Shown piece after piece: positions 1-49,805 of a DNA stretch of 49,805 bases. The position numbers and the translations under genes were made by a program. Location of the stretch: the NCBI GenBank assembly GCA_016933215.1, contig JAFGBH010000015.1, positions 1 through 49,805 on the forward strand, given 5' to 3'. This DNA is from Deltaproteobacteria bacterium. GTDB lineage: Bacteria; Desulfobacterota; Syntrophia; Syntrophales; UBA2210. The notes under the pieces are model-generated. The model was given only the letters and a program-made list of their open reading frames with translations, had not been told where the DNA came from and ran no database searches. Within the stretch, counting starts at the first letter, position 1. Each line of letters opens with the position of its first letter.

Positions 1-231
1 AAGCTCAAGGGACTTCGGATCGACTACCAGAATATCTCGAAGGTGATCGCCGACACAACCGGTCGAGACGCTGAATCCATTGTGAACGATATGGAGGCTC
101 GGACAACCCTCAATCCAGAACAGGCGAAGGAGTACGGTCTCGTCCATGATATTAACACCGCTCTGTTTCCTTTGGGAGCCGATCTCTCGGTAATTAACGA
201 AGGCGTTGTTCAACAACCGCGCCCGATCTAG
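1..231 (+). CDS. ClpP-like protease, C-terminal fragment (5' end outside window)
   Basis: The window opens inside this gene; only the last 76 residues are present, in frame 1, ending at a TAG. The visible part contains TGRDAESIVNDMEARTTL followed by NPEQAKEYGLVHDI. This matches the end of the ClpP serine-peptidase fold, where a T/S-x-E-E-A-x-x-Y-G-L-I-D segment precedes the C-terminal helix. The Ser-His-Asp catalytic residues would lie mostly upstream and cannot be checked. The tail after GLVHDI is longer than in standard ClpP, so a ClpP paralog or another crotonase/ClpP-superfamily peptidase is possible. Confidence 0.6.
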   Translation, partial: KLKGLRIDYQNISKVIADTTGRDAESIVNDMEARTTLNPEQAKEYGLVHDINTALFPLGADLSVINEGVVQQPRPI

Positions 232-473
232 GCACAGCATTTCGCAAAACCGTCAGTCGAATCGCTCAGCTCTCCCGACAACTTCCCCCATGGTGAGATG
301 TTCAGAGGCCAACAAGTGCATGCACACGGACGTAGCCTTGCCGAGCCCTTTATGTACAACGTTAATGATTACGAAAAGAAATATACAACACATCGACCCC
401 AATTGATTGTCTCGCTTTCAGGAAGGAACGGCGAATTTTATAAAAAGGAAGTTCCCGATAACCAAACCGATTG
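232..473. other. Intergenic region between convergent genes
   Basis: About 240 bases separate the ClpP-like gene from the end of the minus-strand alcohol dehydrogenase. I see no convincing ORF, strong hairpin or repeat here. Confidence 0.5.
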
Positions 474-1502
474 TTAACCGATCCTGAGGACCTTGGCGCC
501 GCGGATCTTTCGCTCCTTCAGCTCCATGAGCGCCTCGTTTGCCTTCTCGAGGGGATATTCCTGAACGTGGGGTTTGATGGGTATTTGGGCGGCCAACTCC
601 AGAAATTCGGCGATATCGCTCCTCGCGACATTAGCGACGCTCTTGATCTCCTTTTCGAGCCAGAGGTGTTCGGGATAGTCGAGTTTCAGAAGGGAGTCCT
701 TATCCTTCTCTTCCTTTCTGATGGCGTTGATGACGAGCCGCCCTTCCCTTTCAAGGTTCTTCATTGCCTCCACAACCGGCTTCCATGCCGGCGTGGTATC
801 AATAATCCCGTGAAGTTTTTTCGGCGATTCTTCCTCCGTGTCCCCCGCCCAGGCCGCCCCGAGCTCACGGGCAAAGCCCCGTTCCTTTTCGCTTCTTGCA
901 AAGACAAAGACCGGCGTGTCGGGATAGAGATGACGCGCCATTGTGAGGACAAGATGGGCCGAGGCACCGAATCCGGTGAGGCCGAGGTTCTGACCGTTTT
1001 TTATATTCGCCAGTCTCAGCGAGCGATACCCGATTGCGCCGGCGCAGAAAAGGGGTGCCGCTTCGGTGTCGCTGAAACTATCGGGAATCAAAAATGCGGA
1101 ATCTTCGGGAACCTTCATATACTCGGCATAACCGCCGTTGGCATCCCGACCGGTTGCCCTGAATGCTCTACAGAGATTATCATTCCCCTCGCGGCAAAAG
1201 GAGCACCTTCCGCAGGAGGAGTAGATCCACCCCACGCCGACCCTGTCGCCGATCTCGAAACGGGATGCCCCGCGACCCGCTTCTACCACCCTTCCGACAA
1301 CCTCGTGGCCGAGGATGACAGGGAATGCCGGCGGCGGCGTCCTCCCCTCGATTTCATCCATCTCGGTATGACAGACACCGCAGGCCGCAACCTCGATGAG
1401 AATCTCTCCCTCGCCGGGGACGGGAACGTGACAATCGGCTATCTCAAGCGGTTCCCTGTTTTTTTCGAGGAAACAGATCTCCTTCAGTAGCATTGCCTTC
1501 AT
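474..1502 (-). CDS. Zinc-dependent alcohol dehydrogenase, MDR superfamily
   Basis: A 342-residue medium-chain dehydrogenase/reductase predicted to oxidise alcohols or reduce aldehydes with NAD(P). The N-terminal GroES-like domain carries the catalytic zinc site (CGVCHTE near residue 40, then GHEVVGRV) and the structural zinc lobe with four cysteines (SCGRCSFCREGNDNLC). The Rossmann segment reads GLTGFGASAH instead of the usual GxGxxG; this variant is typical of the TIGR02822-type zinc alcohol dehydrogenases. The start at 1502 (MKAML) fits the family N-terminus; the open frame runs further upstream but adds non-homologous residues. The gene is monocistronic and divergent from the MFS carrier. 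The physiological substrate cannot be told from sequence. Confidence 0.85.
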   Translation of the reverse strand: MKAMLLKEICFLEKNREPLEIADCHVPVPGEGEILIEVAACGVCHTEMDEIEGRTPPPAFPVILGHEVVGRVVEAGRGASRFEIGDRVGVGWIYSSCGRCSFCREGNDNLCRAFRATGRDANGGYAEYMKVPEDSAFLIPDSFSDTEAAPLFCAGAIGYRSLRLANIKNGQNLGLTGFGASAHLVLTMARHLYPDTPVFVFARSEKERGFARELGAAWAGDTEEESPKKLHGIIDTTPAWKPVVEAMKNLEREGRLVINAIRKEEKDKDSLLKLDYPEHLWLEKEIKSVANVARSDIAEFLELAAQIPIKPHVQEYPLEKANEALMELKERKIRGAKVLRIG

Positions 1503-1796
1503 GGGGGATGCCTCTTTCGGTATCGAATATACCCATATTATTAGCACAGTCTCGCCGTTCGGAACAGGGGATAAAAAACCGAAGCACAGCTTTGGGGAAA
1601 ATCCGACCTGCTGGAAAAATACCAGTGCTCTTCTCATGCTTCAGCTTATTGCAGCAACGGTCGCAGAAAGTAACCTGCCGTTTTGAAATGCATATTTTTG
1701 CTTGTATCTTGGGTTCCTTTTTGTCATACAGGGACCATTGTTGTTCATGAGGGGGTTGAAACTTACGAAGATGGGCTTCGAACAGGATGAAGGCGC

Positions 1797-3059
1797 ATGA
1801 GGGTGAGACTGTTTTACGGCTGGTGGATTGTATGTGCCTGCTTCAGCATAGCCCTTTATGTGAGCAGTATCATCTTCTTCGGATTCACGGCCTTTTTCGA
1901 GCCGCTCGTTCGTGAATTCGGCTGGAGCTACACGGAGATCTCCTTTGCCATGAGTCTCCGCGGTCTGGAGATGGGGATACTCGCTCCTTTTATCGGCATT
2001 CTGGCCGACAGGTTCGGCTCACGGAAACTCATGTTTTACGGGGTTATTACCGTCGGGCTGGGGCTGATCCTCCTCGGATTTACCCGGTCGCTTCTTACGC
2101 TCTATGCAGCCATCATGCTGATTTCCTTCGGGGCCGGCGGATGTACCAGCGTGGTTACCATGACGGTCGTGGCGCACTGGTTCAAACGAAAGATCGGCAC
2201 GGCCCTCGGTGTCATGACATCGGGATTCGGCGCAAGCGGTCTCATGATTCCACTCGTCGTTATGGTAATTGATACCTTCGGCTGGAGGACGGCGGTGATC
2301 GCCTTCGGGGTCGGCATGTGGATAATCGGGATACCTCTCTCGCTGGTCGTACGCGATAGACCAGAACCATACGGGTATCACATCGACGGCGATCCCCTTT
2401 CCTCGGAAGATTCCGAAAATGGTGTGGTGAAGAGAGGTGAGAAAAAACGCTTTCTGGATCTCTTGAAAATAAAAGAGCTCCGCTGTCTTAATATGGCCGA
2501 GGCGATCAGATTCATGGTCGTTACTGCCGTCATCGTTCATATTATGCCCTATCTGAGCACGGTCGGGTGGTCGAGAACGAGCGCCGGCCTGGTTGCGGCG
2601 GCCATACCGCTCGTGAGCGTCGTCGGGAGGCTTCTCTTCGGGTGGCTGAGCGACCGCTTCAACAAGCGTCTCGTCATGGCGTGGGCCTTTACCTCCATGG
2701 GGTGCGGCATGCTGGCCCTTCCTCTTCTTGGAACGGACTATCTCATTTTTGTCTTTCTCGTTCCCTTCTCAATGGGGATCGGAGGGATCACCGTTCTGAG
2801 GGGTGCCATTCTGCGGGAATATTTCGGCATGGATTCCTTCGGGACAATGATCGGTATTGTCATGGGGTTCGGTGCCGCGGGAGGTATTGTGGGTCCGACA
2901 CTGGCGGGTTTCGTCTTCGATCTCCTCGACAATTATCAGATCGTCTGGTCCTGGTTTTCGGGGTGCATCTTTCTGGCCATTTTCCTCGTTATAATGATGG
3001 GCGACGCCCCCTCTTCGGCAGTGAGTAACGATGACGATTCGCTGTTGGCCATTGAGTAA
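1797..3059 (+). CDS. MFS transporter, oxalate/formate antiporter or monocarboxylate type
   Basis: A 420-residue inner-membrane carrier with about twelve hydrophobic segments and a charged central loop (around residues 190-225). The N-terminus (FYGWWIVCACF) and the loop-2 signature GILADRFGSRKLM are characteristic of the OFA/monocarboxylate branch of the major facilitator superfamily, which exchanges small organic anions. A second loop signature, GWLSDRFNKR, follows the central loop as expected from the internal duplication. It precedes the acn-icd-aclBA operon by about 260 bases and may supply a di- or tricarboxylate or monocarboxylate, but that is only positional inference. Substrate unknown. 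Confidence 0.8.
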   Translation: MRVRLFYGWWIVCACFSIALYVSSIIFFGFTAFFEPLVREFGWSYTEISFAMSLRGLEMGILAPFIGILADRFGSRKLMFYGVITVGLGLILLGFTRSLLTLYAAIMLISFGAGGCTSVVTMTVVAHWFKRKIGTALGVMTSGFGASGLMIPLVVMVIDTFGWRTAVIAFGVGMWIIGIPLSLVVRDRPEPYGYHIDGDPLSSEDSENGVVKRGEKKRFLDLLKIKELRCLNMAEAIRFMVVTAVIVHIMPYLSTVGWSRTSAGLVAAAIPLVSVVGRLLFGWLSDRFNKRLVMAWAFTSMGCGMLALPLLGTDYLIFVFLVPFSMGIGGITVLRGAILREYFGMDSFGTMIGIVMGFGAAGGIVGPTLAGFVFDLLDNYQIVWSWFSGCIFLAIFLVIMMGDAPSSAVSNDDDSLLAIE

Positions 3060-3070
3060 AAATAAAAAAC

Positions 3071-3100
3071 TTGACAAAAAGAAGGGGAAGAGTGTGAAAT
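3071..3100 (+). promoter_or_regulatory. Candidate sigma-70 promoter of the acn-icd-aclBA operon
   Basis: A perfect TTGACA at 3071-3076 is followed after 18 bases by TGAAAT (four of six matches to TATAAT). It lies just after the MFS stop and about 220 bases before acn, leaving a long leader with no clear terminator. The -10 is weak, so the exact promoter position is uncertain. Confidence 0.4.
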
Positions 3101-3318
3101 ACTACGCTCTTGTTCCTGATAATGATGGGACAGGCAGCGTATCTTAGAGGTGAGATTCGATCCCTGATCGTTCAGTTTTATGGTTTGCTTGAACTTATTA
3201 TTCAAGGAAATTAAGATCTTATGAGACAGGTTGCGATGAACTCAATCCCCTTGGATCACAGGATCGAATCCTTAGTGCCGCATATCAACTCGATACAATG
3301 AAAAGAAGAGGGATCACC

Positions 3319-5256
3319 ATGCCAAAAACGCTGACGCAAAAGATATTGGAGCAGCATATCGTTACCGGTGAGTTCGAACCGGGAAAGGAAATCGGGATCC
3401 GTATCGATCAGACCCTGACACAGGATGCGACGGGAACCATGACCTATCTCCAATTCGAGGCGATGGGGCTTGACAGGGTAAAAACGGACCATTCGGTCAG
3501 TTTTGTCGATCATAATACGATCCAGATAGGCTTCGAGAATGCCGACGACCACCGGTATCTTCAGACGGTAGCGGCGAAATACGGGATCGATTATTCAAGG
3601 GCGGGAAACGGGATCTGCCATCAGGTTCATCTGGAAAGATTCGGCAGGCCCGGTACGACACTTCTCGGTTCCGACAGCCATACGCCGACAGGCGGAGGGA
3701 TCGGACAGATTGCCATAGGTGCGGGCGGCCTTGACGTGGCGCTTGCCATGGCGGGAGAACCCTTTTACCTTACCTGCCCGAAGATCATCAAGATCAACCT
3801 CACCGGTAGACTCAATCCCTGGGTGAGTGCAAAGGATGTAATCCTCAAGATTCTCGAGCTCTTTACGACGAAGGGAAACGTCGGCTGCGTCTTCGAGTAC
3901 GGCGGTCCGGGTGTCAAAACGCTGACCGTACCGGAGCGGGCGACCATCGCGAACATGGGTGCCGAGTGTGGAGTCACCACATCAGTGTTCCCCAGCGATG
4001 AGGTAACACGGGCATTTCTCAGGGCCCAGGCCCGAGAGGACGAATGGAAAGCGATGGATGCCGACGCCGATGCGGAATACTTCAAAGTCATAGAACTGAA
4101 TCTTACGGACATCGTTCCCCTTGCCGCGACGCCCCACAGCCCCGGAAATATTGCTACGGTGAAGGATCTGGAGGGTATGGCTGTTGATCAGATCTGTGTG
4201 GGCTCCTGCACCAATTCCTCCTATCGGGACCTGATGGTGGTCGCAGAAATCCTGAAGGGGAAAAAGACACATCCCCGTATCAGCTTTGTCCTCGCCCCCG
4301 GCTCAAAACAGGTGCTTGACATGCTGGCGAGAAACGGGGCACTGGCGGATCTTTTTGAGACGGGCGTGAGGCTCGCGGAAAATGCCTGCGGGTTCTGTAT
4401 CGGCAACAGTCAGTCACCGCAGACCGACGCCGTCTCCCTGAGAACGAGCAACAGAAACTTCCTTGCCAGATCGGGAACGAAGAGCGCAAATATCTATCTG
4501 GTGAGTCCCGAAACCGCCGCCGCCGCCGTCATTACGGGAACAATTACAGATCCGAGAGACCTCGGTATCCCCTATCCCGAGGTGAAGATGCCGGAGGAAT
4601 TCATCATTGATGATTCGATGATTATCCCCCCCTCGGACGATCCGGAAAGTATCGAGATCTACCGGGGACCCAATATAGGAGAACCGCCCGTCAATGAACC
4701 CCTCCCTGAGGATGTGCGAGGTATCGCAACGATAAAAACGGAGGATTACACCACGACGGACCACATCATACCCGCAGGCTCCCGGATGAAGTACCGGTCG
4801 AATGTGCCGAAGTACTCGGAGTTTCTCTTCGAGGTCGTCGATCCGGGCTTTTATGAGAGGGCACGGAAGATAAAGGAGGAGGGGAGCCACAATATAATCG
4901 TCGGAGGGCTCAGCTACGGTCAGGGTTCCTCCAGGGAGCATGCGGCACTCTGCCCCATGTATATGGGGGTAAAGGCCGTCATTGCAAAATCCTTCGAGAG
5001 GATTCATACGGCCAATCTCGTAAACTTCGGTATCGTCCCCCTTACCTTTAAAAACGAGGAGGATTACGAAAAGATCGATCAGGGGGACAGCCTGGAAATT
5101 TCCGGCATCTGCGAAAAAATCAGGGCCGGCGAGACAGTGACCGTCAACAACACGACAAAAGGCGTACACTTTGACGTCAGCTATGATCTTTCGGAGAGGG
5201 CCAGAGAGATTATGCTTTCGGGCGGTATGCTTTCGTATATCAGGAATAAAAGGTAG
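3319..5256 (+). CDS. Aconitate hydratase, short (Aquifex-type) form
   Basis: Interconverts citrate and isocitrate through a [4Fe-4S] cluster; cytoplasmic. The 645-residue length is that of the compact aconitase found in rTCA-cycle bacteria, shorter than AcnA (about 890). Cluster ligands are visible as Cys297 in GSCTNSS and Cys357/Cys360 in ACGFC. The substrate-binding [11 protein letters not shown] is near residue 118 and the swivel-domain [12 protein letters not shown] near residue 540. The ATG at 3319 follows a GAGGG and gives the family start MPKTLTQKI; an in-frame ATG at 3298 would add seven unlikely residues. It is the first gene of a tight operon: icd starts 11 bases after its stop. Confidence 0.93.
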
Positions 5257-5267
5257 GAGAAACTGTC

Positions 5268-6485
5268 ATGAGCGATAAGATCAGAGTAACAACACCGATA
5301 GTGGAGATTGACGGCGATGAGATGACGAGAATCATGTGGCAGATGGTGAAGGAAAAGCTCCTTCTTCCATACATGGATATAAACGCGGAGTATTATGATC
5401 TCGGTCTGAAAAAGAGGGATGAAACGGACGATCAGGTCACCGTGGACGCGGCCCATGCGATCATGAAATACGGTGTTGGGGTCAAATGCGCGACCATTAC
5501 GCCGAATGCGGCGCGGGTCGATGAGTACGGCCTGAAGAAGCAATGGTCAAGTCCCAACGGCACCATCAGGGGAATACTGGACGGCACCGTCTTCAGAGCC
5601 CCCATTCTGGTCAACAATATTCATCCCTTCGTGAGGACCTGGAAGAAGCCGATACATATCGGGAGGCACGCCTACGGCGATGTCTACAAAAACCAGGAGA
5701 TCAAGGTGCCGGGTCCGGGGACGGGCGAGCTGGTTTTTACGCCCCGCGACGGGAGCGAACCGATCAGAAAGGTAATTCAGGAATTTGAGACGCCGGGGAT
5801 ACTGCAGGGGATTCATAACACCGTTCCCTCAATCAGGAGCTTCGCCGTTTCCTGTTTTACCTACGCCCTGGATCAGAAGATCGATCTCTGGTTCAGCACG
5901 AAGGATACCATCTCGAAGACCTACGATGCGGAATTTCGAAAGATATTCGATGAGGAATACGAGGCAAACTGGAAGGAAAAATTCGACGACGCGGGAATCG
6001 AATACTTTTTTACCCTCATCGATGACGCGGTGGCGAGGATCATGAAATCGGAAGGCGGGATGCTCTGGGCCTGCAAGAACTATGACGGCGATGTCATGTC
6101 GGATATGCTCGCCTCGGCGAACGGGAGCCTTGCCATGATGACCTCCGTTCTGGTATCACCCCACGGCTATTTCGAGTACGAAGCGGCCCACGGCACCGTA
6201 CAGAAACACTACTACAAACACCTCGAGGGAGAACCAACGTCAACGAACTCGATGGCACTTATTTTTGCATGGACGGGGTGCCTGAAGAAGAGGGCGGAAC
6301 TCGATGAAACACCCAATGTGGCTGATTTTGCGAAGAAAGTGGAGGAGGCCTCCATAGAAACGGTGGAGAGCGGAGTCATGCCGGGGGATCTTATGAAGGT
6401 CGCCGATCCCGATCCGAAAAACCGGCAGGTCTCGACGGAAGAATTTATAGACGCTATCAAGGATAATCTCGAGAAGAAATTATAA
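5268..6485 (+). CDS. icd: Isocitrate dehydrogenase (NADP), eukaryote-like homodimeric type
   Basis: Oxidatively decarboxylates isocitrate to 2-oxoglutarate, or runs in reverse as a carboxylase in the reductive TCA cycle. The 405-residue protein resembles the subfamily of mitochondrial/cytosolic IDH rather than E. coli Icd: it begins with [13 protein letters not shown], carries [16 protein letters not shown] for isocitrate binding, and ends the cofactor region with [11 protein letters not shown] and [12 protein letters not shown]. The His-Gly-Thr surroundings fit NADP use. It sits between acn and aclB with gaps of 11 and 14 bases, so one transcript is very likely. NADPH made or used here would connect to the pnt transhydrogenase at 37-40 kb. 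Confidence 0.93.
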
Positions 6486-6499
6486 CTGAGAGGAGAGAA

Positions 6500-7777
6500 A
6501 TGGCACAGAAAGCGATACGAGAGGCTGATGGCAAGGCATTGATGGCCCGACTGCTCGCAGAGTACGCGGGGAGTATCTATAAGATTGAGAACAGATTCAT
6601 ATCGGTCGGACCCGATACCGATATAAAGAAACTTCCTCAAAAATATAAATGGTTGGCAAAAGAGAAACTGGTGGTAAAACCGGACCAATTGATAAAGCGG
6701 AGGGGTAAAAGCAAGCTCCTCCTTCTCGGTGCCGATTGGAAGAAGGCCGAGAAATGGATCAGAGAACGGATGAAAAAACCGGTCACCGTCGGTTCTGTGA
6801 CGGGAATTCTGGATCACTTTATCGTTGAGCCCTTTGTCCCCCATGACGAGAAGGATGAATACTACGTCGCCATCGTCTCGGAGCGTGAAGGGGACACGAT
6901 TCTCTTTCATCACGAGGGGGGGGTAAATGTTGGAGACGTTGATGCAAAGGCCCTCAAGCTCTTCGTCCCTATCGGGGAGATGCCGGGGGCGGGGAAAATT
7001 GAGCAAAAACTCCTCGGCGCGGTTCCGAAGGAGAGGAAATCTGTGATTGCAGGCTTTATCGAGGGATTATTCAAATTCTATGCGGATCTCAACTTCACCT
7101 ACCTCGAGATAAATCCCTTTGTCGTTGACGGTAAGGGGATAGTTCCCCTTGACCTTGCCGCCAAACTGGACGACACGGCATCTTTCGTGAGCGGCAGGAA
7201 GTGGGGAGGGATAGATTTCCCCTCTCCCTTTGGCAGAATGCTCACGAAAGAGGAGGCCTACATTGAAGAGCTCGATTCAAAAACCGGTGCGTCCCTGAAG
7301 TTGACGATCCTCAATCCGGAAGGCCGTGTGTGGACCATGGTGGCGGGAGGAGGTGCATCCGTTATTTTTGCCGATACGATTACCGACCTTGGATTCATGG
7401 ATGAGATGGCAAACTACGGTGAATACTCGGGAGATCCCAATGAGGAATTTACCTATCTCTACGCGAAGACTATTCTGGATCTCATGACAAGGAAGAAGAA
7501 TCCCAAGGGCAAGTTCCTCCTCATAGGGGGCGGTATCGCAAACTTTACCGATGTGGCGAAGACATTCAGCGGAATAATCAGAGCCCTCAAGGAATATAAG
7601 AATAAACTCCAGAGCAACAGGGTGAAGATTTTCGTGCGTAGAGGGGGGCCCAATTACAAAGAGGGCCTCTACAAGATGAGGGTCCTCGGAGAGGAACTGG
7701 GTGTGCCCATCGAGGTCTACGGGCCCGAGACGCATATGACAAAGATAGTTTCAATGGCCTTGAAGGGGGACAAGTAA
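6500..7777 (+). CDS. aclB: ATP-citrate lyase, small (ATP-grasp) subunit
   Basis: Equivalent to the N-terminal third of animal ATP-citrate lyase and related to the beta subunit of succinyl-CoA ligase; it binds ATP and passes phosphate to the histidine of the partner subunit. The 425 residues include an ATP-grasp fold (VEPFVPHDEKDEYYVAI, then LTYLEINPFVV-like FTYLEINPFV) and a CoA-ligase-like C-terminal domain with GGGIANFTDVAKTF. Order and size (small subunit first) match aclB-aclA of Chlorobium. An RBS, GAGGAGAG, lies just before the ATG. The stop codon abuts the ATG of aclA, indicating translational coupling. Succinyl-CoA ligase was considered and rejected because the partner carries a citrate-synthase-like domain. 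Confidence 0.93.
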   Translation: MAQKAIREADGKALMARLLAEYAGSIYKIENRFISVGPDTDIKKLPQKYKWLAKEKLVVKPDQLIKRRGKSKLLLLGADWKKAEKWIRERMKKPVTVGSVTGILDHFIVEPFVPHDEKDEYYVAIVSEREGDTILFHHEGGVNVGDVDAKALKLFVPIGEMPGAGKIEQKLLGAVPKERKSVIAGFIEGLFKFYADLNFTYLEINPFVVDGKGIVPLDLAAKLDDTASFVSGRKWGGIDFPSPFGRMLTKEEAYIEELDSKTGASLKLTILNPEGRVWTMVAGGGASVIFADTITDLGFMDEMANYGEYSGDPNEEFTYLYAKTILDLMTRKKNPKGKFLLIGGGIANFTDVAKTFSGIIRALKEYKNKLQSNRVKIFVRRGGPNYKEGLYKMRVLGEELGVPIEVYGPETHMTKIVSMALKGDK

Positions 7778-9637
7778 ATGGTACGGAAAGCGACAGCAAA
7801 AAAATCATCTGACAGGAAAAGTTACGAACTCTTCAGCCGCAACACCCAGGCATTTATATATAACATGCAGGTCAACGCGACACAGAGAATGCTCGATTTC
7901 GATTACTCCTCGAGAAGAGAAACGCCATCCGTGGCAGCGATAGTAAATCCCACGGGAAGTGAGTCACTGCAGAAATTCTTCTTCGGCCCGAAGGAGATAT
8001 TGATACCGGCCTACAAATCACTGGCCAGGGCTGCCGAAAAACACAGAAACGTCGATGTCCTCATCAGCTTTGCATCCTTCAGGTCCGCCGCGCAGTCTGC
8101 CGAGGAGGCCTTCGAGATTAAGCAGATAAAAACGATTGTATTGATTGCCGAGGGTGTCCCCGAGCGGCGCATGAGGGAGTTGAATGTAAAGGCAAAACGT
8201 CTGGGCAAGGTAATTATCGGTCCCGCCACCGTTGGCGGCATCAAGGCAGGAGCCTTCAAGATCGGCAACACGGCCGGGACGATCGAGAATATCATCGAGT
8301 CCAAGCTGCACCGGCCGGGTTCGGTGGGTTTTGTCTCAAAATCGGGAGGACTCTCCAATGAGGCATACAACATTATAGCGAGAAATACCGATGGGCTGTA
8401 CGAGGGTATCGCAATAGGAGGCGACAAATACCCGGGGAGCTCGCTCCTCGATCATCTCCTGCGGTATGAGAAAAATCCGGCAGTCAAGATGCTCGTCTGC
8501 CTCGGAGAGGTTGGCGGAACGGACGAATACGAAATCGTTGATGCCCTGAACAAAAAGAAGATAAAAAAACCGATTGTCATGTGGGTAACGGGTACCTGTG
8601 CGAAGGCCTTCAAAACGGAGGTCCAGTTCGGCCATGCCGGGGCAAAGGCGGATGCCGAGGCGGAAACGGCGGATGCCAAAAATGCCGCCCTGAAAAAGGC
8701 AGGTGCAATCGTGCCCGGATCCTTCGATGATTACGGCGACAGGATAAGAGAAACCTATAAAAAACTCACTACGCAGGGTGTCATAAAACCGGTACCGGAA
8801 GTTGATCCCCCCGATGTCCCTCTGGACATGAAAAAGGCGCTGGCGGAAGGGATGGTTAGAAGGCCGGCAAGCTTCATCTCCACCATATCGGATGATCGAG
8901 GTGAGGAGCTTATGTATGGTAAGTTCTCCATCTCGCAGGTCTTCAAGCAAGACATCGGTGTCGGCGGGGTGCTCAGCATCCTCTGGTTCAAGAAGCTTTT
9001 GCCCGAGTATGCGACGAAGTTCATCGACATGGTTATCATGGTGACGGCCGATCACGGACCGGCGGTTTCAGGCGCCCATAATACCATCGTGGCGACGAGG
9101 GCCGGAAAGGACCTCCTTTCGTCCCTCGTATCGGGTCTTCTCTGCATAGGCCCACGGTTCGGGGGTGCGCTCGACGGGGCGGCGATGCATTTTTCCGATG
9201 CCTATGACAGGGGGTTGTCGCCCCTCGAATTCGTGAATTCCATGAAACTGAAGGGGGTTAACATCCAGGGAATCGGACACAGGATAAAGTCCATTCATAA
9301 TCCCGATATGCGGGTGACGATCATTAAGAATTATGTGAAAAAGCACTTTAAGAATACGGAACTTCTCGATTATGCCCTGAAGGTGGAACAGATCACGACA
9401 GGGAAGAGGGACAACCTGATTCTGAATGTGGACGGCTGCATCGGGATATGCTTCGTGGACCTTTTGAGATCGGAGTTTTCAAAGGAAGAGGCCGACGAAT
9501 ATATCAAAATGGGGGCATTAAACGGCCTCTTCGTCCTGGGAAGAAGCATCGGATTCATGGGCCATTACCTTGACCAGAAGCGTCTCAAACAGGGACTGTA
9601 CCGTCATCCCTGGGAAGACATCGCCTACATGGAGTAG
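7778..9637 (+). CDS. aclA: ATP-citrate lyase, large subunit (CoA-ligase plus citrate-synthase-like domain)
   Basis: Completes citrate + CoA + ATP = acetyl-CoA + oxaloacetate + ADP + Pi. Residues 1 to about 350 resemble the succinyl-CoA ligase alpha subunit: CoA-binding Rossmann fold, [15 protein letters not shown], and the phosphohistidine His286 in [13 protein letters not shown]. Residues from about 355 to 619 form the citryl-CoA lyase domain homologous to citrate synthase, with [14 protein letters not shown], His501 in GIGHRIKS, Asp552 in LNVDGCIG and Arg589 in [15 protein letters not shown]. The 619 residues match bacterial AclA. The enzyme is reversible in some anaerobes: Chlorobium cleaves citrate for CO2 fixation, Desulfobacter makes citrate and ATP. 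Direction here is unknown. Confidence 0.94.
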
Positions 9638-9735
9638 GAGCAGTTTAAAGGCCCTGCAGGCTGAGAAGGAAAAGTTGTAGAACGGCGGTCGGATGTCCTG
9701 CCCCCTTTTTCTTATTGAATCCGGGAGGTGACGAA

Positions 9736-10725
9736 ATGGATGTGCCGGATTTTGAACTGGATACATCCCTCTTAGGAAACTCGAAAACCCTTGATTCTAC
9801 GGTTTATTATGATCTCGTGATTGTTGGCGGCGGACCGGCGGCAATGAGTGCGGCGGTTTACGCTGCCCGCAAGATGTTGAATTGTGCGGTGATTACGAGG
9901 GATTTCGGCGGACAGGTACTTGAAACCTCCGAGATAGAGAACTGGCTGGGATTTCAGAGTATCAATGCGCGGGACCTTGTCGCTTCCTTCGTGGAACATG
10001 TGAATAATTTCGACATGGCGGTGGCTTCGGACATGGGCGTTGCCGGAATCGAAAAAGAGGGTGATATCTTCAGGATAAAAACAGAGGACGGGAATGTCTA
10101 TTCCGCAAGAGCAGTAATCCTGGCGACGGGTAAGCGCCACCGACCCCTGGCCGTACCGGGAGAAAAGGAACTGGTAGGGAGAGGTGTTGCCTACTGTGCG
10201 ACCTGCGATGCGCCCCTTTTTCGGGATAAAGAAGTAGTGGTGGTCGGCGGAGGAAACTCGGCCTTTACCACTGCGGTCGATCTCCTGAAGGTCGGGGCCG
10301 GTGTGGTCATGGTAAACTTTATCGAGGGATGGCAGGCCGACGAGGCTCTTCAGGAGCGGGTGCACCGGGCCGAAAATGCGAAACTCTTTGATTATCATCA
10401 GGTGGTAAGAATTGAGGGAAAGACCAGCGTCGAGGGGGTCGTGATACAGGAAAGAGAAAAGGGGGAAGAAAAACTGTTGAAGGTGGAGGGTGTCTTTGTG
10501 GAAATAGGCCTTCTTCCGAACAGCGAATCGGTGAAGAACCTGGTTGCCCTGAATGATCTCGGCGAGGTGATTATCGATTGTTCCTGCCGCACGGATGTGG
10601 AGGGGTTCTTCGGAGCGGGCGATGTGACCACCGTTCCCCATAAACAGATTATCATTTCGGCGGGCGAGGGGGCCAAGGCGGCGCTCTCGGCGTACGATTA
10701 TCTGATGAAACACGCATTTGTCTGA
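9736..10725 (+). CDS. FAD-dependent disulfide reductase, AhpF C-terminal/thioredoxin-reductase type
   Basis: A 329-residue flavoprotein with FAD-binding GGGPAAMSAA (residues 31-40), redox pair Cys154/Cys157 in YCATCDAP, a second nucleotide site VVGGGNSAFTTA, and FGAGDVTTVPHKQI at the C-terminal FAD contact. The NADPH-selecting HRRxxxR of classical thioredoxin reductase is missing; the region reads VNFIEGWQADEALQERV, close to the AhpF pattern, which suggests NADH or another donor. Start ATG 9736 is placed by GGGAGGTG at 9723-9730. The next gene begins 10 bases after the stop and encodes a two-fold thioredoxin-like selenoprotein, the expected electron acceptor. Together they look like an AhpF cut into two genes. 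Confidence 0.88.
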   Translation: MDVPDFELDTSLLGNSKTLDSTVYYDLVIVGGGPAAMSAAVYAARKMLNCAVITRDFGGQVLETSEIENWLGFQSINARDLVASFVEHVNNFDMAVASDMGVAGIEKEGDIFRIKTEDGNVYSARAVILATGKRHRPLAVPGEKELVGRGVAYCATCDAPLFRDKEVVVVGGGNSAFTTAVDLLKVGAGVVMVNFIEGWQADEALQERVHRAENAKLFDYHQVVRIEGKTSVEGVVIQEREKGEEKLLKVEGVFVEIGLLPNSESVKNLVALNDLGEVIIDCSCRTDVEGFFGAGDVTTVPHKQIIISAGEGAKAALSAYDYLMKHAFV

Positions 10726-10735
10726 GGAGGGCGTC

Positions 10736-11380
10736 ATGGCACTTATCAAGGAGAAGGACAGAGAAAAACTCATCGGTCTCATGAAGGCGATCGAGGAAGA
10801 CGTCAAAATCGTCATGTTCACCCAGGAAAACGAGTGTCAGCAATGCCAAACTACGAGAGAATTGCTCGAGGAGGTCGCCGCTTTATCGGAAAAGGTCTCT
10901 CTGGAGGTGCGCGACTTTGAGGCGGACGCTGAGGTGGCAAAAAAGTTAGGTGTCGATAAAATTCCGGCAACGCTCATTTTAGGGGAGAAAGACTACGGTA
11001 TCCGCTTTTACGGTGTTCCCGCCGGGTATGAATTTAACGTGCTTATCCAGGATATTCTGGACGTGGGGAAACGATCACCCGGGCTGGACAAAAAAACACT
11101 GAAGGTCCTGGCGTCAATAGATAAGCCCGTTCACCTGCAGGTCTTTATCTCTCCCACTTGACCTTACTGTCCCGGTGCGGTTCGTACCGCTCACAGATTT
11201 GCCATGGCGAATGATACTATCTCCGCCGATATGGTCTCGGGCTCCGAATTTCCCTTTCTCGTCGTAAAATATAATGTCAGTGGTGTTCCCCATACCGTCG
11301 TCAACGAGGAGCACGGCATCGTGGGCTCCCTCCCGGAGAAGGAATTTGCCGAGGAGATCGTAAAGGCCGTCGGTGTATAG
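10736..11380 (+). CDS. Glutaredoxin-like/AhpF N-domain-like selenoprotein with Sec-x-x-Cys (UGA at 11159-11161)
   Basis: A 214-residue protein with two thioredoxin folds, read through an in-frame TGA as selenocysteine. Fold 1 carries Cys34-Gln-Gln-Cys37 and cis-Pro in DKIPATLIL. Fold 2 begins at VHLQVFISPT, then Sec142-Pro-Tyr-Cys145-Pro-Gly-Ala-Val, followed by 70 further residues with the canonical SGVPHTVV cis-proline and ending at TAG 11378-11380. Stopping at the TGA would delete exactly the catalytic half of fold 2. The motif matches CxxCP of protein disulfide oxidoreductases and the AhpF N-terminal domain, with Sec in place of the first Cys. ATG 10736 follows GAGGAGG at 10724-10730. The predicted role is to take electrons from the upstream flavoprotein and deliver them to peroxiredoxins or disulfides. 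Confidence 0.88.
11159..11194 (+). promoter_or_regulatory. UGA recoding site with candidate bacterial SECIS hairpin
   Basis: Downstream of the UGA at 11159-11161, GTGCGGT (11175-11181) pairs with ACCGCTCAC (11186-11194) around a TCGT loop, with one bulged T. The apical loop starts about 20 bases after UGA, the spacing expected for an in-frame bacterial SECIS bound by SelB. Seen by eye; not folded computationally. Confidence 0.65.
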
Positions 11381-11440
11381 AGGCCCAATCCCAATCCTTA
11401 TTAATAAACGAAGCCCTATGATCCATAAGGACGATTCCGT

Positions 11441-12880
11441 ATGATATCCCTTCCCACCCATAAGACAAAGATCGTCTGTACTGTTGGTCCTGCCTCGAGG
11501 AGTTCGGCAGTCCTGACCGGTATGATGCGAAAGGGGATGAGCATTGCGAGGCTCAATTTTTCTCACGGAACCTTTGAGGAACACGAAAGGGATATCTCCG
11601 AAATTCGAGCGGCCGCTGCTTCACTTCAAAGGCCCTGTCCCCTCTTTGTGGACCTTCCGGGCCCCAAAATACGCGTGGGTGCACTTGAAAACGAGGCGGT
11701 TTTGCTGAAAAAAGGCGATGCCGTTACGATCACGACCCTGGATATCAGGGGAACACGTTCCATCATTCCCGTTACCTACACGAGACTTCCCGAAAGCGTT
11801 TCCCCCGGCAGTATTATCTACTTAAGCGATGGCTTCATAGAGTTGAGGGTCGAAGACGTTACCGGAAATGAAGTACGCTGCGTCGTTGTCGTGGGGGGAC
11901 AGCTCCTCAAGGGGAAAGGACTTAATCTTCCCGGAGCGAAGATGCTTGTCCCCTCTCTCACCGAACGTGATTTTGAACTTATGGAATTTGCCCTGAAAAT
12001 GGGAATTGGTATTTTTGGAATTTCCTTTGTCGAGTCGGCGGAGGATATCCTGAGGGCGAAGGAGTTTGCCGGAAGCAGGGGGAAATCGATCTATACGATT
12101 GCAAAGATCGAACGGACCGAGGCGGTTGAGAACATTGATTCCATCCTGGGTGTTACCGATGCCCTCATGATCGCCAGGGGAGATCTGGGTGTCGAGGTTC
12201 CTATAGAGGAGGTGCCCGCGCTCCAGAAGGAGCTGATTCGAAAGGCGAATCTTTGCTGCCGTCCCGTCATTACGGCGACGCAGATGCTGGAATCCATGGT
12301 GGACAATAACCGTCCCACCAGGGCCGAGGCGACCGATGTGGCAAATGCGATTCTCGACGGGACCGATGCCGTCATGCTCTCCGAGGAAACTGCCATAGGA
12401 AATTTTCCCGTGGAAACCGTAGAGATGATGGCAAAGATATCACGAAACATCGAAGGCAAAAGGAGAAGCATACGATCGACGTCATTTCTGCAGAATCTCC
12501 TTAGAGAGGAACTTCACAAAGGGAAAATTACCGTTCCCGATACCATTTCGCTCAACACATCAGAGGCTTCCGATGTGTTGGATGCGCCCTTTATCCTCGT
12601 TCCCACGTCGCAAGGCATGACCGCCCGACGTATCTCCCGTTTCAGGCCCGAGAGCTGGATACTTGCCGTTAATGAAGATCAGCGTATCTGCGATTTCGCC
12701 TTCTTCTCCTACGGGGTCTATCCCGTTATTATGGATGCATCCGGTGATGAATGGTCCGGGGATTTCGTTGAATATCTCAAAGATTCCGGTCTTGTGCGTA
12801 CGGGGGAGAGGATTATAGTTACGGAGGGGAAATATTCAAAAGAGGCGGGTACCGATTCTCTCGGTGTCATAACCGTCTAA
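11441..12880 (+). CDS. pyk: Pyruvate kinase
   Basis: Converts phosphoenolpyruvate and ADP to pyruvate and ATP in the cytoplasm. The 479-residue protein has the N-terminal KTKIVCTVGPASRS, substrate loop ARLNFSHGT, FVDLPGPKIRVG, the active-site lysine region TIAKIERTEAVENI, the signature MIARGDLGVEVP, and TATQMLESMVDNNRPTRAEATD. The C-terminal allosteric domain is present, although divergent. AAGGA lies eight bases before ATG 11441. It follows the selenoprotein gene by 60 bases without a visible terminator, so it may be on the same transcript. Together with AclBA-derived oxaloacetate it belongs to the C3/C4 branch of central metabolism. Confidence 0.93.
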   Translation: MISLPTHKTKIVCTVGPASRSSAVLTGMMRKGMSIARLNFSHGTFEEHERDISEIRAAAASLQRPCPLFVDLPGPKIRVGALENEAVLLKKGDAVTITTLDIRGTRSIIPVTYTRLPESVSPGSIIYLSDGFIELRVEDVTGNEVRCVVVVGGQLLKGKGLNLPGAKMLVPSLTERDFELMEFALKMGIGIFGISFVESAEDILRAKEFAGSRGKSIYTIAKIERTEAVENIDSILGVTDALMIARGDLGVEVPIEEVPALQKELIRKANLCCRPVITATQMLESMVDNNRPTRAEATDVANAILDGTDAVMLSEETAIGNFPVETVEMMAKISRNIEGKRRSIRSTSFLQNLLREELHKGKITVPDTISLNTSEASDVLDAPFILVPTSQGMTARRISRFRPESWILAVNEDQRICDFAFFSYGVYPVIMDASGDEWSGDFVEYLKDSGLVRTGERIIVTEGKYSKEAGTDSLGVITV

Positions 12881-13005
12881 CCGAGAAGTGCTCTGCCCCG
12901 TTTTATCTTCAGATGATACAGGCAAAGAGAACCCGGTATCTTTTTTATCTATTGATTGCTATGATGCCCCCGCGTGAACAGGAAAAACGATACGAGGAAC
13001 TATCC

Positions 13006-14823
13006 ATGTATGGAAATAACGGAATGATACTGAAGGTAAATTTAAGTACCGGTGAAATGAATGAGGAACCGTTCGACCGGGAATTCTATATGCAGTATCT
13101 TGGCGGAAATGGTCTCATTGCGAGGCTTATATACGATAACGTGCCTCCCTCCGTGAACCCTCTGGAACCCGAAAACAGCATCGTCTTCGCCGTGGGTCCC
13201 CTGACTGACACGCCCGTCTGGGGAACAAGCAGAGGACATGTAGGGACGATTTCTCCCCAAACGGGCCTTTTCTGTGACTCCAATTATGGCGGCGACTTCG
13301 GGATGGCAATAAAGCGGACCGGGTATGATGCAATCTATATAACTGGGAGATCTCCGAAACCGGTCTATCTCTCTGTGACGAAGGGAGAAGCAGAACTGAA
13401 GGATGCCGGTATCTACTGGGGCAAAACGACAGAGGAAACGATTGATGCAGTGGAAGAATCGGCGGGGAAGGGCGCCGTCGCATCTGCCATAGGGCCCGCC
13501 GGTGAAAAGGAGATTGTCTTCGCAAATATTATATGTGGCGGCAAGAGAAGAGGTGCTGCCGGCAGGGGTGGCATGGGGGCCGTTCTAGGGTCAAAGAATC
13601 TCAAGGCCATTGTTGCCGGTGGGGGCCGGAAAACCCGGATTGCCGATACAGAGGGCCTGAAGAATATTCTCAGAGAACGCCTTCCCGATCTCAAGAAAAA
13701 CAAGGGAGCAATGACAAAGACGGGGACAACGGCGCTGGTCGATATGGTAAATTCGAAAGGTATGCTCGGCACGCATAATAATACGAGGGAAACCTTTGAA
13801 TATGCGAAGGATATTTCGGGTGACAACTTTTTAAAAACCTATAAGGACAAGAATACGGCATGTCATGGCTGCGTCATCGCCTGCGGACAGAAAGTAAACG
13901 TCACAGAAGGTGATTACTCCGGTGAGAGTGTCAAGATGCCTGAATATGAGACGCTTTACGCCATGGGGTCAATGCTCGATAATCACGACATCAACACAAT
14001 ATTCAACGGCAATCATATCTGTGATCTCATGGGCATCGACACCATCTCTATGGGAGTAACCCTTGCCTTTGTGGCCGAATGCATGGAACGGGGGATTATC
14101 ACGGAAGATGAGATCGAAGGCAGGGTCGATTTTAACGACGGCAAGGGAATGGTGGAGTTGATCAAGAAGACGGCCGGGAAAGAGGGAATCGGGAAATTCC
14201 TTGCCCTCGGCTCTCACAGATTAGCAAATCTGATAGGGAAAGAGTCCTACAAATATCTCTATGCGGTTCAGGGGCTTGAGTGTGCCGGCCACTCGGCGAG
14301 AGGACTGAGGGGAATGTCTCTCGCCTACTCAACGTCCACGAGGGGCGGAAGCCACCATGATGCGCGTCCAAATTATCCGGAGCACTCCCATCCCGACCCG
14401 GGTTTTGATGGGATACCTGAGTATGTGGCGGAAAGTCAGTATTTTACAGCTGTAGGAGATTCGCTTGTCATCTGTCGCTTTATTGCGGAGGGAATGATGG
14501 GGCCGAGTGCGGTCGGTGAGAATATGGTAAAAATCCTCAACTGCGTGACGGGGTGGAATATTGGAATCGATGATCTCAGGAAAATCGGGGAGCGAATCTA
14601 TAATCTGGAGCGGCTCATAAACGTGAAGCGCGGGGCGAGCCGTAAGAACGATGTTCTCCCTTACAGGGTCATGACTGAGCCGATTCCAGACGGTCCGGCG
14701 AAGGGAAGATATGTTCCCCGGGAAGCACTCGATAAAATGCTTGACAGGTATTACGAACTGAGGGGGTGGAACGCCGAAGGGATACCCACGGAGGGAAAGC
14801 TCAAAGAACTCGGCTTGAACTGA
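13006..14823 (+). CDS. Aldehyde:ferredoxin oxidoreductase (tungsten-bispterin enzyme)
   Basis: Oxidises aldehydes to acids with ferredoxin, or reduces acids with low-potential ferredoxin; cytoplasmic. From ATG 13006 the protein has 605 residues, like the Pyrococcus enzyme. The proximal [4Fe-4S] ligands appear as Cys286, Cys289 and Cys293 (ACHGCVIACGQ) plus Cys490 (DSLVICRF), with the same spacing as in the archaeal protein. The pterin-binding signature GRGGMGAVLGSKNLKAI is near residue 187. An upstream in-frame ATG at 12913 would add 31 residues with no family match; GAGGA at 12994-12998 supports 13006. Substrate specificity within the AOR family (AOR, FOR, GOR, benzoyl-CoA-reductase-like) cannot be fixed from sequence. 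Confidence 0.9.
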   Translation: MYGNNGMILKVNLSTGEMNEEPFDREFYMQYLGGNGLIARLIYDNVPPSVNPLEPENSIVFAVGPLTDTPVWGTSRGHVGTISPQTGLFCDSNYGGDFGMAIKRTGYDAIYITGRSPKPVYLSVTKGEAELKDAGIYWGKTTEETIDAVEESAGKGAVASAIGPAGEKEIVFANIICGGKRRGAAGRGGMGAVLGSKNLKAIVAGGGRKTRIADTEGLKNILRERLPDLKKNKGAMTKTGTTALVDMVNSKGMLGTHNNTRETFEYAKDISGDNFLKTYKDKNTACHGCVIACGQKVNVTEGDYSGESVKMPEYETLYAMGSMLDNHDINTIFNGNHICDLMGIDTISMGVTLAFVAECMERGIITEDEIEGRVDFNDGKGMVELIKKTAGKEGIGKFLALGSHRLANLIGKESYKYLYAVQGLECAGHSARGLRGMSLAYSTSTRGGSHHDARPNYPEHSHPDPGFDGIPEYVAESQYFTAVGDSLVICRFIAEGMMGPSAVGENMVKILNCVTGWNIGIDDLRKIGERIYNLERLINVKRGASRKNDVLPYRVMTEPIPDGPAKGRYVPREALDKMLDRYYELRGWNAEGIPTEGKLKELGLN

Positions 14824-14842
14824 AATGTTACTCCTCTCCCTT

Positions 14843-15757
14843 TTATACGGGGTAGAGCCATTTGCTGAAGCGATCGTCTTCGCCGGAGACGACTTCATTC
14901 ATAATATCTGAGAGTTTTTTCGTAATGGGTCCCGGTATTTCTTCAAAGACACGCTCTTCCATCCGTTTTACGGGGAGGATCTTTTTCGGAGTGCCGGAGA
15001 GGAAAATCTCGTCGGCCTCGTAAATAATATTCCTCGGCAGCTTGTCTTCCACGGTCTTGATCCCTGTTTCCCTTGCCGCTTCGAGGATTGAGCGCCTCGT
15101 AATACCATTTAATATTGTGCCGAGTGCCGGCGTTATAAGGGTATTGCCCTTAATCAAGAATATCGATTCCGTGGCCCCCTCTGCGAGAAAGCCCTCATCA
15201 TCGCACATAATTGCATAATCGAAGCCCCGATCTTTTGCATCGTTTCTCGCCATAATACCATTCAGGTAGTTGGCGGCAACCTTTGCCTCTGTGGGTACCA
15301 TCCGGGGGCTGAGCTTTTCCCATTTTGAGACGCAGACGGCGGCACCCTCTTTCAAAGATACAGCAAGGTCCGGCATGTCCTTTTCGGGGCTGAGTATGAA
15401 GATGGCCAGATCAAGCCTCTTTTGAGGATAGGTGGTCTCGAAGGATATCTGCGGAAAGAAGCCGATTATTTTAATAAATCCCTCTTTAAGCTTATTTTTT
15501 TGTACCGTTTTCCTGACCGCATCGAAGATGGCTTCTCTCGAGAGGGGAAGCTCCATGTCGAGCAAATTTGCCGTCTCGAGAAGACGGCTGATATGGTCGT
15601 CGAGTCTGAAGATGAAGCGGCCCTTTTTTGTGGTATGAAAACCGAGCACCTCGAAGATTGCAGAACCGCGTCCGAAGCTGTGACACATGATATGCACTGT
15701 CGCCTCGTTCCATTTTATGAAGCTTCCGTTGAGAAAAACTTGAGAATTACTATTCAT
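14843..15757 (-). CDS. Class IV PLP aminotransferase (branched-chain/D-amino-acid type)
   Basis: A 304-residue fold-type IV aminotransferase. The N-terminus (QVFLNGSFIKWNEATVHIMCHS) and SFGRGSAIFEVLGF match the IlvE/Dat/PabC family. The PLP lysine is in PTEAKVAANYLNG near residue 155, the phosphate-binding Glu is in FLAEGATESIFLI, and the TPALGTILNGITRRSI segment binds the cofactor phosphate. Branched-chain transaminase activity is the most frequent function for this length, but D-alanine transaminase or aminodeoxychorismate lyase cannot be excluded. AAAGGAGC precedes ATG 15757. It is convergent with AOR, 19 bases apart, with no obvious terminator between. Confidence 0.85.
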   Translation of the reverse strand: MNSNSQVFLNGSFIKWNEATVHIMCHSFGRGSAIFEVLGFHTTKKGRFIFRLDDHISRLLETANLLDMELPLSREAIFDAVRKTVQKNKLKEGFIKIIGFFPQISFETTYPQKRLDLAIFILSPEKDMPDLAVSLKEGAAVCVSKWEKLSPRMVPTEAKVAANYLNGIMARNDAKDRGFDYAIMCDDEGFLAEGATESIFLIKGNTLITPALGTILNGITRRSILEAARETGIKTVEDKLPRNIIYEADEIFLSGTPKKILPVKRMEERVFEEIPGPITKKLSDIMNEVVSGEDDRFSKWLYPV

Positions 15758-15878
15758 GAACAGCTCCTTTGCAAATAATCTTCCCCTTCTCGTTCGACGA
15801 TTGTATCTTCGCGTAAATGGTGGACACTATCATGAAAGAAATTTTGACTTCAAGATAAAATGTAATGTTGTTCTATCG

Positions 15879-16025
15879 CTATGTCTGATAGGTCCTTGAA
15901 ATTTCCTCGAAGGAACGCATCAAACCGACGATACCTGTAAAATTACCCGCGATTTTGATGCCCCTAATCTTGCTGCCTTCCCTGTTTACAGGCAGCACAT
16001 ACCCCTTAGGCATACAAAAAGGCAT
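15879..16025 (-). CDS. Small ORF of unknown function (possible gene remnant)
   Basis: A 48-codon frame downstream of the hesB-like gene, starting MPFCMPKGYVLPV and containing RGIKIAGNFTGIVGLM, ending at TAG 15881-15879. Codon choice resembles the neighbours (mostly G/C or standard third positions) and the reading looks protein-like. There is no clear RBS, and its start lies inside the hesB terminator hairpin. The frame stays open upstream to 16106. It may be a short real gene of the arsenic operon, the tail of a decayed gene, or chance. I do not recognise a family. The rest of the 15758-16077 gap shows nothing else except the terminator. Confidence 0.3.
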   Translation of the reverse strand: MPFCMPKGYVLPVNREGSKIRGIKIAGNFTGIVGLMRSFEEISRTYQT

Positions 16026-16055
16026 TGCACATTCATCATCATGCGCAATGCCTTT
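16016..16055 (-). terminator. Intrinsic terminator after the arsM-arsR-hesB operon
   Basis: An 11-bp perfect stem, AAAGGCATTGC (16045-16055 on the minus strand) with its complement (16018-16028), encloses a 16-base loop and is followed on the minus strand by TTTTT. It lies 23 bases past the hesB-like stop. Confidence 0.7.
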
Positions 16056-16077
16056 ACTATAGGTATATATCCCGCCC

Positions 16078-16392
16078 CTAACAGGAGCAGCAGGAGCCGC
16101 AAGCGCTCATCGCCTTCAGGTTTCCCTTTATGGAAAACCCCGTGCCCCTGGCGGAGGTCACATAATCCACACGAACGGGCTTGACCTCTTCGAGCAGCCT
16201 TTTTTCAATGATAAACCGTGTGCCATTCTCGTCAAAAATCTCATCACTTTCACGTGACTCATCCAGAGCCATCACAAGAGACGGACCTGCTCACCCGCCT
16301 TCGGAAAGCAATACCCGAACCGGTGCATTTTCTCCGCGCTCCTCGAGGATTTTTTTGATCTCTTCCTGTGCTTTTTCCGATACTTCAAACAT
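16078..16392 (-). CDS. HesB/IscA-like selenoprotein (UGA at 16293-16291)
   Basis: A 104-residue A-type iron-sulfur carrier-like protein. Reading starts at ATG 16392 (RBS AAGGAGAT) with MFEVSEKAQEEIKKILEE, passes LLSEGG, then in-frame TGA as residue 34, then AGPSLVMALDE. In cysteine homologs this position is Cys (GGCAGPSL...ALDE), the first metal ligand of the HesB/IscA fold, so selenocysteine is the natural reading. The C-terminus ends ACGSCCSC, replacing the CGC(G) pair of IscA with four cysteines. HesB-like proteins are an established bacterial selenoprotein family. It follows arsR by 87 bases, in an operon with another UGA-containing gene, arsM. The role may be Fe-S or metalloid handling; no experimental function is assigned to this Sec form. 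Confidence 0.87.
16254..16293 (-). promoter_or_regulatory. UGA recoding site of hesB-like gene with candidate SECIS structures
   Basis: Two hairpins compete behind the UGA. One pairs AGG-t-CCGTC with GATGG-c-TCT (16288-16265) and puts its TCTTGT loop only 11 bases after UGA. The other pairs GTG...GCTC with GAGT-CAC (16275-16254) and puts a TGGAT loop about 25 bases after UGA, closer to the usual SECIS spacing. Which one forms was not computed. Confidence 0.45.
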
Positions 16393-16479
16393 GCTATTTA
16401 TCTCCTTATATTGATAACGGTATCTTTTTTACACATCTCATTGTTCTTCCCCTGTTTTCCCTCTCGTCTCTACTGTTGC

Positions 16480-16824
16480 CTATCCCTCCTGAAGAGATCT
16501 CTTGATAAGGGCCTCATAAAATTCCAGGATACCCCCTATCAGGCAGTAGCAGACCCGGGGTCCGTCAATGGTCCCCTCGATCCATCCCGTCTCTTTCAGG
16601 ATCTTCAGATGCTGTGAAACGCTCGATTGGGCCAAGGGAAGAGCGTTCACGATATCGCCACAGATACATCTCTCGTGTGGGGTCTGATGAGCGAGGATTT
16701 TTATTGTCTCGATACGTGCGGGATGGGCAAGCCCCTTGGAGAGTTTCGCAAGGGTTGATTTTCTCTCCTCAAGAGAAAGTGTCTCTATATTCGGAAGTTT
16801 TCTGCTCTCGCCGCAGTTCATCAT
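16480..16824 (-). CDS. arsR: ArsR-family metalloregulator
   Basis: A 114-residue winged-helix repressor. After LAHPARIETIKIL comes the metal-site helix ERCICGDIV with Cys-x-Cys, as in arsenite sensors (ELCVCDL type), then the recognition helix QSSVSQHLKILKETG and the wing GPRVCYCL. The start is set at ATG 16824, whose ATGA overlaps the true stop of arsM, giving translational coupling; an upstream open frame to 16920 is the arsM tail in another frame. Reading arsM only to its internal TGA would hide this overlap. It probably represses its own operon through the inverted repeat at 17667-17688. Confidence 0.88.
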   Translation of the reverse strand: MMNCGESRKLPNIETLSLEERKSTLAKLSKGLAHPARIETIKILAHQTPHERCICGDIVNALPLAQSSVSQHLKILKETGWIEGTIDGPRVCYCLIGGILEFYEALIKRSLQEG

Positions 16825-17648
16825 TTCTGCTCGGTTCGCTCCCCGCTTATTCTCAGAGGCTTTAAGGCCCTTATGTAGGCGGAAAATACAAGCTGTTCCG
16901 CCCGCGGAGCGACGTTCCATCCCTCGATTATTTCCTCGCTGTTGTCTTTCCGCGTTATTAATATGTGTTCAAATTTTTCCCTGTCAAGGATATTTCTCAC
17001 CTCTCCGGGTGAGATCGCACCGGCAATTCACCCCACGTATGCCGCGGGATCCTCTGTTATCTCCCGGGGAAGGTCTCCCGAGCGCAACACATCGGATATA
17101 ACGATTCGGCCACCCGGTTTCAGGACCCTGAAAATTTCCCCGTAGACCGATTCCTTGTCGGGGGAGAGATTTATAACGCAGTTTGAGAGAACGACATCAA
17201 TGGTGCCGCTCTCGACGGGCAGATTTTCAATTTCACCCAGACGGAACATAACATTGGATGCCTTATGGTCAATCGCGTTTCTCTCTGCCTTTTCTATCAT
17301 CTCCGGTGTCATATCGATTCCTGTGACCCGTCCCGTTTCCCCAACCTCTTTCGCGGCGAGAAGGGCATCGAATCCGGCCCCGCTCCCCAGATCGAGAACG
17401 CTTTCTCCCTTCTTTAATCCCGCCATCGACAGAGGGCTTCCGCATCCGAGGCCGAGATTTGCCTGGCCCGGTCCGAGGGCAAGCTGATCGACGGAGTAGT
17501 CGATCTTTTTCCCCGTATCAAGGATTCCCGCAAGGATTGAGGGTCCGCAACAGCCGGCCGAACATCCCAAACCTGCCGCCCGGGCCATATCGGCATAACT
17601 TTTTTTGACCTGAATTTTGATTCTATCCCGCAACGATTCCATATACAT
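16821..17648 (-). CDS. arsM: Arsenite S-adenosylmethyltransferase, selenoprotein (UGA at 17030-17028)
   Basis: A 275-residue SAM-dependent methyltransferase that methylates As(III). Visible are LGLGCGSP (Cys69), the SAM loop VLDLGSGAGFDALLAA, VLSNCVINLSPDK (Cys157) and LKPGGRIVISDV. After EDPAAYVG the frame meets TGA as residue 207, then continues IAGAISPGEVRNIL...GWNVAPRAEQLVFSAYIRALKP to the tandem TGATGA at 16823. Counting against algal ArsM, Cys69, Cys157 and residue 207 line up with Cys72, Cys174 and Cys224, the arsenic ligands; spacing 157-207 equals 174-224. Selenocysteine therefore replaces an arsenic-binding cysteine. RBS AGAAGG precedes ATG 17648. It is the first gene of the arsM-arsR-hesB operon. 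Confidence 0.88.
16995..17030 (-). promoter_or_regulatory. UGA recoding site of arsM with candidate SECIS hairpin
   Basis: Behind the UGA (17030-17028), TCTCACC (17014-17008) and GGTGAGA (17001-16995) form a perfect 7-bp stem around the loop CGGAGA. The loop begins about 20 bases after UGA, as expected for a SelB-dependent bacterial SECIS. Confidence 0.7.
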
Positions 17649-17659
17649 CCTGACCTTCT

Positions 17660-17702
17660 TTAATCGTTAATCGCCAATATACGATTAAGCTTTTCCTGTC
17701 AA
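17660..17702 (-). promoter_or_regulatory. arsM-arsR-hesB promoter with ArsR-type operator
   Basis: On the minus strand a perfect TTGACA (17702-17697) is followed after 15 bases by TATATT (17681-17676). A perfect inverted repeat TTAATCG-N8-CGATTAA (17667-17688) covers the -10, and a further TTTAATCG half-site adjoins it at 17659-17666. Position and symmetry are those of an ArsR-family operator. The short spacer suggests the basal promoter is weak. Confidence 0.7.
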
Positions 17703-17829
17703 GAGTTTTTTGTTACTGATATGCTTTTAATTTTATTGATGTCATGTTCATATTATCATGACAAGAAATGAGGGCGGGTTTGAAGAAACAGAAAATTAAG
17801 ACAAAGGAAGGAAAATCGAGAGGATTATC

Positions 17830-18360
17830 ATGAAAGAACTGAAGACAAAGCAGTTGAAGATTAAGGCCGTGGACTTCTGGCTCAAAAAGTGGCCGGTATT
17901 GACGTCTGGCACTATCGAGCATTTTAATTCCATGACGATTGGATGGGGGAGCATTGGCGGTATCTGGTGGAAACCCTTTGTTCAGGTAGTCGTGCGACCG
18001 AGCCGGTACACCTTTGAATTTATGGAGAAATATTCTACATTTACCGTATGTTCATTTCCCGAAAGCTACAGGGATGCCCTGCAGGTGCTCGGCAACAAAT
18101 CGGGGAGGGATGGTGATAAAATCACCGAGACGGGCCTTACCGTGGTTGCGTCGAAGGTAGTGGAGGCCCCCTCCTACAAAGAGGCGGATCTGGTTTTGGA
18201 ATGTAGGAAAATGTACTGGCAGGATATGGAGCCGGCACATTTTATCGATCCTACCATCGAGGACAGTTATCCCGAGAAGGACTATCACAGGATCTACTAC
18301 GGAGAGATCCTAATGATAAATGCCGAAGATGCCGATATGGAATTGAACAGCGAGTGCTAA
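17830..18360 (+). CDS. Flavin reductase-like FMN-binding protein
   Basis: A 176-residue protein of the flavin reductase-like split-barrel family (DIM6/NTAB). The FMN-contact region includes NSMTIGWGSIGGIWWKPFVQVVVRPSRYT, shown here in part as MTIGWGSIGGIWWKP, and FTVCSFPESYRDALQVLGNKSG. Related anaerobe proteins act as FMN-dependent reductases or ferric-iron/flavin reductases, but no substrate is evident. AGAGGA precedes the ATG. The last six codons (ending LNSEC) and the stop codon lie within a dispersed palindromic repeat, so the native C-terminus has been rewritten by the repeat. Confidence 0.8.
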   Translation: MKELKTKQLKIKAVDFWLKKWPVLTSGTIEHFNSMTIGWGSIGGIWWKPFVQVVVRPSRYTFEFMEKYSTFTVCSFPESYRDALQVLGNKSGRDGDKITETGLTVVASKVVEAPSYKEADLVLECRKMYWQDMEPAHFIDPTIEDSYPEKDYHRIYYGEILMINAEDADMELNSEC

Positions 18361-18456
18361 CCCCGCTGCTTGCGGCGGGGTTAGCGAGCGAATAAAAAGC
18401 AGATATCTTCCTTAACAATCGGAGATTCCCCGCAACTCGTTGCGGGGAGCTTCAAT
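18342..18456 (+). repeat. Dispersed palindromic repeat, copy 1 (full length)
   Basis: A 115-base element with terminal inverted ends ATTGAAC...GCTTCAAT. It contains two hairpins: GCTAACCCCGC/GCGGGGTTAGC (11-bp perfect stem, 18356-18385) and CCCCGCAA-CTCG-TTGCGGGG (18428-18447), joined by GCGAATAA...TTCCTTAACAATCGGAGA. Part of it is coding for the preceding gene. The hairpins may also end transcription between the two convergent genes. Related copies lie at 21728, 44443, 48560 (reversed) and 49719. Confidence 0.85.
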
Positions 18457-18460
18457 AGCC

Positions 18461-19384
18461 TTACAGCACCCGCTCTTTTTTGCCCGCTCGAATATACGCG
18501 AAATATCCCCAGAGCTGTGAGATGAGCATCCCTGAAAGCATGAGTGCGCAGCCCGACAGTTGCCGAAAGGTCAAAACTTCCTGGAGGAGGAGCCATCCTC
18601 CGAGGGCCGCGAACACCGCTTCAAGGCTTAACAGGATCGATGCATGGGCGGGATGGGCCGCTCTCTGGCCTATCACCTGAAGGGTGTAGGCGATTCCCAC
18701 CGACATGACTCCACCATAGAGGATCGGGACGGCGGCCTGTAAAATTCCGCTTATCGAAACCTCTTCGACAATCAATGCGGTGAAAAGACTGATAAGGGAA
18801 ACGGCGGCATATTGGACGAAAGCGAGCCTGAGAGAATCCATTTTCGGAGAAAGCCAGCCGATGACAAGGACATGGACGGCAAAACAAAATGCACCCAGAA
18901 GCACCAGGAAATCGCCGAAGTCGATGGTGAACTGCTCGGTAATACTGAGAAAATAGAGTCCCAAGGCGGCACAAACAGCGCCCACCCATGTTCCCCTGTT
19001 CGTGTGCTGTTTCCAGATGAGGCCGAGAAAGGGAACGATAACGACATAGAGTCCCGTGATAAAACCTGCCTTGCCTGCCGTGGTATAGACGATACCCACC
19101 TGCTGCAGCGACGATCCGCCGAAGAGCGTCAATCCGGCAAGGGCTCCCCCGAGGACGAGCGTCCTGAGGCCCAGAGCTTTTCTTTCGTTGTCCCTCCTCC
19201 CATCTGAGATTCCATTTTTCAGGATAAAGGGGATAAGAACGAGACAGCCCAGGGCAAAGCGTATGCCGTTGAACAGAAAAGGGCCGACGTAATTCATACC
19301 GACACGCTGTGCCACGAAGGCAAAACCCCAGATGATAGCCGTCGTAAGAAGGATGGCGTCCGACCTGAGCAGGTTTTTTTGCAT
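18461..19384 (-). CDS. EamA/DMT-superfamily transporter
   Basis: A 307-residue inner-membrane protein with ten hydrophobic helices arranged as two EamA repeats, starting at SDAILLTTAIIWGFAFVAQRVGM and again at FLVLLGAFCFAVHVLVIG. The motif ILLSLEAVFAALGGWLLLQEVLT near the end is the usual EamA signature. The family exports amino acids, metabolites or drugs; nothing specifies the substrate. ATG 19384 is preceded by GAGGG; the frame extends upstream to 19429 without homology. It is convergent with the flavin reductase gene across repeat copy 1. Confidence 0.87.
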   Translation of the reverse strand: MQKNLLRSDAILLTTAIIWGFAFVAQRVGMNYVGPFLFNGIRFALGCLVLIPFILKNGISDGRRDNERKALGLRTLVLGGALAGLTLFGGSSLQQVGIVYTTAGKAGFITGLYVVIVPFLGLIWKQHTNRGTWVGAVCAALGLYFLSITEQFTIDFGDFLVLLGAFCFAVHVLVIGWLSPKMDSLRLAFVQYAAVSLISLFTALIVEEVSISGILQAAVPILYGGVMSVGIAYTLQVIGQRAAHPAHASILLSLEAVFAALGGWLLLQEVLTFRQLSGCALMLSGMLISQLWGYFAYIRAGKKERVL

Positions 19385-19548
19385 GGAGCCCTCTTTCCTC
19401 TCCTTTCTGTTTGAGAGGGGACAATACACTCTAAGATAGAGGGAGTCAAGAAGAAGGGGAGAGAAAAATATCCGGTACGATCAATTACATAGATACTGTT
19501 TCCCATCAATGCGGCACGGTGCGCCACACCTGTCGTGCCATTTTTCCA

Positions 19549-19578
19549 TTGACAAAGCGGGGGAACCGTTTCTATGGT
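19549..19578 (+). promoter_or_regulatory. Candidate sigma-70 promoter of acyl-CoA dehydrogenase gene
   Basis: TTGACA at 19549-19554, an 18-base spacer and TATGGT at 19573-19578, placed 34 bases before the ATG with its GGAGGGAG ribosome site. Confidence 0.5.
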
Positions 19579-19612
19579 TACTAAAAAAAGGGGTGTGCAG
19601 GGAGGGAGTACT

Positions 19613-20887
19613 ATGTACGATTTTTTGCTGAAGCCGGAAGAGCGGGCCCTCAGGGATGAGGTAAGAAAGTTCGTGAAGGAGGAAATCACCAGCGATTTCC
19701 TGAGGAAGATGGATAATGATGAGATAATCTATCCCCGGGAGTTCGTGGAGAAGCTGGCGAAATACAATCTGCGGGGCATCCGTTTTCCCAAGAAATACGG
19801 GGGAAGGGGGATGAGCTGGGTAGCCGACGTAGCCGCCACGGAGGAGATAGGCTGCCTTGGAATGGCGCTCGGCTGTGCCTCTGTCATGCCATCAATTGTG
19901 GGAGAGGCCCTGGATAAGTTCGGCACGGAGGAGCAGAAGGAGAAATATCTCAGGCCCTACATCGAGGGGAAACTCGTTTCCGCCGAGGCCCTGACAGAAC
20001 CGAGGGGAGGCTCGGATTTCTTCGGTGCCACGACCAAGGCGGTCCTCGAGGGCGATCACTTTATCCTGAACGGTCAGAAACGTTTTGTCGTGGGAGCGGA
20101 AGGCTCCGATTTCTTTCTCGTCTATTGTAAGACAAATTTTGACCCTGATGCACACAAATACGGAAAAATAAGCCTCCTCATCGTCGATGACGGTCCCGGT
20201 GTGGAAACGGAATATCATTACGGGCTCCTGGGCTGCAAGGGAGGGGGAACGGGACGCCTCGTATTCAGGGATGTCAAGGTTCCGAAGGAAAATCTGATAG
20301 GAGAGCTTCACGGCGGAGCCCTCTGTTTTAATCAGATGATGATACCGGAAAGGTTGACCTCTGCCGCCGGCTGTCTCGGTGTATGGGGCGCGCTTGATCT
20401 TGCCGTGAGATACTCAAACAGACGTGCCGCTTTCGGGAAACTGATAAGGAAATTCCAGGCCGTTAATTTTATGGTGGCCGATTCCATAACACAGCTCGAC
20501 GCGGCCAGGGGGCTCACCTATATGGCTGCCCGTGCCGTGGATGAGAATTACACCAATATGCGGCGTATCGTGAGCGAGGCAAAACGCTTTGCCACCGAGG
20601 CATCATGGAATGTCGTCAATAATGCCATGCAGGTGATGGGGGGTATCGGATATACCGATGTCTATCCCATCGAGCGTGCACTGCGGGATTTGAGGCTTGC
20701 CCTCATATGGACGGGTACGAGCGAGATCATGAACCTGATGATCCAGCATGAATATTACGATGAAGTCCTTAACCAGCCCTACGACAGAAGGAAAATGGAA
20801 CAGGATGCAATGAATCCCGACGAGAGCGAACGATGCTTTAACGATGAAGACATGTGGGAAGTTCACGAGAGTGGACCGGTAAAGTAA
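19613..20887 (+). CDS. Acyl-CoA dehydrogenase with non-canonical active-site position
   Basis: A 424-residue FAD-dependent acyl-CoA dehydrogenase, cytoplasmic, passing electrons to ETF. Typical features are ALTEPRGGSD near residue 126, RAAFGKLIRKFQAVNFMVAD, and MQVMGGIGYTDVYPIERALRD. Where most members have the catalytic base in YEGT, this protein has Trp366-Thr367-Gly-Thr. A glutamate (Glu246 in IPERL) sits at the alternative base position used by isovaleryl- and long-chain acyl-CoA dehydrogenases. The substrate may therefore be branched, cyclic or otherwise unusual. Start ATG 19613 is chosen over 19574 because of GGAGGGAG at 19601-19608 and homology starting at MYDFLLKPEE. Confidence 0.88.
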   Translation: MYDFLLKPEERALRDEVRKFVKEEITSDFLRKMDNDEIIYPREFVEKLAKYNLRGIRFPKKYGGRGMSWVADVAATEEIGCLGMALGCASVMPSIVGEALDKFGTEEQKEKYLRPYIEGKLVSAEALTEPRGGSDFFGATTKAVLEGDHFILNGQKRFVVGAEGSDFFLVYCKTNFDPDAHKYGKISLLIVDDGPGVETEYHYGLLGCKGGGTGRLVFRDVKVPKENLIGELHGGALCFNQMMIPERLTSAAGCLGVWGALDLAVRYSNRRAAFGKLIRKFQAVNFMVADSITQLDAARGLTYMAARAVDENYTNMRRIVSEAKRFATEASWNVVNNAMQVMGGIGYTDVYPIERALRDLRLALIWTGTSEIMNLMIQHEYYDEVLNQPYDRRKMEQDAMNPDESERCFNDEDMWEVHESGPVK

Positions 20888-21017
20888 CCGGCAGAACAAT
20901 AGAAGAGAGATTATACCGAAGGATCGCTATCGCCCCCTTACATGGATTTGCACGCGGCGCCCAAGGAATGGAACGCTCGGCAACAATCTGGTTTCTGTAC
21001 CGGAGAGAAACGGCAGG

Positions 21018-21767
21018 ATGAATAATCGGAGGCCCTCGGAGGAGACAAGAGAAATACGCAGCATGTTCGGAAGTATTGCTCGCCGTTACGACATCATGAA
21101 TTCCCTTATGACCTTCGGCCGTGATCATGCCTGGCGCCGGTATGTGATAGATATGGCCCTCCTCCCGACGGGAGGGCGGCTGCTCGATGTGGGAACGGGA
21201 ACGGGCAAAATCGCGCTCGATGCGGTTGCGAAGATCCCGGATGTCGCCGTTGTTGCCGCCGATTTCTCCTCAAAGATGATGCGTGTCGGGAAAGAACAAA
21301 CCGGTGGAAGGAGTATACGCTGGTGCTGTGCCGATGCGTTGCGGCTCCCCTTCCCCGATTCTCACTTCCACGCGGTAACGTCGGGTTATCTCGTTCGAAA
21401 CGTAACCGATATAAAGAAGGCCTTCGAGGAACAGATGAGAGTGGTCGTGCCTGGCGGCCGGGTCGTCTGTCTCGATACCTCCCCCGCTCCTCCAAATATC
21501 CTGCGCCCTTTTGCACTGTTCTATTTACGGTGTGTCATACCTCTCCTCGGCTGGATGATTACGAAAGAGAAAGCTGCATACCGCTACCTTCCCGCATCGA
21601 CGGAGGCGTTCAAGACCCCCGAAGAACTGGCGGGGATCATGGAAGAGGTCGGATTCCACGAGGTGGTGATACAACGATTTATGTTCGGCAATATCGGGGT
21701 TGTCACCGGGCGTCGTCCCCCCGTTAAATTGAACAGCGAGCAAATACAAAGCAAACACCTTCCTTAA
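21018..21767 (+). CDS. UbiE/MenG-family C-methyltransferase
   Basis: A 249-residue class I SAM methyltransferase, most similar to demethylmenaquinone/ubiquinone methyltransferases: FGSIARRYDIMNSLMTFGRDHAWRR, shown here in part as MFGSIARRYDIMN, then LLDVGTGTGKIALDA and the family signature GYLVRNVTDIKKA (usual form GFGLRNVTD). Late motifs ITKEKAAYRYLPASTEAF match UbiE as well. In an anaerobe the likely role is the last step of menaquinone synthesis. The last 12 or so codons, from LNSE onward, come from repeat copy 2, so the C-terminus is repeat-derived. Confidence 0.82.
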   Translation: MNNRRPSEETREIRSMFGSIARRYDIMNSLMTFGRDHAWRRYVIDMALLPTGGRLLDVGTGTGKIALDAVAKIPDVAVVAADFSSKMMRVGKEQTGGRSIRWCCADALRLPFPDSHFHAVTSGYLVRNVTDIKKAFEEQMRVVVPGGRVVCLDTSPAPPNILRPFALFYLRCVIPLLGWMITKEKAAYRYLPASTEAFKTPEELAGIMEEVGFHEVVIQRFMFGNIGVVTGRRPPVKLNSEQIQSKHLP

Positions 21768-21888
21768 TCCCGACAATCGGGATAAGTGAATTAACGAATT
21801 TGTTTTCTGCCAGAAAACACAGAAAATAAATTCTAATGTACTAAACAATCGGAGATCCCGCTTATACGGGATTGCGGGGAGCTTCAAT
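21728..21888 (+). repeat. Dispersed palindromic repeat, copy 2 (expanded, diverged middle)
   Basis: It shares the ends ATTGAACAGCGAG and TTGCGGGGAGCTTCAAT with copy 1, but the middle holds ATCCCG-ACAAT-CGGGAT and ATCCCG-CTTATA-CGGGAT hairpins and an AT-rich insert. It spans the end and stop codon of the ubiE-like gene and fills most of the gap before the Fe-S protein genes. Confidence 0.75.
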
Positions 21889-21944
21889 AATTGTGTTGAC
21901 GAATCCGAGCATATCGTCTACTTTTCCAGTAGTAATTCTTACCC

Positions 21945-21973
21945 TGTAACATTTTGTTTATCCTCTCGTTTCA
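21945..21973 (+). promoter_or_regulatory. Weak candidate for an ECF-type promoter ahead of the Fe-S protein pair
   Basis: TGTAAC at 21945-21950, then 16 bases, then CGTTTCA. The spacing is identical to TGTAAC-N16-CGTTATA at 25508 and 26915 in the ECF cassette, but the -10 half and the base after TGTAAC differ. It lies 21 bases before the ATG at 21994. Confidence 0.25.
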
Positions 21974-21993
21974 CAAGGAAGAGGTAACGGTAC

Positions 21994-22977
21994 ATGAGGG
22001 TATTTCTTATTATAGGTCCCATAGTTTTGGCGCTCTTTCTGCTCTGGCTCTGGATAGAGCGGTGGCATCTCATCCTCCCGGGGACGTGGCCTGCCCTGAA
22101 ATGGCTCGGTCTGAAGAGAACCCTGACCGGCGGGCTACACGGACTGTGGTACGGACGTCATATTACATCCTATCTGAACTTCCTTCGGGCGATGGCGCGT
22201 ATCTTCGGACCGGAGGGGCGATACGCGAGGTGGCTTGAAAATTCCTATCACGGGAAGGTCCTCACCCACGAGCATGCCAGGTCAATCGTGTCGGTTGAGG
22301 AGGACATTCCCCTTCAGGATCTCGGTGTCGGCGTGATTCCCTATTCGAGGGCCAGGGATATCGTGATCAATGCCCCTCCCGATATTGTAATCACGCAGTG
22401 CGGGTGCAAAGAGCTTCATCGTCTGAAGGGAAATCCCTGTAAGCTGTGCGACCCGCCCTACATGACCTGCATGCTTATCGGAAAACCCCTTACCGATTTC
22501 CTCCTCGAACATAAACCAAGGCACAGCGAGCGAATCAGTAACGAACGGGCACTGGAGCTTCTCGATTCCTTTCACGAGGCCGGACTGGTGCATCATGCCT
22601 GGTTCAAGGACTGCATAAAGGATCAGTTCTACGTCATCTGTAACTGCTGTTCCTGCTGCTGCCTCGGATTTGAGATGAAAGAACTCGGCATTGAACAGTT
22701 GGCGCCGTCGGGATATCTGGCCGTTGTTGACAGGGATCTTTGTTGCGGATGTAAAGAAGCATCAACGTGGTGTCCTGTCGATGCGATTACGATAGTGGAC
22801 GGCAAGTCTGAAGTTCTCAAGAATCTTTGTATCGGTTGCGGCATATGTGTCTCCAAATGTCCTCAGGGAGCAAGGATACTTGCCCCGGATAAAAGAAAAG
22901 GGCTTCCCCTTGATGTCCGAACCCTCACTGATAAAGCCGAAGACAAAGAGGTTGCAGAAGGGAGAATCCAGTCGTGA
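21994..22977 (+). CDS. Membrane-anchored cysteine-rich 4Fe-4S protein, paralog A
   Basis: A 327-residue predicted electron-transfer protein with one N-terminal membrane helix (residues 3-20). A middle domain holds CGC (136, 138), then Cys149, Cys152 and Cys159, and the dense string ICNCCSCCC (216-223). The C-terminal dicluster ferredoxin domain has an intact second site (Cys279, 282, 285, 289) and a first site that reads Cys250-x2-Cys253-x2-Ala256-x3-Cys260, lacking the third cysteine. The same architecture recurs in the next gene and at 45863. The GTGA overlap with the next gene implies coupled translation. No family name is assigned; a membrane redox module is inferred. Confidence 0.75.
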   Translation: MRVFLIIGPIVLALFLLWLWIERWHLILPGTWPALKWLGLKRTLTGGLHGLWYGRHITSYLNFLRAMARIFGPEGRYARWLENSYHGKVLTHEHARSIVSVEEDIPLQDLGVGVIPYSRARDIVINAPPDIVITQCGCKELHRLKGNPCKLCDPPYMTCMLIGKPLTDFLLEHKPRHSERISNERALELLDSFHEAGLVHHAWFKDCIKDQFYVICNCCSCCCLGFEMKELGIEQLAPSGYLAVVDRDLCCGCKEASTWCPVDAITIVDGKSEVLKNLCIGCGICVSKCPQGARILAPDKRKGLPLDVRTLTDKAEDKEVAEGRIQS

Positions 22978-23873
22978 GGGAATCAACGAAAGCGCTCTTC
23001 GCAAAACACGGATGGAGAGTCGACAGGGCCGTTCATAATTATATCTATTTTGCCTTTTACTATCCCTATGTGAAGTTTGTCTATCATCTGTTCCGGTTCC
23101 TGGCGAAGTACTTTTTCTGGTTCAAGCCCCTCCGTTACGTCATCGAAACTGCCTTTTCCCGCTATCACGCAAAGGTTATGTCCTTTCAGGACACGAAAAA
23201 GGTATTCGAGCTGAACGAGGATATCACCGCTATCTCGGAGAAAAACAGAAAGATCATTCCCTTTAAATATGCCCATAAGATTCTTCTTAAGGAACCCGAC
23301 TACATCGCGGTCATGGACTGTCCCTGCAAGAAAACACTCAATGCCCCCGAATGGTCGATTAATTCATGCATCAGTGTGGGAAAAACAACGTCTCAGTTCT
23401 GGATCGACCGGTGTGGAAAAAAATATAACGCACGCAAAATAACACAGGAAGAAGCCCTCGAGATCATAAGGAAATTCAGAAAAGAGGGGTATATTACCCA
23501 GGCCTTTTTCAAGGTGGCGACGGGCGGAACCATGGGACTGATCTGCAACTGCCATGTCGATTCCTGCGTCAGTCTGAAGGCAACACAGTTTGCCCGGCGA
23601 TTTGACGGCACGCTTTCTATGGCGGCAGAATCGGGATATTCCATACGACACGATGATGCAGGGTGCAAGAGATGTGGAACCTGCGCCGGTATCTGTCAGT
23701 TCGAGGCAATTACCGTCGACGGTGAAGGGTGGTCCTATGACAGGGATGCCTGCATGGGCTGTGAACTCTGTGTCGAGCACTGTCCCGAGGGGGCAATAAG
23801 CCTTTACAGGGACCCGGAAAAGACGGTTCCCCTCGATCTCGATATCGTGGGGGCGGAATATGCGGAGGGATAA
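22974..23873 (+). CDS. Cysteine-rich 4Fe-4S protein, paralog B
   Basis: A 299-residue homolog of the preceding gene, starting with GTG inside its stop codon. A hydrophobic, aromatic-rich stretch (residues 22-52, YIYFAFYYPYVKFVYHLF) may be membrane-associated. The middle domain has CPC (116, 118), Cys132 and ICNC-x4-C (191, 193, 198). The two ferredoxin sites are both complete: Cys231/234/237/241 and Cys260/263/266/270. Compared with paralog A, the CCSCCC string is reduced to HVDSC. The pair presumably forms a complex or a two-step electron path; redox partners are not identifiable. Confidence 0.75.
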   Translation: MRESTKALFAKHGWRVDRAVHNYIYFAFYYPYVKFVYHLFRFLAKYFFWFKPLRYVIETAFSRYHAKVMSFQDTKKVFELNEDITAISEKNRKIIPFKYAHKILLKEPDYIAVMDCPCKKTLNAPEWSINSCISVGKTTSQFWIDRCGKKYNARKITQEEALEIIRKFRKEGYITQAFFKVATGGTMGLICNCHVDSCVSLKATQFARRFDGTLSMAAESGYSIRHDDAGCKRCGTCAGICQFEAITVDGEGWSYDRDACMGCELCVEHCPEGAISLYRDPEKTVPLDLDIVGAEYAEG

Positions 23874-23966
23874 CGGAAGGTATGACGAGAAGCATGTATC
23901 AGCAGGAGTGAAGAAGATAATACAAGGATAACAAATGGTTAAAGGATAAATAAGGAGGAATGAACA

Positions 23967-24794
23967 ATGCAGGCATTATTTACTTTGACACCGGCCGAGT
24001 CTAAGAGGCTTATTGCCAAGGGCGTTCTTGCAATGCCCGAGGTGCAGGAGGCCAGAGAAAAGGGATATCTTATTGTTGGGAGGGGTTCCACAAACGGATA
24101 TATAGCGGAAGAACTGATGGGAAAGGAAATGGAAAAGGAGAAATATGTTGCGGGACAGTCGATAAGGGGGATTCTCTGTGCACTTCATCAGGGAATACGG
24201 CTCCGCCCCGTCTCATTTTACAAAGGTGAACTGCTCGAGGTTGAACCGGGGACCCTCATAGATAAGCTTGGCCCTGGAGACATCGTCCTGAAGGGTGCAA
24301 ATGCGATTGACAGCCAGGGAAACGTTGGTGTCGTCATGGCGAGTCCTGTGGGGGGAACCATGGGAGAATTCTATATGGCCACGAAGGCCCAGGGTGTGGA
24401 TATGATCTATCCTGTGGGCCTCGAAAAGATGGTTCTTTCCGTGGAGGAGGCGGCACAGTGCGGTGGCCGTTTGACTTTGGAGAGAACCATAGGGGCACCG
24501 GTAGGATTTGCCTGTGTGGCCGACGGTATCGTGATTACGGAAATCGATGCCATTGACATACTCTTCGGCATCGACGCGGTGCACTTTGCCTCGGGGGGCT
24601 ACGGAGGGTCTGAAGGTTGCGTTTCCATTCTTATCGAAGGCGAAGACGAGGATGTCAATGAGTGTATGGATTTTATTGAGACGATTAAGGGCGAACCGCC
24701 TCTGCCGTCCGTAAAAGGTCCCTGCAAGACCTGCCCGGTGCTCTGCAGTTTCCAGGGCAAAGAAGAGGAAGAACTCCCCGTCTATCTCAGGTAG
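23967..24794 (+). CDS. Conserved-looking protein of unknown function
   Basis: A 275-residue soluble protein I do not recognise. Notable segments are YLIVGRGSTNGYIAEEL, LGPGDIVLKGANAIDSQGNVGV, ASPVGGTMGEFY, a glycine-rich HFASGGYGGSEGCV and a C-terminal CKTCPVLC. The regular GxGDxxxKGANAID block and glycine loops suggest a nucleotide- or phosphosugar-binding enzyme, but that is a guess. RBS AGGAGG precedes the ATG. It lies 93 bases after paralog B on the same strand and may be co-transcribed with the Fe-S pair. Confidence 0.6.
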   Translation: MQALFTLTPAESKRLIAKGVLAMPEVQEAREKGYLIVGRGSTNGYIAEELMGKEMEKEKYVAGQSIRGILCALHQGIRLRPVSFYKGELLEVEPGTLIDKLGPGDIVLKGANAIDSQGNVGVVMASPVGGTMGEFYMATKAQGVDMIYPVGLEKMVLSVEEAAQCGGRLTLERTIGAPVGFACVADGIVITEIDAIDILFGIDAVHFASGGYGGSEGCVSILIEGEDEDVNECMDFIETIKGEPPLPSVKGPCKTCPVLCSFQGKEEEELPVYLR

Positions 24795-24814
24795 GCCGTT
24801 GTTTTTACCGTTAA

Positions 24815-25435
24815 TTAGTAGATGAGAACCAGGCCGATGTGTGAAACGTAAGGAACATCGGCAGGTTGAGTGGAGAACCCGACAGGATAGACGTCCCACC
24901 CTGCCCGTGACGCCATCTTGAAGACGTCCATACCTGCTCCGTGCATGGAAACGCGTGCCTGGAATGGAAATCGGCAGGATTGACCCCTTGCTAATGCGGA
25001 ACACTCTTCGGTGGGACAAAAGGTAGATTTGCAGGCGGAGCCACCGAATCCCAGGGCGAGATAGTAGCCGTCGTAGAATGCCATCGCCTCTATCTGCGAT
25101 AGTATGTCTGAATGTTTCAGTGCGACTGTCCTGTTGTCCTTCTCGATCGTATCGGGAGGGGCATCAATTTTTATCAGGATGGCGTAGCTGAAAGCCGCTA
25201 CTATTCTTTTTGTCTCATCCAGTTCCGGTGCATAAGGGGGGCAGTGGGCGGATGTTCCGTAGCCCTCACAGCGGGGATACAGGCACTTCGCACGGACCCT
25301 CTCATCGATTATGATTTCATCGGTTGAAATGATTGTTGCATCCGTTGCCCCCAGCGCAAGCGCCTTCTTCCTGTAGTTTTTCAGATCCCCTTTGAGGATC
25401 TCTTCCGGAATCACTTCGATGATTTTGCGAGACAT
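24815..25435 (-). CDS. Cysteine-rich predicted metal-binding protein (DUF2284 type)
   Basis: A 206-residue protein with ten or so cysteines in a pattern typical of DUF2284: CLYPRCEGYGTSAHCPPYAP near residue 51, then GGSACKSTFCPTEECSALARGQSC, and a conserved SMHGAGMDVF. The cysteines probably bind an Fe-S cluster or metal. Such proteins are common in anaerobes and archaea and have no established reaction. It is convergent with the preceding gene and divergent from the ECF sigma operon. Confidence 0.72.
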   Translation of the reverse strand: MSRKIIEVIPEEILKGDLKNYRKKALALGATDATIISTDEIIIDERVRAKCLYPRCEGYGTSAHCPPYAPELDETKRIVAAFSYAILIKIDAPPDTIEKDNRTVALKHSDILSQIEAMAFYDGYYLALGFGGSACKSTFCPTEECSALARGQSCRFPFQARVSMHGAGMDVFKMASRAGWDVYPVGFSTQPADVPYVSHIGLVLIY

Positions 25436-25507
25436 GATTGTTTGGTATCCTTGCGTTTCTGATCTTTCTCGCTATATACAGAAAAGGCTCAATAATTGAA
25501 ACGAAAT

Positions 25508-25536
25508 TGTAACCTTCAGGCACGGTATGCGTTATA
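25508..25536 (+). promoter_or_regulatory. ECF-type promoter of the sigma factor operon (copy 1)
   Basis: TGTAACC (25508-25514), 11 bases, TATGCGTTATA (25526-25536). The -35 TGTAAC and -10 CGTTATA are 16 bases apart, the geometry of ECF-sigma promoters. An identical motif with identical spacing precedes the last gene of the cassette. Transcription would start at about 25543, almost on the ATG at 25545. Confidence 0.72.
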
Positions 25537-25544
25537 AAAGTGAC

Positions 25545-26021
25545 ATGGATGAATGCGTTGCATTCTACAGAATTCATAAGGATAAACTTTGCTCCTATCT
25601 GATGCGGTTGACGGGGGATTATTATCTCTCCTGCGATATCATGCAGGAAAGCTTTCTCCGGTATTTCAAACGGTATCAAAAAGAGAGGAATACGGCACTA
25701 TTATATAAAATAGCAAAGAATGCGCTTCTGGACAGTATACGAAGGAGTAAAAAGGAAAAACAGCTTGATGATGAAAATCAGGTGGCTCCATCGAGCAATC
25801 AGGAACATGATTTCATTATTCGTGAGGAGTACCGCCGTGTGATTGGGGCGATGCAGAAATTAAAGGAGGATGAACGGGATATCCTCTCCCTTGTTGTGAG
25901 CGGAGACCTTTCTTATCGGGAGATTGCGGAGCTTACCGGCCAAAGCGAGGCGAATGTAAAGGTGAAGGTTCACAGAGCCCGCGTCAAATTGAAAGATATC
26001 CTCCAGGGAGGAGAGAAATGA
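25545..26021 (+). CDS. ECF-family RNA polymerase sigma factor
   Basis: A 158-residue sigma-70 family group IV protein. Region 2 covers FYRIHKDKLCSYLMRLTGD and ESFLRYFKRYQK (about residues 6-50); region 4 covers LKEDERDILSLVVSGDLSYREIAELTGQSEANVKVKVHRAR, given here by its core SYREIAELTGQSEANVK. No region 1 or 3 is present. The frame is also open from 25527, but that ATG lies inside the -10 of the promoter; transcription from the motif would start at 25543 or so, favouring ATG 25545 and an essentially leaderless mRNA. The stop overlaps the next ATG (ATGA), coupling it to its anti-sigma partner. Confidence 0.85.
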   Translation: MDECVAFYRIHKDKLCSYLMRLTGDYYLSCDIMQESFLRYFKRYQKERNTALLYKIAKNALLDSIRRSKKEKQLDDENQVAPSSNQEHDFIIREEYRRVIGAMQKLKEDERDILSLVVSGDLSYREIAELTGQSEANVKVKVHRARVKLKDILQGGEK

Positions 26022-26587
26022 ACAATTATCTGATAAGTATGTTTATTGATAATGAGCTTGATCTCGATGAGAAGCTGGAATTTGTAGAGATTGTGCATGA
26101 CGATAAATCCTTCAAGAATGAAACGGTTGAGCTTTTGCATCAGGAAAGACTTCTTCGTTCCGATGCGGTTGCCTCTTTTCCTGAAGTTGTTATAGGGGAG
26201 AAACGGGGATTCTCCCTTTTCCGGTTCAGGGGCCTTCTGCGGTCTGCAGGGATCATGGGTGCTGCTGTTGCAGCGGCATTGATTGTGATTTTTCTGCTTT
26301 TGCCCTCTCCTCAGAATATCGATAACATGATTTCCCACAGGTTTGTCATTTACAGGCCCGATGTTACACAGATAGAGCTTGCGGGGAGTTTTAACGAATG
26401 GCGGAGAATGCCGATGGAGAAAATAGGAAATAGCGGATACTGGGAAGTGAAATTCGCTCTTTCGCCGGGAGAACATCGTTTTTCCTATATCATTGAGGGA
26501 GATGAAAAAATTGCAGATCCCACCGTAATGACAAAGGAACGGGACGACTTCGGTGGTGAGAATTCCGTTCTTCTGGTCAGAATATGA
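26018..26587 (+). CDS. Membrane anti-sigma-like protein with extracytoplasmic glycogen-binding (CBM48-like) domain
   Basis: A 189-residue protein: a short cytoplasmic N-terminal region (ISMFIDNELDLDEKLEF, anti-sigma-like but without zinc ligands), one membrane helix at residues 77-96 (GIMGAAVAAALIVIFLLL), and a C-terminal E-set/CBM48-like domain from about 105, with IELAGSFNEWRRMPM, YWEVKFALSPGEHRFSYII and DPTV. That domain is related to isoamylase N-domains and AMPK beta glycogen-binding modules. Position after the sigma gene with ATGA overlap supports an anti-sigma role. A carbohydrate or envelope signal sensed outside the cytoplasmic membrane is inferred. Confidence 0.75.
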   Translation: MNNYLISMFIDNELDLDEKLEFVEIVHDDKSFKNETVELLHQERLLRSDAVASFPEVVIGEKRGFSLFRFRGLLRSAGIMGAAVAAALIVIFLLLPSPQNIDNMISHRFVIYRPDVTQIELAGSFNEWRRMPMEKIGNSGYWEVKFALSPGEHRFSYIIEGDEKIADPTVMTKERDDFGGENSVLLVRI

Positions 26588-26919
26588 TAAGAAGATACGT
26601 TTCCTCTGCTCTTGTCCTCGCCGCCCTTTTTCTCCTTTCGGGATGTGCGGCCCATTTCTACAGGATAGAGGGAGACGCCGTCCATTTTTACCTCAGGAAT
26701 CCCGATACGACAACGGTCCTTTTTGCCTCTTCCTTGGACGGGTATGAATTTCATGAGGCAAAGAAGGTTAAAGCGGGGTTGTGGGAGGTGACTGCGCCCG
26801 CCAAGAGAGAATTCAGATATTTCTATGTCATAAACGGAGAGGTGTTTTTGCCTCCCTGCGAACTGAAGGAGAAGGACGGTTTCGGTTCGGAAAACTGCAT
26901 TTATTCTCCCGGGATGTAA
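26584..26919 (+). CDS. Lipoprotein with CBM48-like domain
   Basis: A 111-residue lipoprotein. The signal peptide ends in the lipobox LLSG-Cys21. The mature part (VHFYLRNPDTTTVLFASSLDGYEFHEA ... LWEVTAPAKREFRYFYVINGEVFLP, partly quoted) follows the same beta-strand plan as the C-terminal domain of the preceding protein: substrate-facing strand, W-x-V strand, F-R-Y-x-Y-x-I strand, then a product-like DGFGSENCIY that parallels DDFGGENSVL. So the two are probably diverged copies of one domain, one on the membrane and one lipid-anchored. It overlaps the upstream gene by four bases. Its stop codon lies inside the -35 of the next promoter. Confidence 0.75.
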   Translation: MIRRYVSSALVLAALFLLSGCAAHFYRIEGDAVHFYLRNPDTTTVLFASSLDGYEFHEAKKVKAGLWEVTAPAKREFRYFYVINGEVFLPPCELKEKDGFGSENCIYSPGM

Positions 26920-26943
26920 CCATTTGCGGGCTTATGCGTTATA
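26915..26943 (+). promoter_or_regulatory. ECF-type promoter of the secreted-protein gene (copy 2)
   Basis: TGTAACC (26915-26921), 11 bases, TATGCGTTATA (26933-26943): every fixed base and the spacing match the promoter at 25508. Predicted transcription start near 26950, leaving a 24-base leader with AAGGAG before ATG 26974. Confidence 0.72.
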
Positions 26944-26973
26944 GGAACATAATGCAAGCAAAGGAGTGATGAT

Positions 26974-27864
26974 ATGAAAAAAATTATTGCGATTGTTTTT
27001 ATCCTCTTATTCTCTGCGACGGTGGTACTTGCCGATGAGGTGGAGGATACGCTCGCCGGTCTGGCAAACGAACCGGTAATGACTGCAACCAGGCAGATGA
27101 TACAAAAGGGTATCGAAAAAGATGATGCCATCGAAATGACGAAGCTGATGCTCCAGAATCAGTTTTCACTGCAGCAGACACTGCAGGCACAGCAGATGCT
27201 GATGCAGGCCGTACAGTCGGGACTTCCTGCAGAACCTCTCATGAACAAGGCCAAGGAGGGTATGGCAAAAAAGATTCAAAGTGGTTCTGTATTACAGGCC
27301 ATGGAGCAAGTTCAATCCCGTTATGCCTTTACCTATAGGAAGGCGGAACAATTAACGGAAGATCCAGAAGAGGTAAGCGAATTGGGCGATCTGATGGCCG
27401 ATGCACTCACTGCAGGGTTTCAAAAGGGAGATATTGAACCCATAATGGAACGCCTGATGACACGAACAATGGAGAGACAAAAGGTAGATGATGAACTGGC
27501 CACGGAGACCTGCATGACCCTCAGGGATATGGCCCGTCTGGGTGTATCGTCAGATGCGATAACCGATGTCGTATCGGAGGCCCTGAGTCAAAATTATACC
27601 GCCAGCGAGATGGAAGCACTGCGAGAATCCTTCATGTATGCTGCGAAAAAGGGAGAACCGGAGAAAACAGCAAACAGCTATGCCACACAGATGAGACAGG
27701 GTGAAAGCCCAGAGAGCCCGGGTTCCTCGGGCGCGGGAGGAACCGGTCCTTCAGGTGAGACAGGTGGAACTGGTTCCGACGGAGCAGGTTCAAACGGCAG
27801 CGGTTCGGGAGGCGGAGGTGCAAATGGTGATGGCCCCGGAGGACCTGGAGGAGCACATAAGTAA
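26974..27864 (+). CDS. Secreted helical protein with Gly/Ser-rich tail, predicted ECF target
   Basis: A 296-residue exported protein. The signal peptide MKKIIAIVFILLFSATVVLA is followed by DEVED; about 220 residues of predicted alpha-helix rich in Gln, Met, Glu and Ala (LQQTLQAQQMLMQAVQSG), then a low-complexity tail of about 50 residues of Gly, Ser, Pro, Asp and Asn (GSNGSGSGGGGANGDGPGG). No catalytic motif is seen and I do not recognise a family. It has its own copy of the cassette promoter and an intrinsic terminator, so it can be strongly expressed when the sigma factor is released. An envelope-stress or surface-layer role is possible. Confidence 0.7.
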   Translation: MKKIIAIVFILLFSATVVLADEVEDTLAGLANEPVMTATRQMIQKGIEKDDAIEMTKLMLQNQFSLQQTLQAQQMLMQAVQSGLPAEPLMNKAKEGMAKKIQSGSVLQAMEQVQSRYAFTYRKAEQLTEDPEEVSELGDLMADALTAGFQKGDIEPIMERLMTRTMERQKVDDELATETCMTLRDMARLGVSSDAITDVVSEALSQNYTASEMEALRESFMYAAKKGEPEKTANSYATQMRQGESPESPGSSGAGGTGPSGETGGTGSDGAGSNGSGSGGGGANGDGPGGPGGAHK

Positions 27865-27898
27865 AAGGTTTTATATGTAAGCATTGTTTTATCGGGGA

Positions 27899-27930
27899 GG
27901 CAGGGCTCAGTACAGGCCCTGCCTTTTTTT
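27899..27930 (+). terminator. Intrinsic terminator after the ECF cassette
   Basis: GGCAGGGC (27899-27906) pairs with GCCCTGCC (27916-27923) and is followed by seven T. It closes the secreted-protein transcript and faces the end of gldA. Confidence 0.88.
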
Positions 27931-27972
27931 ATGTACCTCCGGAAAAAATCAAAATCAACGAGCCCTGTTTTT

Positions 27973-29064
27973 TTATCCTTTCCTTCTCTTTCCCTCTTCG
28001 TCAGCGGTAATTATTGCGGCAAGAACGGACTCCTCTGTTACCGGCATCGGTTCATTGTGTATCGATTCCTTTTCTGAACACGCAATTTTTGCAATGCTCC
28101 TTAGATCTTCGGGAGAGGCGCCTTCAAGGCCGAGTTCCGAGAGGGTCGTCGGCAAACCGACTGATTCGCAGAAGGAGTAGACTTCGTCTATTGTTTCTCC
28201 TGGCTTGTCTGTCAGGAAGAGTGACGCCAGAGTGCCAAAGGCAACCTTCTCACCATGATAGTATTCGTGTGTCGCTTCCAGACCGTTAAGCCCATCGTGA
28301 ATTGCATGGGCCGCAGCCACTCCGCCACTCTCAAAGCCAACACCGCTCAGAAGCGTGTTTGCCTCAACAACATGTTCCAGGGCCGGTGTCACCACACCGG
28401 CCTCACAGGAAAGCCTTGCCGCCATACCGTGTTCAAGGAGCGTTTCGTAACAGAGCTGGGCAAGGGCATAGGCCGTCATGGAACCATAACTGCCTGTCAT
28501 GTTTTTCGCATGCTTTATCATGCATGACTCGGCCTCGAACCACGTTGCCAGGGCGTCTCCCATTCCCGAGACCAGGAGTCTGACCGGTGTATTGGCGATA
28601 ATTTTAGTATCGACGAGAACGACATCGGGATTTTTGGGGTAAATGAGAAATCGTTTGATCTGTCCGTTGGGCCGGTAGATAACGGAAAGGGCGCTGCAGG
28701 GTGCGTCGGTGGATGCAATAGTCGGGACAATAAAAACAGGTCGTTTCATCCCGTGAGCAACGGCCTTTGCCGTGTCGAGCGTCTTGCCTCCGCCGATGCC
28801 GATGATGACATCGCACCCCCCGGCCGTTGCAATGTCACTTAATCTAGTTATTTCCTCATCGGAACACTCGCGTCCGAATTTCTCCGCCACGATCTCTGTC
28901 GATTCTCCGAGCGATTCCCTGATCTCCGGCAGAATAGTTTCGTATGACGAGGGGCTGAGGATTATAAATCCCCTGGTGCCATATTTCGGGATAAGTTTTT
29001 TAAGTCGTTTGATTGCCTCGTAACCCTGGATGTAGCGTCCGGGGAATATCGTCGTTGTTATCAT
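27973..29064 (-). CDS. gldA: Glycerol dehydrogenase, iron/zinc-containing alcohol dehydrogenase family
   Basis: Interconverts glycerol and dihydroxyacetone with NAD; cytoplasmic. The 363 residues match the usual length. The NAD loop is GIGGGKTLDTAKAVA near residue 90, and the metal ligands of the family are visible in GMGDALATWFEA (Asp), AAAHAIHDGL (His) and YYHGEKVAFG (His). PTIASTDAPCSALSVIY is a characteristic GldA segment. GGAG lies before ATG 29064. The gene stands alone on the minus strand, divergent from acsA. Confidence 0.88.
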   Translation of the reverse strand: MITTTIFPGRYIQGYEAIKRLKKLIPKYGTRGFIILSPSSYETILPEIRESLGESTEIVAEKFGRECSDEEITRLSDIATAGGCDVIIGIGGGKTLDTAKAVAHGMKRPVFIVPTIASTDAPCSALSVIYRPNGQIKRFLIYPKNPDVVLVDTKIIANTPVRLLVSGMGDALATWFEAESCMIKHAKNMTGSYGSMTAYALAQLCYETLLEHGMAARLSCEAGVVTPALEHVVEANTLLSGVGFESGGVAAAHAIHDGLNGLEATHEYYHGEKVAFGTLASLFLTDKPGETIDEVYSFCESVGLPTTLSELGLEGASPEDLRSIAKIACSEKESIHNEPMPVTEESVLAAIITADEEGKRRKG

Positions 29065-29573
29065 GATAGATTCTCCAATAATACTGTGATGTTTTCAAGG
29101 GCGCGCTCTATACCACCTGCCCTTGAATATTACCAGCAAAAAAGATGCCATCGTGCTCCCCTGTTTCGCTCTCGGACATTTCCCTATGGGGATTTAAGGT
29201 TTTTCTCCCCCAGAATCAGGGATTTCCTGATATGAAACAGTCCCTATAACGATATAAGCCTCTGATACCTGAGTGAATGCCCTTTCGAGGGCAAGCGATA
29301 AGCGGTCTTTGCAATAGATAAGTAAATGAAATCATTTGATCACTCTTTTCTGTCATAACACCTTCACTACCTTATGCTGAACCGTGTTTCCTGGCACCTG
29401 CCCGTGTCACTGAGGCGCGGTTCAGCATAAACTCCTGACAACAAAAGAGAGCTTATCTTTATTTGTCAGCAGGTGAGGCAGGTTAAGAAAAATGGTCAAT
29501 CTGTTTTCGGGCATTGAGAGCCCGATTTTTATTCGCCCCTTTGGGGTTATCACATTTAGAAGGAGGAAGTGTA
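29065..29573. other. 509-base divergent intergenic region with structured elements
   Basis: It separates gldA from acsA. No ORF above 60 codons is convincing. Visible structures are a GCCCT-TTCG-AGGGC hairpin (29279-29292) and the large inverted repeat listed separately. No canonical -35/-10 pair for acsA stands out; AGGAGGA at 29561-29567 is the acsA ribosome site. Confidence 0.6.
29372..29430. repeat. Perfect 13-bp inverted repeat in the acsA upstream region
   Basis: TTATGCTGAACCG (29372-29384) and CGGTTCAGCATAA (29418-29430) are exact reverse complements, 33 bases apart; the loop holds a smaller GGCAC/GTGTC pairing. No T-run follows, so it is not a standard terminator. It lies about 145 bases before the acsA ATG and could be a protein-binding site or an RNA leader structure. 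Confidence 0.7.
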
Positions 29574-31547
29574 ATGGCAGCAAATGAACAGGAATTTTAT
29601 GAAAAGGTATTTCCCGTACCCGATCATGTGCGTGAGAAATCCTATATCAAGAGCAGGGAAGAATATGAAAAACTTTATAAGGAATCTATAGAGACTCCCG
29701 ATGTTTTCTGGGCACGAGAGGCAGAGAAGAGGCTTGACTGGATCAAACCATTTGACAAGAGCAATGTATCAGACTGGACCTTTAAAGGCGATGACATTCA
29801 TGTGAAATGGTTTGAAGGCGGAACGCTCAATGTGAGCTACAACTGCCTTGACCGTCATCTTGCCACCAAGAAAAACAAGGCCGCTATCATCTTCGAGGGG
29901 AACGATCCCAATGACTGGAAGACCTACACATACTATGACATGTATCGCGAGGTGAACAAATTTGCCAATGTATTGAAAAAGCTCGGCGTTGAAAAGGGCG
30001 ATCGCGTTACGATTTACCTTCCCATGATTCCCGAACTGGTCATTACCATGCTCGCTTGCACCAGGGTAGGCGCCGTTCACACCATCGTCTTCGGCGGATT
30101 TTCGGCAGAGGCGTTGAGAGACCGCATTAATGACAGCGGGGCAAAGCTCCTCATTACCTGTGACGGTACCTACAGAGGCGCCAAGGCAGTTCCCCAGAAA
30201 GCTAATGCAGACAAGGCCGTTGCCCAGTGTCCCTCCGTCAAGAGACAGGTTGTCGTCAAGAGAACAGGGTTGGAAGTCCCTATGGAGACGGGGAGGGATC
30301 TCTGGTATGAAGAATTGATGGCAGAAGCTCCTCTCTATTGTGAGCCAGAAGAGATGGATGCAGAGGATCCCCTCTTCATTCTCTATACGTCGGGTTCCAC
30401 GGGAAAACCGAAGGGCGTTGTTCATACCACGGGAGGCTATCTCCTCTACTGTTCCATCACGTGCCAGTATGCCTTTGACATTCAAGATGAGGATGTCTTC
30501 TGGTGCACCGCCGATATCGGGTGGGTTACGGGTCACAGTTACTGTGTCTACGGACCGCTCTGCAACGGTTCCTCAAGCATAATCTTCGAGGGTGTTCCCA
30601 GCTATCCCGCCTATGACAGATTCTGGGCCGTTGTCGAGAAGTATAACGTCAATGTTTTCTATACTGCTCCGACAGCCATCAGGGCCATTGCAAAGGAAGG
30701 CGACGAATGGGTCGACAAGCATGATATTTCCTCGCTTAGAGTACTCGGGTCCGTCGGTGAGCCGCTGAATCCCGAGGCGTGGATGTGGTATTATAACAAG
30801 ATCGGTGGCGGACGATGCACGATCGTCGATACCTGGTGGCAGTCAGAGACAGGCGGACACATGATTCTTCCCCTGCCCGGCGCCATTGATATCAAGCCGG
30901 CAAAGGCAATGGTTCCCTTTTTCGGTGTAGCGACGGCACTCCTCGATGATGAGGGGAATGAAATCGAAGGCGCCGGTAAGGGTTCGCTCTGCATAAAAGC
31001 GCCATGGCCCGGAATGCTGAGAGGCGTCTGGGGTGATGAAGCAAAATTCAAGGAAAACTACTTCAGCCAGTTTGAGGGTTACTATTTCTCCGGCGACGGC
31101 GCCGAGGTAGACGAAGACGGCGACATCAAGATTACCGGCCGCGTCGATGACGTAATCAATGTCTCCGGCCACAGAATGGGGACCGCGGAAGTCGAAGCCG
31201 CCCTCGCCGGCTATCCCGATGTTGCCGAGGCAGCCGTAGTAGGATTCCCGCACACATTAAAGGGGCAGGGAATCTTCGCATACGTGACCCTGAAAAACGA
31301 TGTGGAAAAAACGGACGACCTGAGAAAGGCACTGGTACAGCACGTGAGAAAGGAAATCGGGCCTATCGCATCTCCCGATTTCATCCAGTGGTCCGACGGT
31401 CTTCCCAAGACCAGATCGGGCAAGATCATGCGCAGAATCCTCAGGAAAGTGGCAGCGAGCGATTTTTCTGATTTCGGCGATATCTCAACACTTGCCGAAC
31501 CGGGCGTGGTTGATGACCTCGTTGAAGGCAGAAAGAAGCTTGGCTAA
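29574..31547 (+). CDS. acsA: Acetyl-CoA synthetase (AMP-forming)
   Basis: Activates acetate with ATP and CoA to acetyl-CoA, AMP and PPi. The 657 residues have the adenylate-forming signature ILYTSGSTGKPKGVVHTTGG near residue 265, quoted here as YTSGSTGKPKG, then DTWWQSETGG, the hinge region GRVDDVINVSGHRMGT and the C-terminal acetylatable lysine motif TRSGKIMRRIL. The N-terminal VPDHVREKSYI and WAREAEKRLDW also match Acs. ATG 29574 is fixed by AGGAGGA; the frame is open to 29514 but without homology. It feeds acetyl-CoA to the AclBA branch if that runs towards citrate. Confidence 0.94.
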   Translation: MAANEQEFYEKVFPVPDHVREKSYIKSREEYEKLYKESIETPDVFWAREAEKRLDWIKPFDKSNVSDWTFKGDDIHVKWFEGGTLNVSYNCLDRHLATKKNKAAIIFEGNDPNDWKTYTYYDMYREVNKFANVLKKLGVEKGDRVTIYLPMIPELVITMLACTRVGAVHTIVFGGFSAEALRDRINDSGAKLLITCDGTYRGAKAVPQKANADKAVAQCPSVKRQVVVKRTGLEVPMETGRDLWYEELMAEAPLYCEPEEMDAEDPLFILYTSGSTGKPKGVVHTTGGYLLYCSITCQYAFDIQDEDVFWCTADIGWVTGHSYCVYGPLCNGSSSIIFEGVPSYPAYDRFWAVVEKYNVNVFYTAPTAIRAIAKEGDEWVDKHDISSLRVLGSVGEPLNPEAWMWYYNKIGGGRCTIVDTWWQSETGGHMILPLPGAIDIKPAKAMVPFFGVATALLDDEGNEIEGAGKGSLCIKAPWPGMLRGVWGDEAKFKENYFSQFEGYYFSGDGAEVDEDGDIKITGRVDDVINVSGHRMGTAEVEAALAGYPDVAEAAVVGFPHTLKGQGIFAYVTLKNDVEKTDDLRKALVQHVRKEIGPIASPDFIQWSDGLPKTRSGKIMRRILRKVAASDFSDFGDISTLAEPGVVDDLVEGRKKLG

Positions 31548-31558
31548 GCAAGAAATAT

Positions 31559-31600
31559 AAGGGGTTCCGGGGCCTTTAGCCCCGGAACCCCTTATTTATA
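31559..31600. terminator. Strong bidirectional terminator between acsA and the DapA-like gene
   Basis: AAGGGGTTCCGGGGC (31559-31573) and its exact complement (31579-31593) form a 15-bp stem with a five-base loop, followed by TATTTATATTTATT. It can serve both convergent genes, although on the minus strand the T-run is short. Confidence 0.85.
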
Positions 31601-31601
31601 T

Positions 31602-32645
31602 TTATTCCAGATATCCCCTCTCGGGCATCATCTCAAAGCGTTTCAGCACCCCTTCCGTAGCGGCAATAATATCATCGGAAAGACGAATTCCTCCGTGGAG
31701 CATGGGACCCTCTTTTTTCGAGGCGGCACGACCGTAGGCACAGTAATGGTCTATGGCCTTGTTTGAATTGGTAAAGGCGTTTCCAGAGGGTACCGTGAGA
31801 ACCAGACGAAACATTTCTTCAATGACGCCGGTTATTCGCCGGGAGATTTCTTCTGCCGATTTTTCGTTCCCCTTTTCAATTGTTTCTATTATTTCCAGAA
31901 GCTCGAAGGAAAAACAGTTTGCCGTGCTGAGAAGGAAGCCGTCGTAAGGGCCGCCTGTTTCCTTGAGCCACCGGGCATAGTCACCCTCGGCACCCCTCAC
32001 AAGATAGACCCCTCCCGTTTCGGCACCCGAAAGAGCAATGCGATCGAAGCCGCTCGAATCCTTGAAGAAGATGAGGTTTGAAAACTTCCCTGCCAGTGTT
32101 TCAAAGGTCGTGGGTGCAATTTCACTTTTTGTAACCTGGGGGATCTGGTAGAGTACCGTGGGAAACCCCAGTTCCAGTATCTGCGAGAGTTCGTCCTCAA
32201 TCGTGGCCTGTTCCAGCGATTCTCCCGCGGGGGGACATATGGTGAAACCTGCCACGCCAGCCTCGGCAAGGGCGAAATCGACCGCTCCGCTCCCGGTTAT
32301 TTTTTGAAGCGCTTTCAGCATCTCTCCGATCGTTTTTTTCATCTCTCCCGCGTCCGGTTTCAGTACGCCGAGGAATAGATGGGCATCATGTTCCCTGACC
32401 ATTCTCACCGCAAAGTCCAGAACCTGCATTGTCTCTTCATCGGTAAGCTCCCAGCCGTCTCCGGTAGAGCCGGGAATAAGGTAACCCTTTATCCCGGGTA
32501 CGATATGGTTGAAATGGGCACGCATGCGGTCGAAGTCGATAGATCCGTCATTTTTGTAATGAGTGAGAAGAGGACACCACAGCCTGGGAATACCACCGGG
32601 AAAGAGACCCCTGATGAGGGACTCTCGATCTGTCCTTCGTTTCAT
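31602..32645 (-). CDS. DapA/NAL-family lyase (dihydrodipicolinate synthase-like)
   Basis: A 347-residue class I pyruvate-type aldolase fold, longer than DapA (about 290). Recognisable are LIPGSTGDGWELTDEE (carboxylate-binding loop), YQIP with the proton-relay tyrosine near residue 165, and the Schiff-base lysine in IFFKDSSGFD. Sugar-acid or hydroxy-amino-acid aldolases are likelier than lysine synthesis, because DapA itself would be shorter and usually clustered with dapB. AAGGAGAT precedes the ATG. It is last in a minus-strand series with the DUF401 permease and an OCD-like dehydrogenase, suggesting a shared catabolic pathway for an unknown compound. Confidence 0.82.
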   Translation of the reverse strand: MKRRTDRESLIRGLFPGGIPRLWCPLLTHYKNDGSIDFDRMRAHFNHIVPGIKGYLIPGSTGDGWELTDEETMQVLDFAVRMVREHDAHLFLGVLKPDAGEMKKTIGEMLKALQKITGSGAVDFALAEAGVAGFTICPPAGESLEQATIEDELSQILELGFPTVLYQIPQVTKSEIAPTTFETLAGKFSNLIFFKDSSGFDRIALSGAETGGVYLVRGAEGDYARWLKETGGPYDGFLLSTANCFSFELLEIIETIEKGNEKSAEEISRRITGVIEEMFRLVLTVPSGNAFTNSNKAIDHYCAYGRAASKKEGPMLHGGIRLSDDIIAATEGVLKRFEMMPERGYLE

Positions 32646-32768
32646 GGCAATCTCCTTTCATGGGGCGCTGTCTTGAGGGGAAATAATAGCACCATCAATA
32701 CGCTAATGTAAGGAGATTTAGTGCTTTTAAAAAAGTACCCGCCACTCAAGGAATTAATCGAGAAAAAA

Positions 32769-34067
32769 TCAGAACAATCTGCCGATCATCCAGCGTACGG
32801 CGAAAAAGTATCCAATGCCGGTGGCAAAGAGGAGAAGGCAGGGCAAGACAAGATGCCGGTAGACACGTCCGAAGGTGGCATCGAAATACTGGTTGGTGAG
32901 GAGAAGACAGAGGTGGAGGGGTGAAAGGAGTACTCCCACAAATCCGCTTATGAGGGCAAGAATGACATAGGCCAGGATAAAGGACCCTTCACCCATGGAA
33001 TAGACAAGGGGAATGATTATAGGGAAGGTGCTCCCCACGAATGCGATGGTTATTCCCGTAATTCCACCCACGATAAGGGGGACTAAAACGGCGATCAGTA
33101 TAAGAGGAACGGAAAGTTCCATAAACTCTCTGCTTATGGCCTGAACGGCGTGACTGTCCTCCAGCATTCCCTTAAAAATCAGGATGGCGATTACCATGTA
33201 GAACATTTTCACGAGGTGAGGATCGATAATAACTGTGCGAATAGTATCCTTCGTCATGCCATTTTGGTGCCAGACATATCCTATTGTGATCACGAGTGCG
33301 ATGATCAACCCCGTTTCCTTGGCAATGTCGAGGTCGGGAAAGATACGCGAAAGCAGAATTCCCATGCCAAGACCTATCAGTATCACCATGAGGATAGGGG
33401 CCAGCTCCCTCACGAAGGGGGCCGCGGAACGCCCCTTTTTCACTTTTTCCCTTGCATGTTTCAGGTCGGCTCCCTTTATTGAAAGAGAACCGAAAATAAC
33501 TGCGGCAAGGGTAAGTGGCCACATGAACATGATGATTTCCCAGAGGTTGATCTCGGCCAGGGTAACCGAGAGGAGTATCCCGGGGTAAAGAGGCCACCAG
33601 TACTCCCAGATATGCCGGTACCAGTAATTGATGAAACTGAGCTGGTCCGGACGGAGTTGGCTTTTATTTCCAAGTTCCTTCACCATGGGAGCGGAAAATA
33701 CCGCACCGCCCGGCATGGGCAAAAGGCCGATGAGGGCGGGAAATATGGCGAGATTCAGACGGGGATTTGACACAAGACCTCGGAAATTTACCAGAAGTCG
33801 CTCCATCTGGCCCCCCAGTTCAAGAGAGCTGCTCAAAACGAGAATGAGGGTGACGACGACGGCGAGGGAGAGCGTTTTCGGCATAATAATGGAAGCGATC
33901 ACGGCGTCGACCATGGAAGTGAGTTTCAAACCGAAAAGGACCCCGATGAGGATGGACCCCATGATAAAGGCATTTCCCAGTGAAACTTTCTTTCGAATGG
34001 CGAAGAGGACAAAGGCAAAGACGAGCAAGATCCTCACGATAGCCGGAATATTCAGAACTACTGACAT
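32769..34067 (-). CDS. DUF401-family integral membrane protein, probable permease
   Basis: A 432-residue protein with eleven or more hydrophobic segments. The motif LLPMPGGAVFSAPMV in the first half and GGITGITIAFVGSTFPI in the second are typical of the DUF401 family, distantly related to gluconate/anion permeases. ATG 34067 (MSVVLNIPAIV) is preferred; an upstream TTG would add 14 polar residues. It lies between the DapA-like lyase and the OCD-like gene with gaps of about 110-120 bases, so it may import their substrate. Confidence 0.75.
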   Translation of the reverse strand: MSVVLNIPAIVRILLVFAFVLFAIRKKVSLGNAFIMGSILIGVLFGLKLTSMVDAVIASIIMPKTLSLAVVVTLILVLSSSLELGGQMERLLVNFRGLVSNPRLNLAIFPALIGLLPMPGGAVFSAPMVKELGNKSQLRPDQLSFINYWYRHIWEYWWPLYPGILLSVTLAEINLWEIIMFMWPLTLAAVIFGSLSIKGADLKHAREKVKKGRSAAPFVRELAPILMVILIGLGMGILLSRIFPDLDIAKETGLIIALVITIGYVWHQNGMTKDTIRTVIIDPHLVKMFYMVIAILIFKGMLEDSHAVQAISREFMELSVPLILIAVLVPLIVGGITGITIAFVGSTFPIIIPLVYSMGEGSFILAYVILALISGFVGVLLSPLHLCLLLTNQYFDATFGRVYRHLVLPCLLLFATGIGYFFAVRWMIGRLF

Positions 34068-34175
34068 ACTGTTCACGCTCAATGATTCTTCAGACGAGTC
34101 TGACGCCAAAGTGCAGGGTGATAATGCGAAAAGGCCTCTTTGTCAATGATATAAATCAAGATGAGGGAAAATCTT

Positions 34176-35159
34176 TCAGAAAAGCCTGATCCTTTTTATG
34201 CCCGGTTTTTCTTTGAGTGCCTCAAAGACAACGTAGGCGCATGAAATATCCTGGATTGCGAGGCCGGTGGAGTCGAAAACAGTAATCTCGTCATTCGTAG
34301 TTCTGCCCTTTTTCATGCCTGCTACAATTTCGCCAATTTCAGCGTAAATATTGTCACGAGTGATAAGACCATTCCTGACGGGTATATTAATCTCGCCGCT
34401 GTGGGAGGCCTGAGTCCAGTCATCGATGACCAGTATTGCCTTTGTAAGGATTTCGGGGCTGATCTCCTCCTTCCCTTCGGCGTCGGCACCGATGGCATTG
34501 ATATGTGTGCCCGGCGAGACCTTGTGTACCAGGGGTTTTCGAGAAGGTGTGGTACAAGTAAGAATATCCACATCAGTGGTCACGTCGTCAATTTTTTGGG
34601 AGATCATAGTTCTTAATCCATATCGTCTTCTCGCCCAGCTGCAGAATCTTGAGGCAAGCCTGTCGTCGGGAGATAGCTTCCACACCTTGATAGATTCCAG
34701 GTTCCTTACTTCCATGATGCATGCAAGCTGCGTTTTTGCCTGTGTTCCGCATCCCACAAAACCGGCGCGTTTCGAATCTCTTTTGGAGAGAAATTTTGCG
34801 GCCACTGCTCCTGATGCCCCCGTTCGCATTCCCGTCAGGAAGGTGCCGTCGAGGATGGCGATAGGGAATCCCGTTTTCGGATCGGTCAGGGCGATAACAG
34901 CCATGACAGTGGGGAGGTTCAACGCAGGATTTTCGGGGTGAACGTTCACACTCTTGATGCCGGCGATATTGAATCCCTGGCCCCAGATAGAAGCGGGCAT
35001 GGACCGCAAATCTCCCTGCTGAAACGTGAGATAACATTTTGGCGGCATCTCCGTTTCACCGAGTGCATAGGCCCTGAATGCCCTTTCAACGGTCTCATTG
35101 GCAATGCCGGGAGTGAGTACCTTTTCAACGTCTCTTCTCGTGATAATCAGAGTTTTCAT
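34176..35159 (-). CDS. Ornithine cyclodeaminase/mu-crystallin family protein
   Basis: A 327-residue NAD(P)-dependent enzyme. The family pattern is clear: ETEMPPKCYLTFQQGDLRSMPA, quoted in part as MPPKCYLTF, then GIKSVNVHPENP, DGTFLTGMRTGASGAVAAKFL and a Rossmann GCGTQAKTQL, with DDWTQASHSGEIN later. Members include ornithine cyclodeaminase, alanine dehydrogenase, ketimine reductase and opine-type enzymes; specificity cannot be read here. It is followed on the same strand by the DUF401 permease and DapA-like lyase, suggesting amino- or imino-acid metabolism. Confidence 0.85.
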   Translation of the reverse strand: MKTLIITRRDVEKVLTPGIANETVERAFRAYALGETEMPPKCYLTFQQGDLRSMPASIWGQGFNIAGIKSVNVHPENPALNLPTVMAVIALTDPKTGFPIAILDGTFLTGMRTGASGAVAAKFLSKRDSKRAGFVGCGTQAKTQLACIMEVRNLESIKVWKLSPDDRLASRFCSWARRRYGLRTMISQKIDDVTTDVDILTCTTPSRKPLVHKVSPGTHINAIGADAEGKEEISPEILTKAILVIDDWTQASHSGEINIPVRNGLITRDNIYAEIGEIVAGMKKGRTTNDEITVFDSTGLAIQDISCAYVVFEALKEKPGIKRIRLF

Positions 35160-35282
35160 CCTTTTTTCTCCCCATTAAACGTTGGTCTCTCTTTACAGAA
35201 TTAGCGGCCATGAGTCAATAACTATTTGAAAGATATAGAAAATCGGCATGCCAATCATAGGTTTTTCGTCAACAATCCTACA

Positions 35283-35786
35283 TTACACTTCCTTGAGTAG
35301 GATCTCTGAAAGATCTTTCCGGTGTGATTCCTGATCGCGATGGGCCGGGTGGCCTATGGCGATCAGGGCCATAAGTTCCATATCTTCGGGCATTTCGATA
35401 AGCGCACGTACCTTGTCGGAATTTTTCAGAATCTCTCCCAGCCATACCGAGCCGAGTCCGAGCCCATGGGTGACAAGCAGCATATTCTGGATGCATGCCC
35501 CTACCGCCAGATGATCTTTCACGTCGTCGTATGACGAATTGTAATCGATGAAAACGGCGATGCAGGCTGCGGCACTTTCTATTATGTGCTGGTACCGTGT
35601 CAATGTTGCAAGTTGTTTGAGTACGTTCTTGTTCTGTATGAGTGCGAAACGCCACGGCTGGTTATTCAGGCCTGAGGGTGCCCATGTCCCTGCCTTCATG
35701 ATTTCTGTCAGGTCTTCCCTTCTCACCGCCTCGCTGGTAAAATCCCTCACGCTTCTCCGTGTGAATATTCCTTCGATGAGTTCCAT
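35283..35786 (-). CDS. Nitroreductase-family flavoprotein
   Basis: A 167-residue FMN-dependent oxidoreductase of the short nitroreductase type. FTRRSVRDFTSEAV at the N-terminus is the FMN-phosphate motif, WAPSGLNNQPWRFALI the central signature and GLGSVWLGEIL the C-terminal helix. It acts in the cytoplasm as a homodimer with NAD(P)H; native substrates of this group include quinones, nitro compounds and flavins. AAGGAGGG precedes ATG 35786. It is divergent from the ketopantoate-reductase-like gene and upstream of the OCD gene by 123 bases. Confidence 0.88.
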   Translation of the reverse strand: MELIEGIFTRRSVRDFTSEAVRREDLTEIMKAGTWAPSGLNNQPWRFALIQNKNVLKQLATLTRYQHIIESAAACIAVFIDYNSSYDDVKDHLAVGACIQNMLLVTHGLGLGSVWLGEILKNSDKVRALIEMPEDMELMALIAIGHPAHRDQESHRKDLSEILLKEV

Positions 35787-35872
35787 GGCTAATCATACCC
35801 TCCTTTAATGTTTGCCAATAATGGCCCAAAATGAGGAAGATTACAAGGCACCTTTTATAGGCACGAAAATTC

Positions 35873-35900
35873 TTGACTGAACGCTTGATGTGTGTATTTT
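35873..35900 (+). promoter_or_regulatory. Candidate sigma-70 promoter of the ketopantoate-reductase-like gene
   Basis: TTGACT at 35873-35878, 16 bases, TATTTT at 35895-35900; 36 bases before the ATG. Confidence 0.5.
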
Positions 35901-35936
35901 TCAGGCTATAGTAATGATTACGAAGGGAGAAAGATA

Positions 35937-36959
35937 ATGAGACTGGCTGTTCTGGGTGCGGGTTCCATGGGAACCGTAGCGGGAGCCCTGATGACGAAGG
36001 GCGGATATGATGTGACATTGATTGATGCAAACAAGGCTCATGTGGAAGCGATGAACGAAAGCGGCGCGACCATTACGGGGAAAATGGACCTGAACGTCCC
36101 CGTTAAAGCCCTAACACCGGATCAAATGGAGGGGATGTACGACATTGTCTTTTATCTGGTCAAGCAGACCAGCAATGACCAGGCCCTGACTGCTCTTCTT
36201 CCCCATCTTCACAAAGAGAGCATTGTCTGTACACTTCAAAACGGTATTCCGGAGGAAGCAGTGGCTCGTTACGTGGGAAGAGAAAGGGTCATGGGTTGTG
36301 CCGTGGGCTGGGGTGCAACCTGGCTTGGGCCCGGCGTTTCAGAGTTGACCTCGGATACTGCCAAGATGACCTTCGATCTGGGGGAACTGGACGGCTCGGT
36401 GAAAGAGAGAACCAAAAAGGTGGCCGGGATTATGGAGTCCGTATGCCCCGTTGAAATCACCGAAAACCTCACAGGAACCAGGTGGACGAAGCTCATTGTG
36501 AATGCCACCATGAGCGGCATGTCCGTATCCCTCGGGTGTACCTATGGTAATATCCTCGACAACGAGAAGGCCCTCACCTGCGTTGTCCATATTGGAAACG
36601 AGGCCCTCAATGTGGCAGGAAACCTGGGGATAACCACGGAACCCCTGCAGGGTGTCGATGTAGGCATACTTGCCTTCAAAACGAAAGAGGAGTTGAAGAG
36701 CAAGCTTCCCCTGTTTGACCTTGTGTTCAGACCCCATGCACTCCTGAAGGCGAGCATGCTTCAGGACATAGAAAAGGGGCAGAAAACGGAGATCAATGCG
36801 ATAAACGGCGTGATCTGTGAAAAGGGAGCGGACTTGGGGATTCCGACACCCATCAATGATAAAGTGGTGGAGTTGGTGCAGGGAATGGAAACGGGGAAAT
36901 ACTCTGCAGTATTTGATAATCTCACAATGTTTGAACTTCCCAATGTCCCTGAAGCGTAA
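35937..36959 (+). CDS. Ketopantoate reductase (PanE/ApbA)-family oxidoreductase
   Basis: A 340-residue NADP-dependent 2-hydroxyacid dehydrogenase fold. The N-terminal Rossmann motif is LAVLGAGSMGTVAGALM, followed by LVKQTSNDQAL (family lysine/threonine region) and LQNGIPEEAV. The C-terminal PanE domain includes the active-site-like TRWTKLIVNATMSG and GQKTEINAINGVICEKG. Pantothenate synthesis is possible, but many paralogs reduce other 2-oxoacids and no panB/panC is nearby. The start is ATG 35937 after GGGAGAAAG; the frame is also open from 35892. Confidence 0.83.
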   Translation: MRLAVLGAGSMGTVAGALMTKGGYDVTLIDANKAHVEAMNESGATITGKMDLNVPVKALTPDQMEGMYDIVFYLVKQTSNDQALTALLPHLHKESIVCTLQNGIPEEAVARYVGRERVMGCAVGWGATWLGPGVSELTSDTAKMTFDLGELDGSVKERTKKVAGIMESVCPVEITENLTGTRWTKLIVNATMSGMSVSLGCTYGNILDNEKALTCVVHIGNEALNVAGNLGITTEPLQGVDVGILAFKTKEELKSKLPLFDLVFRPHALLKASMLQDIEKGQKTEINAINGVICEKGADLGIPTPINDKVVELVQGMETGKYSAVFDNLTMFELPNVPEA

Positions 36960-37023
36960 TCTCAGAGGGAAGCGTATATAAAGAATGTTTCAAGGGTGAA
37001 TATTTTATAACCCCAAAAAATTC

Positions 37024-37053
37024 TTGACATAATTGTGGATAGGTGTATCTAAT
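37024..37053 (+). promoter_or_regulatory. Sigma-70 promoter of the pnt operon leader
   Basis: A perfect TTGACA at 37024-37029. TATCTA (37046-37051, 16-base spacer) or TCTAAT (37048-37053, 18-base spacer) serves as -10. Transcription would start near 37060, giving a leader of about 130 bases before pntAA. Confidence 0.65.
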
Positions 37054-37113
37054 TCCGGAAAGTTGAAATAGGCTGCACAACCTGAGACAATCAGTTTCCA
37101 AGGGGGGAACGCT

Positions 37114-37194
37114 GTGGATATGATTGTTATGACCCCGTTTCTCCAAAAGAGCGCGGGGTTTTTTTATCTTCAGTTATCGGGAGGCGAGTCGTGA
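37114..37194 (+). CDS. Putative 26-codon leader peptide ahead of pntAA
   Basis: A GTG at 37114 sits six bases after GGGGGG (37102-37107), an ideal ribosome site. The frame reads MDMIVMTPFLQKSAGFFYL and four to six further codons, ending at TGA 37192-37194, which overlaps the GTG start of pntAA as GTGA. The intrinsic terminator at 37133-37165 lies wholly inside the frame. Ribosomes on the leader would disrupt the hairpin and be delivered to pntAA, so a translation-dependent antitermination device is inferred. Not tested by conservation. Confidence 0.45.
   Translation: MDMIVMTPFLQKSAGFFYLQLSGGES
37133..37165 (+). terminator. Intrinsic terminator/attenuator in the pnt leader
   Basis: CCCCG (37133-37137) pairs with CGGGG (37154-37158), with an inner CTC/GAG pairing around CAAAA, and is followed by seven T. 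It ends 25 bases before the pntAA start and about 105 bases after the predicted transcription start, so it would yield a short RNA unless bypassed. Confidence 0.75.
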
Positions 37195-38333
37195 AGATTG
37201 CCGTTCCTAAAGAATACGACGTGAAGGAAACCCGCGTCCCTCTCATTCCTGCCGATGCAAAAATTCTCGTAGAAAAAGGGGTGAAAATCGCAATCGAATC
37301 CGGCATGGGTGAGCCCATCGGGCATCATGACGCCGATTATGAAACAGTGGGAGCTGATGTTGTTCCCGAGCGCATGACACTTTTATCCTCGGCGGATATA
37401 GTCCTTCGCATACGTAAATCGCCCCGTGAGGAAATTGAGTGGCTTAAGGAAGAGGCCCTTCACATCAGCTATTTTGATCCCTTTAACGAAAAGGAGCTTC
37501 TGAAAGCCTTTCTCTCACGGGGTGTCAGCGCCGTGAGTATGGAAATGATACCCCGAACGACGCGGGCGCAGAAGATGGATGTTCTGAGTTCCCAGGCAAG
37601 CCTGGCGGGATACGTGGCCGTTATTCTTGCTGCGGAACGTCTCGAAAAGATAGTGCCCATGATGATGACACCGTCGGGGACGATTGCACCTGCCCGGGTA
37701 TTTGTGATCGGTGCGGGAGTGGCAGGTCTTCAGGCAATTGCCACGGCGCGCCGCCTCGGCGCGCGGGTCGAGGCATTTGATACGAGGACCGTTGTTGCAG
37801 AAGAGGTGAAATCTCTGGGTGCCAAGTTTGTTACAATCGACCTCGGCGAAACGGGTCAGACAACTGAAGGCTACGCGAAGGCCCTTACGAACGAGCAGTT
37901 GGAAAAACAGCGCGAGGCCATGACCGAGCACTGTGCCAGCGCCGATATTGTGATTACCACGGCCCAGGTGTTCGGAAGAAAAGCACCCCTTATCATTACA
38001 AATGAGATGATTGCCGCCATGAAAGAGGGGTCTGTGGTGGTTGATCTCGCCGCAGAAGGGGGCGGAAATGTAGAGGGTGTTTCGCCGGGTGAGGAGGTCA
38101 TTGTTCATGGTGTCCGTATCATCGGATATGAAAATGTGGCAGGCCGTGTCGCCGTTCACGCAAGCCAGATGTACTCGAAAAATCTCGTCAATTTTATTCT
38201 GGAGTACTGGGACGAAGAAGAAAAAACCCTTACACTGCGCCTTGACGATGAAATTATAAAGGGGTGCCTCGTGACCTATAAACACGAAATATTCAGCGAG
38301 ACAGTGAAGAACATTATAGAGGAGGGAGCATGA
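37191..38333 (+). CDS. pntAA: NAD(P) transhydrogenase, alpha subunit part 1 (NAD-binding domain I)
   Basis: Cytosolic hydride-donor subunit of the proton-translocating transhydrogenase, which uses the proton gradient to make NADPH from NADH. The 380 residues begin IAVPKEYDVKETRVPLIP, as in PntA and alanine dehydrogenase; YFDPFNEKELLKAF, SSQASLAGYVAV and the Rossmann VIGAGVAGLQAIATARRLGA follow, then DLAAEGGGNVE. The GTG start follows GGGAGG. The split into PntAA and PntAB is the three-subunit bacterial form (as in Rhodospirillum). The stop overlaps the pntAB ATG. Confidence 0.92.
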   Translation: MKIAVPKEYDVKETRVPLIPADAKILVEKGVKIAIESGMGEPIGHHDADYETVGADVVPERMTLLSSADIVLRIRKSPREEIEWLKEEALHISYFDPFNEKELLKAFLSRGVSAVSMEMIPRTTRAQKMDVLSSQASLAGYVAVILAAERLEKIVPMMMTPSGTIAPARVFVIGAGVAGLQAIATARRLGARVEAFDTRTVVAEEVKSLGAKFVTIDLGETGQTTEGYAKALTNEQLEKQREAMTEHCASADIVITTAQVFGRKAPLIITNEMIAAMKEGSVVVDLAAEGGGNVEGVSPGEEVIVHGVRIIGYENVAGRVAVHASQMYSKNLVNFILEYWDEEEKTLTLRLDDEIIKGCLVTYKHEIFSETVKNIIEEGA

Positions 38334-38653
38334 ATCCTGATGAATGCAGGGCGGCGTGCCTCATCTGCATGGGGCTGGTACTGGTCCTCTCAATCTTTGT
38401 GGGATTTGAGGTTATTTCCAAGGTGCCGGCACGGCTCCATACCCCTCTTATGTCTGGGAGCAATGCAATTTCAGGTATCACGCTCGTGGGCGCAATTATA
38501 GCGGCGGGGACGGCAGAAGGGATTTTGAGCATCATTCTGGGGACACTGGCGGTAACATTTGCTACGGTCAACGTCGTGGGAGGTTACATGGTAACCGATA
38601 GAATGCTGAAGATGTTTAAACCGAAAAAAGATGAGGGAAAGGTGTGCGAGTAA
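38330..38653 (+). CDS. pntAB: NAD(P) transhydrogenase, alpha subunit part 2 (membrane)
   Basis: A 107-residue membrane subunit with three hydrophobic segments. The conserved FVGFEVISKVPARLHTPLMSGSNAISGI, quoted here as LHTPLMSGSNAISGI, and GTLAVTFATVNVVGGYMVTDRML identify PntAB; it forms part of the proton channel with PntB. The start ATG overlaps the pntAA stop and its end overlaps pntB by ten bases. Confidence 0.92.
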   Translation: MNPDECRAACLICMGLVLVLSIFVGFEVISKVPARLHTPLMSGSNAISGITLVGAIIAAGTAEGILSIILGTLAVTFATVNVVGGYMVTDRMLKMFKPKKDEGKVCE

Positions 38654-40020
38654 CACTTCTCATAAATCTGGTCTATATCGCCTCGGCGATCATGTTTATC
38701 TACGGCCTGAAGCTGCTTACCTCCCCGGTAACGGCACGCAGAGGCAACTTTATCTCCGCCGTTGGAATGTTTCTCGCCGTCGTCGTTACCCTTGCAAGCG
38801 AAGACATCATCGACTACAAGTTGATTGCCTTAGGAGTTATCGTGGGTGGTCTCATCGGCGGTTTCTTTGCCCGCCTCGTTCAGATGACGCAGATGCCCGA
38901 GATGGTTGCGCTTTTTAACGGTTTCGGGGGCATTGCAAGTCTCCTGGTCGGCTGGGCAACCTATCATGCCCTGGGACTGTACAATCTCTTTATCATGACG
39001 ACCCTTTTTCTTGCCGTTCTTATCGGCGGCGTTACCTTTTCGGGGAGTATCATTGCCTGGGGCAAACTTTCCGAGATGATTACGGGAAAGCCGGTCCTCT
39101 TTCGGGGCCAGACTATTCTTAACGGATTGATTTTTGTCTGTGCCCTCATGGGGGGTTCTTTCTTTATTGCGAACCCTGCGGAAGGGTATCCCGTTTTAAT
39201 CGGAATTATAATCCTTTCACTTCTGCTCGGTGTATTGGTGGTAATACCCATCGGCGGTGCCGATATGCCGGTGGTCATCTCACTTTTAAATAGTTACTCG
39301 GGAATCGCGGCATGTTCCGCCGGTCTCGCCATTTCGAATAACATACTCATTGTTTCCGGGGCCCTCGTCGGCGCGAGCGGCATTATTCTCACCAACGTAA
39401 TGTGCAAGGCAATGAATCGATCCCTCTACAATGTGCTTTTCGGCGGCTTCGGAGCCGTTACGAAGGAAGCAGGGGCCAGTTTCGAAGGGGAGGTGAAAGC
39501 CATATCGCCGGAGGATACGTACTACATTCTTGAGGCCGCCTGTTCCGCTGTTATTGTCCCCGGCTACGGAATAGCCGTTGCCCAGGCGCAGCATGCAGTT
39601 CGTGAACTTGCTGATTTACTTGAAGAGAACGGAGCTGAAGTCCGCTATGCGATTCATCCCGTGGCAGGCCGAATGCCGGGACACATGAATGTACTCCTCG
39701 CTGAAGCGGACGTTCCCTATGAAAAGCTGATCGAGATGGAGGAAATCAACCGTTCCATTGCCAATATCGACGTCTGTGTTGTTGTCGGTGCCAATGATAT
39801 CGTGAACCCCGCGGCGAGGGAGGATGCAAGCAGTTCCATTTACGGCATGCCCATTATCGAGGTTGACAGGGCAAAAACGGTCATTGTCCTGAAGCGCTCC
39901 ATGGCTCCCGGGTTTGCCGGCATCGATAACAGCCTTTTCTACAAGGAAAACACACGCATGCTTTTCGGCGACGCGAAATCGAGTATCGAGGCGGTTGTCT
40001 CACAGTTTAAGTCGGTATAG
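38644..40020 (+). CDS. pntB: NAD(P) transhydrogenase, beta subunit
   Basis: A 458-residue inner-membrane protein with about nine helices followed by the NADP-binding domain III. Typical motifs are VALFNGFGGIASLLVGW, SGSIIAWGKLSEMI and PVVISLLNSYSGIAACSAG in the membrane part; VPGYGIAVAQAQHAVRELADLL and HPVAGRMPGHMNVLLAEA form the NADP site, with GANDIVNPAARED near the end. It starts with GTG 38644 inside pntAB. With PntAA and PntAB it supplies NADPH, relevant to the NADP-type IDH and flavoprotein reductases in this window. Confidence 0.93.
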   Translation: MRVTLLINLVYIASAIMFIYGLKLLTSPVTARRGNFISAVGMFLAVVVTLASEDIIDYKLIALGVIVGGLIGGFFARLVQMTQMPEMVALFNGFGGIASLLVGWATYHALGLYNLFIMTTLFLAVLIGGVTFSGSIIAWGKLSEMITGKPVLFRGQTILNGLIFVCALMGGSFFIANPAEGYPVLIGIIILSLLLGVLVVIPIGGADMPVVISLLNSYSGIAACSAGLAISNNILIVSGALVGASGIILTNVMCKAMNRSLYNVLFGGFGAVTKEAGASFEGEVKAISPEDTYYILEAACSAVIVPGYGIAVAQAQHAVRELADLLEENGAEVRYAIHPVAGRMPGHMNVLLAEADVPYEKLIEMEEINRSIANIDVCVVVGANDIVNPAAREDASSSIYGMPIIEVDRAKTVIVLKRSMAPGFAGIDNSLFYKENTRMLFGDAKSSIEAVVSQFKSV

Positions 40021-40149
40021 AAGGAATGGTCGGATTAAAGAGACGCTGAGCTTTGACCGGCTGCGAGTTCTCTACCCTTCTCATTCTTATGATCTGCAGC
40101 GGAAATTGTCACCCCTCCTTCCGCTTCCCTTTCAACGATGTAGCGGTAA

Positions 40150-40803
40150 TTATTGAAAATTATTGAGAAACGTCTCTGCTTCCGCAATGGATGCCTGCAT
40201 GTCCGCAATAAGTGATTCGACCTCGATCTCAATCTTGCCCGCTTCCCGTTTGAGCGTGCCGATGGCCTTTGCGTTGAGGTTGTGCTTCAGAAAAAGCACA
40301 TTGTCACGAAACTGGTCGAGCACCGGGTCCATCCGTGATTCCGCCTTTTTCATCGCCTTATGCAGCTTGGCATACTGTTGTTTCGATACCTGAAGGGTCC
40401 CGCTGCTCTGAGCCCGCAGCTTTGAACTGGTTATCTGCTTGATTTCGCCCTGCCATTCGGAGAACAGATCTTCGGCGATACGTTCCACCTTTGCCACCCG
40501 GTCATGGACGGCGTTTGCCCGGCTTTCGCTCTCGTCAAAATCGGCCTTGAGCTTTGTGTAGACATCTTCAAGTTCGCCTCCCTCGAAACCGTACATCTCC
40601 TTCATTCGGGTGAGCGCGTCTGTGAACTGCTCCGTGGCTTCTTTCTGCTCCTCACTTGCTTTTTTTACGTTATCCCTGAGGAGATGACGCTTTTCCTTGC
40701 CCAGTTTTTCCCACACCGTATAGTAGGTCGTCTGACAGCCGCCCAGAATCAGCGCCAATGCCATAAATGTAAGCAATGCCGTATATCGCAGTTTTATATT
40801 CAT
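40150..40803 (-). CDS. Lipoprotein of the DUF2959 type, coiled coil
   Basis: A 217-residue outer- or inner-membrane lipoprotein: signal MNIKLRYTALLTFMALALIL followed by GG-Cys23. The mature part begins QTTYYTVWEKLGKEKRHLLRDN, quoted in part as YYTVWEKLGKEKRHLL, and is almost all charged helix, compatible with coiled coil. This is the pattern of DUF2959, of unknown function in the envelope. GGGAGGG precedes the ATG. Confidence 0.78.
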   Translation of the reverse strand: MNIKLRYTALLTFMALALILGGCQTTYYTVWEKLGKEKRHLLRDNVKKASEEQKEATEQFTDALTRMKEMYGFEGGELEDVYTKLKADFDESESRANAVHDRVAKVERIAEDLFSEWQGEIKQITSSKLRAQSSGTLQVSKQQYAKLHKAMKKAESRMDPVLDQFRDNVLFLKHNLNAKAIGTLKREAGKIEIEVESLIADMQASIAEAETFLNNFQ

Positions 40804-40908
40804 CGAAACCCTCCCTGATCCCCACAGGCTGTTTTAAAATAATAAGATCATGGCCTGTCCAAAATTACAATGTCCTGGAAACGTAGAAATATCATAACAG
40901 TAAGGAAT

Positions 40909-40937
40909 TTTCTACCATTCGGACGATACCAAGTCAA
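40909..40937 (-). promoter_or_regulatory. Candidate promoter of the DUF2959 lipoprotein gene
   Basis: On the minus strand TTGACT (40937-40932), 17 bases, TAGAAA (40914-40909). Leader of about 100 bases to ATG 40803. Confidence 0.4.
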
Positions 40938-41010
40938 GGCTTAACATAAGATGGTGATCAATGGAGGCGTACTATGTGAGGGGAAAACAATATTTCAAAC
41001 ACCCTGCATT

Positions 41011-41535
41011 TTATTCCGGGAAATTAAAGATAAAATCGCCTGAACATTGCCCCTCCGTGAGCATCAGGCACCGTTCAATTTTGGGAGAAACTTCATAGGC
41101 GACGCCCAGGCTGTCCATCCAGCATTGGACCCTGAAGATAACCCCGCATTCATAGTCCTCTATTGCCCCCAGTCTTTTTATTCCCTTGTAGGCGAAGCAC
41201 TCGTTTTTTTTAAACTCCCAGTGCATGACATTGTGACGGGGGATGGTAAAGCATGCGTTCATAAAATCGGGGATCATGAGGGACGAGGCTTCCTCAAAAA
41301 AATTCGTCAGTTTTTGAAAGGTGTCAATCTCTTTCGCTTCACTGCCGATCAGCGATCTGATTCTCTGTGTCTCTATGGGGGCCAGCCACTTTATTGCCGA
41401 CTTATTCAGTTTATTGGCCTTTTCGATTCCCTGGTCCATGTAACAACTTAAAAACCAGGTGCCGTCATGGGTCATCCAGCACTTGTTCAAAAATTCGACC
41501 AACTCTTTCTTCGTCAGCTTCTCGTATAATGCCAT
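41011..41535 (-). CDS. Cytosolic protein of DUF6125-like family
   Basis: A 174-residue protein beginning MALYEKLTKKELVEFLNKC, then WMTHDGTWFLSC, a combination seen in a family of small cytosolic proteins of anaerobes with no known function. A cysteine-containing C-terminal half (NACFTIPRHNVMHWEFKKNECFAYKG and YECGVIFRVQCWMDSLG, quoted in part) may bind a metal or ligand. AAGGAGGG precedes ATG 41535; the frame extends seven codons upstream. The name is tentative. Confidence 0.65.
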   Translation of the reverse strand: MALYEKLTKKELVEFLNKCWMTHDGTWFLSCYMDQGIEKANKLNKSAIKWLAPIETQRIRSLIGSEAKEIDTFQKLTNFFEEASSLMIPDFMNACFTIPRHNVMHWEFKKNECFAYKGIKRLGAIEDYECGVIFRVQCWMDSLGVAYEVSPKIERCLMLTEGQCSGDFIFNFPE

Positions 41536-41603
41536 GGAAACCCTCCTTATAACCAAAATTCCTGTATCGGCAGTGAGATGTCAACAGTGCCGTTTAAAAA
41601 AGA

Positions 41604-42032
41604 TTACCAGTTATCATTGACTTTTGTCAGCAACCCTATGAGCGAGTCACGTTCATCTTCCGAAAGCGTCTTGTAGACCTTCGAAATAAGCTTTTGTGAG
41701 ATCTCTATCAGGTCATCCTTCAAGTCTTCGCCCGCGTCGGTAAGTGATATGAGGGTTACCCGGCTGTCGGCGATATCCGGTTCTTTCCGAACATAGCCGA
41801 GAAAGATCAATTTATTGACCAGCGCGGTTACCGTGGACTTGTCTCTGTCGATCAGTCCGGCAAGCCCCTTCATGGAAAGCCCCCCATGTTTAAAGAGGGC
41901 CCATAGGATGTCGCCATGAGATGGCGCCAGGCCGGGCATATTATGGCTTTTCAACTCGCTTACGAGAAACCTGTTCGCCTTTTCCCGAATTTTTGAAATT
42001 AATGTGATGGGGATGTCCTTCTCTGGATGCAT
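41604..42032 (-). CDS. MarR-family transcriptional regulator
   Basis: A 142-residue winged-helix regulator. The recognition helix region reads MKGLAGLIDRDKSTVTALVNKL, quoted as LIDRDKSTVTALVNKL, followed by the wing RKEPDIADSRVTLISLT. The promoter immediately upstream places the transcription start on or next to the ATG at 42032, so the mRNA is probably leaderless. Divergent from msrAB across a 126-base gap, it may control itself and the methionine sulfoxide reductase; the ligand is unknown. Confidence 0.87.
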   Translation of the reverse strand: MHPEKDIPITLISKIREKANRFLVSELKSHNMPGLAPSHGDILWALFKHGGLSMKGLAGLIDRDKSTVTALVNKLIFLGYVRKEPDIADSRVTLISLTDAGEDLKDDLIEISQKLISKVYKTLSEDERDSLIGLLTKVNDNW

Positions 42033-42038
42033 GTTAGC

Positions 42039-42067
42039 AATATAGTTTTACGTCAAACCATTGTCAA
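42039..42067 (-). promoter_or_regulatory. marR promoter with possible operator
   Basis: Consensus TTGACA (42067-42062), a 17-base spacer and TATATT (42044-42039) on the minus strand. The spacer contains the near-palindrome GTTTGACGTAAAAC, a possible MarR site. Only six bases separate the -10 from the ATG. Confidence 0.78.
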
Positions 42068-42158
42068 GCCTTTTTCTATGTTCGTTCACCGTGAGCAACG
42101 TTTTTTTGTTTTCCTTGATAGAGTGATTATCTTAATAGGCATCAGGAGGTAATAAAAA

Positions 42159-43271
42159 ATGAATTTCAATATATCTGAAATAACGACAGTACCGGTCCTC
42201 GCGGCCGTGGGTCTGGCCGTTATCTTCAGTCTCTTGGCAGGACCGATTGGAGGGAACGATGCCATGGCGAAGGAGCACCTGGAAAAGGCCACCTTTGCGG
42301 GGGGCTGTTTCTGGTGCGTGGAATCTGCCTTTGAAGGAAAAGATGGTGTGATAGAGGTCATTTCGGGGTATACGGGCGGCCATAAAGATAATCCCACCTA
42401 TGAAGAGGTATCGGCGGGTACAACGGGACATGCAGAGGCGGTTGAGATTACTTTCGATCCGAAGAGAATATCCTATGAAAAACTGCTCGATATATTCTGG
42501 CGGCAGATTGATCCCACCGACGGCGGAGGGCAGTTTGTGGACAGGGGAAGCCAGTACCGGTCGGCCATCTTTTACCACAGCGATGAGCAGCGACGCATTG
42601 CCGAGGAATCGAAGGCAAATCTCCAGAAACTCGGCGTCCATGACAAGCCAATCGTAACAGAAATCGTGGAGGCAACGGTCTTCTACCGGGCCGAGGAATA
42701 CCATCAGGATTACCACTCAAAAAATCCGCTCCGGTATAGTTTCTATCGATTTAACTCGGGCAGAGATTCCTACCTCAAAGAGACCTGGAGCGGCAGGTCC
42801 GAGTCGGTCATAGGGAAAAAAACAAAAGGGGAATACCGCAAACTCTCCGATGAGGAGTTACAAACGAAATTGACGCCCCTCCAGTACAGGGTGACCCAGA
42901 AAGACGGTACGGAGCCTCCCTTCGACAATCTTTACTGGGACAACAAAAGAGAGGGCATCTATGTCGATATCGTGTCGGGAGAGCCCCTTTTCAGCTCCAC
43001 CGACAAGTATAAATCGGGAACGGGATGGCCGAGCTTTACAAAGCCTCTCGAAAAAGACAACATCGTCGAGAAGGAGGACAGAAGCTTGTTCTCGGTGAGA
43101 ACGGAGATCAGGAGCAAACACGCCGATTCGCATCTCGGACACGTTTTCGATGACGGACCCCAACCGACGGGACTTCGCTATTGTATGAATTCGGCGTCAC
43201 TACGCTTCATACCGAAGGAAGACCTCGAAAGGGAAGGCTACGGGGAGTATCTGAAACTCTTCGAAAAATAG
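42159..43271 (+). CDS. Exported bifunctional methionine sulfoxide reductase MsrA-MsrB
   Basis: A 370-residue fusion repairing both S- and R-methionine sulfoxide. An N-terminal hydrophobic segment (residues 10-30, [20 protein letters not shown]) indicates a signal or membrane anchor, so repair occurs outside the cytoplasm. MsrA (about 43-200) has the catalytic GGC50FWC and the [10 protein letters not shown] end. MsrB (about 225-365) has [30 protein letters not shown] and the catalytic RYC342MNSASL; the zinc-binding CxxC pairs are absent. CAGGAGGT precedes the ATG. It is divergent from the MarR regulator. Confidence 0.93.
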
Positions 43272-43393
43272 AAAGATAGCATTGTAACAAGGTATGTCCT
43301 CGCTTTCGCCGTTTCCCGAGGGGCACTGCATAAGGGAAAAGAACGGCAGAAAAAGAGGTAAAAAAGTCGAATCCGTGGTAAAGTACGCTCTCT

Positions 43394-44371
43394 ATGATAC
43401 CGATTCGTGATACCATACGTTCTCGGAACTATCCCATTGTCAATGTGACGCTGATCGCGATCAATGTGGCGGTTTTTCTCCTGCAGCCGGGAAATGTAAG
43501 TGAACTGCAACAGTTTGCCCTCACCTACGGCCTCGTACCGGCACGCTACACCGTGGATACCATTTCCCAGTATTTTTCCTTCGGCCAGCAGGTGGTTTCC
43601 CTCTTTTCCTTCATGTTTCTCCACGGTGGCTTCTGGCATCTTGTCGGCAACATGTGGTTTCTCTATATTTTCGGCGACAACGTGGAAGACAAACTGGGGC
43701 CGATCCGTTACCTCGCCTTCTATCTTTTATGCGGCTGGGCATCGGCGCTCACTCATGTATTCTTTAACGTACATTCCCAGGTGCCGATCATCGGGGCGAG
43801 CGGTGCCATCGCCGGGGTAATGGGCGCCTATTTTATCCTGTACCCCCGTTCTCGGGTGCTGACACTTATTCCGATTATTATTATTCCCTACTTTATCGAG
43901 ATCCCCGCCTTTTTCTTTCTCGCCATCTGGTTTGCGATACAGTTCTTCGGTGCCACGCTGAGCGGAACGATCGGCGGGGGCGGCATTGCCTGGTGGGCCC
44001 ATGTGGGGGGATTTGTCGCAGGCATTATCTTTCTCGGCCTGTTCATGTATTTTCCCCGATTTGGGGCCTCGGATGCGGTGCGCCGTTCCACCGTCAAGAA
44101 GAAAACACCGCGGCTTCAGGTCATCAAACCGATTCGCGGAACGGACGGATACGACGTGTATGGCAATGTGGCGATTACGCGGCTTGAGGCCTTCAAGGGG
44201 ACACGGAAAATTGTGAACATACCGCTCGGTTTTCGAAAGCGGCTGTTTCGTGTGACCATACCTCCGGGAATCAAGGACGGCGTCACGCTCAAACTGGCCG
44301 GTCTGGGTGAAAAGATTGACGCGAAAAAAAAGGGCGATGCCTATCTCAAGATTATGGTGAAACCAGAGTAA
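43394..44371 (+). CDS. Rhomboid-family intramembrane protease with C-terminal DnaJ-C-like domain
   Basis: A 325-residue fusion. Residues 12-222 form a six-helix rhomboid: FLHGGFWHLVGNMWFLYIFGDNVE, quoted as FLHGGFWHLVGNMWFLYIFG, catalytic Ser136 in GASGAIAG and His203 in WAHVGGFVAG. Residues about 235-325, after a basic linker, resemble the substrate-binding C-terminal domain of DnaJ: DVYGNVAITRLEAFKGTRK, IPPGIKDGVTLKLAGLGEK and GDAYLKIMV. The J domain and zinc fingers are absent. The combination suggests recruitment of unfolded substrates on the cytoplasmic side. RBS is weak. Repeat copy 3 follows 71 bases after the stop. Confidence 0.85.
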   Translation: MIPIRDTIRSRNYPIVNVTLIAINVAVFLLQPGNVSELQQFALTYGLVPARYTVDTISQYFSFGQQVVSLFSFMFLHGGFWHLVGNMWFLYIFGDNVEDKLGPIRYLAFYLLCGWASALTHVFFNVHSQVPIIGASGAIAGVMGAYFILYPRSRVLTLIPIIIIPYFIEIPAFFFLAIWFAIQFFGATLSGTIGGGGIAWWAHVGGFVAGIIFLGLFMYFPRFGASDAVRRSTVKKKTPRLQVIKPIRGTDGYDVYGNVAITRLEAFKGTRKIVNIPLGFRKRLFRVTIPPGIKDGVTLKLAGLGEKIDAKKKGDAYLKIMVKPE

Positions 44372-44442
44372 ACGCTGCGGTCATTCATTTACAGGCGTCT
44401 AATCCCTTCGCGGATCGAAAGAGGATTTTTTCGGAAGAATCG

Positions 44443-44528
44443 CTTGAACTGAACAGCGAGGGCATTCCCCGCAACTGTCGGAGCAAAAGCGGAGATCCCG
44501 CTTATACGGGATTGCGGGGAGATTCAAG
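44443..44528 (+). repeat. Dispersed palindromic repeat, copy 3
   Basis: Ends CTTGAAC...GATTCAAG; the 5' part ACTGAACAGCGAG-GGCATTCCCCGCAAC and the 3' part GGAGATCCCGCTTATACGGG match copies 5 and 2 respectively. It lies between the rhomboid and hydrolase genes, both on the plus strand. Confidence 0.78.
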
Positions 44529-44585
44529 TCGATTTCCACACACTGTATTACTATTTGAATAAATCGAAAGTGAGATGTGACTGTC

Positions 44586-45197
44586 ATGAATGAGGAACCT
44601 GTTTTTTTCAAGAGCGGAGAGCTTTCTATCGAGGGACTGTATGCCCCGGGAGAGGAAGCGAAATGCGTCGTCATCACCCATCCCCATTCGCAGATGGGGG
44701 GGAGTATGAGAAACAACGTGGTGGAGGCCATGGTCTCCGCCTTTTACGGACACGGTTATTCGACACTCCGGTTTAATTTCAGGGGTGTAGGGCGAAGCGA
44801 GGGGACCTTTGACGAAGGTGTCGGTGAGCGGGAAGACGTCAGGGGCGCGATTGCCTTTTGCAAAGCGAAGGGATTTGATAATATAACTCTGGCGGGTTAC
44901 TCCTTCGGGGCATGGGTCAATTCGAGATTCCTTGACGGTTCTGATGATCCCACCGATGTAATCATGGTTTCGCCCCCCATAGATTTCGTGAAATTTGATT
45001 TTTCACATCTCACAGGGAGATGCGGCCTCATAATCTGCGGCGATCGTGACCAGTTCTGCCCCCTTTCAGCGCTCCGTGAAATAGTTCGGGAATTGGAATC
45101 GAGACTTGAGGTTGTAAACGGGGCCGATCACTTTTATTTCGGAAGAGAACAGGGAATCATCGATTATCTCGGCGACTACCTGGGGGATCAAGGCTAA
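44586..45197 (+). CDS. Alpha/beta hydrolase
   Basis: A 203-residue cytosolic hydrolase of the short KANL3/Tex30- or YhaG-like type. The oxyanion region is VVITHPHSQMGGSM, followed by LRFNFRGVGRSEGTF; Ser106 in AGYSFGAWV is the nucleophile, Asp near 156 in GDRDQFCP and His near 182 in NGADHFYFG complete the triad. Likely an esterase or thioesterase; substrate unknown. ATG 44586 is preferred over the GTG at 44577, which would sit too close to GTGAG. Confidence 0.8.
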   Translation: MNEEPVFFKSGELSIEGLYAPGEEAKCVVITHPHSQMGGSMRNNVVEAMVSAFYGHGYSTLRFNFRGVGRSEGTFDEGVGEREDVRGAIAFCKAKGFDNITLAGYSFGAWVNSRFLDGSDDPTDVIMVSPPIDFVKFDFSHLTGRCGLIICGDRDQFCPLSALREIVRELESRLEVVNGADHFYFGREQGIIDYLGDYLGDQG

Positions 45198-45236
45198 AGC
45201 AGATACTTTTTTTTGAACCTTTAGAGGGCGGAAACA

Positions 45237-45773
45237 ATGGATGGAGCCTGGTATTTCAGACTTTTTTACATGCCCCTCATCAATCTCTTCGTGAGCATCA
45301 TTCTCTATAAAACCATAAAGGCAGAGCGCATGACAGGGCCGGGGCCAGGCAGGTTCTGGACGATACTCTACTTTGTGGAGCTTGCCATACTCTGCGGACT
45401 GCTGTGGTTTGTTTCGTTTCACATCAATTGGGCCTTCTGGGGAGGAATTTTCGTAATTATTTCCGGCCATAGTATCTTTGCTCTGGGCTATATCGCCATG
45501 AGGGCGCATCCGGAGAAGAAAAAAACAGTTGTCGACTGGGGCATCTATGGGATCAGCAGAAATTCACATATGATCGCTGCCAAGATTACCACCCTCGGTG
45601 TAATCATTATGGGGTGGGACCTGCATTCGATGATCTATTATGTTTTGTGGGCCTACTTTTTGTTGGAAATTATGCTGACCCACTGGTACGTGGTAAGTGA
45701 AGAGAAAATGAATATTGTAAAATTCGGCGATGAGTATAAAGAATACATGAAACGCGTTCCCCGATATCTTTGA
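45237..45773 (+). CDS. Membrane methyltransferase-like protein (ICMT/PEMT fold)
   Basis: A 178-residue protein with four or five hydrophobic helices. The C-terminal pattern GIYGISRNSHMIA, then YVVSEEKMNIVKFGDEYKEYMKRVPRYL (core EEKMNIVKFGDEYKEYM), matches isoprenylcysteine carboxyl methyltransferase and phospholipid methyltransferase proteins, where R-x-P-x-Y/H-x-x-Y and E-E-x-x-L-x-x-x-F-G-x-x-Y bind SAM; here the first motif is R-N-S-H. The bacterial members are of unclear function, possibly lipid or isoprenoid methylation. It lies 39 bases after the hydrolase. Confidence 0.78.
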   Translation: MDGAWYFRLFYMPLINLFVSIILYKTIKAERMTGPGPGRFWTILYFVELAILCGLLWFVSFHINWAFWGGIFVIISGHSIFALGYIAMRAHPEKKKTVVDWGIYGISRNSHMIAAKITTLGVIIMGWDLHSMIYYVLWAYFLLEIMLTHWYVVSEEKMNIVKFGDEYKEYMKRVPRYL

Positions 45774-45862
45774 AAGGAAGTTTTCTCCGAGGGAGGCACA
45801 CACCTTTCGGGGACCTGACAGTAAGGAAATATGATCGAACTCCAGAAAAGGAGGGTCTTTTG

Positions 45863-46756
45863 ATGCATTCCGATTTTTCTTCGATATTTCAGGTTATTCT
45901 TACCGAGGGGCATATATTCTCCGAACATGCGGGACTTTCCGGCACAGGGCTTCGAAGGGTCAGGCCGATTCAGTATGCCATTCACTGGCTCTACGGCGTT
46001 TCGGAACCGATGATCCTGCGGATTGTCGATTATATCCTGTCGATACGATTTCTCACGGAAACAGCGATAGGTAAAAAAATCCTTTATGCAATCGCCGCGG
46101 TAAGCTGGTTTTTCCCTCATGGAATTGTGCTTACCACCGGGGCGGCAGAAAAGATGGTGGATTTTATAGAGCGCTCCGAGGGGCCAAAGGGCGCCCGTAT
46201 CGCCGTCGGTCCCTGCGTCTGCCAGGTGGCACTCAATCGCCGGCAGGAACCGCACATGAAAGATATGGTGCTCCTCTACGGTGCCGATATCTATTACCAC
46301 CTGAATATGGGCTATGAACTCATCTCTGCCGAAAGGGCGAAGGAAATCCTGAGAGAATGCGATGCCGCCGGTCTCGTCCACGCTGTCGAATTTTGTATGA
46401 ATTCAGGAAAGTGGGTCTTCGTGATATGTAATTGCGACGATAAAATATGTGTTCCCACCAGGGTCTTTCTCCAGACGGGGAAGATGCTTTTCCCCGGTCC
46501 CGAAATCGTGGCGCATGAGAGAGATCGCTGTATCGGCACGGAAAAATGCGGAAATTGTCTGGAGCGCTGCATTGCGGGGGCAAATTCAGTGGAAGGAGAC
46601 GGCAAAGTGGCGGTCGATTACGAAAAGTGCATCGGATGCGGCCTCTGCGTCGGTACCTGTCTCGGCAGGGCACGAACGATGGTCACAAGAGAGGACTATC
46701 GCCACGATCATCAGGTGCCTGCTGAACTGCTTCTGGCCGAAAATGAGACGACATGA
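45863..46756 (+). CDS. Cysteine-rich 4Fe-4S protein, paralog C
   Basis: A 297-residue member of the family seen at 21994 and 22974. Residues 72-93 are hydrophobic. The middle domain has GPCVC (118, 120) and VICNCDDKIC (189, 191, 196); ferredoxin site 1 reads Cys223-x5-Cys229-x2-Cys232-x3-Cys236 (first spacing lengthened) and site 2 Cys256/259/262/266 is regular. ATG 45863 follows AGGAGGG at 45849-45855; the frame is open back to 45770. ATGA overlap with the next gene, a nuclease. The recurrence of CxC...ICNC...dicluster suggests a dedicated electron-transfer family. Confidence 0.75.
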   Translation: MHSDFSSIFQVILTEGHIFSEHAGLSGTGLRRVRPIQYAIHWLYGVSEPMILRIVDYILSIRFLTETAIGKKILYAIAAVSWFFPHGIVLTTGAAEKMVDFIERSEGPKGARIAVGPCVCQVALNRRQEPHMKDMVLLYGADIYYHLNMGYELISAERAKEILRECDAAGLVHAVEFCMNSGKWVFVICNCDDKICVPTRVFLQTGKMLFPGPEIVAHERDRCIGTEKCGNCLERCIAGANSVEGDGKVAVDYEKCIGCGLCVGTCLGRARTMVTREDYRHDHQVPAELLLAENETT

Positions 46757-48258
46757 AAAAAGAAATTACCGCCTCCATGCTCTACAATCTCGTTAGCTGT
46801 CCCCACCGTGTCACTATGGATCTCTTCGGCGATCCCGCAAAAAAGGACCCGATTAATTCCTTTGTGCAGCTCCTCTGGGACAGGGGAAACATCTTCGAGC
46901 GCGAAGTTATAGAAAGTCTCGATATTCCTTTTACAAATCTCCACGCCTATTCGGAGAGAGAAAAAGAACGCCTCACCATGGAGGCCATGGAACGCGGCGA
47001 TACCCTTATCTATGCCGGGCGAATCCGGGCGGACGATCTTCTGGGAGAACCCGATCTCCTTCGCCGTCAGGGAAATGGCTACGTTGCCGGTGACATAAAA
47101 AGCGGTGCCGGTGAAGAGGGTGCCAATGATGGAGAGAACGGAAGGCCGAAAAAACATTATGCCGTTCAGCTTGCCCTCTACACGGACATCCTCGAAAAGA
47201 CCGGATTTTCAGCGGGTAGAGTTCCCTTCGTCTGGGATGTCCATGGCGACGAGGTGGTCTATGATCTGGATGCCCCGCAGGGAGTCAGAAATCGCGTGAG
47301 TTTGTGGAGTGTTTATCAGACCGCCCTGGGGCTGGCCCGTAAACTGGTCGAAAAAAGTGAGAAAACGAAGCCCGCCCTTGCGGGACAGTGCAAGCTCTGC
47401 CATTGGCGAAGCGCCTGTGTGAAACATCTGGAAAAACTGGATGATCTGACACTCATTCCTGAGCTGGGACGTGCGAGGCGAGATGCAATGTGGTTGTATA
47501 TAAAAAACGTGAAGACCCTTTCGGAATCAAACATCGAAGAATTTATTCAGGGTAAAAAGACGGTCATTCCCGGTGTCGGGAGCGGTAAACTGCACCAGTT
47601 TCAGGAGCGGGCACGACTACTGAAGACACGCGGTGCTCGGCCCTATTTAAAAGAGGCGGTGGCACTTCCATCACTGGAAAAGGAACTCTTTTTCGACATT
47701 GAGACGGACCCCATGAGGGATGTCTGCTATCTCCACGGGTTTGTGGAACGGATGGGGGGTGATAATGGAACAGAACGATACGTCGCCTTTTACGCCGACA
47801 ATCCCACACTCGAAGAGGAGGAGAAGGCCTTCGCCGATGCCTGGGAATACGTCAAGGCTTCGATGCCCTGTGCGATCTATTACTATTCTCATTACGAGAG
47901 GACGATATGGGGGAAGTTACAGGGACGCTATCCCCATGTTGCGGAGGAAGGGGAAATCGCCGAGGTGTTTAACGCTGCCGAAACAGTGGATCTCTATACC
48001 GATATCGTGCGCAAAAAATCGGAATGGCCCACCCGTGATCATTCCATCAAGACCCTTGCCTATTACCTCGGTTTTACCTGGCGGGACAAGGATCCGTCGG
48101 GAGCCGCCTCCATTGAGTGGTACCATCGCTGGGTGGAAACGAAAGATGAGGAGATAAAGAAGAGGATTCTCGAGTATAACGAGGATGACTGCATCGCCAT
48201 GCGTGTGCTTCGCGATGCGATAGAGCAATTGAATATAGGGCCCGAGCTTGTTTTTTAA
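46753..48258 (+). CDS. TM0106-family RecB-like nuclease with RNase H-like domain
   Basis: A 501-residue two-domain DNA nuclease. The N-terminal half is a RecB/Cas4-like fold: RGNIFEREVIESL, GEPDLLRR and the catalytic AGDIKSG, with a cysteine set CKLCHWRSAC that may bind Fe-S. The C-terminal half is a DEDD-type RNase H fold with FFDIETDPMRD, SHYERTIW and YNEDDCIAM carrying the acidic residues. Family members are widespread in bacteria without CRISPR, and their role is unproven (DNA repair is assumed). The gene overlaps paralog C by four bases. No cas genes are nearby. Confidence 0.85.
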   Translation: MKKEITASMLYNLVSCPHRVTMDLFGDPAKKDPINSFVQLLWDRGNIFEREVIESLDIPFTNLHAYSEREKERLTMEAMERGDTLIYAGRIRADDLLGEPDLLRRQGNGYVAGDIKSGAGEEGANDGENGRPKKHYAVQLALYTDILEKTGFSAGRVPFVWDVHGDEVVYDLDAPQGVRNRVSLWSVYQTALGLARKLVEKSEKTKPALAGQCKLCHWRSACVKHLEKLDDLTLIPELGRARRDAMWLYIKNVKTLSESNIEEFIQGKKTVIPGVGSGKLHQFQERARLLKTRGARPYLKEAVALPSLEKELFFDIETDPMRDVCYLHGFVERMGGDNGTERYVAFYADNPTLEEEEKAFADAWEYVKASMPCAIYYYSHYERTIWGKLQGRYPHVAEEGEIAEVFNAAETVDLYTDIVRKKSEWPTRDHSIKTLAYYLGFTWRDKDPSGAASIEWYHRWVETKDEEIKKRILEYNEDDCIAMRVLRDAIEQLNIGPELVF

Positions 48259-48305
48259 GTGAGACCTTCCATGGTTTCAGCAGAGTGAAAAAACGAAGAT
48301 ACTCT

Positions 48306-48542
48306 ATGATAAATTTTAATACGATAAAAATATACTGCTCGGGCTGCAGCAGTCTCTTATATGAATATCATAAGGCGGGAAGCGGGCTTTTGGTTAAGTG
48401 TTATAAAGACAGGATTAAGGAAGATTACACCCGTGGCGATTTAAGGTGTCCGAAATGCGGATCGGAATTTGCGCGGGAAAGAATGATTCACGGCAAGCCC
48501 GCGCATAAAATTATACAGGGTAAGGTATATGTGAAAACGTAG
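48306..48542 (+). CDS. Small zinc-ribbon-like protein
   Basis: A 78-residue protein with one CxxC pair in IYCSGCSSLL, a lone Cys in VKCYKDR and a second CxxC in RCPKCGSEF. The spacing fits a zinc ribbon, as in small phage- or Com-like translation regulators, but it is not assigned. ATG 48306 (MINFNTIKIYC) is chosen; a GTG at 48285 would add seven basic residues. It follows the nuclease by 47 bases. Confidence 0.6.
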   Translation: MINFNTIKIYCSGCSSLLYEYHKAGSGLLVKCYKDRIKEDYTRGDLRCPKCGSEFARERMIHGKPAHKIIQGKVYVKT

Positions 48543-48559
48543 CGGTGGTGAAGTCTCAA

Positions 48560-48641
48560 ATTGAAGCTCCCCGCAACAAGTTGCGGGGAGCTTCAATTGT
48601 TAAGGAAAATATCTGTTTTTTATTCGCTCGCTAACCCCGCC
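48560..48641 (-). repeat. Dispersed palindromic repeat, copy 4 (reversed)
   Basis: On the minus strand it reads CGGCGGGGTTAGCGAGCG...TTTTCCTTAACA followed by an extended palindrome: ATTGAAGCTCCCCGCAAC and its exact complement flank AAG (48560-48597). It starts one base after the stop of the minus-strand lipoprotein and may act as a terminator for both convergent genes. Confidence 0.82.
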
Positions 48642-48642
48642 G

Positions 48643-49575
48643 TTACTTTACAAATGCCTGTATCAGCTGGGCGGTTGTTTCGGGGCGTTCTTCCTGTGGA
48701 ATGTGCCCACATTCGGGAATGACCTTCAGATCCGCTCCCGGTATATCCTTCTGAAATTGATACCCGTGCTCAACCGGTATCCAATGGTCCTCTTCACCCC
48801 ATATGATAAGGGTCGGTGCGGAAATAACGGACAGTTTTTCGATGTAAGGGTCGGTTGCATACTCCATAATCGCTCTGGAGACAGCCGTCTGCGCGTCCCG
48901 AGCCCCTTCGGTACGCAGCCGGTCATAGTAGGCATCGATCCTCTCGTCCGTTACCAGTTTCCGGTCAAAAAAGACCATGTCAAGATTCCCTTTTACTAAC
49001 CACTTGCCGAAGGTCCACTTCGTGACGAAGGCACCGAGACCGCTGTTCATTACCCTGATGATAAGCGGTTTTTTCTGGTGATATCCGTGCGCATCGATCA
49101 GGATGAGGCGATCCACATTCTCGGGATGATCGACAGCCATGATTATACCAATCATGCCGCCCAATGAATTTCCCACGAGGACGGGCCGTTCAATACCCAT
49201 CACCTTCAGCCAGGTATTCACTTCCTTGGCGAGAGTCACCGGATCGTAGTCGTCTCCCCGTGGTTTGTCGGACCAGCCGAAACCTTTCATGTCGAGAGCC
49301 CATACATGGTATCCCGCGTCGGATAGGATCGGTGCCACCTGTTCCCAAGTATAGGTGGAAGACCCGAAGCCGTGGATCAGAAGAATATCCGTCCCCGCGC
49401 CAGGATATTCTCGGTAATGGTAGCGGATATCATTAATCGTTACAAAGTGGTCATTCGACTCTGGTGAAAGGATCTTGCCGGCGGGAATAGTCTCCATGAA
49501 AACACCGCAGGACGAAAGGATAAGACAGACAGCCAGGAAAAAAATGACCAGTATGACCTTTCTTTCTTTTTCCAT
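48643..49575 (-). CDS. Alpha/beta hydrolase lipoprotein
   Basis: A 310-residue exported hydrolase. From ATG 49575 the signal peptide is MEKERKVILVIFFLAVCLIL with lipobox SS-Cys23; GGAGGG at 49581-49586 supports this start over the long frame up to 49740. The catalytic domain has LIHGFGSSTYTW (oxyanion hole), the nucleophile elbow VGNSLGGMIGI, WGEEDHWIP with the acidic residue, and PECGHIPQEERP with the histidine, as in haloalkane dehalogenase, epoxide hydrolase and meta-cleavage hydrolase relatives. With Ser as nucleophile, an esterase or C-C hydrolase is likely. Repeat copy 4 abuts its stop. Confidence 0.85.
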   Translation of the reverse strand: MEKERKVILVIFFLAVCLILSSCGVFMETIPAGKILSPESNDHFVTINDIRYHYREYPGAGTDILLIHGFGSSTYTWEQVAPILSDAGYHVWALDMKGFGWSDKPRGDDYDPVTLAKEVNTWLKVMGIERPVLVGNSLGGMIGIIMAVDHPENVDRLILIDAHGYHQKKPLIIRVMNSGLGAFVTKWTFGKWLVKGNLDMVFFDRKLVTDERIDAYYDRLRTEGARDAQTAVSRAIMEYATDPYIEKLSVISAPTLIIWGEEDHWIPVEHGYQFQKDIPGADLKVIPECGHIPQEERPETTAQLIQAFVK

Positions 49576-49718
49576 TGTTCCCTCCTTGACAGCATGCATA
49601 ATTTTGTTATTTCCGGTCTGAACTTCACCCTCATCCGGCATTGAACGGAACGGCATGCGAATCGTTGTGCGGAAATGCCGACAGGCCTTATTTCCCATAT
49701 CATGAAATAGCTGCATTG

Positions 49719-49805
49719 TTGAACTGAAAAGCGAGCGCATTCCCCGTTGCTTGCAGCGGGGTTAGCGAGCGAATAATAAGTAACATTTTCCTTGACAGTC
49801 GGAGA
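49719..49805 (+). repeat. Dispersed palindromic repeat, copy 5 (cut by the window end)
   Basis: It begins TTGAACTGAAAAGCGAG, contains CCCCG-TTGCTTGCAG-CGGGG then TTAGCGAGCGAATAA, and ends in TTGACAGTCGGAGA at the window edge, where the second hairpin of copy 1 would follow. Orientation as copy 1. Confidence 0.82.

Follow-up and report, generated by a model that had tools for sequence, protein, structure and literature searches.

Two adjacent genes on the forward strand, at 9736 to 11380 of the window (the whole stretch of 49,805 nucleotides that was analysed), raise a question of decoding and a question of function. The second gene carries an in-frame TGA at 11159, and it has to be decided whether this codon is a stop or is read as selenocysteine (Sec), to which family the readthrough product belongs, and what it could be doing together with the flavoprotein encoded just before it. 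The first-pass annotation had described the locus as an AhpF-like system split into two genes, the second of them being the N-terminal domain of AhpF, detached and equipped with Sec. The two-gene layout with its 10-base gap is borne out by the coordinates.

The reductase gene

The first gene begins with ATG at 9736, behind a ribosome-binding site that was read directly (GGGAGGTGA, 9723 to 9731), and ends with a TGA stop at 10723-10725. Its product is a thioredoxin-reductase-like flavoprotein of 329 aa (9736 to 10725), as judged from profile matches and from the AhpF structure 1hyu, the closest solved structure (E 1e-73). It has no thioredoxin-fold domain of its own. The redox-active site, CATC, can be read directly at 10195 to 10206 and aligns with CPHC of 1hyu. 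In the profile searches the C-terminal region of AhpF matched residues 18-325 with 341.7 bits, and the thioredoxin reductase (TrxR) model TIGR01292 (TRX_reduct) gave 296 bits, under its cut-off of 343.45; the protein is thus nearer to AhpF than to TrxR. The NADPH site HRRxxxR is absent, and VNFIEGWQAD stands at its place. A canonical thioredoxin reductase of the TIGR01292 type was rejected on the score and on this missing motif. An AhpF-like NADH site had been proposed earlier, and the absence of HRRxxxR agrees with it. A preference for NADH, on the other hand, is less certain, because the nucleotide-site Glu of AhpF (LLEFAPEMKAD) is replaced by Asn in this reductase and throughout the clade, whose paired reductases read VN...GWQAD.

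The predicted selenocysteine-containing protein disulfide oxidoreductase

The second gene starts with ATG at 10736, 10 bases past the reductase stop, and ends with TAG at 11378-11380. Without readthrough its product would end after residue 141; past the TGA the frame goes on as PYCPGAVRT... for 72 codons up to the TAG, giving a predicted protein disulfide oxidoreductase (PDO) of 214 aa (10736 to 11380). The NCBIfam model TIGR02187 (PDO_seleno_TRX) matches it at 263.6 bits (cut-off 185, E 9e-79), and this match covers residues 6-211 and model positions 2-209 of 209, unbroken across the TGA. Thioredoxin_3 matches in two stretches, in keeping with two thioredoxin folds. The active site of fold 1, CQQC (C34-C37, 10835 to 10846), is present as had been noted earlier, and a CxxC is conserved here in the close PDO relatives; that of fold 2, UPYC (Sec142-Cys145, 11159 to 11170), includes the TGA at 11159-11161. 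Both sites align on the Pyrococcus furiosus PDO 1a8l, which matches over most of its length with E 4.5e-44. The closest structures are the Pyrococcus PDOs 1a8l and 1j08 and the glutaredoxin-like 2ywm and 2ayt, all in near-full-length alignments; 2ayt is the Aquifex PDO. Structures of AhpF rank after these (E 5e-12 to 2e-10), and the N-terminal region of AhpF reaches only 98.7 bits.

By these comparisons the second protein is a PDO of family TIGR02187 and not a detached N-domain of AhpF. The first thioredoxin fold of AhpF has no CxxC, and a fold 1 of that type was rejected here since CQQC is present. Membership in AhpF itself (TIGR03140) was likewise rejected, as the 341.7 and 98.7 bits are split over two proteins and the cut-off is 502.9. 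In addition, the same architecture is found in Cys-containing PDOs across bacteria and archaea. Alignment does give two-fold homology to the AhpF N-domain as well as to the PDOs, but membership is with the latter, as shown by the profile scores together with the fact that both active sites are intact; the AhpF label is misleading on this point.

What remains of the comparison with AhpF (1hyu, 4o5q) is that the two proteins correspond to its two halves, the N-terminal double fold and the TrxR-like part, as the first-pass annotation had it. Unlike AhpF, the window has two proteins instead of one, the order of the modules is swapped in the order of the genes, fold 1 of the PDO keeps its CxxC, and no AhpC lies beside the pair. 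The archaeal and Aquifex PDOs (1a8l, 1j08, 2ywm/2ayt) share with the window PDO two thioredoxin folds with a CxxC-type site in each; the Pyrococcus proteins have CPYC in fold 2 at the place of UPYC, and the window PDO differs in having Sec for the first Cys of that site. The Sulfolobus solfataricus PDO has a TrxR as partner, as in the window pair. PDOs have been called exclusive to thermophiles (PMC7465337), and the host of the window is a bacterium.

Decoding of the TGA

Purifying selection was found to act on the codons past the TGA, with the same pattern as on those before it. In comparison with four loci that carry the same TGA (L018, L174, L021 and L049), 45-53 of the 72 codons beyond the TGA keep the encoded residue; synonymous changes number 23-32, and the differences lie mostly in third positions. 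For L018 alone, 53 of 72 residues are identical, there are 30 synonymous changes, and 41 of the 64 differences are at third positions. A total of 85 PDO loci were compared, the window's own included. At the site of residue 142 every one of them has either TGA (13 loci) or a Cys codon (72 loci), and the residues that follow are (P/S)(Y/H/F)C in all 85. On the tree of these sequences Sec and Cys have interchanged at least 6 times, or 8 times by parsimony, a frequency in line with a family already known to have both Sec and Cys forms. The concern that homologs might end at the TGA with nothing conserved after it is thus answered: the codons are constrained, and the homologs carry TGA or Cys. Taken with the unbroken TIGR02187 match, these comparisons give good support to U142-P-Y-C145, and UGA 11159 is very probably read as Sec. 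Ten other candidates for TGA readthrough in the window were scanned, and none has a Pfam match spanning its TGA.

A probable bacterial SECIS hairpin of 7 bp, proposed from folding and from pairing in the clade, lies at 11173 to 11189 with the loop GUU at 11180-11182. Its stem begins 11 nt past the UGA, and it spans +15 to +31 when the T of TGA is numbered +1, in line with the earlier remark on a hairpin at the right distance. The clade has five Sec forms, and each of them keeps the five central pairs (16-30 to 20-26), with changes that preserve pairing: G-C becomes A-U or G-U at one pair, U-A becomes U-G, and G-U becomes G-C. Only the outermost or innermost pairs are ever lost among these Sec forms, whereas the three Cys forms of the clade have lost 1-3 of the five central pairs. 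By itself the hairpin of the window is unexceptional (z -1.1 to -1.7): when synonymous codons were shuffled, 35% of the resulting sequences folded equally well or better. Family-wide, the median folding energy after the codon is -11.7 kcal/mol in Sec forms against -6.5 kcal/mol in Cys forms (p 1e-5), and the difference persists with a synonymous-codon control (p 0.004), both p values being optimistic because the sequences are related. A single hairpin register for all 13 Sec forms was tried and rejected, the loop being at +22-24 in the clade of the window and at +21-23 in many others. An Rfam scan of the window gave no family at threshold.

Selenium machinery in the genome

The genome that holds the window (G000, an assembly of 102 contigs) was searched for the machinery of Sec insertion. 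Of the selABCD set that the first-pass annotation had wished to see, selA (595 bits), selB (348 bits) and selD were found, the last (L138, C61:84488-85417) with a TGA of its own at the active site (GAGUACKIGPGDL). The genome also has UGA-containing formate dehydrogenases (HCARLUHS and HQARIUHS). For tRNA-Sec, no match over the cut-off was obtained in the 102 contigs, and each of the eight candidates that were checked proved to be an ordinary tRNA; a search with the sequence of relatives gave only a 22-base fragment in mid-contig (C102:6472-6493), which is not a gene. Among the relatives, G051 has a complete gene and G005 one that is truncated by a contig end, so the absence is most simply an assembly gap.

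A genuine stop or an error at 11159, which would leave a protein of 141 residues followed by a decaying tail, could draw on this missing tRNA-Sec and on the weak z-score of the hairpin. It is nevertheless extremely improbable in view of the purifying selection past the TGA, the same TGA in four other loci, the family match that runs through it, and the Sec machinery of the genome.

Two minor observations concern the assembly. The 22-base fragment (L162:1500-1522) matches the 3' end of tRNA-Sec at all but one base; it may be what remains of the attachment site of an element that inserts into tRNA-Sec. C25:6721-8100 and C37:43-333 (L159 and L160) hold pieces of what is seemingly one UGA-containing formate dehydrogenase (HQARIUHS), and the ends of the two contigs share one stretch, which suggests an assembly break at this gene.

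Pairing of the two genes and proposed function

In eight genomes (the window, L018, L174, L021, L019, L048, L049 and L050) the two genes are neighbours in the same order, with the reductase immediately before the PDO; these genomes belong to the class of the host, to Nitrospirota and to Myxococcota. The pairing occurs with Sec PDOs and with Cys PDOs alike. The other PDO loci mostly have no adjacent reductase detected, or have one farther away, often downstream. Among 155 genomes searched within the class of the host, four turned out to carry the Sec PDO and one a close Cys relative.

We consider it likely, with good confidence, that the locus encodes a two-gene NAD(P)H:disulfide reductase system in which the C-terminal site of the PDO, UPYC, contains Sec from UGA 11159. 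The two proteins would very probably supply oxidised proteins with electrons. From what is known of characterised relatives, electrons would go from NAD(P)H to the FAD of the reductase, from there to its CATC, and then to the oxidised PDO. UPYC would carry out thiol (selenol) exchange on target disulfides or on sulfenic or selenenic acids, Sec142 acting as the attacking residue and Cys145 as the resolving one, and CQQC of fold 1 could assist it. In S. solfataricus the NADPH-TrxR-PDO system serves to regenerate peroxiredoxins; for the thiol-transferase activity of this PDO its C-terminal site is fundamental (PMC7465337, PMC7278568). The activity in the window could be different: the pair might serve mainly as a PDI-like system for disulfide isomerisation or oxidation in the cytoplasm, since both active sites of the PDO are intact and the isomerase activity of the S. 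solfataricus PDO needs both. This is very unlikely, as the reductase directly upstream and the Sec at the thiol-transfer site would point to reduction.

The targets of the reductive system are probably several proteins, and a peroxiredoxin is a plausible substrate. One candidate is the Sec peroxiredoxin (PrxU) of the same genome (L151:1372-2034, contig C21:3987-4649; profile NF040737, 373.5 bits), which has a TGA at the peroxidatic position (DFTFVUATE). It has no C-terminal resolving Cys, with AMPSGW where 2-Cys peroxiredoxins have VCPAGW, and therefore should need an outside reductant. A stronger proposal would make the pair a dedicated peroxide system that regenerates mainly PrxU, a relay of the AhpF/AhpC type with selenium in both shuttle and peroxidase. 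The Sec and the missing resolving Cys of PrxU would fit this, as would the peroxiredoxins regenerated by the S. solfataricus PDO and the tandem use of selenium in a Grx and an MsrA (Kim et al. 2011, cited in PMC13188914). Distribution speaks against it. PrxU is encoded on another contig, and strong UGA-containing matches to it occur in 27 of 60 related genomes, of which only three (G000, G002 and G005) have the PDO; G051, which is 80% complete, has the PDO and no detected PrxU. An exclusive partnership is for these reasons unlikely. A canonical TrxR is also present in the genome (C24, 378 bits) and could be serving the PDO as well; no AhpF-length reductase is found among the strong TrxR matches of the genome. 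A system dedicated to PrxU therefore appears rather unlikely. More doubtful still is a direct selenium-to-selenium relay, in which electrons would go from the reductase through the Sec PDO to the selenenic acid of PrxU in a split AhpF/AhpC-like peroxide reductase. If true, it would place selenium at both transfer steps of a physically split peroxide reductase.

Relation to known selenoproteins

The Sec PDO family is already known, having stood in lists of selenoproteins since 2006, and the window pair is a well-supported example of it. For Carboxydothermus and Symbiobacterium, Zhang et al. 2006 (PMC1794560) gave a selenoprotein family 'homolog of AhpF, amino-terminal domain', and a survey of 2007 listed CHY_0740 as 'glutaredoxin-like' with a TGA (PMC1914089); CHY_0740 is probably the same gene as ABB15282.1 of Carboxydothermus hydrogenoformans. 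Reviews of 2022 and 2026 give the family as TIGR02187 with UxxC (PMC9312934, PMC13188914), and it occurs in Asgard archaea too (PMC11227280). The first-pass annotation had thus reached a known selenoprotein family independently, even its historical label. The Sec proteins of C. hydrogenoformans (ABB15282.1) and Symbiobacterium thermophilum belong to the same TIGR02187 family and have the same UxxC; the window differs from them in lineage and in the reductase that lies directly upstream. This adjacent and conserved reductase is a useful addition, yet it follows the known archaeal partnership. This selenoprotein family mostly appears in lists with no electron donor, and the neighbouring reductase suggests a candidate for that role; it also connects the bacterial Sec form with the TrxR-PDO-peroxiredoxin relay of archaea. 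Since Sec and Cys exchange frequently, paired forms such as L021 and L019 could allow the advantage of selenium in a disulfide shuttle to be quantified.

By eye, the frames just before the pair (3298-9637) resemble aconitase, isocitrate dehydrogenase and two subunits of succinyl-CoA/ATP-citrate-lyase type, and those after it (11441-14823) resemble pyruvate kinase (11441) and aldehyde:ferredoxin oxidoreductase (12913). Also by eye, a rubredoxin-like domain ends a reading frame near PrxU.

Follow-up and report, generated by a model that had tools for sequence, protein, structure and literature searches.

A probable selenocysteine at a conserved arsenic-ligand position of an ArsM arsenite methyltransferase encoded beside arsR and a HesB selenoprotein gene

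The window analyzed here, a stretch of DNA of 49,805 nucleotides, carries on its reverse strand a gene for an arsenite S-adenosylmethyltransferase (arsM, 16821..17648) that is interrupted by an in-frame UGA codon. The frame, which starts at 17648, runs for 206 residues to a TGA at 17030-17028 and continues for 68 further residues to a stop at 16823-16821; read through, the product has 275 residues with selenocysteine (Sec) at residue 207. This product matched profile NF008823 with 310.6 bits (cut-off 263) over profile positions 5-269 of 272, and since read-through gives a full-length match, the part of the gene 3' of the UGA belongs to the family and is not chance coding. Judged by this match, the gene encodes an ArsM-family arsenite methyltransferase. 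A first-pass annotation had claimed that the frame passes the TGA into a 68-residue ArsM C-terminus and ends in an ATGA overlap with arsR, and both points were borne out, with the ATG of arsR (16824) overlapping the arsM stop. The arsR gene (16480..16824, reverse strand) encodes an ArsR/SmtB regulator (PF01022) with a CxC motif (RCICGD), and its score of 51 bits against NF033788 falls just below the cut-off of 55. Two genes downstream of arsM is hesB (16078..16392, reverse strand; UGA at 16293-16291), which encodes an IscA/HesB-family selenoprotein of 104 residues with Sec at residue 34 (EGGUAGP) and scored 112.7 bits against NF038090 (IscA_HesB_Se; cut-off 85). This HesB protein has a Cys-rich C-terminus (ACGSCCSC).

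Homologs of the window ArsM were drawn from relatives, genome contigs and 395 genomes of the phylum. The exchange between TGA and Cys for which the first-pass annotation had suggested searching ArsM homologs was found, with Cys or UGA at the column of residue 207 in 122 of 122 loci (17 TGA, 53 TGC, 52 TGT and no other codon). Because the loci are best matches to one query, 17:105 should not be taken as the proportion of Sec to Cys forms in the ArsM family as a whole. The TGA loci comprise the window gene and 16 homologs from separate genomes, 52-63% identical to the window protein, and in these 16 a conserved C-terminus follows the UGA. One more TGA row, G156, has 47% identity and lies outside the 17. 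In a maximum-likelihood tree the 17 Sec proteins fall on one side of a branch with support of 99/98, and on this evidence they are a single clade. Two circumstances had been named as threats to a Sec reading, namely a sequencing error at 17028-17030 and homologs with neither Cys nor Sec at this column. An error at the window TGA is excluded because the same UGA occurs in 16 homologs this diverged, a pseudogene was rejected on the same recurrence, and none of the 122 loci lacks both residues.

Downstream of the UGA is a bacterial SECIS hairpin (16995..17014, reverse strand), in which a perfect 7-bp stem formed by UCUCACC and GGUGAGA closes the loop CGGAGA. The hairpin had been placed about 20 bases past the UGA; the structure itself stands, but its stem starts 13 nt after the UGA and only the loop lies 20 nt away. 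The same hairpin, with the stem from 13 nt and the loop from 20 nt past the UGA, is present in 17/17 UGA members, which together with the Cys-or-UGA column takes the observation beyond chance. A mechanical stem rule, devised once the hairpin was already known, gave stems of 7-8 bp in every UGA member and any stem of at least 7 bp in 5 of the 105 Cys members. Across 16 distinct rows, 112 of 112 cells were paired and two stem pairs were changed on both sides (UA/CG and AU/GC), while shifting the partner reduced pairing to 34-59%; the column-shuffle control for this covariation does not amount to a probability, and these bases are also under coding constraint. Published rules for bSECIS elements call for a loop of 3-9 nt with a G in the first two positions, a stem of 4-16 bp, 16-37 nt from the UGA to the loop and an energy of at most -7.5 kcal/mol (PMC13188914), and the window hairpin conforms to them (6-nt loop CGGAGA, 7-bp stem, distance of 20 nt, about -12 kcal/mol). 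As free RNA, the 49-nt stretch 16985-17033 (reverse strand) folds better into a different hairpin, where the 5' arm of the SECIS stem is taken up by pairing with the UGA region; the homologs tested fold otherwise.

The selA, selB and selD genes of the window's genome all scored over their profile cut-offs. An in-frame TGA occurs within selD itself (L128, G000:C61:84488-85417). In the 97.8%-complete, 102-contig assembly of this genome, no tRNA-Sec passed the Rfam cut-off; 31 of the 41 searched genomes have one. Those tRNA-Sec candidates of the window's genome that were examined are ordinary tRNAs. In one relative, the tRNA-Sec gene is flanked by genes for a moeA-like protein and for an Fe-S oxidoreductase; the moeA-like protein had no match in the window's genome, and the Fe-S oxidoreductase had distant matches only. 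The simplest reading is that the missing tRNA-Sec is likely an assembly gap.

A HMMER alignment to CmArsM (4fr0, 4kw7), with chain numbering read off the alignment output, places residue 69 of the window protein at Cys72, residue 157 at Cys174 and residue 207, encoded by the UGA at 17028..17030 (reverse strand), at Cys224. The pairing of U207 with Cys224 and of Cys157 with Cys174, as originally claimed, thus holds in a direct alignment with the crystallised enzyme. All three As(III) ligand positions are kept in the window protein (Cys69, Cys157 and Sec207), and Cys33, Cys69, Cys157 and position 207 are invariant across the 17 Sec members. Because the alignment, the column restricted to Sec and Cys, and the covarying SECIS stem agree, Sec at the Cys224 position is supported, as is the reading of this UGA as selenocysteine from comparative sequence data. 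As(III) is bound at the Cys224/Cys206/Cys207 position of the Cys enzymes, and Cys157-Cys207 of mouse AS3MT (156-206 in human) has been described, after Fomenko et al. 2007, as an As(III)-binding redox pair (PMC4211708). By analogy, Sec207 is likely both an As(III) ligand and the redox partner of Cys157, and the binding and redox role proposed for it fits the published work on the Cys enzyme.

We therefore regard it as highly probable that the window gene encodes an ArsM in which Sec replaces the conserved arsenic-ligand Cys (CmArsM Cys224, human AS3MT Cys206), is incorporated through SelA/SelB/SelD and a SECIS element, and would bind As(III) together with Cys157. The most likely course of the reaction, carried over by inference from the Cys enzymes (PMC4211708), is as follows. 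Sec would be inserted at the UGA by the SelA/SelB/SelD system with the SECIS hairpin directly downstream, after which the Sec207 selenol and the Cys157 thiol would bind As(III) and Cys69 would join as the third ligand for the first methylation. Departure of the methylated product would leave a Cys157-Sec207 selenenyl-sulfide, which cell reductants may reopen more easily than a disulfide.

An alternative is that Sec207 is inserted but serves mainly in general selenol redox chemistry or in methylation of another metalloid (e.g., selenium or tellurium) instead of in arsenite binding. Oxidoreductases make up the majority of selenoproteins whose function is known (PMC2398784), which would suit such a role, yet the family-level match is to an arsenite methyltransferase, arsR is in the same operon, Acr3-like genes adjoin relatives and none of the three As(III) ligands has been lost, and we consider this alternative improbable. 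That the UGA is a true stop, whether the gene makes a 206-residue truncated ArsM, is a recent pseudogene or reflects a sequencing error, is scarcely credible. Translation table 11 does end the frame there and the assembly is without a tRNA-Sec, but UGA recurs in the same column in separate genomes with a conserved C-terminus behind it, the SECIS stem covaries and selA, selB and selD are present.

The surroundings of the gene suggest how it may be controlled. The gene order arsM(UGA)-arsR-hesB(UGA) is found in five members, the window and loci L019, L020, L143 and L144. GC-rich folds were seen 3' of the hesB UGA in four of these five loci. No hesB was found near Cys-type arsM in the 105 loci, a contrast with the Sec members that is only indicative because many of the Cys loci are incomplete. 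Ahead of arsM, the interval 17660..17702 (reverse strand) holds a probable promoter (TTGACA, 17702-17697) and a palindrome, TTAATCGT-N13-ACGATTAA, at 17688-17660; this promoter was absent from the output of a consensus promoter scan. In the window and in L019, L020 and L143, the start of arsM is preceded by a palindrome whose arms are ATCGT/ACGAT, the copies in the last three being similar (ATCGTA/TACGAT), and in L144 by a weaker one. From its sequence and its counterparts in relatives, the palindrome is a probable ArsR operator. The five-gene comparison suggests control of the operon by its own ArsR, which would probably repress it until As(III) opens it. It is possible, though we advance this only tentatively, that the result is an arsenite-induced operon of two selenoproteins in which the Sec-containing HesB/IscA protein works with Sec-ArsM, for example by carrying As(III) or reducing equivalents. 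Other Sec members adjoin Acr3-like, CcdA-like and thioredoxin-like genes, which were named by eye from sequence.

Sec-ArsM is not new as a kind, having been catalogued since 2007-2008. Reviews of 2022 and 2026 list it as a prokaryotic selenoprotein family (PRK11873/NF008823, example WP_011987699.1; PMC9312934, PMC13188914), and because of this listing, attributed to Fomenko 2007 (PMC9312934), the window arsM is not a novel type; the family was already seen in the GOS survey of 2008 (PMC2398784), and its motif is given as UxxG in a 2026 review (PMC13188914). The window protein shares with WP_011987699.1 the family, a single Sec and the UxxG motif (U207-I-A-G210), whereas sequence and species differ and the identity of the Sec position is judged by the motif. 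It shares the methyltransferase core and As(III) ligands with CmArsM (4fr0, 4kw7) and human and mouse AS3MT, but has Sec in place of Cys224, is shorter (275 versus 377-383 residues) and matches only over residues 67-229. The NCBIfam fusion selenoproteins NF041536 and NF041537 have a related ArsM-like domain with Sec but are fused to DUF2284 or AhpD domains and contain 2-3 Sec each, compared to one in the window protein. Membership of ArsM_AhpD_UU or ArsM_DUF2284_UU was rejected (154-156 bits against cut-offs of 510-575). The operon section of one paper in the literature on HesB selenoproteins with arsenic does not mention arsM(Sec)-arsR-hesB(Sec), and this operon may be unreported, which makes it a modest lead.

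In Sec-ArsM, arsenic and selenium chemistry would meet in one active site, where As(III) binding and redox turnover by selenols are expected to differ from those by thiols. The natural Sec clade and the neighboring Cys clade offer a ready pair for probing what Sec gains in arsenic methylation, and the linked HesB selenoprotein may be a lead to the role of that family. Three UGA selenoprotein genes lie within 7 kb of the window. The gene at 10718-11380 on the forward strand (in-frame UGA at 11159-11161) encodes a thioredoxin/glutaredoxin-like protein with the UGA in a UPYC motif (FISPTUPYC), and its product probably belongs to the known AhpF-N-like Grx selenoprotein family.
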